Part shown: piece by piece, positions 1 to 64,000 of the stretch
Layout of the letters: each line of letters opens with the position of its first letter
Position numbering within the stretch: the first letter of the stretch is position 1
From: Trileptium ribeirensis
Taxonomy: Eukaryota > Nematoda > Enoplea > Enoplida > Thoracostomopsidae
Reading direction: 5' to 3'
Assembly (NCBI GenBank): GCA_030248225.1
Contig: JASANE010007325.1
Coordinates: 1 to 64,000, forward strand
Length of the DNA stretch: 64,000 nucleotides
Made by a program: the position numbers and the translations under genes
The notes under the pieces: generated by a model
The model's input: only the letters and a program-made list of their open reading frames with translations
Databases searched by the model: none
Told to the model about the DNA's origin: nothing

Positions 1-833
1 AAAAGTTGAATGGTACCGCATCTGATCCACGCCAGTTATGGGTTTGTTAGAAATCCAAAATGTGTCTATTTCTAAAAATACAAATCTTTAGTTATCTTAC
101 GAACACCTGGCAAGTTTCATCGAAGCGAGGCATGTAAACATCGAGCGAGCATTGTTCGTTTCTGGTACGCACTGCTTGCTTCATATAAAATGCGAGCATT
201 TTTGTTCATTTTTCTAAATGTCCCCTTGAATTTGATTTTAGGTATTTATTAATGCGTGAGTCCGCTTGATGTTCATACACCGAGTTTGTTCTTTTGTTAA
301 GCTAGATCATGGTTTCAAAAGCAACGTCCGGACGCAAATCAAAATTTTACAGGTGTGGTTCGCGATCGCTATTTACGATTTAGCGTCACAGTTTACTGAC
401 CGCTTGCACTTGAAAACGCAATTGTCCATTCGAGTATTTTTCGAATTCTTACATGCACAAGTTGGCAGCGAAAGCAGCTGTCTTTTTCAGCTTGGTGTTA
501 ATGAAACCGAAAAAGCGTGTACGCAATTTTCGATCGTATTATATACGTCACAGACACTGTTGTCGATCGCTACATTCGAATACCGATGGTGAAAATGCGA
601 ACTTGAAGTTTTGCACGATTCAGTTCGTGATTTTGACAAAAACATAAAGTTGTTCTCACTTTTATTAAGCACTATTTTTAGATAAATATGTGATATAGTT
701 GATAGATGAATACGTTGGAAATAAATATTTTAGTTTGTTCGCTGCTCATATTCTGTACTATCAAACAGATTTCATTCATCGGTTTAAGTTTTATTAAATT
801 ATACAACTCACCTTATATTCCTTTATTTTCCAG
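1..833. other. Upstream intron of the POLA1 gene
   Basis: No coding segment or recognised repeat was found here. The stretch ends in a good splice acceptor (TTTTCCAG at 826-833) directly before the first recognised POLA1 exon. The exon that should precede it, holding the conserved stretch ending in Pro-Gly before the T-L-Y-V-F-G block, was searched for and is not present, so it probably lies upstream of base 1. Confidence 0.6.
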
Positions 834-943
834 GTACACTGTATGTTTTCGGTAAACTGCGTCACAAGTCTAGACAATGGCTTAGCGTGTGTCTTATTGT
901 CAGAAATGTTGAACGTGTTTATTATATACTTCCAAACTGTAAC
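834..943 (+). CDS. POLA1: DNA polymerase alpha catalytic subunit, exon a (N-terminal domain)
   Basis: This is the first POLA1 exon in the window. It encodes (G)TLYVFGKLRH...CLIVRNVERVYYILPNCN. The family has the same order of elements: a T-L-Y-L-F-G-K strand, then a V-K-N-I-E-R-T-L-Y-F-L-P block in the N-terminal domain of the replicative primase-polymerase catalytic subunit. The acceptor is TTTTCCAG and the donor is GTAAGT right after AAC. Two bases at the 5' end complete a Gly codon, so the upstream intron is phase 1; the exon ends in phase 0. The missing upstream exon is outside the window. The alignment is by eye from the remembered family sequence. Confidence 0.88.
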
Positions 944-1984
944 GTAAGTCTTTATCTGTTAGCGTATGTTTTATGCATGCCGGATTTCTACTAACGAATG
1001 ATGCACCATGCATGAAAATACACCGAATAATACCCGATATTAAGCTCTAAATTTCCAGTCGGTGACCGATTACGGAATACCGGTGCCACTCTGAAATATG
1101 GAAAACAAGGCACTGGATCAGCAGAATTTTTTCCGACATTTGTGAGGTGCGAATTTTGTGTATTTTTAAATTTCAACATACTATTTGCAAAATGCTGTGC
1201 TTTTAAAAGCATTTATTTTCTGATTTTTCTGTGTTATAGCGCCTTAAAATACATTTACACCCATAAGTGGCGTATACCTAATCAGAACGAGCTGTTGTCC
1301 GTGAAAACGGTACTTTTTATACGAATACATACACCTACGACTGCAAATTAGTCGCTGAATTTATAAATTCACCGTTTAATCCGCACTTACCGTTGAAGTT
1401 TTGTAATAGGGTTTCGACGATGACCGCCGTAACCTACCTGCGCATTTTTAAATATAAGGGTGAATGTGATAAAGCTTTGTCCAAGTTCGTCGATTATGCA
1501 CAAATAAAAAGAAATCGTGGGCTCGAGCCGGGATTGTCTCGTCTGGCTTTGCTAGATAAGCAATAAACAACCTTACCTCGAATCCGTCACGTTGTCCGTG
1601 GTCAGAACACGCCTCCTGGCATTGATTAGGTTCGCCGAAAACCATCGGTCCAATTCATTGTTTCTTTGAAGACTGACTGTATCAATGGTGTCATTAGACA
1701 CTTTGCGATGTTTCTTTCATAATCTGCTAAACTTCCTAAAGTAACTCGGAGCTCAACTCGGACTAGCAAGCGAGAAGTTCTGTTCCCCCAGATCGAACTG
1801 GGGGACCCACTGTCGAACTGAGGGGCTGAAAAACGCGAATATAGCATAAATTGTTGATTCACAGTAAATATACAATAATAATGCACATGATACTGTGAAA
1901 TCTGGGCAATTATGCGTGTTTATTTTTAGCCCTATAGGTCAAAAATTTAGATATTTTTTGCTCCATAAGGAAAACATGGTATAT

Positions 1985-2525
1985 GTTTTAATTGGCCTAT
2001 TTTTAGTCGTGCAAAAATTTACCGTGTACTTTTCCGAGTTTTTTTGATATGTGGTCTGGTTCCGGGTCAAGGGTCAAAATACGGGGTTTTGACCCCATTT
2101 TACCTCATTTTAGTACACTTCACGAAAGCAAAGTTATTTTTATCTTAACTTTCGAATATTTTTCTCTGGATGGTTTTATTTCATAGTAAAATGACAAATG
2201 CCGATGTTTGATGATGTTTTTGTTTTTCGATTAACGCTCCGGTTCTGGGTTTATGGGATTTGAGGTACGGGGGTATGGCGCCCCAAAGGTTCGTCAACCC
2301 AAAATTTGAAAATTTGTTCGGACGTCTTGGGTGGCTGATAAGTTTCACCTGGGGGTTTTCGGGCGTGGGAAACTCATTGCCGGTGTTAGTTTTGTTCTAA
2401 CTTGTGTGGTATCCACATATGACACATCGACGTATGCTATCGAGAGCTGATTGGCTCTGCACACAAAACCCGTAGATGTACCTATGCTTCACTACGTTCT
2501 GCAATCTCGATAGAGTTACTAGTAT
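1985..2525 (+). repeat. Family C repeat, copy 1
   Basis: The same text recurs at about 31096-31710 and 41300-42757. Shared landmarks in order are: a GGTCTGGTTCCGGGGTCA block, ACCCCATTTTA, a TTATCTTAACTTTCGAATT block, a TATGGCGCCCCAA...GGTTC block, GGGGGTTTTCGGGC with GGGAAACTCATTG, and a 3' end at CTTCACTACGTTCTGCAATCTCGATAGAGTTACTAGT (2489-2523). It is non-coding. The class is unknown; no clean terminal inverted repeat or target duplication was found. Confidence 0.7.
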
Positions 2526-2671
2526 CCTATCCGGATAGAGAAATCACCAACTGGATAGCGAATAATAGCGAACCAATCTCTCCACACACATTCTTTGATG
2601 TCATGACATTACACTTTACTGTTGCTATCGCTAGGCAAATGTGATAATAGTTTGTCACCATTTAACTCTTA

Positions 2672-2873
2672 GCCCAAGTCACCCTGAGGGGCGAAAATAA
2701 AATGCAAGCTATGCCGTTGTCGATATACTAAGCCTAAGCCTTAGTCTTGGCCAAAGCTAAGGTCCTTATATGAGACATAGTCTAAGTCGGGGGGCTGCCG
2801 CCCCCGAACCCCCCGCTCTAAGCTGTTCATTTTGCTAACCTTATGACGTACCGCCCCTCAGCGTTACTTGGGC
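2672..2873. mobile_element. Short TIR element, PIF/Harbinger-like MITE
   Basis: Terminal inverted repeats of about 24 bp with two mismatches start GCCCAAGTCACCCTGAGGGG on the left, answered by CCCCTCAGCGTTACTTGGGC on the right. The flanking TTA occurs on both sides (2669-2671 and 2874-2876), matching the 3-bp TWA duplication known for PIF/Harbinger elements. The 202-bp interior is non-coding and has a GC-rich palindromic centre near 2790-2813. The superfamily is inferred from the target site only. Confidence 0.6.
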
Positions 2874-4918
2874 TTAACGCTTTGTAACTATCTTGCCGAT
2901 GTGAGTAGACTGGAAATACGACTTAAAATAAAGTTTTTAATTATTTTAAAGTTAAATAAAAATTGTATAGGTATAATTTATCGCAAAGCGAAATAGACGC
3001 AATGTAACAGGAATTCAAGTGGATTGGATTTGTGAGTCATGGCAAATGAATATTTTTAACGGTTCAGTTGTATATTTTTAACAAATTATCATATGTTGAT
3101 TATGAAGCAGCTAAGTAGTTGATTATAATGTATTAGCAATTTTGCTGAAATGTTTTATAAAGCTTGCAATAATGACTACCGCGCTATCGCCAACTGCTAT
3201 GCAAAGTTAATTAACAAAACAAAAATATAGGGTAAATCTAAAATCATATCCTTGAGTAACATTATTATAACAAATCGGCAATGATTGATAAAAACAGAGA
3301 TCTATGGATTCTATGAGGCTACACAACTAAGAGGGAAATAAGGATTTTGCGAGCTAACTTCACCTGAAGAAATTCCTTAAATAGCGCCAAAATTAACATA
3401 TTAACAGTGGTGTCGGTGTCTTGCTCGACAAAGACATATCATTGGGATAGTAGTTATAAAATAATCGTTGCAATATAGCGCATTGTCGTCTAAATGCATT
3501 TTTCTAGATTTGCTTCTTGTCTGTCTGGACCCGGAGTACAGTTAAGCTATACGCTACATATCTGGATCTGGATTACGTGGATAAAGCATGTACTGCAAGG
3601 TATCACAACACTAAATCTCCTTGAGCAAAGGCTAAAGCATTTCAACAAATAATGAATAGTTGAGCAATCTTCTTTCCTTTCAAGTATGTTCTTGTCTGTC
3701 TAACTACCAGCGGTCGGACTGATGTTTGAAAGTGTTATATACGACTTGCGTTGAAGTGAGAGACAAGCTAGTATCCAGTGTAAAGGAAACTAGCTGTCCG
3801 AGAACACTGATAATGACTGTGGAACATTTATTAGAGAAAACGTAACAAGATCAGAAACCAAAATGGAATCAACCATGACAAACTGAATTTGCAGTGATTT
3901 ATATTCTACGTCTACACAGTTAACTACAACATTTTTATTTTCATATAAATATGTAAAAATCAAAAACGAAGATAGCTAATAATGTTCATGATCAAATTTT
4001 CTTCATGTGGGCAGGTAGCTGTAGTTGTGGTAGCTAAGACCCGTGTCAGAAACTTTTTGATTAGACACGTAATAATATCCAATTATATATTCTACGTAAG
4101 CCTAGTCATTTTTTTGACCAAAAATTCTATTACATGACATTTCAATAATAATTGCTTAGTCATAATGGCTATAGTTTGGTGTCTACGAACATTTAAGACT
4201 ATAAGCAGACTGGCAAAGGGAGCACCATTGAGAAAATAAAATTACATGGCAGAATCCTATTATCCGAGCTGCAAATTTGGCTGTTAAACATTTTTTGGAA
4301 GAGCTGTTTTTTGAACTAGGAGTAAAAGTTTTAAAATAAAAAATATGGAGTTTTTTGACAGTTTCAGGTTATCGATGGGCTTATACCGTTATTAAAAATG
4401 ACAACGCTTTGATGTCACTGTTTTAAGCCTGCAGTTAGCATGTCGTTCTTCCTGCGACATATTTTAAGTGCCTCAAAATGTACCAATTTGCCATAAAAGT
4501 AAATTTCATCATTTTAAATGTAGTGTATATACCTTGAAAACTGGAGTGGCCTATAGGTTTTGGGGGTTGCTGAGTACAATGAAATCAATTTAGCAATTTT
4601 GTTTGCATATTGAGCGTCGATAGGCCAAGAGAGCTCTGTTTTTCGTCTCTGTGTGTGTAAACACTATTATTGTCGTCATCTATTTTATTGTCTAATTTTA
4701 AACTGGTTTTACCGTGTTGTAGTGTACCAGCTATTAGTATAGCTTTGCTTGTGGGCATGTTGTATCTTTGGATTTCACTAGATCCACATTGGATTTACAA
4801 AACAGTGGTAAATTACGTACGACGAATTAACGTTGTTTTGCAGTGTGTTTTACATCATTTACGCTGCAAATTATAAGTTTCCATTTTCCTAAGGTTCATT
4901 AAAGATTTTAATTTTCAG

Positions 4919-5008
4919 ACTGATGGCGAATTTGAATCGTTCAACACTGTTTACTTCGAAATTAAGTCTATTTTGGAGAAGCACAAGATTACTAAATTCC
5001 GCTGCAAG
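4919..5008 (+). CDS. POLA1: DNA polymerase alpha catalytic subunit, exon b
   Basis: Thirty codons, phase 0 at both ends, between an ATTTTCAG acceptor and a GTAAGC donor. It encodes TDGEFESFNTVYFEIKSILE and then KHKITKFRCK. This fits the family segment D-V-Y-E-E-F-...-Y-K-I-M-K-F-K-S-K of the N-terminal domain, although about ten residues of the vertebrate linker before it have no counterpart here. It joins exon a without breaking frame. The call rests on the K-I-x-K-F-x-x-K motif plus its position between two clear exons. Confidence 0.87.
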
Positions 5009-5550
5009 GTAAGCGAAACAAGGATAGACAACACAGAGCGGTTGCACTGACTGTTTGTGGGTTCTTGTTTAATAAAAACAAGTTACATTACGCGATTGGA
5101 AGGTCTGTTCCTTTTCAACCGGTCGATTAGCGAGCTAATATAGGCCGAGTAACACTTATTTCTGGCGGGTACTGTAGGTTTTAAACGGTTACTTCCATCA
5201 TGACATCTGAGCTCATTAATGTATAAAATTCATCTCGTTTGTTTCGCCCAGCACATTTACGGAACCCCTTTTCACCCGACATGACCCCATTTCACCCACT
5301 TTTGTGGGGAGGACTGTGTTGCAGTCAGTTTTCTGATACAGTTTTCTGCCAAAATTGTAAATTAGCGGAATTTGGGCTTTTAACAAAAATGCTCTTGCCT
5401 ACAGTTGAGGTAAAGCATCCTGCTCGCATTCGAGCTTCTCCAAGACCTTAACTGGTGGTTGGATCACCCACCCTAACTCAAAGTTAGGCTTAATTTGAAA
5501 ATTAGCTGAACATATTATAATGAAACTTATATTTCAAAACCTTTTTCCAG
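5009..5550. other. POLA1 intron, no feature seen
   Basis: This is a 542-bp intron between two well-defined splice sites. No repeat or gene was recognised. A 70-codon open frame at 5239-5451 has no family resemblance. Confidence 0.55.
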
Positions 5551-5628
5551 CCTTCCAGAAAACAGTACGTCTTCGATGGACTACAAAGCGCAAAGGGCGA
5601 AATAGAATTTTTGGAATTGCGATACGAG
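5551..5628 (+). CDS. POLA1: DNA polymerase alpha catalytic subunit, exon c
   Basis: Twenty-six codons, phase 0 at both ends, acceptor CTTTTTCCAG and donor GTATAT. It encodes PSRKQYVFDGLQSAKGEIEF followed by LELRYE. The family equivalent is P-V-E-K-N-Y-A-F-E-I-P-D-V-P-E-K-x-E-Y-L-E-V-K-Y, and the residue count between the K-x-Y-x-F and L-E-x-x-Y landmarks is the same. It joins exons b and d in frame. Confidence 0.9.
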
Positions 5629-5753
5629 GTATATAATATGTATATTATTAAAATATCTGTAACTTGCTTGCTTGCTGCAAAAAGTTGCTTTTTGCACATT
5701 ATTGCCGTTACATTTAAGATTAACTGTACTCTGTTTTGTAATTTGCAACCAGT

Positions 5754-6620
5754 TGAAACAGAGCGAGCGAAGTGTTCACTGTGGGCGCTATGGGTAAACA
5801 TTTCTTTTGTCTGTCGCTGTCATTCATAACTCATTTTCAGATGCACGGATTTCGACAATTTTTTGAACGATAGCACAAATGATGACGACGGGCCCTTTAG
5901 TTGAACGCGAACAGCTACGACCCCATCTTTTGGGTCAAAATTGCAAAAAAAAAACAGGTTAAGGGTTCTTTGGCAAATCTGGCCACACTGTGCCTGTGTT
6001 TTTTCAACCTTTTTCTCGCGACACAGGCTTCGCATCGAAAAACGCTCGAATCAGACCATGGAGATTTATATAAAACTTTGGTGACCATTATTTTATGGGA
6101 CCATTCCGTGGGCCCGAATATGGTTCGTCGGCCTTTTACCAGAAATAGCGATTTTTCAAATTTCGCCGTGTTATTGCTTGTTTTAATCTTGCACTGGGTG
6201 CCTGTTAAGTTGTCCAGCACGCTGAGTACGATGGGTTTGCTATATAGAGTCCTGCTTGTCTATATTATACCGTTTCATGGTGTTTCAAGACTATCAGGGA
6301 CGACGAACTGGATACAAAAATAGTCTTGCATAGAATGATTGTAATATCCAGAGTCAATCTTGCATATTTATATGCTTTTTCATGGGTTATCAACGGGGTT
6401 AGGGTTAATGATTCCGGTTTCTATAACATAGTTCGTCTACAGTTGTTTGGTTATGTATTGCGTACAGCTCATCAAAACTTATCAATATAATTTCCCGGTA
6501 GGCTGAATACGATGGTTTGGTCATCTAGAGACCAACACAAATACTTTATGTGTTGTCGTGTGTTTTCGATGGGTTTAGGATCGACGAGGTGTGACCGCTA
6601 AATTATACTTGATTTATTAA
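5754..6620 (+). repeat. Family B repeat, copy 1 (3'-truncated)
   Basis: It starts GAAACAGAGCGAGCGAAGTG and continues with TGTCATTCATAACTCATTTT, a GATGACGACGGGCC block, CCCCATCTTTTGGGTCAAAA, and AAGGGTTCTTTGGCAAATCTGG (5961-5982). The same order is seen at 16580-21765, about 42796-43982 and 60332-61710. The copy appears to stop near 6620, short of the terminal block found in the other copies. It is non-coding; the 140-codon frame at 5901-6323 lies inside it and is not conserved as an open frame in the other copies. Confidence 0.7.
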
Positions 6621-7996
6621 GCCTGTTCTAAATTAAGAGTGGACTGGTCTGTACCACAGAAATTGTGGTCCTGACAGGTCCGCTACTCAGCACCTATACG
6701 GCTGCATCTATTATGAACGCAAAAATTACCAAAGATTTTCCACACTCCGTGCGCTCTCCGTTCGCTAAAAATTTTGTTTGGGGGTGGTTGAAGATTTGCC
6801 AAGAGTCGATGAAGCGGGGAAGCCTAAAATTTTTTCCAGGGGGCACCAACCGAGAGGCAACCGCTTTTTACGAAGGGCACTTGACCCTCATCCCCAAATT
6901 GAACTTGACCCCAGCCCCTAACATGCTTGAAAGTCAGCGGCAATTAAGTTTCAGAAAAACGTTTTTCGCTGAGGTTTTAAAAAGTTGAATGTATTACTTG
7001 CTGCTTTTGCGCAGACTCATGAATTCTACATCCGTTGAACAATTTCAGCGAGAAATCCTGTTAACTTTGATTTAAATTTTGCTTTATCATTAGCTTATTC
7101 GTAATGCTCGTTACTATAAATATGTATGAAATGCGTAACAGATCCATGCTGGATCGTTACGAGATAGCTTATCCTGGCCACATCCTAACGGACAACATTT
7201 ACGAATTTTGGTCATCAAACCGTTGTGGAACTAAACCATCGAAGATGTTGGTTTCGAAAGAAGTTGAAACCATTTCCTCACACCAGTCTAGAAAAAATTT
7301 GATTTTTACTGTACAATGTACAAGTTAGATCCCGTGTGACCTCCCCTTATTCAGGAACTGGTCGTTTGTCATCTTACTTATAGTCGTTATACGTGTGGCC
7401 GACCGTAGGTCGCTATATAATCATTACGTATTACAAATCATGAATCGCTACCCCCGACACCATCGTTATATACTTATGTATTTCCCGTACGTCGGTCTGC
7501 CCCGCCGACGTTTTCATGATCACCACGGGTAAATAATATGAGTATCGTATGATTATCGTATTATTGTTGTTGTTATTCATCGTATCATACCATCAGTTTT
7601 TTGGCTATAAAGGCACCAGTTTATATACTTAATTTATTTTGCATTAATCCATAAATATATCGACTGTTATATGCTCAATTTATATCGTCGTTCCGATGGA
7701 GATATATGGCTGATTGGTATCTTAATTGCATTGATTCCTTATATTCAATTTGTATTCATATCATTGTTCATGATTGTTGTCATGATTGTATTGATTCTTC
7801 GCACTCGTTTTGTACCGTAGCTACCATATATAATTGCATTGTCATGATCGCATCGATTTCGGTGTATCTTTATTGTTTGCTGTATCCATAAAGGCACATA
7901 ACTGTATACGGTTTCTTTGTATTTTTGACATTGTTCTTATGATCATTGTTATAACTTGCAGTATTTTGGTACATAGTGTTAACCTGTCTACAAGTG

Positions 7997-10539
7997 TAGC
8001 GAAGCGAGTCCTTATTGGTATAAAATTTTCCAATTTCTCCTACGATGACCTTGTGTAATGGTTAGCATTCAGAAACCTAGGACTTCACTTACTACACAAA
8101 TACAGTAAGCACCTAACTTAATATTACTAAGATAATTAATAGTACGGCAATAAAGTAATGAATTGTTTGAATTGACAAGGTGGATCTAAGGATCCAAATA
8201 GTAAATTTATAATAATGCTCGAGCAAACTTTAGGAACCACAAGGTGGATCCTTCTATCCGGCCTAAGCTTTGACTGAAGCTTAGCTCATCCTAGTCAATA
8301 AATTTTGTTGGAGCACCCGTATTGTTCGCAAGTCGGCCTTTCGTAACTCCGAGAAAACGTTTGTGGAAAAAAATCGGAATACTAAGACTCGTGATTTTAT
8401 TATCGAAGCATTTTTGTTAAAAAATTATATATATCTTACATTTAGCGTATTTTTTTGCTACACAGCTAGGCCGTATTGCTGTTTACGCCTACTGCACGAA
8501 AATATATTTTTAAACCAGGCAGTGGAGTTATTTCTTTTCGTATGCGTATGCCACAAACTTTTGTTGTTAAAACTTAAGATGAAGTTGTTGTGCGACAGGA
8601 TATTGTGTCTGGCTGTTTAAAAAACCGCTAGTTTTGAACTTTGCGCTTATCCTTTCTAACCTGTCGAAAAATGTTTACTTGAAAGAAATTATATAATTTC
8701 GTTACTTGATGTTAAAAAATTATCTAAACAAACACATATACCTTTAGTTCTGAGAACATTTATTCGCTATAAATATATAACACATGTCTCCGGTTGTTTC
8801 TATGGCCTAAGGAGGGACTGACTTTTCTCGACGGTAACACCCTACGCCCTATGGGCTCTTATGGTAATGACATATGCTAATAATTACCAATTTACATTCG
8901 CCTCGTTCGTAATATAGATACCTTAAGTAATGATTTTAAAGTCAAAACATGATCATGTTTTGACTTTACGTAAACAGGAGTTTTTGTTCCCGGAGTTTCC
9001 GTAAACCGGAGTTCAGAGTATTTATCACAAGCGTTTATGTGGTGTGGACTGCCCGAAACTTTGACTGGAAATTGTGTTTTGGAATAAATAATGACTTTCA
9101 TACAGTCTTGAACAAACTTTTTGCGGCTGAACTGAACCTGGTTCGTTTTGGGGCGAGCCTCGTAATGTATATGTTTTCCCATAGCGAAAAAATGTCCAAA
9201 TGCTAATGATAGGAACAACCTGCAAACTATTTCACTTAATATCTGTAAAAGTTAAATTTAGAAGATACCTGGCCAAAGTAGTTTGAAATCTGTTACGCTG
9301 ACACCGATTATTTATAAGTATGCTACCTTTATTGACGAGATGAAATAATAATTTGGGCAATTCACACCCAAAAGTCACTGTCACACATATTTGAGACGAA
9401 AGCAAGTTATGAAAACGTCTGCGTACCACAAAATTTCATTTAACTATTTCATGGTGTGATTGAATACCCTGCGATGGGTTATGTTCATAAAGCACGTTAT
9501 TTTCTCTAATGTCACTCCAACTAATAAACGATGGCTATATGGAATAATCAAAAGATGTGAGTTACTTAACTGTAGTAAGATAGTGTATAGTTTTCGCAAA
9601 AACATATAGTGAAATTAATATCTGCATGTTTTGATATGTTTCTCTATTACATATCATCTATGTAACTTAACGTATAGTACGGTTTGAGGTTCGAAATGTT
9701 ACGGGTTTTTCGTGAAATACTATGTACATATACTCTAAGATGTGGAATTAACTATATTTCACCATACATTCTAAGTGTACGTTTTATAGTCGTTGGACAT
9801 ATATCTATAGGAACATGCCAAATAAGTCATCTTTTTCTGCGCACTGGCAAAACTATTTTCAGATTGTGTGTTACTCATTTCGGATGCCATATTTAGCTGA
9901 GGTACATAAGCATATTTGTACTAGTGAATAAGCTAACTGAACTATTTGACAACTCATGGATAAAGGCACGGTAGCGGGAAGGATATATGTGATTGGTTGA
10001 CCGGGTCCCTGTGCCGACCTGTTCTGAGCCAAAAGCGGTCTTCTCTGCACTCGCTGCACTCGTCATAGCAGAACAGGCTGTAAAGACCGGATCACCGGAT
10101 TACAAAATGGTGATCGGTTGTAGTTCTGACAGGTTGATTTTCCTGCCAAGCAGACGGGTTGCTCCTAAAATTTTCTGTTGAGAGCAGAGGGCTGCTCCAA
10201 TTTTTTTTGAGAGCACAGGGGTGCTCCGATAAATTTTATTGACTAGGTTGAGCTAAGCTTAAGTCAAAGCTTAGACCGGATCGAAGGATCCACCTTGTAG
10301 TTCGTAAAGTTGCTCGAGCATTATTATTAATTTGCTATTTGGATCCTTAGATCCTCCTTGTCAATTTAAACAATTCATTACTTTATTGCCGTACTATTAA
10401 TTATCATAGTAATATTAAGTTAGGTGCTTGCTGTATTTGTGTAGTAAGTGAAGTCCTAGGTTTCTGAATGCTAACCATTACACAAGGTCATCGTTGGAGA
10501 AATTGGAAAATTTTATACCAATTAGGACTCGCTTCGCTA
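7997..10539. mobile_element. Transposon with about 325-bp terminal inverted repeats
   Basis: The left arm (7997-8321) reads TAGCGAAGCGAGTCCTTATT onward. The right arm (about 10211-10539) is its inverse complement over the whole length, with only scattered differences. Shared landmarks include AACCATTACACAAGGTCATCG (inverse on the left), TAATATTAAGTTAGGTGCTT, GCTCGAGCA and the nested AAGCTT repeats. The 1.9 kb between the arms has only short frames and no recognised protein. The inner edge of the right arm carries three copies of a GAGAGCA...GGG(T/C)TGCTCC unit (10150-10230). No target duplication is obvious. It looks like a non-autonomous long-TIR or foldback element; the superfamily is unknown. 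Confidence 0.82.
8937..8968. repeat. Perfect 32-bp palindrome
   Basis: The 16-base half TAAAGTCAAAACATGA is followed immediately by its exact inverse complement, centred on GATC, with no spacer. It lies inside the long-TIR element but not at its centre (about 9268), so it is not simply the fold of that element. Confidence 0.95.
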
Positions 10540-11342
10540 TATAAGCGTGCGCAATCGCCGATGATTAGGTCGATTTTGGAGCGGAATCGTTGACTTTGTG
10601 CATGTGAGAATATATAGAACCTCCCTCGGTCATGAGTTAGGGTTTAAATAAACGCGACACTCGCGATTAGAACCATTTTACATGTTTTCCAGAGTCGAGT
10701 TAGGAGTTGAAACGTAAAGGTATAAACCTACCGAGGTTAAATAAAACCTTTCTTGAATTGTATATGGATTAAAGACGTACCATCCTTTGCTATTTTTGTC
10801 GTGGTCTCAAGTTTGAGTAGACAATTTCGTGCCTGATATTATTCACGATTAGACCCAGGCGGTTATGAAGCATCACTTTGTACAGATGTTATTAGGCATG
10901 CGAGATCGATCAATTTACCTGGTTCAAAATTTTTTTTGGAATTTTGCTGAGAATTTATTAGGATATTGGTAGAGACATACATACGCTCTTGAACTGAGCC
11001 ATAAATTTAATCGACTCTGGAGCGAGACGCCCCTACCTTAAGCTCAAATTTGTCGTACCTCGAAATTGCCGCCAGGAATTTCGCTTGAACTTTGCTGTTA
11101 TAATGTGGTATCTTATCTTTCAAATAAGACCTTGAGGTCGAGCGAATTCTACCGGGTACGATTGCCCGGTAACCCAAATGGGGCTTGGCCCACGTAAAAT
11201 TTCAATTGTCTATAAGCTAAAATTTCTTCCAGGAATTTTGACGATTTTTTTAACAAATAGAGATCTTTTAGGTCTTCCATTTGCGCTATCGAGTCCGGAA
11301 AAGCCGTTTGGCTCGCTGAAAAATTATAATAAATTTAAACCC

Positions 11343-11362
11343 GAGCGGTGCAAAAACCGCTC
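11343..11362 (+). other. Hairpin conserved between the two large repeats
   Basis: GAGCGGT-GCAAAA-ACCGCTC forms a perfect 7-bp stem with a 6-base loop, followed by AGGTTTTTACACA. The paralogous position in copy B (54512-54531) reads GAGCAGCGGAAAAGCCGCTC with CTGGTTTTACACA. The stem there is rebuilt from different bases, so pairing is kept while sequence changes. This suggests an RNA or DNA structure under constraint at the time the element was active. Confidence 0.5.
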
Positions 11363-13060
11363 AGGTTTTTACACAAGGTTCATAGATTTTCGCTCGTTAT
11401 ATTCAGATTCGTATGTTAGGTTGTGGTTTACCTTTACCATAGATTTTTGTCATATTTCGGAGTTTCTCTCTTTCTCCTCTGATTAGTTAGCAGTCATCAA
11501 TTCAGCGCGACTGCTATCGGAGTCTCGAAACTCCGATAGGTCGCTGCTGCTATAGCAATGTCAAATTTAATAGAGTCGGTAAAGTTGATGGCAGTGACAA
11601 CATTTTTGTGTACAAATTTTAGCGGTATCGCGAGAGGTGATATCGGGTCCCGGCGCGACGGATCAATTTTTGCAGGGACCAATCAAGGATCTGTGCAAAA
11701 TTTCGCAGAGAAAGGCCGACAAATAATTAGAAGGTTCAGATGTTAGGTTTTCCCCGCCATTTTGATAGGTTGGGCTAGAAAATTCGGTCCTCACGGAGGA
11801 ACCGAATAACGGAAGAGCACAGTCCGAGTTAAATTTGGTAGCAAAATTTGTTACGGTTATAATGACCATCTGATTCGACATTTACGGATGCGTTTTAGCA
11901 GGTAGGTAATATCAGGAATATTGGATAAATCTTATTGCAAGTAGAGTTCTTTTCCAGAGCCTTTTTGACATAAAATACATAACCATTTACGCATTCTAAC
12001 GTCCGTGTCGATGACCCACAAGGCATCGCCACTCCTATGTTTAGTTTTAAATCGGTTTTCAACTAACTGAATATAATTTTAACCTGCCCTGCCCCCTTGC
12101 CTCTAAACTTGATACGAATTCATACAATCGTAGTTTATAGCTATACAATTTACCCAGAATAACCTGATAGAGAGAACCGGCTTGTTACACCGCATTGGGA
12201 CACCCCTGACAAAAGGTTCGTCAGATCGCGATATTCGTCATATTGCGATAGTGAAAATACTTTTTTTGCGAAGTCGCATATCAAAAATTTGTAGTACAGT
12301 TGTGAACCGTAGATTTCGAAGTGAACCTTATGACCGATAGAGCATTATAATAGGTCAATTTGCTCGAACACAGAGTTATGTTTCCACAACCATGTCAGTA
12401 CATGAAACCTAAAAGCTCGATGTAACCCCTCCAATCCTTCCATATTTATAAGAAAAGGAATCAATTGGTAACTCTGGAATGGAATAAATATAACCAAGCG
12501 CCGTTCTCAAACTGGTCTTTTTGTTATGCCCTTTTCTGATGAAAATATTTGTAGTGCCGCAAAATTGGTTTACCGGAAACGATACATAGGACAGCCTATT
12601 GTAGCACATGTGACGACCGCCCAGCCAGCAAACCGAGCTTTTGTACCGCGAGGGAGCGAATCGTTAGGTATAGATTTCGTCGTTTACAATCTATTTATAT
12701 CACTTAGGGTTTTGTCGTACTTTTCCTTGCGAGTGTGGAAAGTCATTCCGCCGAGCCTAGCGTGAGCGAAAGCTTTGAGCGAACCTAAATTTCAACATAG
12801 AATTAATGATTTATCATTTCTCTCTGGATCCTGCGCCTTATCAAAGTGTACAAAATTACACAAAATTTCCTCGCTAAAACGAAATATTATTTGCCCCACT
12901 GTTGATAAGTTATGTTTTATATACACAATAACGTAAACATTTACTAGGAAGTTTTGTCTTGAGGAAAATCTATAAAATTAGCAAAGTTGGTTATAATCTC
13001 CTTCTACCGAGACCTATAAGCTAGATGTGGAGCGTCTTGCCATGCCCACCCCAAGCCTAC

Positions 13061-13414
13061 CTGGCTTGTCCACAGCTCTCCGAAAAGTGGGGGGGGGGTG
13101 AGAAACGTCGGGGCCAACCATGTTCATTCTCGGGATAAATTTACTAAAATACTAAATAATAAAAAAACTGAATATTTCCATATTTTCATGCATTTTTACT
13201 AACGTGAATATATTTTCAAGCTAAAAACGATATTTTAGCATTATAAATAGTGGTAATTAATGTTTAAAAACAATTTGCAAACAAAAACATAAACTTTCAG
13301 ACAAACATTTCTGGAATTAGTTGAACATGGGGGTTTCGGTCGAGTGGGGGGACGGACACGGGGGATTTGCAAGATTGCAGAATTTCCCCCGACCCACCAC
13401 TGAGGACAGGCCAG
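13061..13414 (+). mobile_element. CTGGCCTGTCC-type MITE (family D), copy 1
   Basis: Ends are CTGGCTTGTCCACAGCTCTC and CTGAGGACAGGCCAG, imperfect inverted repeats. The 5-bp target duplication CCTAC is perfect (13056-13060 and 13415-13419). The 354-bp interior is shared with 23073-23437, 36753-37121 and 49454-49806. It has a G-run after CCGAAAAGTGG, a central TATTTTAGCATTATAAATAG block and GGAATTAGTTGAACATGGGG. Two overlapping open frames on opposite strands are by-products of this repeat. Confidence 0.88.
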
Positions 13415-15288
13415 CCTACCATGGTTCACGAGTATAGACACTCCAACGAAAATTTTAGGACACAGATGAGTCGAGATTTGAGGCTCAAAAACATAGATAT
13501 ATCCAATTTTGTACCACATATTACAATTTGTAACCACGCCGAGCATGGATGGTGTTATCAAACGGCGTTCTCCGCCCCAAAATATCGATGGTTAATAGAC
13601 GTCATATCCGCTTTTTTTCACCTTTTCCCTCATCGAAGACGGCAACAACATCACTATTCATTTTGTACTACTGTCGTACTTGACACGCTTAGTCAGTCAC
13701 ACTAGGTAACTAGGTACCGATGAACTGGCTATCAGATAAGTGTGAGACAGAGCTCTCAGCATCAAGAAGATTATCGCCGACACTAAATGCCGTTTAAAAT
13801 TTCATTGCTCGATTAAATGCGCGTATACCGTACTCTCGTGTATGTTAAAAATCATTCTCGAGAGTATCCAACCGTGACCCAATAACAAAGTACGGTGAAA
13901 CATTATTACTAGAAAAGTTTTAAGACAATTTCGTATGCATATGGGATATACTATCGTAACCTGTTTATTGATTTCGAAAAGAAAGTTACTTATACCTATT
14001 GTGATCGATTGTACATACGTATGAGTAAGTAAAACGTCGCGTCGCACCGAGTTGAAGTCGTATCTCGAAAACACCAAACCGTTATATACCCATGCACCTG
14101 TGTATTCTTTGAAATAATTTAGGATGAACCGAATCGAGTCAGTTCTTCCCCACCATATCCCCATAGTGTACGCCTGGTTCCATGCTCAGCCTTGTTTTAG
14201 TTTAGCTGTCTTTTAGCTTACCTGAACCGAATTGTTACCTGGAGTACCCTAATTCCGCGCGAGCCGTTAGTCAGCTGATAACTGAGCACCGTTTCAACGT
14301 TCTCTTCCGTCCCGTACCGAGTAAGGCAAGCGCAGCTGTCGTTGTTTAAGAAACGTTATTCACGCCGCGATCTATACAGTTTTGAGAATCCCATATGAAG
14401 AAGGCGAAGACTCCGACATATGTATGATGATTTCCCCGACCCAACAGTTATGGCGTACCCGTAATCTCGTAAACCTGACGAGAGAACAGTTTATTATAAT
14501 TGTTCGTATTATCTTATTGTTGTACCACTGATGCTATCTCTCATAATGTGTTGATATACTATTTTGGTTTACCAACAAACATTAAAACCAAAACCCATGG
14601 TATTATGTTTTGATGACCCATGTACCGATACGAGTTGAAGGGGTTTGACATCGATCGACGACCCGCATTCACGCTTGACAGGCAGAAATTTCAAGTCTTA
14701 GTGTGGGTGGCCGATTTACTGAGTGTAAATGATAACGACTCATGCGATCGCCGAAATTTCCTGGCAGACTTTCGTTGAACGAATTTTCTTCAAATAAACA
14801 CGCAATCCGACGTTAAACGTCTAGGGATTTGTCGGACCCTAGTTGGGGCCACTGGCCGAATGAAGGGAATAGTTCAGGTAAAGTACAGAATCAGTAAAAT
14901 CAACAATCAAAACAAATAGATGATAGGGAATAGTGGCATGGTGACGGAGCCAACCTCCCTAGGTTCTTCAAAGGTAGTACCACTTAGGCTACGTGCGCAA
15001 CCCGTCCGGCAGGATCAGAATACATCTTGTGCTCCTGTAGCTTGCTAAGCTACGTGATTTATTAGGCCCGCCCCGAAAAGAAAAATTGAACCCATTAAGT
15101 CCTACCGCGAGGTTACACTAGCCAGGGTCGTATGGGCACTGCGTTTTGGAAGTGCGCAGTGCAGCAGCGTCACTTCGATATTACACATATATCGATCTTT
15201 GGTAGCGAGGTTTCTTCTGCACTTCATGTCTATGGTATACTTATTTTCATGTCGTTGTTATTGCTTCTTACGAGTATCTATGTTTTAG

Positions 15289-15362
15289 TCTCGTTTTGCC
15301 CCTCTTCCAACGGATTTAACGGGAACTACATTTAGTCGAATTTTTGGTACTACCGCATCAAG
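15289..15362 (+). CDS. POLA1: DNA polymerase alpha catalytic subunit, exon d
   Basis: Twenty-four codons plus two bases, acceptor ATGTTTTAG and donor GTACGT. It encodes SRFAPLPTDLTGTTFSRIFG and then TTAS plus AG, completed to Ser by the next exon. The family stretch is [26 protein letters not shown], a residue-for-residue fit without gaps. It is too short for an ORF scan and sits immediately after the large repeat copy A. Phase enters at 0 and leaves at 2. Confidence 0.93.
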
Positions 15363-16808
15363 GTACGTTATATTGCGCGTGTAGTACAAATAGCTTATTT
15401 CCTTTAAACGAACCTTCCGATGGACACTGGTTTTTTGAACTGTAATCGTAACTTAAAAGCGAATATACATTTTAACGAATGCTATCATGTACGTGATGTT
15501 TAGAAATATAAGGGAACAGATGCTGAATTTTATTACCTAAATAGTTGTAATTTACGCTAAAACTGAAACTCCCCGATAATTAACTATGCACGTTTATTTC
15601 ACTGCATAGGCGTGCGTTACGCATATCGCATATAAAACTGTATTTATTGGCCACATTTTTGCTTTAACCAGTTAACTGGTCTTGTTATCCTTGATAACAT
15701 TGTCATTCATTCCGTTTTTAGGTCCATGATTTTATCAGTCTGTCGAACTGCAGCGATACATGTGTGTTAGTATACTTCCACTGCGACGTACTAGTTTTAT
15801 TTAATATGCGAAATGGTTATGTATTAACAATGGTATGAAATATTGCTGATTAAAGATACCTATAATCTTCCATGTTAACCTGCAATTGTTGTGGTAAACT
15901 TTGCGGGTAAATACAATCACAGAACGAGTTAACTCACCGCACATGCACACGCACGCAGTTGTGTTTAAACGGACACAAGCGTTTGTAAACTCTAACTCAC
16001 GCAAATTCGTGTCAACGCTTTCGGGTGTTTTGGGCGTTTGTGTATGTACTGTTAATTCATTCCGTGATTGTAGTTATCTGTCAGGTTTTGTAATATTGAA
16101 ATGTGCGCAATCCGTATTACTAACTTTATCCATAAAGCGTGAATGCCTTATTGACCTATTCGACGGTCTAGATTATTTTTAATCGACAACGAAAAATACA
16201 ATGCTGACATCAGAAATTGCTTAAAGCAGCTTCGCCGTCCAAATAAATAAATTTGGGGCGCTAGACACACACCCAGTACTGAGATGTTTTGTAGCCATAG
16301 AAGGTCTTTCTTGCTACCTCAGTTTGGCCCCTCTTCCCAACTGAACCCATATTTGTAGGACACCGCTGGAACCGGTTACCTAAAATTTTTAGGACTAGGC
16401 ATAGTTACCATAAACTGCAGTGATACGGTAATGATTCTTCTGGCTTTTCTAAACTGCCTCCAAAGTACTTGGGGGAGCTGAACTGGGGATTCGAGGTCGA
16501 AGTGGTGGAAACCCGGCTTAAATGGTGGTCTAAAAACGCGGAATAGCATAAAACTGATTTACAATATAGATACAATAATTGAAACGGAGCGAGTGGCGTT
16601 TCCATTGAGAGCTTAGGGGGAATTGTCAAACGTTCTTTTTTGGTATGTCGCTGTCATCCATAACGTTTTTTCGGTTTGGCGGATTTCGATAAATTATTCA
16701 TTTATTTGATAGCAAAGGTGATGACGGTGTGTCCTTTAGTTGAACGCGAACAGCTCTGACCCCATCTTTCGGGACAGTATGGCAAAAACAGGTTTTAAGG
16801 GTTATTTC

Positions 16809-17110
16809 GTCGTTGATCTGAGCAAAGGCCCTTACACACATTATGTTGAAAAAATCAAATTTTAAGAGTAATGTTGTGTAATGCAGAGCTCGTTGATTTT
16901 AGCAAACGCCCGTAGCATTAGTATCTATATTTAACGAGATAACTGGCGTTGTGCAAAAGCCTCAGATCGATACATTATAAAGCAAAAGCCTTTACTAGCA
17001 AGGGCCTATGCAACTATACTCAAACTTTTTAATGTTTTCAGTTTGAGCTAAAGCCCTTATATTAACGGCTTCTGCTACAGTTTGTGTGTGTAATGGTAGC
17101 AAATGCCAGC
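16809..17110 (+). repeat. Left subterminal repeat cluster of the transposon
   Basis: After the terminal GAGCAAAGGCCCTTA (about 16821) variants recur at about 16898 (AGCAAACGCCCGTA), 16953 (GCAAAAGCCT), 16980 (AGCAAAAGCCTTTA), 17001 (AGCAAGGGCCTA), 17044 (GAGCTAAAGCCCTTA) and 17097 (AGCAAATGCC). The copy at 16898 is preceded by CGTTGATTTT, echoing the terminal CGTTGATCTG. Such clusters are transposase-binding sites in hAT and other TIR elements; here that role is inferred. Confidence 0.7.
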
Positions 17111-17762
17111 GGTCAAAGTATTAGTAGTTCACTGAGATACTTTTCATTTTATTTCCAGGTGCCGGTCTTCTCTCAATACATGACCCCGATAGTAAATGTT
17201 CGTCGTTACTTTTTCGGCTGTTCGACAATTACAATACTACCAATAATATAATTATATAAATAACATTAACTGTAAAACTATTATGTAGATTATTACTATA
17301 CTTAATAGTTCTTAAAACACAGAGTCACGGCATTTCTACATTGAATTAAATACTCTGACAGGATTCGCCGCCTGCTAACTGTTCCAGAACCTTTGTAAAA
17401 ATCTTGAGGTTGATGGCATGTTGTAAATGTCATTCTGATCATAATTAAACATACATTACATTATACATTAAACCACACGCATACGAGAAGTCCTAACGTG
17501 TTGTAATGCTAACTCACGTGCACGTTTGAATCATGCTCACTTATTTATGATTATTCTGATAGGCGATTTCGTATAAATTGCAACTAGTATAGCATAGCGA
17601 CAAGTATGAATTGTTCTCAGTCAATTAAAAGAGATACCATTCAATATTTTATTCCCACCATTTCTCTTTATTGAGCCGTTACTCTGTGTTGCGACACGTT
17701 TTTCAGAATTAGATAACTAGTCGACATAATAAATAACTTATAAATAGCTAACGAAAATAAAA

Positions 17763-18644
17763 ATGTCTTGTCATTTCCTAGCCGATAACATAAAAACATT
17801 CGCCATCGATACCTATGTATGGGTGTATTCAAAAAATGGATGGTGGCCTTCTGTCGTATCGGATGGCCGTGATTTTCGTTACAAGGACTGGAGAAAGACC
17901 ACCGACGAATTATTTGTTTATTTTTTCGGCACTAACAAATACGGATACGTCTCTCTCGAGAACATTCGTCACTTTTCTGATAGTTCGTTCCGACCGTACC
18001 CACCGCCGCCAAGGTGCTCGCGCGCAGCAAAACGACAAATTGCTGAAGCTATTGCTCAGTGTTTACTTTACCTTAACGAGCGCGACATGTACGACGAACT
18101 AGCCAACCTGGATACGCAAATGACGCATACGCCCACTATCCACAAAGCTATTCTGACAGCTTTGGAGATTATTCGACCTCGAATTTGGAAACATTTTCAT
18201 AGTATGTCCCAAGAAGTCATACAAGAAATGTTGTCAGAATTAGAAACAAACCTTGCTTTAGATAGACTGTTCAGCGAAAGCGATCTAAATTTAACCCTAG
18301 ATCTATCAACTGACGGCGAACAGTCAGCATTGGCACTGATCGCAGCATGCTACGACAGTGAATCCAATGATAGTGATACCATAGTGCGTGCTCTTTCGAA
18401 CCAGTCTTCCGAGTTGTCTGAGCCATCACCGCTTCCAGGAACTTCAGCACAATTTAAAGATTTCGAAATAGTAGAGCGCAGGTTTGGTATTCCGCCGGCG
18501 AAATCTATCATCGAACGTGAACAACGTAAGCGGCGCAAGGTGGCGGAAACTGATAACTATTCAACATCGAACTCCGATAATGACAGTCGTAATAACGATC
18601 CTGATGTCAATCCACTTGAATTATCTTTCAATAGCACAGACTGA
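17763..18644 (+). CDS. PWWP-like domain protein of the transposon
   Basis: This is a 293-codon open frame from ATG (context AAAATAAAAATGTC) to TGA. Residues 16-75 have the PWWP pattern: D-T-Y-V-W-V-Y, then N-G-W-W-P-S-V-V at 25-32 (Gly in place of the first Pro), then F-V-Y-F-F-G at 51-56 and G-Y-V-S-L-E-N-I at 61-68. PWWP domains bind DNA and methylated histone H3 tails, mainly H3K36. The rest is a helical stretch (about 85-170), then a Ser/Asp/Glu-rich segment with a basic cluster Q-R-K-R-R-K near 260. It lies inside the transposon, directly before and in the same direction as the transposase, one frame apart. A single-base change near 18600-18650 could have split an original fused protein, since both sides of the junction are acidic and compatible. 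It could also be a separate first protein or be joined by a small intron. Confidence 0.75.
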   Translation: MSCHFLADNIKTFAIDTYVWVYSKNGWWPSVVSDGRDFRYKDWRKTTDELFVYFFGTNKYGYVSLENIRHFSDSSFRPYPPPPRCSRAAKRQIAEAIAQCLLYLNERDMYDELANLDTQMTHTPTIHKAILTALEIIRPRIWKHFHSMSQEVIQEMLSELETNLALDRLFSESDLNLTLDLSTDGEQSALALIAACYDSESNDSDTIVRALSNQSSELSEPSPLPGTSAQFKDFEIVERRFGIPPAKSIIEREQRKRRKVAETDNYSTSNSDNDSRNNDPDVNPLELSFNSTD

Positions 18645-20556
18645 GGATGCCGCCGTCGGAGAAGTTTTGGATAATGATGTGCCCGTAGTATCACAGATCG
18701 CCGATCTACCAGTACCGTCCGTGGAACGTAGCCACAATTCACCTGATGAAATAGTTCGTGAAGTCGTTGAAGAGATAGCAACAGTTGGCACACACTGTAA
18801 AAAGGTGCGTCAGTGGCAGGACAATAAACTCAAACGCTCATTAGGAATGGAATACGTAAGCCGTAGCAGTAAATTGGTGGCTGCAAGAACAGTAAAAACA
18901 GCCACTTGTCACAACTGCCCGGAAATAAATGGCATTCGGCAAAAATGTGCGGACCGATTTAGCGCCGAACAGCGGTCGCAGCTATTAAACGATTTTTATC
19001 GTCTAGCGGACAAAAGAGTGTTTGTCTGCGGAAATGTTATCATATCAAATCAACCATCTAGTGTTTCCGGGAGGAGACCGTACCAATATACATTGCCAAA
19101 TGGTCCTGACGGTTCCAAAGTCCCCGTGTGTAAGGATTTTTTCATGAAAACACTTGATATTGGTGAAAAATACATTCGTGGTTGCGTGAAAGCCCGCTCT
19201 GCTTCTGGCATGCCGACAGCTCGACATTCCATGGCGCGACCTGTTAGACACGCACTTTCCGCAGAGCAGCGTAATTTGGCTCAGGAACATATTGACAGTT
19301 TTCCACGTGTTCCTAGTCATTACTGCAGAAAGTCAAGCTCGCGTGTGTATCTGGAGTCATGCGTTTGAAGCAAACGCCATATGCACTGGCTTTATACTGA
19401 ATTTTGCCAATTGCGATCTGTAAAACCACTTTCATACTCATCTTATCGTCGGATCGTTTCCGAAAATCGCATTTCTGTGTACCGTCCTAAGAAAGATAGG
19501 TGCAAAACCTGTGTTAAATTTGAAAATTTGTCGCCACAGCAGCGTACAGAGAATCAAGCTACTTATGATTACCACATGAAAATGAAGGACGACGCCCGCG
19601 TATCCAAAGCAACCGATAAAGCATTTGCTAAAGGGTCAAATGAATTTAGAGCAATTACTTTCGACTTGCAATCCGTATGCTATGTACCGTGCGGCAATGT
19701 ATCATCTTTGTACTATTCGCGAAAGCTGTCAACTATAACATGACAATTTGCGATTTGGCGACAAACAGGGGTTACTGCTTTTACTGGATTGAAACTGATG
19801 GAAATCGCGGTGCCATGTATTCTCAAGTACTTGGATATAATACCTGACGAAGTGAATGAGGTCTCAATGTATTCCGACAGTTGCGGTGGTCAGAACCGTA
19901 ACCAGTATATACTTGCCGCATGCATCTATGCTGCGTCTAGTGAACGACTGGGGGTGAAATTGGTGCGGCACACCTTCCTAGAACCCGGACACACACAAAT
20001 GGAATGTGATGCCATGCATTCATCCATAGAATGTGCTGCGAAAAATGTATCGATTTATGTACCTAACGACTGGCTGAACGTTATCAAACTATCACGGCCA
20101 AGCCATTCATTTTCAGTTGTTCAACAGCTGCGATTTGATGATTTTCAAGACGTCAAATCTCTTTCTACCCGTATATTTGGAAACAGGCCGAATATTCCTT
20201 TTGGAAAAATCAGACGATTTAAAGTGAGTGCTGCAAAGCCTGATTGCATTGAATATAGTACTGACTATACGTCTGAGATGATGGTTTATGCCATTCCAAA
20301 ACCGCGCACGAGATCCACAGTTGAGCTGCAGCTGGCGCCTGCATATGGCCAAACGCTTCCTATTACCACGAACAAGAAAGCCGATTTGATGAAACTCTGC
20401 CGTGACTATATTATTCCAGACATATACTGGCCGTTTTATGAGAAACTACCTACTTCAGAAGAATTTCAGCAACCAGTAACAAACAACTTAGAAGACAGTG
20501 CTAATGACGATTCTGAGGGCAGTGAAATAAGCTCGGACGATGAACAAAGCTTGTGA
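18640..20556 (+). pseudogene. DDE-type transposase (DUF7869-like), broken in several places
   Basis: Three segments in the same frame: to TGA 19366-19368, then 19369-19743, then 19789-20556. The order is a basic region with a Cys cluster (C-H-N-C...Q-K-C at about 18907-18948), Y-x-Y-x-L-P-N-G and V-C-K-D-F-F-M-K-T-L-D-I-G-E-K-Y-I, F-P-R-V-P-S-H-Y-C, P-K-K-D-R-C-K-T-C, the first acidic position F-D-L-Q (Asp at 19663), D-S-C-G-G-Q-N-R-N (Asp at 19876) and F-L-E-P-G-H-T-Q-M-E-C-D (Glu at 20002). These fit a DDE/RNase H-like core. Lesions are an in-frame TGA at 19366, a lost base near 19733 and a compensating shift near 19800; bases 19735-19800 still encode matching residues in another frame. The C-terminus is acidic. 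The family assignment is from memory. Confidence 0.8.
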
Positions 20557-20639
20557 CTAGAAAAGGTTGGTGCTATTGTGGAAATTAGGGTAGTTAAATG
20601 TAATATAAATAAGCTGAAGCTGTGGCCACTTGCACATGG

Positions 20640-20903
20640 ATGTGTAACATGATGATCTGAACAAAGGCCTTTAGTGAGATTAATTACAGATAATGACACT
20701 GTAGTAGCTGACATGGTGACGTAAGCAGACATTACACAGTGAGATATCACTAAAGTCCCACGGCATGCTAACTGCGTTTAAATCTTTCTGAAATGTTCTT
20801 TCAGAAACTCAAAACATGTCGATTAATTCATGGCAAAAAATCAAAAGCCTTTATCTCAAAATCAACTTTCGAGACTAAAGGCCTTTGCTCAGATCAACGA
20901 CGA
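20640..20903 (-). repeat. Right subterminal and terminal repeat of the transposon
   Basis: The terminal inverted repeat ends at 20903. Just inside lie an inverted AAAGCCTTTATCTC (about 20845) and a direct-orientation GATCTGAACAAAGGCCTTTA at about 20655, so the subterminal motif is present on both strands at this end. The sequence between 20557 and 20640 is non-coding 3' sequence of the transposase. Confidence 0.65.
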
Positions 20904-21150
20904 TTTGCCAAATCTGGCTATACGGCTACTACTGTTTCGCAGCCCGTATCTGGCGACATTCACATCGAAAAACGGATGCCATCACTCCTCTTATCGAGAT
21001 CTATAACTTTGATGATCGCTGATTTTTTCTTGGACCACTCCGTAGGCCACTGTGCGGCCCAATATGGTTCATCGACCCTTAGCCAGAAATAGCGATTTTC
21101 AAGTTTCGGCATGTTATTGCGTGTTTTACCTTTCAGTTATTGCCTGTTAA

Positions 21151-21228
21151 GTTAGCAAGCACGCTGAATAACATGGTTTTGCTGTCTAAGTTAGCAATCA
21201 CGCTGAATAACATGGTTTTGCTGTCTAG
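21151..21228 (+). repeat. 39-bp tandem duplication
   Basis: Two adjacent units starting GTTAGCAAGCACGCTGAATA and GTTAGCAATCACGCTGAATA differ at one or two bases. They lie inside family B copy 2. Other family B copies carry one such unit. Confidence 0.85.
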
Positions 21229-22356
21229 AGCCTAACTTCACTATATAAGTAATATACCTTCTCGTAAAGGTTCAAGAGCTTTAAGGTCGACCGATTTGTT
21301 TGTTTGGTTGGGATTTGCGTACAGGACATCCAGAATGCTTTATATATAGGTCTTTCTGAGCGTTGAATACGGTTATCTAGTGTCCAGCGTGCATATTTAG
21401 TGTCTTTTAATGGGTTTTGGGTTTTTAGTGCCTTTTCAGATGTCAATGTGTTTAGGGTCTTTGAACCCCTTGCCAAAAGGAATATAATCTTTCTTCAGTT
21501 GTTTGGTCAGGTATTGCGCGCAGGGCATCAAGAATACATTATTATAGGTTTTTCGGCACTCTGAATATGAACGTTTAGTTATCTATGGACTAGTATGGAT
21601 AGTTCGTGCATGTTCGTTTGTTTTCGATGGGGTTAGGGTCGACCAAGCTTTAGTGTTTTAATGGGTTCAGAATCACAATGTAGTACATATCAAACACAGA
21701 GCCTGTTATTACAAAATGACCACGTGATGAAACCACACACTCTCTGTTACAACTTCGCTTGTAAGATACTAGTATAGTGACGCACTGTCGACGGAATATA
21801 GTTATACGGTTTTAGCCCAACAGAGCGAAAATTTAGAGATTTTTGTAAGTCTCATATGGAAAAACTGGTCTATTTGTTGCCTCGCAAAAATTGCTTATTT
21901 CTTAGTCATGCAAAAAAACCTAGGGAGCTGAACTGGGTGGAAGCCGAAAAATACTTATAGGCACCGTGGGGACGCCCAAATACATTGGGCATTTGTCGCA
22001 CCCTCCGTGGAAAAGCCATTTATTACCGGGACTATGCTAAATTTGTAAGCAATCTCTGCTTTGTTAGAGATGAAAACCGCATGCACCTACATGGTGTTAC
22101 GATAATATTTTCAAAAAGCAAACGATTAGATGTTTAAGTATTATGCGTACAGATCATTAAATTTTGTTTGGTGCCATATTATTATGTTTAATTGAAATAT
22201 CTATTTTACTATTTTGGGTAACTCTCTAAACAGTACAAACGGATGGCCTAGCTTTTTTGTCGATCTAGATATAATATAGGGGCTTACAGACCTGCTTGGC
22301 TTCAGTTTCGGTTTATCCGTAATTTTATAGTACTGCAATACTGCATAATGTTTTAG

Positions 22357-22421
22357 CCTCGAAACATTTCTTTTGGAGCGTAGATTGAGGGGACCATCGT
22401 GGATCGAAGTACGTAGCCCAG
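22357..22421 (+). CDS. POLA1: DNA polymerase alpha catalytic subunit, exon e
   Basis: A 65-base exon: one base completing Ser, 21 codons, and one base left over. Acceptor ATGTTTTAG, donor GTATTG. It encodes LETFLLERRLRGPSWIEVRS and P. The family block is [21 protein letters not shown], identical in length. It enters in phase 2 from exon d and leaves in phase 1 into exon f. A short exon easily missed by ORF scanning. Confidence 0.93.
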
Positions 22422-22606
22422 GTATTGTGTTTATATGTAATAACTAAAAATTTGACATTACAAATATATATATTTATGCCTGATGCACAGGGAGTAGCAA
22501 TATTAACTTTTTTGTCTTTCTATATACATACACATAAAATGTACACATAGCTGTATACAAACGGGCAAAACTAATATATTATTTGATAAAAAACTAATAT
22601 ATTTGC

Positions 22607-22760
22607 ACAGCTTTCCAAAAAGTGGGGGTGGGAGCTTCGGGGTCTCAAAGAAAGGTTCATAATGGAAGGTAGATAAATTTTACCCAAAATTGTTAAACTT
22701 TTCCATATTTTCATGGATTTTTACTGTCGTGCAAGTGTTTTAGGCTTGGCATGGGTCCAC
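22607..22760 (+). mobile_element. Family D MITE, partial copy
   Basis: It begins GCACAGCTTTCCAAAAAGTG followed by a G-run, and shares the TAAATTTTACCCAAAATT and TTTCCATATTTTCATGGATT blocks with the full copies. The right half and terminal repeat were not found, so it is truncated. Confidence 0.6.
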
Positions 22761-23072
22761 CAACCCTGCTTTACCATGGACAGGTCAGGTTGTTTGAGAT
22801 ATTTTTGACATTCAGTTACAGTGTTGTAGAGTAATATGCGTCCTAAATTCTGCGAACAAACTAGTTCATGTCTTTTTATAATATTTTAAGATGAAAATTT
22901 TTGGCAAATATTATTTTTTCACTGCTATATTTATGTCTTCAATGCATGTGTCTTTATAAGTTTTCGTGCTTTTATATTGTTGGCCGTGTCTTCAACAAAA
23001 CGTTTTCATTTTTTAAATTCAGTTCAAACCTTGGTTTTCGAAATATATTTTAAAAATTATACCCTTACACTA

Positions 23073-23437
23073 CTGGCCTGTCCACAGCCCTCCGAAAAGT
23101 GGGGGGGAAACTTCGGGGGGGCTCCATGTTCATTCTCCGGGGAAATTTCAAAGTGGGGGGATAAATTTTCCTTAAAATATAAAATATTTCCATATTTTCA
23201 TGCATTTTTACTACTGTGAACGCACTTTCAAGCTAAAAAACAATATTTTAGCATTATATATAGTGGTAATTAATGTTTAAAAAACCATTTGCAAACAAAG
23301 AACATAAATTTTCAGACATAAAAATTTTTGGAATTAGTTGAACATGGGGGGTTTCGGCCGAGTGGGGGGAGACGGACATGGGGGGATTTGGAAAGTGGGG
23401 GGGGGGGTCCCCCCACCCCCCACTGTGGACAGGCCAG
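23073..23437 (+). mobile_element. Family D MITE, copy 2
   Basis: Termini CTGGCCTGTCCACAGCCCTC and CACTGTGGACAGGCCAG are near-perfect inverted repeats of about 15 bp. The target duplication CACTA is exact (23068-23072 and 23438-23442). The 365-bp interior matches the other copies and has long G and C runs next to both ends. Confidence 0.9.
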
Positions 23438-24568
23438 CACTAATCAGACATGGTTTTGCTTAATAAATGTTGGGCACATGCTCATTGTACATCATGGATA
23501 TTTAAAGATGCGCGAGGTACCTTATGGCCGTGCAAACATTGATTTCAAAGTTGCACATACACTCTTCCTCTGGGCTAATCGAAGAAGAAACTAAACAGCT
23601 TTATGGGTAATACACATATCTCTAGCTTTTGCTGTTGTTCTGTATTCCTTTATAATCGTTTTGTGGTATATTGCGGTGCTTACTGTTTTGGCGAAAGAAA
23701 TACTTTGATATCTTAAATTCATGTATATATGTCGACATTGCCTGCCTACAGTAAATAATTAATTTGTAACTGTAACGCATTAAAAGTCAACTTTTGGCAG
23801 CTTCCTTTAGTGATGATAAAAACACTTTTTTTAGCTAAGACAAATTCACCTGTTTTTTATTGCATAAGCACAGTTAGTTTACCTTGGACAAATGTACCTC
23901 ATTTATAGTAGGCTTGATGACGTCAATTTTGTTGGTTAACATGACCGGGTCTGATTTTGTGTTACAGATTAGGCCAGTAATAAAAGCAATATTTATTCAG
24001 TGCTGTTCGGAAATTTTTTATGTAAGCTAATCGCTGAAAAGTGGTCAACGTACGGAGTTTTGCATTAGGAAGTATCGGGAAATATATACTGAATACTTAT
24101 CACGACGCTTCGTGCTGTCAGTGTTTAGTGTCTGCGTATCGCGTATGTTTACTAACCTGGTATCAAATAGATGTATAGGCATCGCTATAATACATCTCGG
24201 TAGGGCCAAAGTCTGTGGCGGAGGCACGAGCCAGGGGCATCCTCTATCGAACTGGGCTGGTGAACGAAAAAGAGTCTGCGGGATCAACATGTTTCTAAAA
24301 AATTTTATGGTTTAAAATGAACATTGGGCATCGAAAATATGAACCGGAGGCGACCTCGCAGCGAGCCATTGGACGCCACCTGAGCCCATTGTCGAGATGC
24401 CAGTAATAATTTGATAGTACGCACTATATTTTATGCTACAATTTTAAACTATATTATTTGATTAGAGGTTGTAAGAATACTTGTAAAATTGAACGGTGTT
24501 CATGTCTATAATTAGTAACTAATGTGTGTTGCTAGAGTGTAACCTTTATGATTTATTTATATTTTCAG

Positions 24569-24726
24569 TGATACACTCACCAGCAGTCAGCTGGTGTCAA
24601 CTTGAAGTTGCCATAGATCACCCTCCTGGCGTTACTGTTTCTTCCGTGCAAGACCGGCCGCCACCACTTCGATTGATGACTGTTCAGTTTGCAACATCGG
24701 CGTCAGCGAACGGCTCAACCAGACAA
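24569..24726 (+). CDS. POLA1: DNA polymerase alpha catalytic subunit, exon f (exonuclease-like domain, Exo I region)
   Basis: Two bases completing Val, then 52 codons, acceptor TATTTTCAG and donor GTATTT. It encodes IHSPAVSWCQLEVAIDHPPG and continues to DRPPPLRLMTVQFATSASAN-GSTRQ. The landmark P-V-S-W-C-K-V-E and the S-P-P-P-L-x-x-M-x-F region of the family are both present with equal spacing. In proofreading family-B polymerases the following strand carries the Exo I Asp-x-Glu pair. Here it reads M-T-V-Q-F-A-T-S, without those acids, as expected for the exonuclease-dead alpha subunit. It leaves in phase 0. Confidence 0.93.
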
Positions 24727-25012
24727 GTATTTATATCGAAACGCTGATAAAATATAATATAATAAAAAATTTACTTGCGAGAGGGATGTGAATATATGCG
24801 TACGTCGGTATTTTGCCTGTAAACACTCATTCGTTAGGAACCTGAGATAGCGAAGTTTGGTACTGTTGAAAAATGTATGTGGTCTCTGTGATTTTACTAT
24901 ATCGCACCCGTGAATACCCAAGACCCACCTCTTTTGTTTTGGCTGAAATTTGCTGTTTTGGCAATTTTGTGGTTTTCTTCATGCAAGCCACGAAGATTAT
25001 AAAATTTTGTGG

Positions 25013-25160
25013 TGTAGTCCAAAGTGGGGCGGTACGGCATTTTCGGCTATCCCCCCGACAAAATGGAGGTACCCCAGGCTCGTACCCACCGGCAAATTTT
25101 CGGGTACCCCCGGCTCAGAGCCCCGTGCTGAAAAAAATTAACGTCTAGACGCGACAAAAT
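25013..25160 (-). mobile_element. GC-rich MITE (family E), copy 1, truncated
   Basis: It is the inverse of the element at 46609-46803. It begins near TGTAGTCCAAAGTGGGGC, passes GGCATTTTCGGC, CCCGACAAAATGGAGGTACC and CCCCGTGCTGAAAAAAATTA, and ends at TCTAGACGCGACAAAAT. The other half of the element is missing; a Tc1-like MITE starts 12 bp further on. Confidence 0.7.
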
Positions 25161-25171
25161 AAAATAAAATA

Positions 25172-25414
25172 CAGTCGCGGCCAGAAATAAGTGCAATCGA
25201 AAACGATCGAAATCGCAATCGATCGAAAATTCGTTTAATCGCAATCGATCGAAATTTCGTTTAATCGAAAAAAATGGGAATTTTAAAATTTTGAAAATTA
25301 TCTAATTGCGCGAAAATCGAAAACGATCGAAATCGACCGAAATTTCGTTTAATCGAAATTGAAATCGATCGAAATTTCGATCGATTATTTTGCACTTATT
25401 TCTGGCCGTGACTG
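25172..25414. mobile_element. Tc1/mariner-like MITE, copy 1
   Basis: Termini CAGTCGCGGCCAGAAATAAG and CTTATTTCTGGCCGTGACTG are inverted repeats flanked by TA on both sides (25170-25171 and 25415-25416), the classic target of Tc1/mariner transposases. The 243-bp interior is a quasi-palindromic set of repeats of an ATCGATCGAAATTTCGTTTA unit. Related copies are at 33168-33417, 36290 and 39922-40248. Confidence 0.9.
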
Positions 25415-25833
25415 TAATAGATTGTTTCTCCCAAAGACGTTGCGGAAAATCGCTGATTCCCGCTTGATAATGACCGATAGTGCGGAACCCGCTTAAAACT
25501 CTATGCTAGGACGGACAACCGACGTCCGATTTCTTCCACTTGTCTGCGCAGCATGCATCGTCCAATTTCACAAGATGCTTTATGCAACAAATCTTCAGTA
25601 AGATACCATAAGGGTGAATATTGATTACTATATAAATTGTATTGCAATGTACTATAAATTTTGCTGTAAAGTTAGGTAAATCTTAGCGCTGCAAGCCTGA
25701 TTACGATGTATATATGCACAGCATTTTGCGGCTAAAATGTAGTAGAACCCACTCTGGTAGTCTGAAACAAGTTCGGTCATAAAAATTTATACATTTCGCT
25801 GGTTTATCCACATCTTTCATAAACATGAAATAC

Positions 25834-26170
25834 TTTGACTGGCTAGTTACCGGCCCCCGGCTATAATTTCCGAGGCCCCATATATTCATTCTCGGAAAGA
25901 TTTCAAAGTTGGAGAACAATATTTTGTTGTATATGGTGTATGTTTTCAGGAACTTTAACTTTTCGCAGCACTTAAGTATTAGAAATAGTATATAGTAATT
26001 AATGTTTGAAATATAATTATCTAAATTATACAAAAACCAGTGAGTTCAAGGACATAACAAAATCGTTGATAAGAAGAACAAGGGAATGCCAGCGGGGGGA
26101 GCATGAGAGAAAATCTGACAAACACGGCTATTTAAAAAATGCCTTCCCCCTAGTTTCTCAGACCAGTTCT
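25834..26170 (+). mobile_element. Diverged MITE with family E start and family D interior
   Basis: It starts CTGGCTAGTTACCGGCCCCC with CGGCTATAATTTCCGAGG, which is the family E terminal text. It then runs into CATATATTCATTCTCGGAAA, TTTCAAAGTTGG and TAGTAATTAATGTTTG, which is family D interior text. The right end near 26150 is poorly preserved. It may be a recombinant or an ancestor-like copy linking the two families. Confidence 0.5.
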
Positions 26171-27719
26171 CAGTGACCCGCTATTGGTTAACGGAAGCAA
26201 GCGGTACATAGTCGGTTTTGTGGCTGCTATGATTGTATAATGGTGAAGCAGTGGTTAAGCAGTGATTCGGGTTTGTTGCTTTTAAAGGTCAGGTTTTTTG
26301 AATAATGATAGTAGTGTTTTATTTAAAGTTTTTCATTTACGAGTTCAGCCACATTTTCGTAGCACCATCGAACACTGTTCGATCACATGTCGAACACATT
26401 CGAACAAAACAATAATTTCATCAGAACTTTCGAATATGGGCCGTTTAAACAATACAGTTTTCGAACATGTCTCGAATTAACAACGGTTATTTCTGGCAGG
26501 GACTGCAGATTTTTTACTATCATTGTTTAGATACATCAAGTCTTGAATTATTTTTGTTACTATGAAATCACTGTATTTACGCATACATTAAACTGAGGAT
26601 GGCTCAGTCTAGACTGTCAGAAATTTCACTGCACATTTGCCTCAACTGCATCAAAGACACTAAAGTTAGGGAGCGTTTATATGTGCTCAGTATCCGGACC
26701 TTATTAACGAAAATTCAGATTTGTCGCGGACTGCACGAGATTCTAAATCTAGTTTGTTTGGGATTGTGTAACTAGCGCTTGTCGATACATAACTGGATGC
26801 TTTGACGAACCGTTGGGTATATGCAGATTTTCTTACTGTCGTGTTAGTCCCTAATGATTTTTATGTTAGGAGCATCATTTATTTGCTTAGAACGAAAAAC
26901 GGCTCCAAATATAAATATTAAGGTGCCGGTGTGAGTTGAACCAGTATTTTCTGTTCTAGTAGGACGGCACACCGCGGTAGACAACTGAACCGCACAGCAA
27001 CCAACGGACGTACATGACAGAAATTAAACATGTAAAGCTAGTTACCTGAATTTGACGGACAAAAGCACTTCACGTTTGGAAAGACGAACTGGATCACCAT
27101 CTATATCCTAGCCCATGCGTCTTTCTAGTGTGTTCAACACTAAAAAACCATACAGATTGAGCAAGCTGCTGATGAGAAAGCAGCTGTATAGCTTACTCAA
27201 CGATTACGCAGTAGTAGGGGAACATTAATGGTTGGTATTACCTAGGGTAAATCCAACGGTAAATATTTTGTCTCTACTCTAATTATACTTATTTGAAAAT
27301 TTATACTCTTGTTTGTATTTGATTGATTACTAGTTTACATCGCCATGTTAATGCATATTGTTTTACGGTGCATAGTTTTAGATAATTGGTGCCGGAGTGC
27401 TGTTCAACAACTGTTACCCGTTAGACCAAGCAGCAGACAGATCAACGTGTGGCCGAAACTTGTATCATAACTATTTTTGTGGTAAGTAGTAAGCTTTGCA
27501 CATGGGTACATCGGTTAGTCTGTAGTCTTTCTCATTATTAGTATGAATGTTTTAGTATGGCTTATTGGCGTGTACGAACTAGGTTTGTGTTCATTTACAA
27601 GCAGTTGATCAATTTACGCTAGTGTTTTTTATTGCTATATTGGCATCTCCAAACTATCAAAATTATATCTAGGGCATGAATTGGGGTTCAGCTAGTTCGG
27701 AACCTGGAAAAGCTAACTT

Positions 27720-28050
27720 ACCTGGTTAGGGCCATATACCTTCAGCTCATTTGAGGTGCCGCCAAGTTGAACTGGGGAATCATAGAGTACTATAACTGTC
27801 AGAATCCTTTCAAAGATGTGTAATTAACGACTGACTATTATTATGGACATATAATAGGAGAAAGTTAGTGAAAAATATTGAAAAGTGAAATACCTGGGAA
27901 GGGCGATATACCTTCAGCTCATTTGAGGTGCCGCCAAGTTGAACTGGGGAATCATAAAGTACTATAACTGTCAGAATCCATTCAAATACATGTAATTTAG
28001 CGACTGACTGTAATTATGGGCGTATAATATCATAGGAGAAAATTATTATT
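27720..28050 (+). repeat. 172-bp tandem duplication
   Basis: Two units begin ACCTGGTTAGGGCCATATAC (27720) and ACCTGGGAAGGGCGATATAC (27892). Both contain GCCGCCAAGTTGAACTGGGG and ACTATAACTGTCAGAATCC. The region is non-coding. The GAACTGGGG text recurs near 1790, 16480 and 21930. Confidence 0.85.
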
Positions 28051-28886
28051 TTTGACCCAGGACGGAATAGTTTCGGTTTTTTAATACAATTGTGAAAATA
28101 CGCATAGTTTTATCTCAACTAACGAAACTTCACCAATTTTAGCCTTTCAGGAAAAGACCTAGGAGGGTAAACTGTGGAAACGTGGAGGAGATTGATTTTG
28201 ACCCACTCCCCGTCTTTGAAGAATCCAGGTACATAGTCGATGTGTGAGAGTGCTCTAGTTATTGCGCATGAATCCGGTCATATCTTTTGGAGCTAGTACC
28301 ACTGCGAAGCCACTCAAACCTCTAAAAACTATTTTATACTATCGTTTTGTTGTGTATAATGTGTATCTTTATGTAGGATTGTGGAAATTTATCTTCCAAT
28401 AGCTCTTCAACTGTTCGATTCCTTCAATAGCATTTGACCACTAGATATGGTGGGTACACAACCATCCAGTGCCATTGCCCTTAGGTATTGTTTTAACAGG
28501 ATTTAGCCAATGCCATGTCGTTTCTATTCAGGCTATCTATTTGGGGCACTTGTAGGTCGCGTTAGTAATGTCTGTTGCCTTTCGAGCGAGCGAACATTAA
28601 GTGAGCACTTGTTAGTTTTGGTGAGTACTGTACGTACGTGTGGGATTCTCTTTTGAACAGATGGTTTGTATTCACTTGTATATTTATTCGCCTACTGAAA
28701 AGGAGTATTTTTACACACTGCGCTTCATTTTACATTAGATTGTGACATGAATAGTAGTAATATAAGCTGTAGTATTGGATTTTGTTATATCTGTTTTTCT
28801 TAGGGTATCATTTTTATGCCATCTTAAAACAGCTAGGAGATGTTGTTTTGAATTTTATTGTTTATATAAATTTTATTCGTTTGCAG

Positions 28887-28901
28887 TTGGTGAAATTATT
28901 T
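28887..28901 (+). CDS. POLA1: Possible POLA1 microexon (15 bases)
   Basis: Fifteen bases, TTGGTGAAATTATTT, lie between a strong acceptor (TTCGTTTGCAG) and a consensus donor (GTAAGT). Phase 0 is preserved and the five residues are LVKLF. Exon f ends at Arg-Gln and the next clear exon starts V-N-V-C-L-D. The family has about seven more residues here, including a hydrophobic strand (E-I-I-A-M-A-A-L-V-H), which L-V-K-L-F-V-N-V could supply. The splice sites are good but the residue match is weak. The true exon for this strand may be elsewhere in 24727-29423, or absent. Confidence 0.33.
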
Positions 28902-28929
28902 GTAAGTTAGGATTGTGTCAGATGGGTTA

Positions 28930-29120
28930 ATTCAGCGGAGCTCGGCGAAGCCGAGCGAAGCGTTTTTATTTTCTGTCTGTGAGTAAAAAGGTCGGTGTCC
29001 GTCCGTTCGTTCGGTCCGACAGATCTCAAGAACCACTGAACCGATTTTAAAAAAACTGAACCACTGAACCGATTTTTTGTTTGGAAACCTATCATGTCAG
29101 AGTGTGTCACCTGATATTTG
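28930..29120. repeat. Repeat fragment with a hairpin and short duplication
   Basis: It holds GCTCGGC-GAA-GCCGAGC, a perfect 7-bp stem around 28938-28955. A CGTCCGTTCGTTCGGTC run follows, and then ACTGAACC...GATTTT is repeated twice near 29030-29080. The ACCACTGAACCGATTTT text resembles the start of family C copy 3 (ATGCCTGAACCGATTTTCAT at 41384). The class is unknown. Confidence 0.5.
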
Positions 29121-29423
29121 GGATTAAAAAATTTTGAATGGTTAATTAGTAATTAGCTGATTAGTTAATTCTATGCAGCTAAAATAGAGAATTTTGCAAT
29201 ATTTGTGTTATTTATTGAAATAGAATCGTTTCGATCAAACCAATATAGGGTTTTTGGGTCGAAGAATTCAAATATAATATTTTTACCAATGATAAAGCCC
29301 TATGCCCTATGTAATGTAGTTACAAGAACATAAAATTGAGTACATTCGTAATGCCACAGCCCAAGCTTCGCTCACAAATGTAGTTCCACTACCGACTAGT
29401 ATATTTTCGTTTTGTTCAAAGAG

Positions 29424-29537
29424 GTTAACGTTTGTTTGGACAACAGTTTCCGTCATGGTCTAGCAACTGTTTCAGGCATATCAAAACCGGAAAATCAAGT
29501 GTTTCCTTTCGATTTTCACCGTGTTCTTGCTAAAAGG
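29424..29537 (+). CDS. POLA1: DNA polymerase alpha catalytic subunit, exon g
   Basis: Thirty-eight codons if the acceptor is CAAAGAG before 29424; a more canonical acceptor CAACAG before 29447 would need a phase-2 upstream exon. Donor GTAATG. It encodes VNVCLDNSFRHGLATVSGIS, KPENQVFPFDFHRVLAKR. The family block V-V-S-K-P-x-D-x-I-F-P-Y-A-F-K-E-V-I-E-K-K is clear in the second half. The 3' boundary is secure; the 5' boundary is uncertain. Confidence 0.85.
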
Positions 29538-29754
29538 GTAATGATATTCGTTTATCTAATTATATAATAGAAAGTATTATCTTTTTGCTACCACTGGTTT
29601 ATGATCAAAAAAATTGCCACGGGTATTATTCTGAATTCGCTAATGGAAAATTGATATAATTGAAGAAAACGTAATAAACAGAGTGCCGTGCAAAATTAAT
29701 GCTCATGTATTTCTTTGCAAATATCTTTGTTTGGCAAAAGGCGTACGCAGCTGC

Positions 29755-31095
29755 ACTCTGCGTCGCAGCTCCTTAATCTTAGCTTGGTGAATACTAACTT
29801 TAAGCACAAGCAGCGACATCGACAAGCATAAAAATCTCCCGGTGGCGGCTTCTTTCAGTTGGACCATGTCCTAATCACTTCGCAACTACAAATAATATTC
29901 ATCGATTGTCGCACATTTTGGGGCAGCTGGCTGCACACAGGTCATGACATGGTCACTGGCAAATTTAGGGACAAACTCATCGTACTAAGCATTCGTCGAA
30001 TTTTGCTGGTCTGCGACATCCACAGATCGCGAAGAATTCAACGCTGCCACTAACTGATTTGGGCAGCTAACAGAAACGACATCTGTTGAAGAATGTTTTA
30101 ATTATTCTTTGAAGACTAACGTCACGGCGGCTGTGGACGAGGTATTTGAAAAAAAGTGCACAAAAAGAGGCAGTAGGTCAGCGACCTAACCGTCGCTGTA
30201 TCCGAACAACACAAACCCACAATAGGGTTGGGTCCCTAGATCGGTTCTCCGGCAGCTCTTTGGCGAAAACATTTAAGAGGATAAAAACGGTGTGACGACG
30301 ACATTGTGTTTCATTTGTCGAAAGCGGCTGCCATACATGACGTGCTTAAAGTATTAAGTCTGACCCAATCGCAGCGCAACACTCAAGTTATAATAAGAGA
30401 TGGTGACAGAATCTCAGTGGCTACAGCTTCTGCACAGCTGAACCGATAGCGCCATCATTTCGATGCGCTCTTAAATCGCAACGCTCCGGATCAGCCAATT
30501 TCCGGTGTCTATCTGAAGTTTTCGGGCTTTTACGACTGCAATTGTACAACCCCGTGTGAAGACGAAGTCGTTCAAGCCTTAAGGTGCTTTCGAAACATAC
30601 GAGCAGCAGGCGCTGACGGAATCCCACCGGAGTACTACAAAGCAGGCAATGCTGCGCTAGCGAAGCAGCTTCATTGATTAACTGCTAAAATTTGGCTTAT
30701 CGTTGGCGTTATCCTGTTTTACAAAAAGGGAGATAAATCAGATTGTGCCAACTACAGGGGCATCTCTCTGCTCAATATTGCATTCAAAGTGGTAGAAGCC
30801 GTGATTGCTAGTTCCTTCAAGTAACGCCATGCGCAGTTCATGCGAGACGAGCAATGTGGATTCCGTCCCGACCGTGGCACGCCGGATCAGGTTTTGATCT
30901 TGCGACTGGTACTGCTGGCTACTCAAAACCTCGGAAATTATACCCGGGGGCCCAGGCAATCGACTGCGATAGCATTCGTGGACTTTAAGGCAGTGTTCGA
31001 CTCTGTTCACAGACTGTCGCTGAATTAAATCCTGGATGCGGTCGGGGTGTCGGCTAAATTGGTACGAATGATCAGAGCTTCGTATAACATAGCAG
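29755..31095 (+). pseudogene. Non-LTR retrotransposon remnant (endonuclease tail and reverse transcriptase)
   Basis: Fragments in several frames read as a LINE. They are the end of the endonuclease (F-Q-L-D-H-V-L-I-T-S-Q, then D-C-R-T-F-W-G-S and D-M-V-T-G-K-F, 29845-29975), an R-D-G-D...L-N-R...F-D-A-L-L-N-R linker (30400-30490), A-A-G-A-D-G-I-P-P-E-Y-Y-K-A (30600-30645), F-Y-K-K-G-D-K-S-D and N-Y-R-G-I-S-L-L-N-I (30718-30785), Q-C-G-F-R-P-D-R-G-T-P-D-Q (30849-30890), then A-F-V-D-F-K-A-V-F-D-S-V-H-R (30974-31014). The downstream catalytic Y/F-A-D-D box is absent. Multiple stops and shifts make it dead. It looks like the RTE/CR1-type LINEs common in invertebrates; the clade is not fixed. Confidence 0.85.
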
Positions 31096-31710
31096 AGATT
31101 GTGTGCTGCAGTAGTGAAAGCTTTTAAATTCCGTCTATGTGTCCGTGATCATCCATAACTTGAAAATGACTAAACTGAATTTCATGATCTTGGGCTCATT
31201 CGAAGCGGCATAGTCTATTTACCGTCAATATTTCCGAATTTTTTTATTTGAGGTCTGATTCCGGGGTCAGAGGGCATAATTAGGGTTTTTTTTACACTAT
31301 TTCACACCATCTTAGTACTCTTCGCGGAAGCATAGTTATTTTTATCTTAACTTTCTAATTTTTTTCTCTGGTTGGTGTTATTTTATGGGGGTTTTCGGGC
31401 ATGGGAAACTCGTTGCCGGTGTTGGTTTTGCGCTGCGACCCATGGGTACGGGAGTATGGCCTCCCATGGTTCCTCGAGACGAAATTACTAATTTTATTGT
31501 GACGTCCTGGGAGGCTGATAGCTTGCATTGGGGGTTTTCGGGCATGGGACACTTATTGTCGGTGTTAGCTTTGTTCTAACTTGTGTGGTATTGTGTGATA
31601 TTCACAAATATATCGACGCATGCTATTGACAGCTTTTGACTGTGAAAGCAATACGCGTAGATGTACCTGTGCTTCACTACGCTGTACAATCTCGATAGGG
31701 TTACTAGTTA
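31096..31710 (+). repeat. Family C repeat, copy 2
   Basis: It starts AGATTGTGTGCTGCAGTAGT, the same start as copy 3 near 41315, and ends TCTCGATAGGGTTACTAGTT. It begins exactly where LINE similarity stops, so it either truncated the LINE or inserted at its end. Confidence 0.75.
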
Positions 31711-33167
31711 TAATTTTTAAGTACTTTGTAGTCCAGGATTATTAATCGTTCTTTATTTGAGCTACAACCCAACAGCTACAAGAAACGTGCAACAAACTAT
31801 CTTGTGAAATATGTCTTTATCAGTAGTTAAACCTTATGCTTGTGCGACCACAACATAATGCAATATGGAATATTTCACGTTGAGAAGGACTGTATAACAA
31901 CGGTAATTCACTCGGTAGCAGGAACTGGGACTGTGGAAAGCTTGAATAGTCTGGGTTTGCGGGTTTGAATAGTCTAATAGTCTATTTTGAGGTTCAACAT
32001 CGAGCTAAGGCACTGCAGTAAGACTACACTCACAGTACATTAGGTGAATCAGTGGCTGTCATTTTCAGCAGATTAGCGGCTCCTTTTCACAGTTCCCTAC
32101 GTAATAACATGCAACAAACTTATGACTAGTAAACTGAGGCAATGGCAGACGAAGGCAAGTTGCCTAGTCTATGCTCCATGCGTTCAGTGTGACGCAGTTT
32201 ATGCAACGCTGTATAGTGGAAGGGATTGTTTTTGCGCTAACGGACTAAAATATCGACAAACAAGTATTATTCCTCCTCTCCTGCCTCCGCTTCTTCAAAG
32301 TTGCAGTGTCATCATAATGTATTGAAATCTGTGTAAGATTTATTTTTAACACATTTTATATAAACAGTGCCATCATTTCTTACGTGATTTGTTTTACTAT
32401 GTATATACAAATTTCCAAGACCAAGTTTCAAGTTTAAATGGACAGATCCTATGGCTGGTTCCGTTTTGGTAAATTTCGGTTCCAGTTATTCCTAGTTGAG
32501 GAGATATACTAGTTTCATGGTTGCCACAAACAGAAAAACTTGGAAAATGGCAGAAAGGCGGTAAATAACGGGCAATTCGATATCAAAACGGGCAATCACT
32601 AAAAAACGTGAAAAACTGGAATTGTATCATAGAACTTTGGAAATTATTTTTGTGTTCCGTATTGTTACCGCTAACATGTCAAAACAAACTATCAAACTCT
32701 TGTTATCGAGGACTCAAATTTTGCAGAAAAATTTTTCCACCAAGAACAAGTTTTGCTTTTTCAATTTAGGTGAAGTCAGAGGGTTAGAGTTTTCTACATT
32801 TTTGGCCTTTTTTGGCAATTTTATATGTTGAACATACAAAAAATGGTGCGCAAATCATGGAAATTTCATCTTAGAAAGAGAGCACAACGGAAAATTTGCG
32901 CGGAATAATTGTAGCAACCCTGCTATTGATTGCGTCTTTGGGGACTTAGTGCGATATAATGGGTAAAATATACCGAAAAATGATACCAATATCACCCCAT
33001 ATATTTCGATTGGTTACAGAGATATTGCCTTTTTCCTGTATTTTGGGTTTCATGGACCCGTTCAAAAACTCGTTTTGGCTGGAATCCTGTAACATAATGA
33101 CAATAACAACACGTTATATGCAGCAATATTTATAGACAAGTTTGCTCATAGCGGGGAAATATAACTA

Positions 33168-33417
33168 CAATCACGGCCAGAAATAAGTGCAAGATAATCG
33201 ATCGATTTCCATTAAACGAAATTTTGATCTATTTCGATTAAACGAAATTTCGATGGATTTCGATCGTTTTCGATTTGCGCGCCCTTAGATAAATTTCAAA
33301 ATTTTAAAATTTCGATTTTTTCGATTAAACGAAATTTCGAACGATTGGGATTAAACGAATTTTCGATCGATTGCGATTTCGATCGTTTTCGATTGCACTT
33401 ATTTGTGGCCGCGACTC
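33168..33417. mobile_element. Tc1/mariner-like MITE, copy 2
   Basis: Termini CAATCACGGCCAGAAATAAG and CTTATTTGTGGCCGCGACTC, flanked by TA (33166-33167 and 33418-33419). The 250-bp interior is made of GATTAAACGAAATTTCGAT units in inverted arrangement, as in copy 1. Confidence 0.87.
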
Positions 33418-33630
33418 TATATATCTTAGGAAATACAGATGGAAATTAACATATACCTTGAATGGTTATGGAGATTTGGCGTTTTCCTGAATTTTTGTTT
33501 TCATGGCTTAGTCAACAACCAATTCTGACCCAACTCTGCAATATAACTAATGGCAATAACAACACGTTATGTGCCACTATATAGAGCGCCAAATTGCCGC
33601 ACATAATGAGACCAACAACAGCTATAATAT

Positions 33631-33746
33631 AGCTCAACCGGTTGCGGAGATATGGCAGTTTTCCTGTATTTTGGGTGTCATGGGTCCATTCAAAACTTGA
33701 CCCAAAATACAAGAAAACTGCTATATCTCCGCAACCGATCGAGTTG
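33631..33746. repeat. Long hairpin, 46-bp arms and 23-base loop
   Basis: The left arm 33631-33676 and right arm 33700-33746 are inverse complements with about five mismatches. Key text is TTGCGGAGATATGGCAGTTT on the left and AAAACTGCTATATCTCCGCA on the right. Confidence 0.9.
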
Positions 33747-34213
33747 TATAGCCGTTATTGATCTCGTTTTACACAGGAATTTGACCCTCTATATAGTGGC
33801 AAATGTTCTGCCATTTTCATTAGCTATATTTCAGGGTTGAGTCAGAATGGGACAGGAAAACGGCAATATCTCTGTAACTACTCCAATTATATGTTTTTTC
33901 CGTTTCCTGTGTTTTGGTTTTCATGGTCCATTCAAACGCCCATTTTGACCCAACCCTGCAACGTAACTATTATGTGATAACGATATGCAGATAGATATAG
34001 GATGAATTACTTTACAAAATAAGACCAACAACAGCAATACAGCTTAAGAAATTACGAATATATTGAGGCTTTTGTGTATTATTGTTAGCATAGGCCTATC
34101 AAATGGATCATATCCCAAAATTTTATGCAGTCTTATATAGGCTTTGTTATTGTAAACTTTTCTATTATTTTCCCATTATGCTACTTGCTCTCTAATGCTG
34201 TATTAATTTGTAG

Positions 34214-34315
34214 AAAGCGGAAAAACAGTTGACGATTCAACCTGTTGCAAAAGAAAAGGATCTGCTACTGATTTTACTATCTAGGATAGAAAAGTTTGAT
34301 CCCGATATGATACTG
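34214..34315 (+). CDS. POLA1: DNA polymerase alpha catalytic subunit, exon h
   Basis: Thirty-four codons in phase 0, acceptor AATTTGTAG. It encodes KAEKQLTIQPVAKEKDLLLI then LLSRIEKFDPDMIL. The family reads V-x-V-A-A-T-E-R-T-L-L-x-x-F-L-A-K-V-x-K-I-D-P-D-I-I-V before G-H. The donor is a non-consensus GTTGGT directly after CTG. Using it gives D-P-D-M-I-L-G-H with no gap against D-P-D-I-I-V-G-H, whereas the next GT would put a stop in the following exon. An alternative acceptor at 34228 (AACAG) would drop five residues that have no family counterpart. Confidence 0.9.
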
Positions 34316-35684
34316 GTTGGTGCACTGTGTGATAAGAAGAGATAATTATTTTTCGCTGTTGCCGTTGGGCTTTAGTGCACAAAATTATGAAAATAGATTT
34401 CTTTTTACTGCTTTATAGATAAGAACACAAGCCATAATACTATTTTATATCAAACATAATTACCTCGTTTCGCCATTTACTACTTTTGGGTATATACTAG
34501 TTCAAAATGCAACCACGAAGTTGAATCGATTTACCATTCGCTTCTGAATCATGTTTCGTGGAGATTAATATTTAACTATTATATCGAATAGCTTCAGAGC
34601 AACTACATGTGGTAAGGGTTAATACTCTATGCCACGAATTAACGCATATGGTTAGATGTCCGATATTGGAAATTGGGGATTTTTTAAACTGTAGCGCTGT
34701 GTTGTCATGAAAATTATACTTGAAGAATAAAACGACATTTAATGTTAATTCTCAACAGCGGACATTGTTAAATTTCATTACTATTCCGGTTAGTAATAGT
34801 TATTCGCTTCGCTCATTTCTCTCACTATACTTAGAATTCAATTATAAACTAAAATCATAGGTTTATTGTCAAATCTTTGGGGCAGAAATTCTAGGTCTTT
34901 ATATTTCCCAATATAGAAGTTACTTGAATTTTGGCTTTTTTCAAGGATTAAGGTGGATGAGAAAGGTTTTATTTCTTTACGAAAGCAATTAACCATTACA
35001 GTTAAATCGTTTGTAAGCGCGTTAGTTCTAAAAATTAGAGGTTTAGAAAAATTTACGCGCTCAAAGTAGTTCGCATTTGTAGGTTGCAAAAGGAAATACT
35101 TTTATAATGTAAAGTAGCATTGCAGTTTATATCAATATCAAACAGATATACGGAGACCAACTAAAATATTTAGTACCGGGACATACACACAAATTGAAGT
35201 GTTGATATTAGACCTGTAGAAACATTTTTAATTAGCAGCGTCATAGGCATCAGGTAACTGTTTTAGGTATGTCTTAAATTTCAACGTAGAGGAAATTGTC
35301 ACACCTAAGTCTTTTATTTTAGATACAACTGGATGCCTACATAGTCTTCAGATTGACGTTTTGATCAATCAAATTTATGTAGAATTTTTTCGTATCAGTA
35401 TCATGCTGACCTTTGAAATCATGCATTTTTTAACAAATTTTAACAATTTCCATCTGTTTGCACACAGTTTTGTCTGCTACAATAGTGTATTAGTGTTAAT
35501 TAGCCCTTGAATATGATCCAATTAATATACAACTTAAATTACTTTTTTGAAAGAATATAATTGCAGTAAAAGGGGCATATTTTTAATTTTACAGTAGATA
35601 CTGCTTTAATGACGTTTATTCTGTGGCAAATTGAACGAGCCAAAAACCACTATAAAATAGAAACGTTCGTTTCTATTATTTAGT

Positions 35685-35988
35685 TTCACGTTTATACATC
35701 GTAACAATTTTAATTTTAATTAAATAGATAGAGTATTACAGTAAATACATATAATTTCGCCTATGTTACATCATCTTGTTTGTGATTTGTGCCTTCTACA
35801 GTATTTTTCTGCATCAATGTTAAACATAAAATATATTTCACACTTATACATCGTAATAATTTTAATTTTAAATAGAGTATTACTTAAAATACATGATTTC
35901 ACCTATTCTACAGCATTTTGTTTGTGAGTTGTACCTTCTATAGTATTGTTCTGCATCGATGTCAAAACATAAAATAACGTTTTAAAGA
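35685..35988 (+). repeat. 152-bp tandem duplication
   Basis: Units begin TTCACGTTTATACATCGTAA (35685) and TTCACACTTATACATCGTAA (35837). Both run through TTTGTTTGTGA and TTGTTCTGCATCGATGTC-like text. Confidence 0.8.
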
Positions 35989-36289
35989 AAACACGTCGTT
36001 AACCTCGTGATATCCATAAAATCTAAACTTTTTGTACAAACGTTCGGTTGCGTAATAATTTTCTGGTATTATAACAGAAATTTTACGTGTCCTACATATA
36101 ATGAAAATTGATGGGAATAGATGAAAAATGGTATTTTTATTGCGAATATTGACTTCGGACTGCCGTATAAGCGTGATAGATTATAAAAATTTGTCATTCT
36201 AAGAACTAAAATTTTGGTCAACATGAATAATCATAGACTTATCGTAGCAATTTTATGTATACTATGTGTATTTCACGCAAAAATATGTA

Positions 36290-36540
36290 CAGTTACAATC
36301 AGAACTAAGTGCACATAAAATCGAACGAATAAAATATTGAACGAACTTCGTTTAAACGGAAACGAATATCATTAAATAAAACGCAAATTAACGAAGTTCG
36401 ACTAAACGCCAACTAACGAATTTCTATTAAACGCAAAGTAACGAAGTTCAAGTAAACACAAATTAACGAGTTTTAATTAAACACAAACTAACGAAGCTCC
36501 TCTCAACGCAAAACATATTTGTGTGCTAGTACGGTAATAA
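36290..36540. mobile_element. Tc1/mariner-like MITE, copy 3, 3' end degraded
   Basis: The left end is CAGTTACAATCAGAACTAAG after TA (36288-36289). The interior is four or five units of about 30 bp containing TAACGAAGTTC and TAAACGCAAA (36380-36510). A matching right terminus was not found. Confidence 0.7.
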
Positions 36541-36752
36541 TAAGGCTATTAAATTGTTTTTTTAAAGTTATAATTTACTGTTTACATGTCTATATTATGT
36601 GGTATGTTTTACGGTATTATTTATAATCATTGCTATTATATATTACGGTGTGGTTATTCTAGCATGTGTAGACGGTTGCTTCAATCCTGGACGTTTGGCA
36701 TGTTGAAAATACTAAATTTTAGAGCAAGCTACAATGACGTATGATTCTAAAG

Positions 36753-37121
36753 CTGATCTGTCCACAGCCCTCCGAAAAGTGGGGGGGGAACATCGGAGGG
36801 GCCCATATCATTCTCGGGGTAAATTAAAAGTGGGGGAATAAATTTTGCTTAAAAATACCAATATTTCCATATTTTCATGAATTTTTACTACCGTGAATGT
36901 ATCTCAAGCTAAAAACGATATTTTAGCATTATAAATAGAGTGGCAATTAATGTTTAAAAAACAATTTGCAAACAAAAAACATAAATTTTTAGACAAAAAT
37001 TTTTTGGAATTAGTTGAACATGGGGGTTTAGGCCGAGTGAGTTGACGGACAACTGGAAAATCTCACGAACATGGGGATTTGTAAAGTGGGGGCCCATCCC
37101 CCCTTACTGTGGACAGGTCAG
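36753..37121 (+). mobile_element. Family D MITE, copy 3
   Basis: Termini CTGATCTGTCCACAGCCCTC and TACTGTGGACAGGTCAG. Flanks are TAAAG on the left and TAAAT on the right, a 5-bp duplication with one later change. The 369-bp interior matches copies 1 and 2. Confidence 0.85.
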
Positions 37122-37300
37122 TAAATAATGCATACATTAGTGCACCTTGGCCCAAAAAAAATTTACTTCTAAAACACCTAAACACTAATTATATGATAAA
37201 TTTAATAAGTACAATTTGTTAAAATTTATCAATGCAAATTATATAGTCATTGTGTGCTCATATTTTATTAAAAAGCTACTCGTTATTTAATGATTCGTTA

Positions 37301-37541
37301 CTATTTTTTTATTTTGCTTGGCTTAGGACCACGTAAATACGAGTCAATTACTATGCCGCAGTTCCAAAATTTGTGCTCCTTTTCGTTATTACTCGGTGGA
37401 TATTTTTCCACGACAATTGTGCGCACGTAACGGAGTTTTTGTGGACATAATGGATCTTTATTTCTTGCTGTATGGCAATTTCGACCATAGCGATCAGCTT
37501 CCGAAAAACTGCGGAAACCATCTTTGAAGCAAAATTTTTGT
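37301..37541 (-). CDS. Possible 3'-terminal exon of an unrecognised gene nested on the minus strand
   Basis: Read on the minus strand from just after an in-frame TAG (which doubles as an acceptor, CTCTTAG) there are 80 codons to TAG at 37303-37301. They include QKFCFKDGFRSFSEADRYGR, NCHTARNKDPLCPQ, a V-E-K-Y-P-P-S segment and K-F-W-N-C-G-I-V-I-D-S-Y-L-R-G-P-K-P. Cys, Trp, Pro and charged residues are mixed in a way unlike random AT-rich frames, and AATAAA follows within about 50 bases. I do not recognise the family. A longer overlapping minus frame (37351-37707) looks less protein-like. It could be part of an old transposon rather than a host gene. Confidence 0.35.
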
Positions 37542-38379
37542 GGCTAAGAGATTTGTTGGCCATCACGTCGATCACAAATTGGTTTAACTTGGCTGTTGTT
37601 TTAGCGGTGATTGCAGGAGTACTAGAAACTCCAGCCACAGCAGAACCATTTCTTTGCCATTTTGTAGGGAGTTGAGCTGAGTATCTCTGAACCCACCAAG
37701 ACCTCACAGCGATAACCGTGACACCTGTTCTAACCGGTGTTCGCGTACTTCCCCCTGCTGAGTGTTATCCGTAAGAGGACTATCACTACACGCAGACTCT
37801 GAGCCGTGCACTCTGGGAAGGCGCTGGACAAAGTCCAACTCGAGCCCATCAATTAGATAGTTTAAATTGTTGGAAATAAAGTCCGAAATGTATATGCAGA
37901 TTGGAACACCGAATTTTCCACAATTGTACCAGTGCAGCGTTTAGTTGGGGTTGATGCAGAGGAATTTGGACGACCGATAGAGTCTTCAGCAGTGCTGATT
38001 GACTCCGCTAAGTGTGTTGTGTCAGAACCGTAAACATGAGGTTCACAATAGCGAATGTTTGTGGGCGTTGCAGGAGCGGTACCTATAATTTTAATGTGCC
38101 TATTTTATAATATATATAGCGCACTTCAAAAATAAATATTGCCTCGAGCGAACGCCTACCAGTATTATTGAGTACAAAAACAAATTCAATGTCCTATGCA
38201 TAAAGTTTAATGTATTAAAATAGCGCATATGTGATGCATGAGGGACATCGGAGAGAGCGCAATGCCAGAATTCGACCAGCAGTAGTTCTATATGAAATAG
38301 AACAGTCGCAGCAATTGACTGCTACTTGATCGCTCGTAAGGTGGCAGTCAATTATGATACTCGAAGTCCGCAAATTTAT

Positions 38380-38530
38380 TTTATATATATATTAGTCAGT
38401 AACCAGAATCTAAATTAGCGGGTACTTGAATTTTTTTCATATATAAAAAAATATATAAAATATATATTTTTTCATATATATATAAAAAAACAAGTATTAT
38501 ATTGGCTTTGATAATATATATACTGTGGCA
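38380..38530. repeat. AT-dinucleotide low-complexity tract
   Basis: Runs of ATATAT broken by short T and A stretches. No coding content. Confidence 0.9.
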
Positions 38531-39921
38531 GAACTGTAAGCAGGCAGAGATGTAAGCTAGATAATATCATATTATGATACCAAATCTGTTATTGCTTAGC
38601 AAAGCCAATTTTTATATGTAACGTGCTTAAAACTTGTTTCGTTTGGGTGACAACACCAATGTACTTGGGACTGACATGCGATAAAGCTGTCGCTGCTAAG
38701 CTATTGGCTTGTAGATGAGTTAAGAGTGCGGTTTTGCTTTTGGATAGCACGAGCATTCATATTTTGCAGTTCATTTCAATTTTGGTCCCGCTCGCCAATA
38801 TTATAGACCAATCCTTCATATCGAAATTATGATATTCTACTTGATCTTATTAAATAGATAAATTCTACTTTATCTTATTTAAGGTAGCATTCTTTCTTTT
38901 TCTAGTAGAACTAAATTTGTCTAAAATTGATTCAATAACAGAATTAATTTTACCGTCTCGGTGCACACATCTTATAGTATATAGATCTTATAGTAGTTCG
39001 ACTGAATGCCGTATCAATACGTAATAGGTTTATGTTAGTCATATTTAATGTAGCAGAAATTGAAGATTAGTGGTTTAATCTACAATCTAGTCTAAAATGA
39101 TTTCAGCGACTTAGATCATATCATCCTCTCAAAACGTTTTTTAAAAGTCAAATTTCACCAAAAGAGTTAGAAATACATGATACAATAATTAACAGAATGG
39201 AGTTTTTAATACTAGCACACAGATGTTTCGCCTGCTTCACTATTCTCAAAATGATAACAGTAACAATGAAATAGCGTTAATTCAAATGATAATAGCTGTA
39301 ACATAATAGCAATTTTCCAATACGTTAATATATTTATAAGAAAATGAACCTTTTTTGTTAAAGGCATTTTTGCTGCAGTAAACGCTGTGAAAGTTTTCTT
39401 ATGTTTATTTTTCGCTAACACTATTATTTTTGATCTCACTTTAAAATAATAACTGGGCGGTTTGGGGCAAAATGGTAACATGGGCTTGACCTGATGCAAT
39501 TCGACGAGCTCCTTGAGGAGCTTGAAAATTTTCGGGTTCCCTACTCCCTAGTTTGGAGAAGTCTATCTTTTCGGGGAAGAACATGTGTTTATAAATAAGC
39601 AGAAATATTTAGTCTTGAATAAATTTGTGGAATAACGGCTAGCGACAGCAATTTAACTTGTTTAGGTTATTGCTAATATTTAGTCACCAATCAGTAACGC
39701 TGTATTTTGCGTTCGGATGAACGAAGTAAATTGTATATATCATTATGAACGAGTCACGTGTTGAGTAAACCAGCTGTCCGTGTTGAATGAGTGTTGCAGC
39801 AGTCGTTTGTAAAGAGAAACATAGAGTAAATGTGACCTATCACACGCCAAAAATTGGAGAAATAATTGTCTAAATAAAACGATATATAAACCGCGATTTT
39901 AACCTTATTTATTTTAATATA

Positions 39922-40248
39922 CAGTTACAATCAGAATTAAGTGCTCGAAATTAGATCCAAGCTTCGTTCGATTTTGATCGTTTACGTTTAAACGAAAATT
40001 GATCGTTTAAACGAAATTCGATTAACTTAACGTATTTCGATTACGTTAAAATAAAAAAAATTTTATAAAACATGTTAGTTCACATTTAATTTAACGAATT
40101 TCGATTGCGTTGAAATAATATATTTTAATAAAAATATTAGTTTCCGTTTAATTTAACGAATATCGTTTATACGAAGATCGATCGATTGCGTTTTCGTTCG
40201 ATTTGGTCTGCGTTCGATTCTATAAGCACTTAATTCTGAGTGTAACTG
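39922..40248. mobile_element. Tc1/mariner-like MITE, copy 4
   Basis: Termini CAGTTACAATCAGAATTAAG and CTTAATTCTGAGTGTAACTG. The left flank is TA and the right flank TG, a mutated TA. The 327-bp interior repeats TTTAACGAATTTCGATT-like units. It shares the terminal variant of copy 3 rather than that of copies 1 and 2. Confidence 0.85.
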
Positions 40249-40586
40249 TGCTTCCATTTTTATAAAAAATTGATTTTTTAGTTTTAAATTCAAATAGGTT
40301 AAAATGTTATTTCGAAGTTGAGCTGGCATTAAGATAATCCTAAAATATTAAAATGTTTTAATACGTCAAGCACAAAATACATTTTCAAATCACTGTATCA
40401 TTATCGAACATAGTCACCAGGAAAAGTAGTTGTAGACGCGGATGGACGCAGTTTCGTCTGAATGTAAACGGGCACTCATATCGAGCAGTTTCAGATTCAG
40501 ATATAGTTTTGACACCCTTGCTCTCAAAATAATTGTCTGTTCGGACTTATGATCTTGATACATACTGTTATGTTCTAGCTTTTTAG

Positions 40587-40703
40587 GGTCATGATATGTG
40601 CGGATTTCAACTTGATCTCATGTTTCAACGTATGGCCACGCTGAAAGTGCCCAACTGGTCTCGCATTGGGCGCCTGCGCAAGACGCATCTACCAAAGCTA
40701 CAT
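40587..40703 (+). CDS. POLA1: DNA polymerase alpha catalytic subunit, exon i (Exo II region)
   Basis: Thirty-nine codons in phase 0, acceptor CTTTTTAG and donor GTTAGT. It encodes GHDMCGFQLDLMFQRMATLK then VPNWSRIGRLRKTHLPKLH. The family block is G-H-N-I-Y-G-F-E-L-E-V-L-L-Q-R, P-H-W-S-K-I-G-R-L-K-R and M-P-K-L, an unambiguous match. In proofreading B-family enzymes the Exo II motif has Asp after Phe. Here it is Gln, in line with loss of exonuclease activity in alpha. Confidence 0.96.
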
Positions 40704-41299
40704 GTTAGTATGAATAATTAGTGAATTTCTCTTTTGTTTATTTTTCGTTGTTGCGAGCTTGTGTATCCTAATACTAAGAACTTCGTAAAAACGGTAAAAC
40801 ATCCGATGAAAGTTCTGCTGCAGTCCGGGTTGTGCGAATCACTTTGAACACATGTACTTACGAGGACTTACTACTGGATATTATAATATTCAATCGAAGT
40901 TGAACCAGGATACAAATAGCGTGTTATTATTATGGTTCTAGAGATGCTTTCGCATATAATGTTAATGTGGTGGGATTTTCAAGAGCTTTTTAAATATTGT
41001 TGCGGGCTACTAACAGTTGAAAATAGGACAAGCATTATAAAGTTTATAAGCGTCCACTGGTGTTTTCTGGGTTCTTCCTATGCCTTTCTCAGCTTTGTGG
41101 GCCTCTTGGTCACTCGTGCGGGCAACTTTATGGTGTGGGCAAGCAAAAGTTTAAAATTCAAGCTACAAGAAAATCCGGTGTGGGACCAAAAATCCGATTT
41201 TTCGTATCTGGTTCGCTCAACTTCGCATACGTCCCATTACGATTAACAAAATTTTGGCTTAACATTAGCCTGGAAAAAGTGCCCTATTCATCAGAACGT

Positions 41300-42757
41300 A
41301 TTGAAACGTGGTGGAGATTGTGTGTTGCAATGGTGAAATCTTTTAAATTCCGTCTCTGTGTGTGATAGGCCTTAAGTCGGGAATGCCTGAACCGATTTTC
41401 ATGATCTTGGGCTCATTCGAACCGACATAGTCGATTTACCGTGCGCATCCCCTAGCGTTTTTTATTTGGGGTCTGGTTCAGGGGTCAAAATGTAGGTTTT
41501 TGGCCCCATTTTACCACATTTTAGTACCCTTCACGGAAGCAAGGCTATTTTTATCTTAACTTTCGAATTTTTTTCTCTGGATGATTTTATTTCACAGTAA
41601 AATGACAAATGCCGATGTTTTTTTTTCGATTAAGGCCTGGTTCTGGATTTATGGGGTTTGAGGTACGAGGGTATGGCGCCCCAATGGTTCCTCGACCCAA
41701 AATTTGAAAACTTGTTTTGACTTCTTGGGCTGCTGATAAGTTTTACCTAGGGGTTTTCGAGCATGGGAAACTCATTGCCTGTGCTGGTTTTGCTCTGTGA
41801 CTCATGGTTCCTTGGGTACGGGGGTATGACGCCCCACGGTTCGGGTCAGAGGTAAAAATGAGGGTTTTTCACCCCATTTTAGTATCCTTCACAGAAACAA
41901 GCTTATTTTTATCTTAACTTTCGAATTTTTTCTGTGGTTGGCTTTATAATTTCATAGCGAAATGGTAAATGCCTATGCCTATTTTTTGTTTTTCGATTAA
42001 GGTTCCGGTTCTAGAGTTACTGGGTTTGAGGTATGGTGTCCCAATGGTTCCCCGACCCTAAAATCGAAAATTTGTTTTGTCTTCCTGGGCGGCTGAAAAT
42101 TTTCACTTGGGGTTTTTCGGGCGTGAGAAACTCATTGTTGGTGTTGGTTTTGCTCTGTGACCCATGGGTACGCGGGTATGGCGCCCCCAAGGTTCGCGGT
42201 CAGAGCGCAAAATAAAGGTATTTTTACCTCTTTTTAGTACCCGTGACGTAAGCAAGATTGTTTTTATCTTAACCTTCGAATCTTTTTTCTGGTTGGGTTT
42301 ATTTCATAGTAAAACGATTAATGCCGATGCCTCTTTTTTTTGGTGTTCGATTACGGCATCGGTTCATGTTCACCCAAAATTCGAAAATTTGTTCTGACGT
42401 CCTGGGCGGCTGAAAAGTTCTATTTGGGGGTTTTTGGCATGGCAAACTCATTGCCGGTGTTGATTTTGCTCTGTGATCCATGGTTCTATGGATACGGTGT
42501 ATGGCGCCGCTATGGTTCATCGATCCAAAATTCCTTATTTTACTGTTACGTCCTGGTAGGCTGATAGCATGCACTTGAGGGTTTTGGGGCATGGGAAACT
42601 TATTGCCGTTAGTTTTATTCTAACTTGTGCGGTATTGTGTGATATCTACATATAGCATATCGACGTATGTTATCGAGAGCTGACTGGCTGTGCCCCGCAG
42701 TATCCGTAGGTGTATCTATGCTTCACTACGTTCTGCAATCTCGATAGAGTTACTAGT
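41300..42757 (+). repeat. Family C repeat, copy 3, internally amplified
   Basis: It starts GGTGGAGATTGTGTGTTGCA and ends TCTCGATAGAGTTACTAGTT. The middle block (TTTTATCTTAACTTTCGAAT to GGGAAACTCATTG) is present about three times (around 41545, 41905 and 42250), making this copy about 1.46 kb against about 0.6 kb for copy 2. Confidence 0.8.
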
Positions 42758-42795
42758 TATATTTCCATCGTCAACTTTTCGTATTATTAATTGAA

Positions 42796-43982
42796 ACAAA
42801 ACGAACGAACCTCGCAGTGTTTTCACTGAGGACGCTTGGTGGAAAACTCGTGAAAACATCTTTTTTATTTGTTTGTGTCATTCATAACTCAGGACGGATT
42901 GCGCCAAATTTTTTGTTCGATAGCAAAAGTGACGACGACGTGCCTTTTTTGTTTGAGCGCGAACAGCTTTGAACCAATCTTCCGGGTCAAAATGGCAAAA
43001 AACTGTTTTTAAGGGTTCTTTGCCAAATCTGGCAATACAGGTACCAGCATGCGTAACCCATATCTCACGACACAAGCTTCACATCAAAAATATCGAGATA
43101 TACAAATTTGCTGACTATGATATTTTGTGGGACCACTCCCTGAGTCGCAGTGGGCCCAATGGATCGACATATTGCCAGAAATAGTGATTTTTCAGATTTC
43201 GCCGTATTATTGCTTGTTTTTACCTCACAATGAGTGCTTATTAGGTTATCAAGCACGCCGGATACGGTGCTATTCTAGTACCTAGAGTCCAACTTGCCTA
43301 TATTATACTTTTTTATGGGGTTGCAAGGGTTTCACGGTGATGAACCCTGTTTTCAAAATGTGCGTTTTCATTTGTCTGATAATGTTTTGCGTTTAGGGCA
43401 TCACGAATGGTCTATATATAGCTATTTCTTAATTTGGTTATCTAAGACTTTTCATGGGTTTAGGATCAATGAACCCTATTCCCAGATTATGGTTTATAAC
43501 TGAGTTTTCTTTATATGTCCTTAAATATTGACGGCGATTAAGCATTAGGCTTACCGTATTCTAAACTACCCGATAGTGTCAAAACCACATCCTTTTCGAC
43601 AAAGTTGGAGATTAAGGTCCTTTGACTCTCTGCGGAGACATGTTTTTTAAGTGTCTTGAGTGTGTTAAGGGTCAGTGAACCCGACTTTCAGAATATAGTC
43701 TGTCTTCAGTTGATTGGATACGTACAGATCGTCAAGAATTGTTTATATAGGTTTTGCGGTATGCTGAATACGATGGTTTGGTTATCTAGAGACCATAATC
43801 TAGAGATCTAAATAGTTGATCCTTTGTCAGCTGTTTTCGACAGGTTTAGGGTCGATGAGATTTTAGGATTTTCAATGGATTCACTGTTCTGACTTTTTAT
43901 GGTGGTATGTACGTCAAACACAGGCTGTTACAGGTGATTAAACAAAATAACTTAAAATAAAACCACGCTCGCTCCGTTCCAC
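42796..43982 (+). repeat. Family B repeat, copy 3
   Basis: It has the same order of blocks as copy 2, with AAGGGTTCTTTGCCAAATCTGG intact at 43012-43033, which is the empty site of the PWWP transposon. It ends ACCACGCTCGCTCCGTTCCA. The 3' two thirds are irregular repeats of CTGAATACGATGGTTTGGTT and TTTAGGGTCGATGA text. Confidence 0.8.
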
Positions 43983-44254
43983 CCTCGCTTGCGAGTTACT
44001 TGTGTTTCTGGGTGCACAAAAATTAAATTCTTCGTATCTAGGTCAACTAAAGTGGGATTGATTTTGTGTATATCTGCCTGTAGTGAATTGTTTTGATGTT
44101 GTCTCCGGCTGTCTATTTCGTTAAAGAACATTGACAAGAACAAGTTAAAAAACTTTCTTCAACGTTGTTCAATTGTTCTGCAACATTGTTCAATTTTTAT
44201 AAGTTGGCTGTAGGCTGAAAAATTCTTGTTCAGTAATAATAATACCCTTCGTTA

Positions 44255-44500
44255 TTTCAATATCGAAAACAAGCAACACACTGAACCCCTAACGGTTTAT
44301 TATGCAAAGTAGTCGCACAAGCCCTTTTTATTTCGCTCACTAAAATATCGAAAACAAGCAGAACACCGAACCCCGAAAGTTTTTTTACAATATTTTCTCA
44401 TGCTCTTTGCTAGTTATTTCACTCACTAAATATTGAAAACTAGCAAAACGTTGAATACTTTACAGCAAACCTGAATTTTCATTTAGTCCCTAAAATAACA
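44255..44500 (+). repeat. Three diverged tandem units of about 85-95 bp
   Basis: ATATCGAAAACAAGCA(A/G), then ACAC(T/C)GAACCCC, recurs at 44263, 44347 and, more diverged (ATATTGAAAACTAGCAAAAC), at 44429. Each is preceded by TTTC(A/G)CTCACTAAA-like text. Confidence 0.7.
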
Positions 44501-44929
44501 AAACCAAGTGTGTGTTACACCCCTTTTATTAAGTGAATGGTGCTTTGGCCAACTATGGTTGGAAATTCAAGAGTATTTACGAAATGTATGTAAATGCATA
44601 TTGTTTATAAATGCCATTAATACAATTATTGACAAGGGGTTCGCCAACCCCAAATTCAAAAGTTGAAAACCGAACACCGAAAACAATATGCTTTGTTGAA
44701 AATTCCGTTTTGCGTGTTTAATGGCAGTGGTTCAAAATGTTTGGTTTGCAGATTATGAAATGCAATAATGATTTACTGCAACTAGAGTATCTTGACCCAT
44801 TGCAGCCTATGTTAGCAAAATAACATTAGCCATTGGCGAACGCATAATAAGTATCAAAGGAACCTGATCATTGTGTGTATAACGTATAATTGGACGACAG
44901 ATGAAGCAAAAAATCTGGATAATTCTAAA

Positions 44930-46030
44930 CGAAATTTTTGAATTCGAGTGGAACGAGAATTTAAAATTATGGCTTTGGGGGGGGGTTGAGGAGGTCCTGT
45001 CTGTGTGTGTGTCCGTTGCACCTGGATCTCGATAACGGTTGGGCGGATTTTGATGCAAGATAGCTCATTCGAACCGCAGTGGTCCATTTTTGAATTTTTT
45101 GCCGTGGGAAAAGTTATGGGGCAAAATGACGTCATTTTGGCCCATTTTTCGGGCACGCCCTCCAGTTTGCGACTTTTCTCAATAAGTACACGAGGTATCC
45201 GCAAACTAATAGGCCTATTCCATGTAGCTTTACCAGGGCTTTCCAGTGATATATAACAAGTTTTTCAACTACTTCCCAATCTGGAGTCTATAAGCTTATA
45301 GTTGTCGCCAAATTTCATATTTGGTGTAAAGTCGTGGGGAAATGCACCTAAATGTGTGCTTATTGTTGGTTTTAGTGTCAGATATGTGGTTTTCTGGGCC
45401 AGTCGGATAAACATGCAATTGGCACTAGGTGACAATCCGGGTTATTATGCCGAAGCATTGTGTGTAGGCTGGCCATGATGATTGCCCATTACACCTCCCA
45501 TCATCTTATCCGCCTAGACCACAGTCTAGTACCTGTTTAACGCATAGGTACTGCGAAGCAATTGTGGCTGAGTCCCTTGCCCAAGATTGGATTCGAATTC
45601 CTGGCTTCACGATTATGAAGCAGGCGCTCTAACCACTCGACCACACCACCACTTTTGGGCCAACAAGCTGTTTGCGAGTGTCAAAAATGTTGTGTGGCAA
45701 ATATTTTTCACACTTCTGCTTCATACTTGGTATGAAAAATGAGATTTTTCTCAAGTCTAGTTTGAATTCTTTAACGTTCTTTTCACGGTCAATTTAGGGT
45801 TTTATTGAATTTTTAAATTGTTAGTTGATTGTTTTTGTACTCGTTGTACGATCTTTTGTCTACTGCATACGTTGGCTATCAAATGAGGCTTGCGTAGCTA
45901 TGACTCATCACTCACGGTTTATATAATGCTGCACCGGCGTCCTGTGTGTAGGCTTTGTTTGTTTGTGCTTTCTACAACAGACTTCGGGGGATTGTTCTCA
46001 CCACTCGAATTCTGGCTCGCAAGCGAGCTT
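44930..46030 (+). repeat. Element G, copy 1 (contains a SINE)
   Basis: The inverse of 57905-58735 over its full length. Shared text includes GGATCTCGATAACGGTTGGG, CATTCGAACCG, GGGGCAAAATGACGTCATTT, CAACTACTTCCCAAT and TTGAATTCTTTAACGTTCTT. The ends GAATTCGAGTGG...AGAA face each other inverted, suggesting a TIR element. No coding capacity was seen. Confidence 0.8.
45401..45652 (-). mobile_element. tRNA-derived SINE
   Basis: On the minus strand the 5' end reads GGTGTGGTCGAGTGGTTAGA, a polymerase III box A context. It is followed by GCGCCTGCTTCATAATCGTG and GGAATTCGAATCC (box B), a degenerate tRNA with a CAT-like anticodon region. A non-tRNA body of about 170 bases follows. The insertion is bounded by TTCTGGGCC on the left (45392-45400) and TTTTGGGCC on the right (45653-45661). 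The paralogous element at 57905-58735 lacks it, giving the empty site GGTTTTCTGGGCCAACAAAC in the same orientation. There is no poly-A tail; the 3' end is TTTATCCGACT. Confidence 0.9.
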
Positions 46031-46262
46031 CACTGGTAATCTTGAATTCCGGTTCCGGTATACATTTTTGCCTTTTGCCGGAACCGTAACCGGAACACGA
46101 TTTTCGCCGGAACCGGAATTCCGGTTACTCCCTGCAATATATGTCATGTCATATCTATGTTGGCGACCTTTCTGAATTGTCAGGTCTAAATATCTAAATG
46201 CTCCTGCAGCCCTGTTGTAACGATTTTACACAGCTTACATTTTGTGCATCTTTTTCGTTCAG

Positions 46263-46429
46263 GGCTCAAAGCACATAATCATGGATGGTTGCTGCGGTCG
46301 CCTTATACTTGATGTTTCACTTTCCGCTCGCGAATTGGTCAGATGCAAAGCTTACGACGTAGAGGTTCTAGTGTCGCAAATTTTGCACGAAACTCGCGCA
46401 CAGCCGCCGGCAATTGACGCAGCATATCA
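46263..46429 (+). CDS. POLA1: DNA polymerase alpha catalytic subunit, exon j
   Basis: Fifty-five codons plus two bases, acceptor TTTTTCGTTCAG and consensus donor GTGAGT. It encodes GSKHIIMDGCCGRLILDVSL, SARELVRCKAYDVEVLVSQI and onward to AIDAAY. The family reads [31 protein letters not shown], clearly the same. This is the exonuclease-like domain. It joins exon i in phase 0 and exon k in phase 2. Confidence 0.97.
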
Positions 46430-47296
46430 GTGAGTTTTGATGATGTATCAGTCGCGAAAGACCTTTGTTTAATTGATTTTCGACATTTTTCTAATGTACG
46501 TATCTTATCATTTTGTAAGTTGAAACTCAAAATAGCTGTCTTCGTCTCGCTAAATTAGACATTTAACGCTCAGAAATCACCACCTTGGCGATAACACAAG
46601 CTCTTAGTCTGGCTAGTCCAAACTTCGGAAATTATAGCCGGGGGTGCCGGATTTTGCCGGGTGGGGGGGCAATTTTTTGCCGTATTTTGTCGCGCTTAGA
46701 CGTTAATTTTTCTCAGCAGGGGGCTTTGAGCCGGGGGTATCTCCGTTTTGCGGGGGGGGGGGGGGGCCGCCGAGAATGCCGGGCCCCACTTTGGACTATC
46801 CAGCTAGTATAGATAAATTTTGAATTTATTATTTTAGTACTTTTAAAAATGCGTACGGGAAGGCATGAAGTTTTTCGGCTCTAAAGTGTTAATGTTAGGT
46901 GTCACGGCGTTTTCCGGCGTAGTCTTCTAGTTTCTCCATGGTCAATACACAATTATAGTTCCATGTTATGTGTGAAAATGTTGGGCAACCCAGATTTCAA
47001 TGAGTGATTGGTCAACTGTCGTCGGGTTAGCCTACCCTTACCTCAGAACTCAGCGTGTTCTATCTACCTCTGCATAGCTGGGCTCAGTGCACTGTGACCC
47101 TTGTACGAGGCGGTGTAAGGCCGAGAACGATAGTGCTATTTAACACGGGTTAACAGTGCGTAGAGACGTGTCATACTTGTACCTTTTACGGTTTTACGTG
47201 CTCTTGTCCAATATATTGCAAAAATGTTTATCATCATTTCATTTCTTGTCAGATACGTATTTTATGGCAAATATTATGTATAAACTTGAATTTTAG
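46430..47296. other. POLA1 intron containing a GC-rich MITE
   Basis: An 867-bp intron with a family E MITE (46609-46803). The remainder shows no recognised feature. Confidence 0.65.
46609..46803 (+). mobile_element. GC-rich MITE (family E), copy 2
   Basis: Termini CTGGCTAGTCCAAACTTCGG and CCCACTTTGGACTATCCAG are inverted repeats. Flanks TTAGT (46604-46608) and CTAGT (46804-46808) are a 5-bp duplication with one difference. The interior has runs of up to 16 G. Termini and duplication length resemble family D, so the two families may use the same transposase. Confidence 0.83.
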
Positions 47297-47426
47297 GTCT
47301 TCGGACGATTTGATAACACTAGTCAGTAGCATGATGAACGACACTTTATACGGGCTACGTATCGCTGCTGAAATCAATTCTATTCCGTTAGCTGTTGGTA
47401 TCACTCAAGTCGTGGGCGGTATACTG
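47297..47426 (+). CDS. POLA1: DNA polymerase alpha catalytic subunit, exon k
   Basis: One base completing Gln, then 43 codons. Acceptor AATTTTAG and donor GTACAA. It encodes SSDDLITLVSSMMNDTLYGL then RIAAEINSIPLAVGITQVVGGIL. The family reads [36 protein letters not shown], matching position by position through the Exo III-like region. The open frame runs on past the donor but loses similarity there. The next exon starts S-R-T-L exactly as the family demands. Confidence 0.95.
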
Positions 47427-49453
47427 GTACAATTTGCATTAAATTTTGGCAACTCTCTGAGAAGTTCCTTACAGCGAGTCGTAATCTTTACAGCACATAA
47501 AATCATTAGATTTCTCAAATTAGGATTTATTGCACCAACCTAAGAGGCGCAACAACAAATATACTAGTAGCTTGTCTTATCGCCAAGATGGTGCATTCTG
47601 AGTGTTCAATGTAATTTAGTTGAATGTATATCAAAATGAGGTTTAAAAGGGCCCACGAGACCAAAAATTCACGCAGACGGCATTATCCCCGTATCCGCTC
47701 TTACCTATATATCAGGGAATAACCGGAACCGAAATTTACCGGAACCGGAACCGTCCATTTAAACCGGATCCGGAACCTGGTCTTCGAAATTTATATATAG
47801 TAAAACAGATGATGGTAGAAATGAAGGTATAGTGGATCTAAATTGCATTAAAAATTACTTTTACATTAAACTTAATGTATTGCGATGGTATTATTGCCTT
47901 TCTGAAACTTTAAAGAGACTGAGGATGCTAATAATATTTATTTATCGATCAAATATGTCGGCTTTGGACATTCAGAGCAAAAAATGTCTTCCACTATACA
48001 CCATTGCGTATACTGCGTCAAATCGAATGTGCTTACAAAGCTTGGAGCGTAGAATACACACTTTCGCTTTGTCTCCAGTCGCCTCCCTTTACTACACATA
48101 CGTTTGTTGCATGTTCTTCTGTAGGAAACTTAAAATTATTATGATTCTAAGAGAAAATAATAGATAAAAGGTAATTTTCTGACCAGTGGTCAGGGACACT
48201 GTTTAGGCTAGTGCCCGTAAGTTTTGGACAAACAGTGCCCGTCAGTTAGATCATATTGATCATAACTTTCTAACCAGAATGCTGTAAATGAGACACACTG
48301 AGATGCTGCTCGCACAGTTTCAATAAATACAGTTCATTGCCAAGAAAGCAGTTTCTAGCTGCGTTGCAGATAACGTTAGTTTACTTCAATTTAGACTGAT
48401 TTACCAAGTTTACAAGCGCACTGGCGGGTGCTTGACGCAGTTTATGTTAGCCAAGCATACCCTAAGTACTTCTACGTAAGCCATACTCTGTTACCGAGTT
48501 GGACCGGTTTAATTCAAACGTATCCCACAGACTTCTGGATGTGTAAAATAGCTGCTACAAGCATCGACCAGGCTTTGATTTAACAAAATCCTGCAGGTTA
48601 TTATGAAAAATTATTATTTTTTTTAACATTATGAAAAATGAAAAAAGCAAATTATGTGCCCTACTTACGTTTCACACGGCAAATTGGTTAGTAAATCTTT
48701 TCTTTTGCTTGGTTGTATTGGAGCTTGATCATTGTATAATATATTACGTATGTTTGGCTTACAGGATGAAGCAAAAACGTGGAAAATTTCAAACAAATTT
48801 TTAACCGGAATTCCGGTTCCGGTATGGTTTTTGCTCTTTGCCGGAACCGCAACCGGAATTCCGGTTACTCCCTGCTATATATGTGTTATTTGTTTCATTT
48901 TGTATAGCACTTTATCCTTCAAGTATCAGCATAAATACGAAATAAGTGGCTACACCTTCCCAACGATTAGGGGAACATGGGCGATATTCGCTTCATATGG
49001 TATATTAGTCGATGCTCAGTTTTGCTGTGCACGTCTCTCTAAATTACAGCTTTAACACTCAGAATTCACCTCTTTGGCCGTGAGACAAGCTACCAGCATT
49101 TGTAAACAACAACCGGAGAGCTTAACTTTGGGCTTAACAAAATAACCTGGTGGCGAAAGTTTTAACCCAGAACTGTTTTCAGGAGTGCTAACATCTTTAA
49201 GCATGATTTTTTAAGTTAGTTCGGTTATATTTAAATATGTTGATTTGATTACTTCTAAGTTAAGTATTTGAATTTGTTCTTGCTTGTTTCATCGTATCCT
49301 CTCGTAGAGTTTTTGAATGCTTTTTAAATGTGGGATTTAGTTGCTTAGAAACCAGAAAGTAACCGGAACACAAATTTACTGGAACAGATACCAGCAACTG
49401 GAGCTGTCTACTTAAACCGGACCGGAACGAGAATATGGTCTTTGGATTTTATA

Positions 49454-49806
49454 CTGGCCTGTCCAATGTTGAGGGGACTACCACTTGCCAAATCCTTCAT
49501 GTTCATGAGATTTTACCCATGTCCGTCCCCCTACTCGGCCGAAACCCCATCAACTAATTTTAAAAATTTTTATGTCTGAAATTATATGTTTATTTGTTTG
49601 CAAATTGTTTTTTAAACATTATTATCACTACTTATAATGCTAAAATATCGTTTTTAGCATGAAAATACATTCACGGTGGTAAAACTGCGTGAAAATATTG
49701 GTATATTTAGTATTTTTAAGTAAACCACTTTTAATTTTTCCCGAGAATGAACATGGGGACCCCCGAAGTTTTCCATCCACTTTTCGGAGAGCTGTGGATA
49801 GGCCAG
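49454..49806 (-). mobile_element. Family D MITE, copy 4 (inverted)
   Basis: Termini CTGGCCTGTCC and AGAGCTGTGGATAGGCCAG. The target duplication TTATA is exact (49449-49453 and 49807-49811). The 353-bp body is in the opposite orientation to copies 1-3. Confidence 0.9.
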
Positions 49807-51079
49807 TTATATACAGTAAAACAAAACAATGAAGGAAGAAATGAAGGTTCTGTGGATTTAAAATGTTTTAAAATAACTAAATGTGATTGGATTATTAGTT
49901 TACGCGGTTCTAAAAACAACTGAATGTATGGTATAATTTCCTCAACAGAAATCTACAAATACTAAAATTGTGATACTGCTCCGCACACTTTCAACAAACA
50001 CAGTTATTACCCAGATTGCGTTTCTGACGTATATGATACTTTACTCAAATGTATACTGCTTCACAATTTACAGACGCGCTGTCTGATGCTTGATGCAATT
50101 TATATTATCTACGCTTACATACAGCATTGTAATGCATGCCTAAACATAAGGTGTCCCCACCACTATCCTATTTTATAAAAAGCGATACTGAATCACAAAC
50201 CCTTGTTTTGAAAAATGGCTGAATTTCATTCGATTTTTCAATAAATAAAAATTGGCAAAATTAAATCCAACCGCCAGAAATTATACAGTGTTCGAACAAA
50301 ATATCGGCGTTTTCACATTGCAGAAATTCGGTTCCCTAATGCCTAATCATTTAAGGTTGGATTATTTTCTGTTCACGACCAAACTTAATGTAAAAGTGAC
50401 GTCACAGGCAAATCAATTCTATTATATTTAAGCTCTTTGCGTTTGCGAACAAAACCGGTTTAATCCAGATTCGACAAGTTTTTGTTCTCAAAAATTTAGG
50501 CATTTTTGCATAAATTCTCGCGAACACAAAATACCTAGATTTCAATCGCAGGGCGCGTGTTCGCAATTTTTAATCAATCAAAAATGCGTTTCGTAATAAT
50601 TTTTATGCAAAATTGCAAAATAGGATGGTTTTTGGCCTAAAATTCACTATCGCATAAACTAGTTTGAATTGTTTATGTTGTGACAATTCTTACGGTGTCA
50701 CTATGAAAATTCCTACTGAAAATATTTGTCCTACTTACGTTATGCTGAGCAATTTGCTGAGTTAATATTTTCTTTTATTACCACAGCTAGACCAAAAATG
50801 TGGGAAGTTTTAAACAAAATTTTTAAACTGCAATTCCGGTTCCGTTAAGGTTTTACATTTTGCGGGAACAGCAAACGGAATATAATTTTCGCCGAAACCG
50901 GAATTCCGGTACTCCCATATGATTTTATGCATTTGCGATATGGTAGATAATGCCGCGCCGAACCCACAAGAAATGACTGTTGCATTTCGAGCGAACATCG
51001 GACATTTCTAGCAGATTGTTGAAAGCAAATTAATTATCGCAGATGCATTTCCGAAAGTTCCACACACAAATTTTTTATA

Positions 51080-54000
51080 GTGTAACAGATCTATACTGGA
51101 TCGTTACGAGGTGGATTAATCACGACCATAGACTAATGGCAGCATTTTGTGAATACCCTTAATCCTGGCCACACTATAATGGCCAACATTTAATAGACAG
51201 TCCAATAATCCTGGCCACACCCTAATGGCCAACATTTACGAGTACCCCAGTAATCCTGGCCACAGTGTAATGACCAACATTTTATCGGATACCAATAATC
51301 GTGTCCACAGTGTAACGTACAACATTTAATCGAGTGCCCCCAATAATCCTGGCCACACCCTAATGGCCAACATTTACGAGTACCCCAGTAATCCTGGCCA
51401 CAGTGTAATGACCAACATTTTATCGGATACCAATAATCCTGGCCATAGCGTAATGGTCAACATTTTCGAATTTAGTTGCGAATGTCACCCAACGGAGATC
51501 ACCCAACTGGGTATGAAACCCACTGTAACATTGAAATACGTACGTAAATGGGATTAGAACCAATCTATATCCTCTCTGTGCAAGCAAATACATAAGTCGA
51601 TTTCCCCAATACATACGAACCGACTGCAAGACTCTGCCGTCACCCTATTTATAAACCGTATATATAGCACAAATCATAAATCGTTACGTCCAATAACCTC
51701 GCTACAAACTAGATATTTTCGCCATATTTCGGCCCGCACCGCCGACAGTTTTTCATGATAAAAAGCGTATCGATATTATCATTTCAGGGATGAAGAATCA
51801 TTGAAGTACTGTAACCGTATATATATGTATATAGACTGATTGCAGTGCCATGAAAGGTACTTATTGATATGCGTATCTTGAATCGTATTGTTGTGAGCCA
51901 TAAAGGCTTCTTTGTCCTACTTGAATTGCGTATATACCTATATACATAGTTCGTTACCATCGTTTTGTTGTAACCATATTGTTATGGCCATAAAGGCACA
52001 TTTACGTAATTGATTCGTACAATTATGATCGTGTCATACTATATATTCATATACCACGGGAATCGCCGTTGGTGTTCCTATGTATTTTTAGGCATACGTA
52101 CAAGATTTGGTAGTTCAATTTGAACAACACTTGTTAACCATTTATATAATCGTTGTACCATATTCATACCATATGTTGTGTCGTTAAAGGCCGTAAAAGC
52201 GCCTGTATTTTGCTATGATTTTGAACCATTCTTACGATTATAATGATGTATTGTACCATTATTTATGAACGTATACTTGTTGTACCATAGATGTACTGCT
52301 TCTCTTGTTGTGGTAATAGCCATAAAAGCGCCATTTAGTATGTAATTTGCATTGCAACTTCATACCATTTGTATGACAGTTATTACACGTTGTTGTATCA
52401 TTGTAATTTATAAGTTTGGAGGCACGAATAGTTGACTATAATTTGTTTTGTTTAGGATGGTTTTAGGGAAAATTTAGGGACTTCTGCGCTTGTAAATCAG
52501 TGTTTTTATAGGTCGAAAATGCGAGTGTGGCGAGCTCTTGCCATATTCGACTCGTAGAAATTTACGACGGTACGACTCCCTGTCCGCCCCGATACGTATG
52601 AATAGCCCTACCCCGCGCAGTAGGACCGCAAAGTTTACTTCGATTTTTCATAGGAAAGACTGGCCGTGACGGATACCCGTCACGACCGTCCTCACGAATG
52701 AGGACCACAAAAAGTTTGGCTGTTGCCCTAAAGCGAACAGCAAACCAGCAAATTTCATGAAAATTTTAGTATTAAGAAAGAAGAAATATTATTTACCAGT
52801 GTTCAATATTCACAACTACATTGGTAATTTGCAAAGATAAAAGAATTATGGATTGCCAGCGTTCATTGTCGCTGGCCGAAATAACTGATAAAATTGACGA
52901 AATTTATAAAAATTTGGTACCAAAAATATCGGCTTCGGCCCATAATTCCGGAGCCATTGAGAAATCGTAAATTTAGCCCTTAACATTTCTGGTAGGAAAT
53001 TTTACGGTCTCTCTAATGAGACTGGTTTCGTGGAGGTCCGACCCGGATCCACTGACTTACGGGACCTTAGGAACTAATAAACCTTAATAGACCTTAATAA
53101 ACCTTTGGACTAATAATAGAGCTTCGGTTATGGGGTCAAATCGCCCCAAAAGTGCTGACCAAGCACTCTAACGGACAAAAATTTAAAATTTTCAATTTTT
53201 AGTATTTAAGCAGAGTTGCACGAGCTCTGCAGCGTTCAGTTCGACTTCGGCAGGTCAGAGCTCGGTCGTTTTGCAGACCGGCTCTGTCGCTTTTATAGTA
53301 CTATGGTTTTGTTTCCGTGCTTCTTTTATCTTATATGGCTTGCTTCTTGCTTTTGCGATTGGATGGACGTCGAATCAAAGGACCCGAGTACGTAAGTGTG
53401 GACAGGGAGGTGTAGTTGAACTACCTAGTAGTATCGATGTAGGATAGGGTTAGCTCTCAGAGCAGTTAAGGTACGACTGAGTAATTCGTATCTATTAACC
53501 GTAACCTTAAGTCTCCATGGACTCTCTGTCCATACTTCTGTTTACATTAAAGCCCTGCCCGTCCTAGCTTGTCCCGCAGGCACGTAGTCATAGCTGGCCA
53601 CTCACACAACTTCATCAGGCGGCCGAAGTCAAGCTGAACCTCCCTTGGTAGATGAGTTCGGTATAAATAAACGCACACTCGCGTAGATTCATTTTTACAT
53701 GTTTCCCTGAGTCGAGTTAAGATTGAAAAAGTAGTTTTTGAGCCGACCGAGATTAAACAAAGCAAATTTTGGTTGAATATTAGTACTGGAACTCTGAAGC
53801 ATCCTAGTCATATCATTTTTGTCAAGCATTTGTCAATGGTTTCACTCAAGATTTTGCTCGTTTTGATGTTTTGTTAGTAGAAATCTAGGACAAAATTAGA
53901 CATTGTAGGATCAAGCTACATCAGGAATTTAGTTGGGACTTTATTTATGGCAGTACTGCTCTAGGCATCGTCCACACGCTGAAAAATGTATCGAATCACA

Positions 54001-57000
54001 AGTAGACATACTGACTCAACGCCCTGTGAGCGAGACAGCTCACTTAGATTGAAATTTGGTATATCTCGAGAATTATCATAGGAATTGGTCGAAATTTTAC
54101 CCGGATCTCGGCTAGATCCGAGCTATCGATATAGCACCTAAAACTTTCAAATACCGCTTCCGAATCCCACACCCGACGACACTGAAGGGTGCTGTCTCCC
54201 ACTGAAAATGTAGAATTAAAATACTTTGAGATTCTCACCAGGTATTTTGTTGAAACTTTCGCCGTTTCTTCGTAGGAATGTTCGTTACCGGACACCATTC
54301 TAAAACTTAAGACTGTAGAGTGGGAATCACAAATCCGACGGCCCGATAGGGGTCCGCCCCTACCCAAAACTTCAAATGTCAATAATTCAAAGTTTATTAA
54401 AGGAATTTTGCTAATTTTTACCGTACAAATAGAGGCCCGTTAGGCCTTCCATTTGAGCGATCAAGCAAAGCAAAGCCGTGGCCCATTAAAAATTATAATG
54501 AATATAAAACCGAGCAGCGGAAAAGCCGCTCTGGTTTTACACAGAATTCGCAGATTTTCTTTCCCGTATAAGCATGTTCATAGGTTTCGGTTTAGCTTTC
54601 GCACACATTTTTGCAAGTTTTCAGTTTCATATTTGTCTCTCCCTGTTTCTGTATATTGACATCAGTACAGCACGAAAGACGTAGGAGACTCGAATCTCTG
54701 ATATACGGCCGCTGCAATGAAAACATTAAATTTACCAGAGTTGGTAAATTTAATAGCAGTGGCAACATTTTTGTATATATATCAAAACTGACGATGTCGC
54801 TAGACGCGATATCGAGTCTATCGGGTCTCGGCCCGACGGACCAATTTTTGTGAGGACCGCTGACCCGGTCCTAATAAATTGATAAATAAGGTCGAGCCCA
54901 GCTCCTGTACAAAATTTCACAGAGCAAGGCTGGCAAATTAGCGAGAAATCGAAGGTTATAGGTTTTTCCCCCAGCCCCTGTAGAGTTAGATTAAAAATCT
55001 CGGTTGAAAACTAGGGGCCCGAGCAATTTAAAGACCCAAACAGAATAAATTTCGGTTAGTCAATTGGTTACGGTTGTCCCGACAACCGGGGCCGCCGCCT
55101 ACAGACTCGTTTCATCGAATAGGAACCGCTAGGAATATTACTTCAATTTCAGTACCAAATAGAGCTCTTTTCGGGAGCCGTTTTCGAGTCAAAATAACAT
55201 AAATTTTAGTACTTTTAGGATAGTGCCGATGGCGTACAATGCATTGCCACGTCCAGCTCTAGTTTTAGTCAAATTTATAGGTACCTGAATGCAATCCTAA
55301 CCCCTGCCCCTAGGCCCTGAAGTTGGCATGAAGATTGTACAATGACTATGTAGCCACCCAAATTGGCAGAAATTAATGGAACTCACAAGAATTTATTAGT
55401 TGTGTCGTGAACTAGGAACGCGTCCAAACTTGTCCCTTTTCCCGCATGAGTACCGTTACGTTATAACAACAATAATTAATCCGATCGCTTTAGAATGATG
55501 TCCATGTTAAGGAATTGAGTTAAGATAGTAAATTAGTAAAGAAAATCAATTAGGCGAGCCAAGTTTGTTAGCCCGTTTGAACTAGTAGAAATTAGGAATG
55601 CTCCAGAGAGGCTCATTACTTCGGTAGTGACCTACTTGCACGTTTAAGCGTATCGTTTTTGTCATGGATCAAGCAAACTTGTCATAGGACGAATCAACAA
55701 AATTATTAACCGCCTAGTGACCCGGATAAGCAAACCGTCATCATAGTATAAACTTTTGGTCCAGATTGACCGCTACAATCAGTACACACATCAGTGCACT
55801 TGAAAACCTTAGATCTGCATTCAGTTTTGGAGCAGTACTTTTGATAGAATTACCGTCGAGCCCCGAGTCAATTTATACGTTTGTTGTAGCCGTGGAAGTT
55901 GAAGGCCACGGGATTCCTTCAACCTTTTCGTAAGGTTATTAAGTGTCTGTTTGGAACTCCGCTATAAGCTATATGAAATTAGGAGTTAAACCAAACCGAA
56001 TATTACTCAAGTCCTATGGACACCCCACCTAGTAAATTTTGGCAATAATTTTGGATTAGGAAAAGCTGAAAAGTTAGAAATTCGGTCCCAACCTCAGTCT
56101 ACCGGGACCCATAAGCTATTCAAAAGATAAGTCTACTCGACTAATGCTAGTATTATTTAGGTCATGTTTGTGGACACGAAAAGTCCGTTTTTGGCAGTTA
56201 TTTAGGTCATAGATGAGCCTCGACTTAAGGCAAATTTTACCGTTTTGTTACCAGGTTTGAGAAATGATTTTATAGGAAATTAGAACCAAAATTGACCAGT
56301 TGAGACTGTGCAATTTGCTGAAAATTTTATCTTATATTGTCGTATCGTTGTCGCACCAGGAAAACTTTAAAAGTCGTACCAATGATCACCTCCCAAACTT
56401 ACCGTTATATCGATATGTATCATTATTCGTTTGTTATAATATTTTGTCGTATGTTAATCCAATCGCTACTTTATCGCATTTACGAATATTCACGTATCAT
56501 GTACTATAGTCGTAATTAGAATGAGCAAGATTGAGTCCCGCAATCTTTCTTTGTACGCTTCGTCCCGCATGCCCCATTTGTACCAGTTATATTACCGCCG
56601 TTCGCTTACCTGAACCTGTTGTTTTGTCGGAGTACCTTCTAGTAGCTATGGTAGTGCCGAGCGAGTAGTTAGTTGGATGGCACCTCTTTATCGATAACTA
56701 ACCGTGTTACTCTCCGTATTACTTACCGGTATTTGCTTTCGATTTAACCCACTTTTAATAAGTAATGTGAGCACAGCTGTCATTAGAAAAGGCTTAGCAG
56801 TTTACGCCGTGATTTGAATCAGCTGTGGGAGTTCCGTGAAAAAGGCGATGACTCCGCAACTTACCCCGTTTGCCGCCCTGCTCATTCTCGTAATAGCGTA
56901 CCATATTAGTGACATTGTATCTATTGTATTCGCCCGTACTATACGTTTTTGTTCATATCCGATTTTGACTCATCAATAAATGCTCAATCAATCCCAATGT

Positions 57001-57690
57001 ATCCAAGTGTTTTATTGACCCGAGTAGCGACAGAAATTAGAAGGAGTTTGAAATACGTCACCCCTATCGACGAACCACGTTTAGGTTTGACACGCGCATT
57101 GAAGAAACAAACTTTAGCGTGATTCGCCGATTTCATAGCTGTGTTCAGTATATTACTGTGTGAATACGACTCGTGCGACTAATAAGGAAAAATTACCGAA
57201 AAAAATAAAACTCACGCTGAGCACCCAGAATAGGAATCTACACGCGAATTCGACGTTAAACGTCTAGGGATTTGTCGGACCCTAGTTGGGGCCACTGGCT
57301 AAATAAATTAACCATTCGAGAAAATAGGAAAATTAATCCAATCCAAATACAGATCCAATACACCTTACGGTTAAACGAGGATAGGGAATAGCGGTATGGT
57401 CTGTTTGGCCTGTGAGCAGGTGAGGTAGCCGACCTTTCTGGGGACCTCAAAGATAGTACCTCTTAGGCTACGTGCGCAACTCGTCCGGCAGGATCAGAAC
57501 ACATCCTGTGAGGCGCTCCTGCGGCTTGCTAAGCTCCGTAATTTCTTGGGCCTGACCCGAATAAAAAGGAAAAATTTAAGAATTAGAACCCAATAGGTCC
57601 GCCCTTGAAGTCACGATAGCCGGGGTCGTATGGGCATTACGTTTGTGGAAGTGCGTAATGCAGCAGCTTCACGTCGATCTAATACAATAG
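51080..57690 (+). repeat. Large paralogous non-coding repeat, copy B
   Basis: The counterpart of copy A (7100-15210), with the same blocks in the same order. Copy B lacks the long-TIR transposon and the MITE of copy A, but has an expanded 46-bp array at its 5' end and several dispersed CCATAAA(A/G)GC units (51898, 51990, 52190, 52319). Between 52400 and 53640 there is text with strong local hairpins (for example GCAGAG-TTGCACGAG-CTCTGC near 53211) that I could not match in copy A. No conserved open frame was seen. Confidence 0.75.
51116..51475 (+). repeat. 46-bp tandem array, about eight units
   Basis: The unit is (A/T)AATCCTGGCCACA...TAATGGCCAACATTT plus a variable tail (ACGAGTACCCC or ATCGGATACC). 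Units alternate in a higher-order pattern: at least 79 bases from 51223 recur identically 138 bp later at 51361, three units. Copy A has only one unit (7171-7215), so the array grew in copy B. Confidence 0.9.
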
Positions 57691-57904
57691 TAATAGCCTT
57701 TTTACTGTTTGATTATAACTTTCTAGTACGTTTAGCAAGCCTTATCGAATATACAAGATCGAATGAGTCTCGAGCGAACTTCGAACAACGATCGTTTCTT
57801 TTAGGCACTCTAACAGTTTCGTATGTAGCGAAACCGGTAATATTGCAGATTACCACTGTTTTTGACAATAAATGACGAATTTTCGCTAAAATTAAAAATT
57901 ACTA

Positions 57905-58735
57905 GTGAAGCTAGCTTGCGAGCCAGAATTCGAGTGGTGAGTACAATCGCCCGAAGTCTGTTGTAGAAAGCACACACAAACAAAGTGTACACACAGTACG
58001 CAGGAGCAGCATTATATAAACCGTGAGTGATGAGTCATAGTTACGCCCGCTTCTTTTGATAGCCAACGTATGCAGTAGACAAAACATCATACACCGAGTA
58101 CAGAAACAATGAACTAACAATTTAATAATTCAATAAAACCCAAAATTGACCGTGAAAAGAACGTTAAAGAATTCAAACCGACACTTGAGAAAAATCTCAT
58201 TTTTCATACCAAGTATGAAGCAGAAGCGTGAAAAATATTTGCCACACAATATTTTTGACACTCGCAATCAGTTTGTTGGCCCAGAAAACCAAAAAAACAC
58301 ACATTTAGGTGCATTTCCCACGACTTATCACCAAATATGAAATTTGGCGCCAACTACAAGCTTATAGACTCCACATTGGGAAGTAGTTGAAAAACTTGTT
58401 GTATATCATTGGAAAGATCTGGTAAAGCTACATGGAATAGGACTATTAGTTTTCGGATACCTGGTTTACTTATTGAGAAAAGCCGCAAAAACTAGAGGGG
58501 TTACACGAAAAATGGGCCAAAATGACGTCATTTTGCCCCATAACTTTTTCCACGGGAAAAAATTAAAAAATCGGGCTCTGTCACTACACCTAAATCGACC
58601 CTACGGTTCGAATGAGCTATCTTGCATCAAAATCCGCCCAACCGTTATCGAGATCCAGGTGCGAGAGACACACACATTGAACATTCTCGTTCCACTCGCT
58701 CGCGATTCAATTATAGCTGCGCGTTTTTAAAATGC
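57905..58735 (-). repeat. Element G, copy 2 (inverted, without SINE)
   Basis: The inverse complement of 44930-46030 without the SINE. It serves as the pre-insertion reference for that SINE. Ends are AAGCTAGCTTGCGAGCCAGA and CTCGTTCCACTCGCTCGCG. Confidence 0.82.
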
Positions 58736-58826
58736 ACGTCGTTCTGTTTTAAAACATAAAAAGCCACTATATGTGTTTGCATAGGGGGTAGAAGTTACTC
58801 TCACCACCCTTAGGGTCGGACCTACT

Positions 58827-59016
58827 GCTAGCTAATCCAAACTTCGGAAATTATAGCCGGCCGCCCCCCCGGCTCACCTGCCGGGGGGGCAATGTTTTGC
58901 CGGATTTTGTCGTGCTTAGACGTTAATTTTCATCAGAAGGGGCTTTGAACCGGGGTACCTCCGTTTTGCCGGGTGCATCCGAAAATGCCGGTCCCGCTCC
59001 ACTTTGAACTAGCCAG
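58827..59016 (+). mobile_element. GC-rich MITE (family E), copy 3
   Basis: It runs from GCTAGCTAATCCAAACTTCG to CACTTTGAACTAGCCAG. TACT occurs on both sides (58823-58826 and 59017-59020). The interior matches copy 2, with shorter G runs. Confidence 0.75.
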
Positions 59017-59260
59017 TACTAAACGTTCCGTCCAAGGGGCACGGAATATTTTAGCGAAAATTGTAAAATAGGGAAAATTAAGAAAAATTTATCGTAAATT
59101 GGCAAGTTTGGGAAATCTTTAGTCCCTAAAAATTTTAGAATTTCACAGCCCCTTTTCCTGAGGACCGCGTTAAGTCGACGTACTTTTGACACCTATGTAA
59201 TAATCCTTGCTTTTGTTGTGAACTTTATATTTCGATGGTTGATATTGGCTTTTGTTTAAG

Positions 59261-59419
59261 TCACGAACTCTTCTCGGTGGTCGTTCAGAACGTAACGAAT
59301 ACTTATTGCTTCATGCGTTCTTTGAAAAAGGCTACATATGTCCGGATCGAATTACAAAGTTCGGGAAGAAAGTGGGAGCCGAAACAAAAGGAAACAATAG
59401 CTATGTAGAAAGCTCTATG
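59261..59419 (+). CDS. POLA1: DNA polymerase alpha catalytic subunit, exon l
   Basis: Fifty-three codons in phase 0, acceptor TTTTGTTTAAG. It encodes [20 protein letters not shown] then [20 protein letters not shown] and onward. The family reads [30 protein letters not shown], an unmistakable match to one of the best conserved alpha-specific blocks. Two donors keep frame: GTATGG after 59419 (chosen for its G at +5) and GTAGAA after 59404. The downstream linker is poorly conserved, so the choice is open. Confidence 0.95.
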
Positions 59420-59992
59420 GTATGGTTCTTAAATTAAAAGTGATGTTGTACTACAGCACGCGCCAAAATGACCGTTGCATTTCGAGCGAGCGAGCGGCAG
59501 TCATTTTTGACCTGTACTATATGTTGATGCCGCTTCGCTTAATTAGATATCTTGTCATGCATATTTTACAGACAAAATATTTTCTTCCAATAGTTTTGAT
59601 AACCTCTTTAATAGCAATATAATAAATAAGGTCAAATGAATTCAATTTGTAGAATGGATGGAGACTAATATAAAGCATTTTGAGAGCTTAGTCGTTGAGT
59701 CTATCTCCGAGAATAATTGTTAAGTGTTGTGCACTTCAAGTTATAACAAAAAATATCTGCTTAGATAGCTAGGTGTTTTCTCAACAATAAATTACTATCG
59801 TTTGTATTAAGCTGTACTTATGTGAAATATGGTGGCAGTGTGGTTTTTCCGGCAATATTTAATTAAACACAATGAAGCGTCCAACATTCTTTGTTTTATA
59901 GTTAAATCAAGCATAGATTTGATGACTTAGTTTTTTATTACTTGTGCGAATCTCCATAAGAAATGGTGTGTAACGTGTTGTCAATTATTTAG
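59420..59992. other. POLA1 intron, no feature seen
   Basis: A 573-bp AT-rich intron. The text TTGCATTTCGAGCGAGCGA at 59473 resembles 50974, but no complete element could be outlined. Confidence 0.5.
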
Positions 59993-60131
59993 TCCTACGA
60001 AAATCACAATGCTGTTGACGGTAACGCCAGCGACAACGATCTCGAGCCGACTGGTTCATTTCCGACCCAAGCTATCGGAGGGCGTAGGAAACCGGCTTAT
60101 GTCGGCGGACTTGTGCTGGAACCTAAAAAGG
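59993..60131 (+). CDS. POLA1: DNA polymerase alpha catalytic subunit, exon m
   Basis: Forty-six codons plus one base, acceptor TCAATTATTTAG and donor GTAAGT. The first 31 codons are an acidic, Ser/Asn-rich linker (SYENHNAVDGNASDNDLEPT and onward). The last part reads GRRKPAYVGGLVLEPKK(G), the family's K-K-A-A-Y-A-G-G-L-V-L-D-P-K-V-G. This is the entry to the polymerase domain. It leaves in phase 1, completed to Gly by exon n. Confidence 0.95.

Positions 60132-64000
<3,869 letters not shown>

Follow-up and report, generated by a model that had tools for sequence, protein, structure and literature searches.

A PWWP domain joined to a predicted DUF7869 transposase in DNA transposons of a nematode genome

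The interval 16808-20902 of the window, by which we mean the whole 64,000-nucleotide stretch analysed here, is a DNA transposon bounded by inverted repeats. On balance, our results favor a model whereby it belongs to a cut-and-paste DUF7869 DDE/D lineage, probably Sola2-like, that encodes one PWWP-transposase protein in which the PWWP would tether the complex to chromatin. In this model, intact members would produce a single protein composed of an N-terminal PWWP, a linker, a cysteine-rich region, and an RNase H transposase. The transposase would bind the inverted ends and the subterminal repeats, excise the element, and join it at ANNT sites to give 4-bp duplications. The PWWP would most likely bind nucleosomes or DNA and so tether the transposase complex during target capture, akin to LEDGF for HIV integrase but inside a single polypeptide.

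The window copy itself is dead and decayed, as its reading frames show (Table 1). ORF1, a stop-to-stop frame of 298 codons and the longest in the window, contains the W-W-P/F-F-G domain originally proposed to be of PWWP type, an assignment borne out by Pfam (PF00855, E=2.3e-7, 31.7 bits; cut-off 25.6). Beyond the domain, the protein has acidic and RKRR-like stretches. The transposase frame is broken by frame changes near 18630, 19728, and 19815 and by a stop codon at 19366-19368, and near 19820 it has lost part of a conserved block. Residues 40-119 of its last piece match DUF7869 (PF25273, E=2.6e-6, 27.6 bits; cut-off 26), in agreement with the DUF7869-like transposase of the original prediction, and database relatives cover the transposase body over 18814-20469 with E down to 2e-85.

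Table 1 Features of the element and its surroundings in the window.
Feature	Position	Strand	Basis
Target-site duplication, left copy (ATTT)	16804..16807	.	Sequence; ANNT duplications of 4 bp in other copies
Left terminal inverted repeat, CGTCGTTGATCTGAGCAAAGGCCCTTA	16808..16834	+	End-repeat comparison
Left subterminal repeats, end-motif-like AGCAAARGCC (sites 16897, 16977, 17042)	16890..17060	+	Motif scan
ORF1: PWWP domain (residues 18-84), then linker; forms the N-terminus of the fusion	17763..18644	+	Pfam, profile
Broken transposase frame (pieces 18475-19368, 19369-19743, 19650-19847, 19744-20556)	18631..20556	+	
Right subterminal repeat, TGATCTGAACAAAGGCCTTTAGT	20653..20680	+	Repeat comparison, motif scan
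Right terminal inverted repeat	20876..20902	-	End-repeat comparison
Target-site duplication, right copy (ATTT)	20903..20906	.	Sequence
Older repeat, host of the insertion	16636..21186	.	Empty paralogues 5802-6241, 42895-43264, 60330-60811
Weak POLA1 match on the upstream side	15265..15360	+	E=0.021
POLA1 exon downstream of the insertion	22355..22429	+	E=1.6e-4

Support for the idea that the PWWP and the transposase are parts of one mobile unit comes from other copies in the source genome. A search of this genome (687 Mb, 20,229 contigs) with DUF7869 as the query yielded at least 143 match rows, a tally in which the window itself figures and a few contigs figure twice, and from 143 rows we took 26 loci (L009-L034) at useful length, picked for score and long open frames. 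L014 and L029, whose contigs end before the relevant place, stand outside the PWWP count, leaving 24 loci; in 21 of these, a PWWP lies on the same strand and starts 0.2-2.2 kb ahead of the transposase match. The PWWP profile was built from the window and nine of the 21 loci. Four others are near-copies of profile sources (L010, L021, L023, L024), and eight are neither sources nor near-copies (L018, L026, L027, L028, L030, L031, L033, L034), the match in L027 being weak (1.2e-3). On the opposite strand and elsewhere in the loci examined, the profile found no match, nor did it match L013, L016, or L032 (3/24 loci). In a check independent of the profile, the Pfam PWWP model passes in eight of ten other copies, with L011 (25.4 bits) and L020 (23.2 bits) just under 25.6. 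Moreover, in each of the ten units for which ends and duplication could be defined, the PWWP falls inside the ends.

The single intact PWWP-DDE frame foreseen for this family was found in four relatives within the source genome, namely L009, its twin L010, L011, and L015 (922, 923, 925, and 1001 aa), in which the DUF7869 of L015 (E=0.014) and the L011 PWWP mentioned above fall below the Pfam cut-off. These four copies, from three families, each encode PWWP and DUF7869 in an uninterrupted frame, so the pairing is no accident, and the retention of the PWWP in 21 of 24 related copies, which had been named as a place where the idea might fail, leads to the same view. It is thus highly improbable that the PWWP represents a piece of a host gene picked up fortuitously by the window copy, or a coincidental neighbor. 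Such an origin would fit the database relatives without a PWWP and the closest copy, L013 (94% over the transposase part), which has kept the rest of ORF1 and shows no match to the domain itself; yet the four fused frames argue against it, as does a PWWP at the same place and on the same strand in 21 of 24 loci from three separated tree groups, an arrangement that rules out a chance neighbor or host gene.

Outside the source genome, we collected 40 DUF7869 relatives from databases (P0001-P0040); P0001-P0005 are fragments, and detailed counts refer to the other 35 (P0006-P0040), which include proteins of Brenthis ino, Coilia grayii, and Diadema antillarum (two). No PWWP match better than E=0.23 was obtained in the 40 relatives, the five fragments among them, so that the transposase does without a PWWP elsewhere. 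Their transposase body can be aligned to that of the window, yet none of the 35 has a PWWP and four have an OTU protease match at the N-terminus in its stead, and the N-terminus of DUF7869 transposases therefore takes varied accessory domains. The combination of OTU cysteine protease and DUF7869 is seen in P0016 and P0027, with P0022 and P0032 assigned by eye; these proteins group in the tree with P0033, whose sequence begins past the OTU region. Residues 1-60 of P0011 and P0029 have a segment in common (VEVSYxxKxWKARII) that by eye resembles a Tudor-type barrel, a reading unsupported by Pfam and PDB sequences; the P0029 segment has no match below E=0.6 in the PDB. No relatives were found in viral and prokaryotic collections.

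In a tree of the transposase part (57 rows, quick method), the source-genome copies form three separated groups of 16, 6, and 2 rows whose junction with the database relatives is poorly resolved. P0001-P0005 were dropped from this tree and from another, and the present one also leaves out P0031 and P0018 (near-copies), L023 and L028 (<230 aa), and L022 (<280 aa). Because PWWP members occur in each of the three groups, the fusion looks old in the source lineage, which would be compatible with a single origin as well as with several.

In agreement with the 28-bp inverted ends first noticed in the element, positions 16807-16834 and 20876-20903 are 28 nt long and 96% complementary with one mismatch, and the 21-base end motif has a mean count of 0 in shuffled windows. 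Allowing ≤5 mismatches on both strands, this motif has eight matches in the 4.1 kb element, equivalent to six distinct sites with the two ends counted in, compared with two in the remaining 60 kb; the left subterminal repeats are likely transposase binding sites. The proposed empty site is likewise seen, in that the three other window copies of the older repeat (67-71% identical) are without the insert at the matching point. Taken alone, the window copy fits a duplication of 2 bp (TT) as well as one of 4 bp (ATTT). Since other copies with defined ends give exact 4-bp ANNT duplications, we place the element at 16808-20902; the TT reported on both flanks is present, but only as part of the duplicated ATTT, and is ruled out as the duplication itself.

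These other copies were identified by searching for ends in the window and 20 loci, with the best three end pairs listed per locus, and then in six more loci; we accepted end repeats of ≥20/24 flanked by exact duplications of 4 bp. Eight such units came from the window and 20 loci, and among the six further loci L034 added one and L031 one more on reading its listed rows, i.e. 10 of 27 units, against none in ten base-shuffled loci. In the other 17, including L009, L011, and L019, no clear ends with exact duplication were present among the matches listed; L009 and L011 do have ends, with no exact duplication among those matches, and a weak 17/24 end pair in L018 was left out. All ten units start with CG, and their duplications (ATTT, ATAT, AATT, AGTT, ACAT, AATT, ATTT, AAGT, ATAT, and ATAT) are all ANNT, seven of them AWWT. 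L028 holds at 2709-5326 a 2.6 kb unit with similar ends, an AAGT duplication, a PWWP, and part of DUF7869, which is probably an internally shortened copy. L009 and L010, both with intact frames, share 99.9% identity across 4.27 kb, and because L010 also has an ATAT duplication, recent activity of this family is likely.

The predicted model of the relative P0006 adopts an RNase H fold in which acids lie on strand 1, past strand 4, and in the last helix, supporting an RNase H transposase fold for the DUF7869 family. Compared with Mos1/SETMAR mariner transposases, whose TA duplications set mariner elements apart, and with retroviral integrases, the model shows 8-14% identity across the aligned regions; the TM-scores from Foldseek are low (0.15 for IstA), unrelated TDP2 chains come next at E 0.004, and the relatives' profile has no match below E=0.7 among PDB sequences. 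By homology, the DUF7869 enzyme would use cut-and-paste chemistry. The D, D, and E blocks of the original prediction are present, and the two aspartates (D391 and D467) are each kept in 35/35 database relatives; the third acid, though, is probably not the glutamate of GHTQME. This residue (E507) is disfavored because it is kept less often (32/35) than D509, two places on, or the later E516 (..IE), and we consider it less likely than either. In the founding paper, Sola2 reportedly has a DDD triad; the choice between DDD and DDE is evenly poised here, D509 and E516 each being kept in 34 of 35 relatives. After the second aspartate comes a CDSMH-type stretch (D in 34/35, H in 31/35, with F or Q replacing H in 4/35), a candidate for the C/DxxH motif described for the Dada/hAT/Kolobok/P/MuDR group (PMC3706591, PMC10045372). 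The Pfam entry does not name DUF7869 as a transposase, and our results offer a predicted function for a Pfam family of unknown function.

Initially, no described superfamily with such a layout came to mind, a view that is now doubtful, because Sola2 has been described with AWWT duplications such as ATAT, AAAT, and ATTT (PMC3627910), which are close to the ANNT seen here. The Sola2 transposase of D. fasciculatum has 888 aa, and Sola2, like this lineage, combines 4-bp AT-rich duplications (ATTT, ATAT) with inverted ends and a single large transposase of similar size (PMC3627910). Based on the duplications and transposase size given in print, a Sola2-like lineage seems likelier than a new superfamily. 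A superfamily unrelated to Sola2 that has only the duplication length in common with it strikes us as rather unlikely. It would explain why three of ten duplications (AGTT, ACAT, and AAGT) depart from AWWT, and it would sit well with a Sola2 likeness drawn from published descriptions, and with the silence of Pfam on DUF7869 as a transposase, yet the ATAT, AAAT, and ATTT printed for Sola2 speak against it. The Sola2-like assignment has one further difference to accommodate: the PWWP found here has no counterpart in print for Sola2 in the open-licence literature, in which Repbase is not covered.

PWWP domains are modules that normally read chromatin marks. The profile of our ten PWWP copies recovers solved PWWP proteins (DNMT3B, NSD2, NSD3, HDGF, LEDGF, BRPF1, and others), with LEDGF at 1.3e-7. 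Three aligned positions are presumably those of the aromatic cage for methyl-lysine. The residue before P and the residue two before G of FFG are aromatic in 10/10 aligned copies, while the xGY position, a Y in the canonical cage, is aromatic in L025 only (1/10), and in L009, L019, L020, and L022 a residue slightly ahead of it is aromatic; the canonical cage thus appears to be only partly kept. PWWPs of near-identical copies differ by 4 to 6 changes per pair, too few to gauge selection, and the L009 fused protein modeled without an alignment had a pLDDT of about 33 and no usable fold. A database search with the PWWP ORF had no match at E<=0.001 among 1246 candidates of 0.55-1.75x its length, a range that leaves fused proteins out.

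From such a domain we infer chromatin tethering and, more tentatively, a preference for H3K36-methylated genes; that the PWWP could steer integration to such genes is plausible. It is possible, and we put it forward as speculation, that the PWWP-DDE/D fusion directs integration to H3K36-methylated active gene bodies, so doing within one polypeptide what LEDGF and retroviral integrase do together, and that a single animal genome has kept it in families that diverged deeply. The PWWP might instead retain the protein in the nucleus or on chromatin, bind DNA generally, or help the element to escape silencing, with no part in the choice of sites; this is likewise conceivable, if rather unlikely. 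The non-aromatic xGY position in 9/10 aligned copies, the acidic and RKRR-like stretches after the domain, and the other N-terminal modules of family members, e.g. the OTU protease in 4/35, would all be consistent with such a role; on the other hand, the domain core and two cage aromatics have been kept across copies whose domains are 13-32% identical to that of the window. The arrangement has partial parallels. LEDGF/p75 (PSIP1) is a host protein that binds HIV integrase, and there too a PWWP acts together with an RNase H-fold integrase, but LEDGF is a separate protein while the PWWP here is part of the enzyme's own chain. Among retroelements, integrating enzymes that carry a chromatin reader are known, in that chromovirus integrases bear a chromodomain; theirs is C-terminal and in an LTR retrotransposon, whereas the PWWP is N-terminal and in a DNA transposon. 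Searches of the open-licence literature (Repbase not covered) brought up neither a DDE/D DNA transposase with a fused PWWP nor the name DUF7869. With both parts in one frame in its relatives, the element may carry its own guide to landing sites, and the near-identical copies at different sites, together with the intact frames, make target choice by DNA transposons directly testable. A transposase with a built-in nucleosome-binding module would also be of interest for genome engineering.

Finally, the suggestion that this copy lies in an intron of a housekeeping gene holds up well, with a weak match on the upstream side. The frame at 62938-63177 matches the catalytic subunit of DNA polymerase alpha (POLA1, E=2.4e-11), and exons traced with a human POLA1 query sequence give roughly colinear plus-strand matches that bracket the element (Table 1). 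We take the upstream match to be human POLA1 residues 452-482 and the downstream one residues 483-507; the upstream interval has a stop in its 5' part, and the exon is probably its 3' half. Because POLA1 matches lie on both sides on the same strand, the copy very probably sits in sense orientation within an intron of a POLA1-like gene. A single intronic copy is no proof of steering into active genes. The POLA1 introns also hold, at 30421-31148, what by eye look like reverse-transcriptase-like fragments of a non-LTR retrotransposon (AAGADGIPPEYYKAG). Elsewhere in the window, repeats at 45004-46048 and 57890-58676 form an inverted pair (85-92% identical) and are apparently a younger mobile element, and 33519-33851 is a long palindrome of 333 bp with a 74% match to its own reverse complement.
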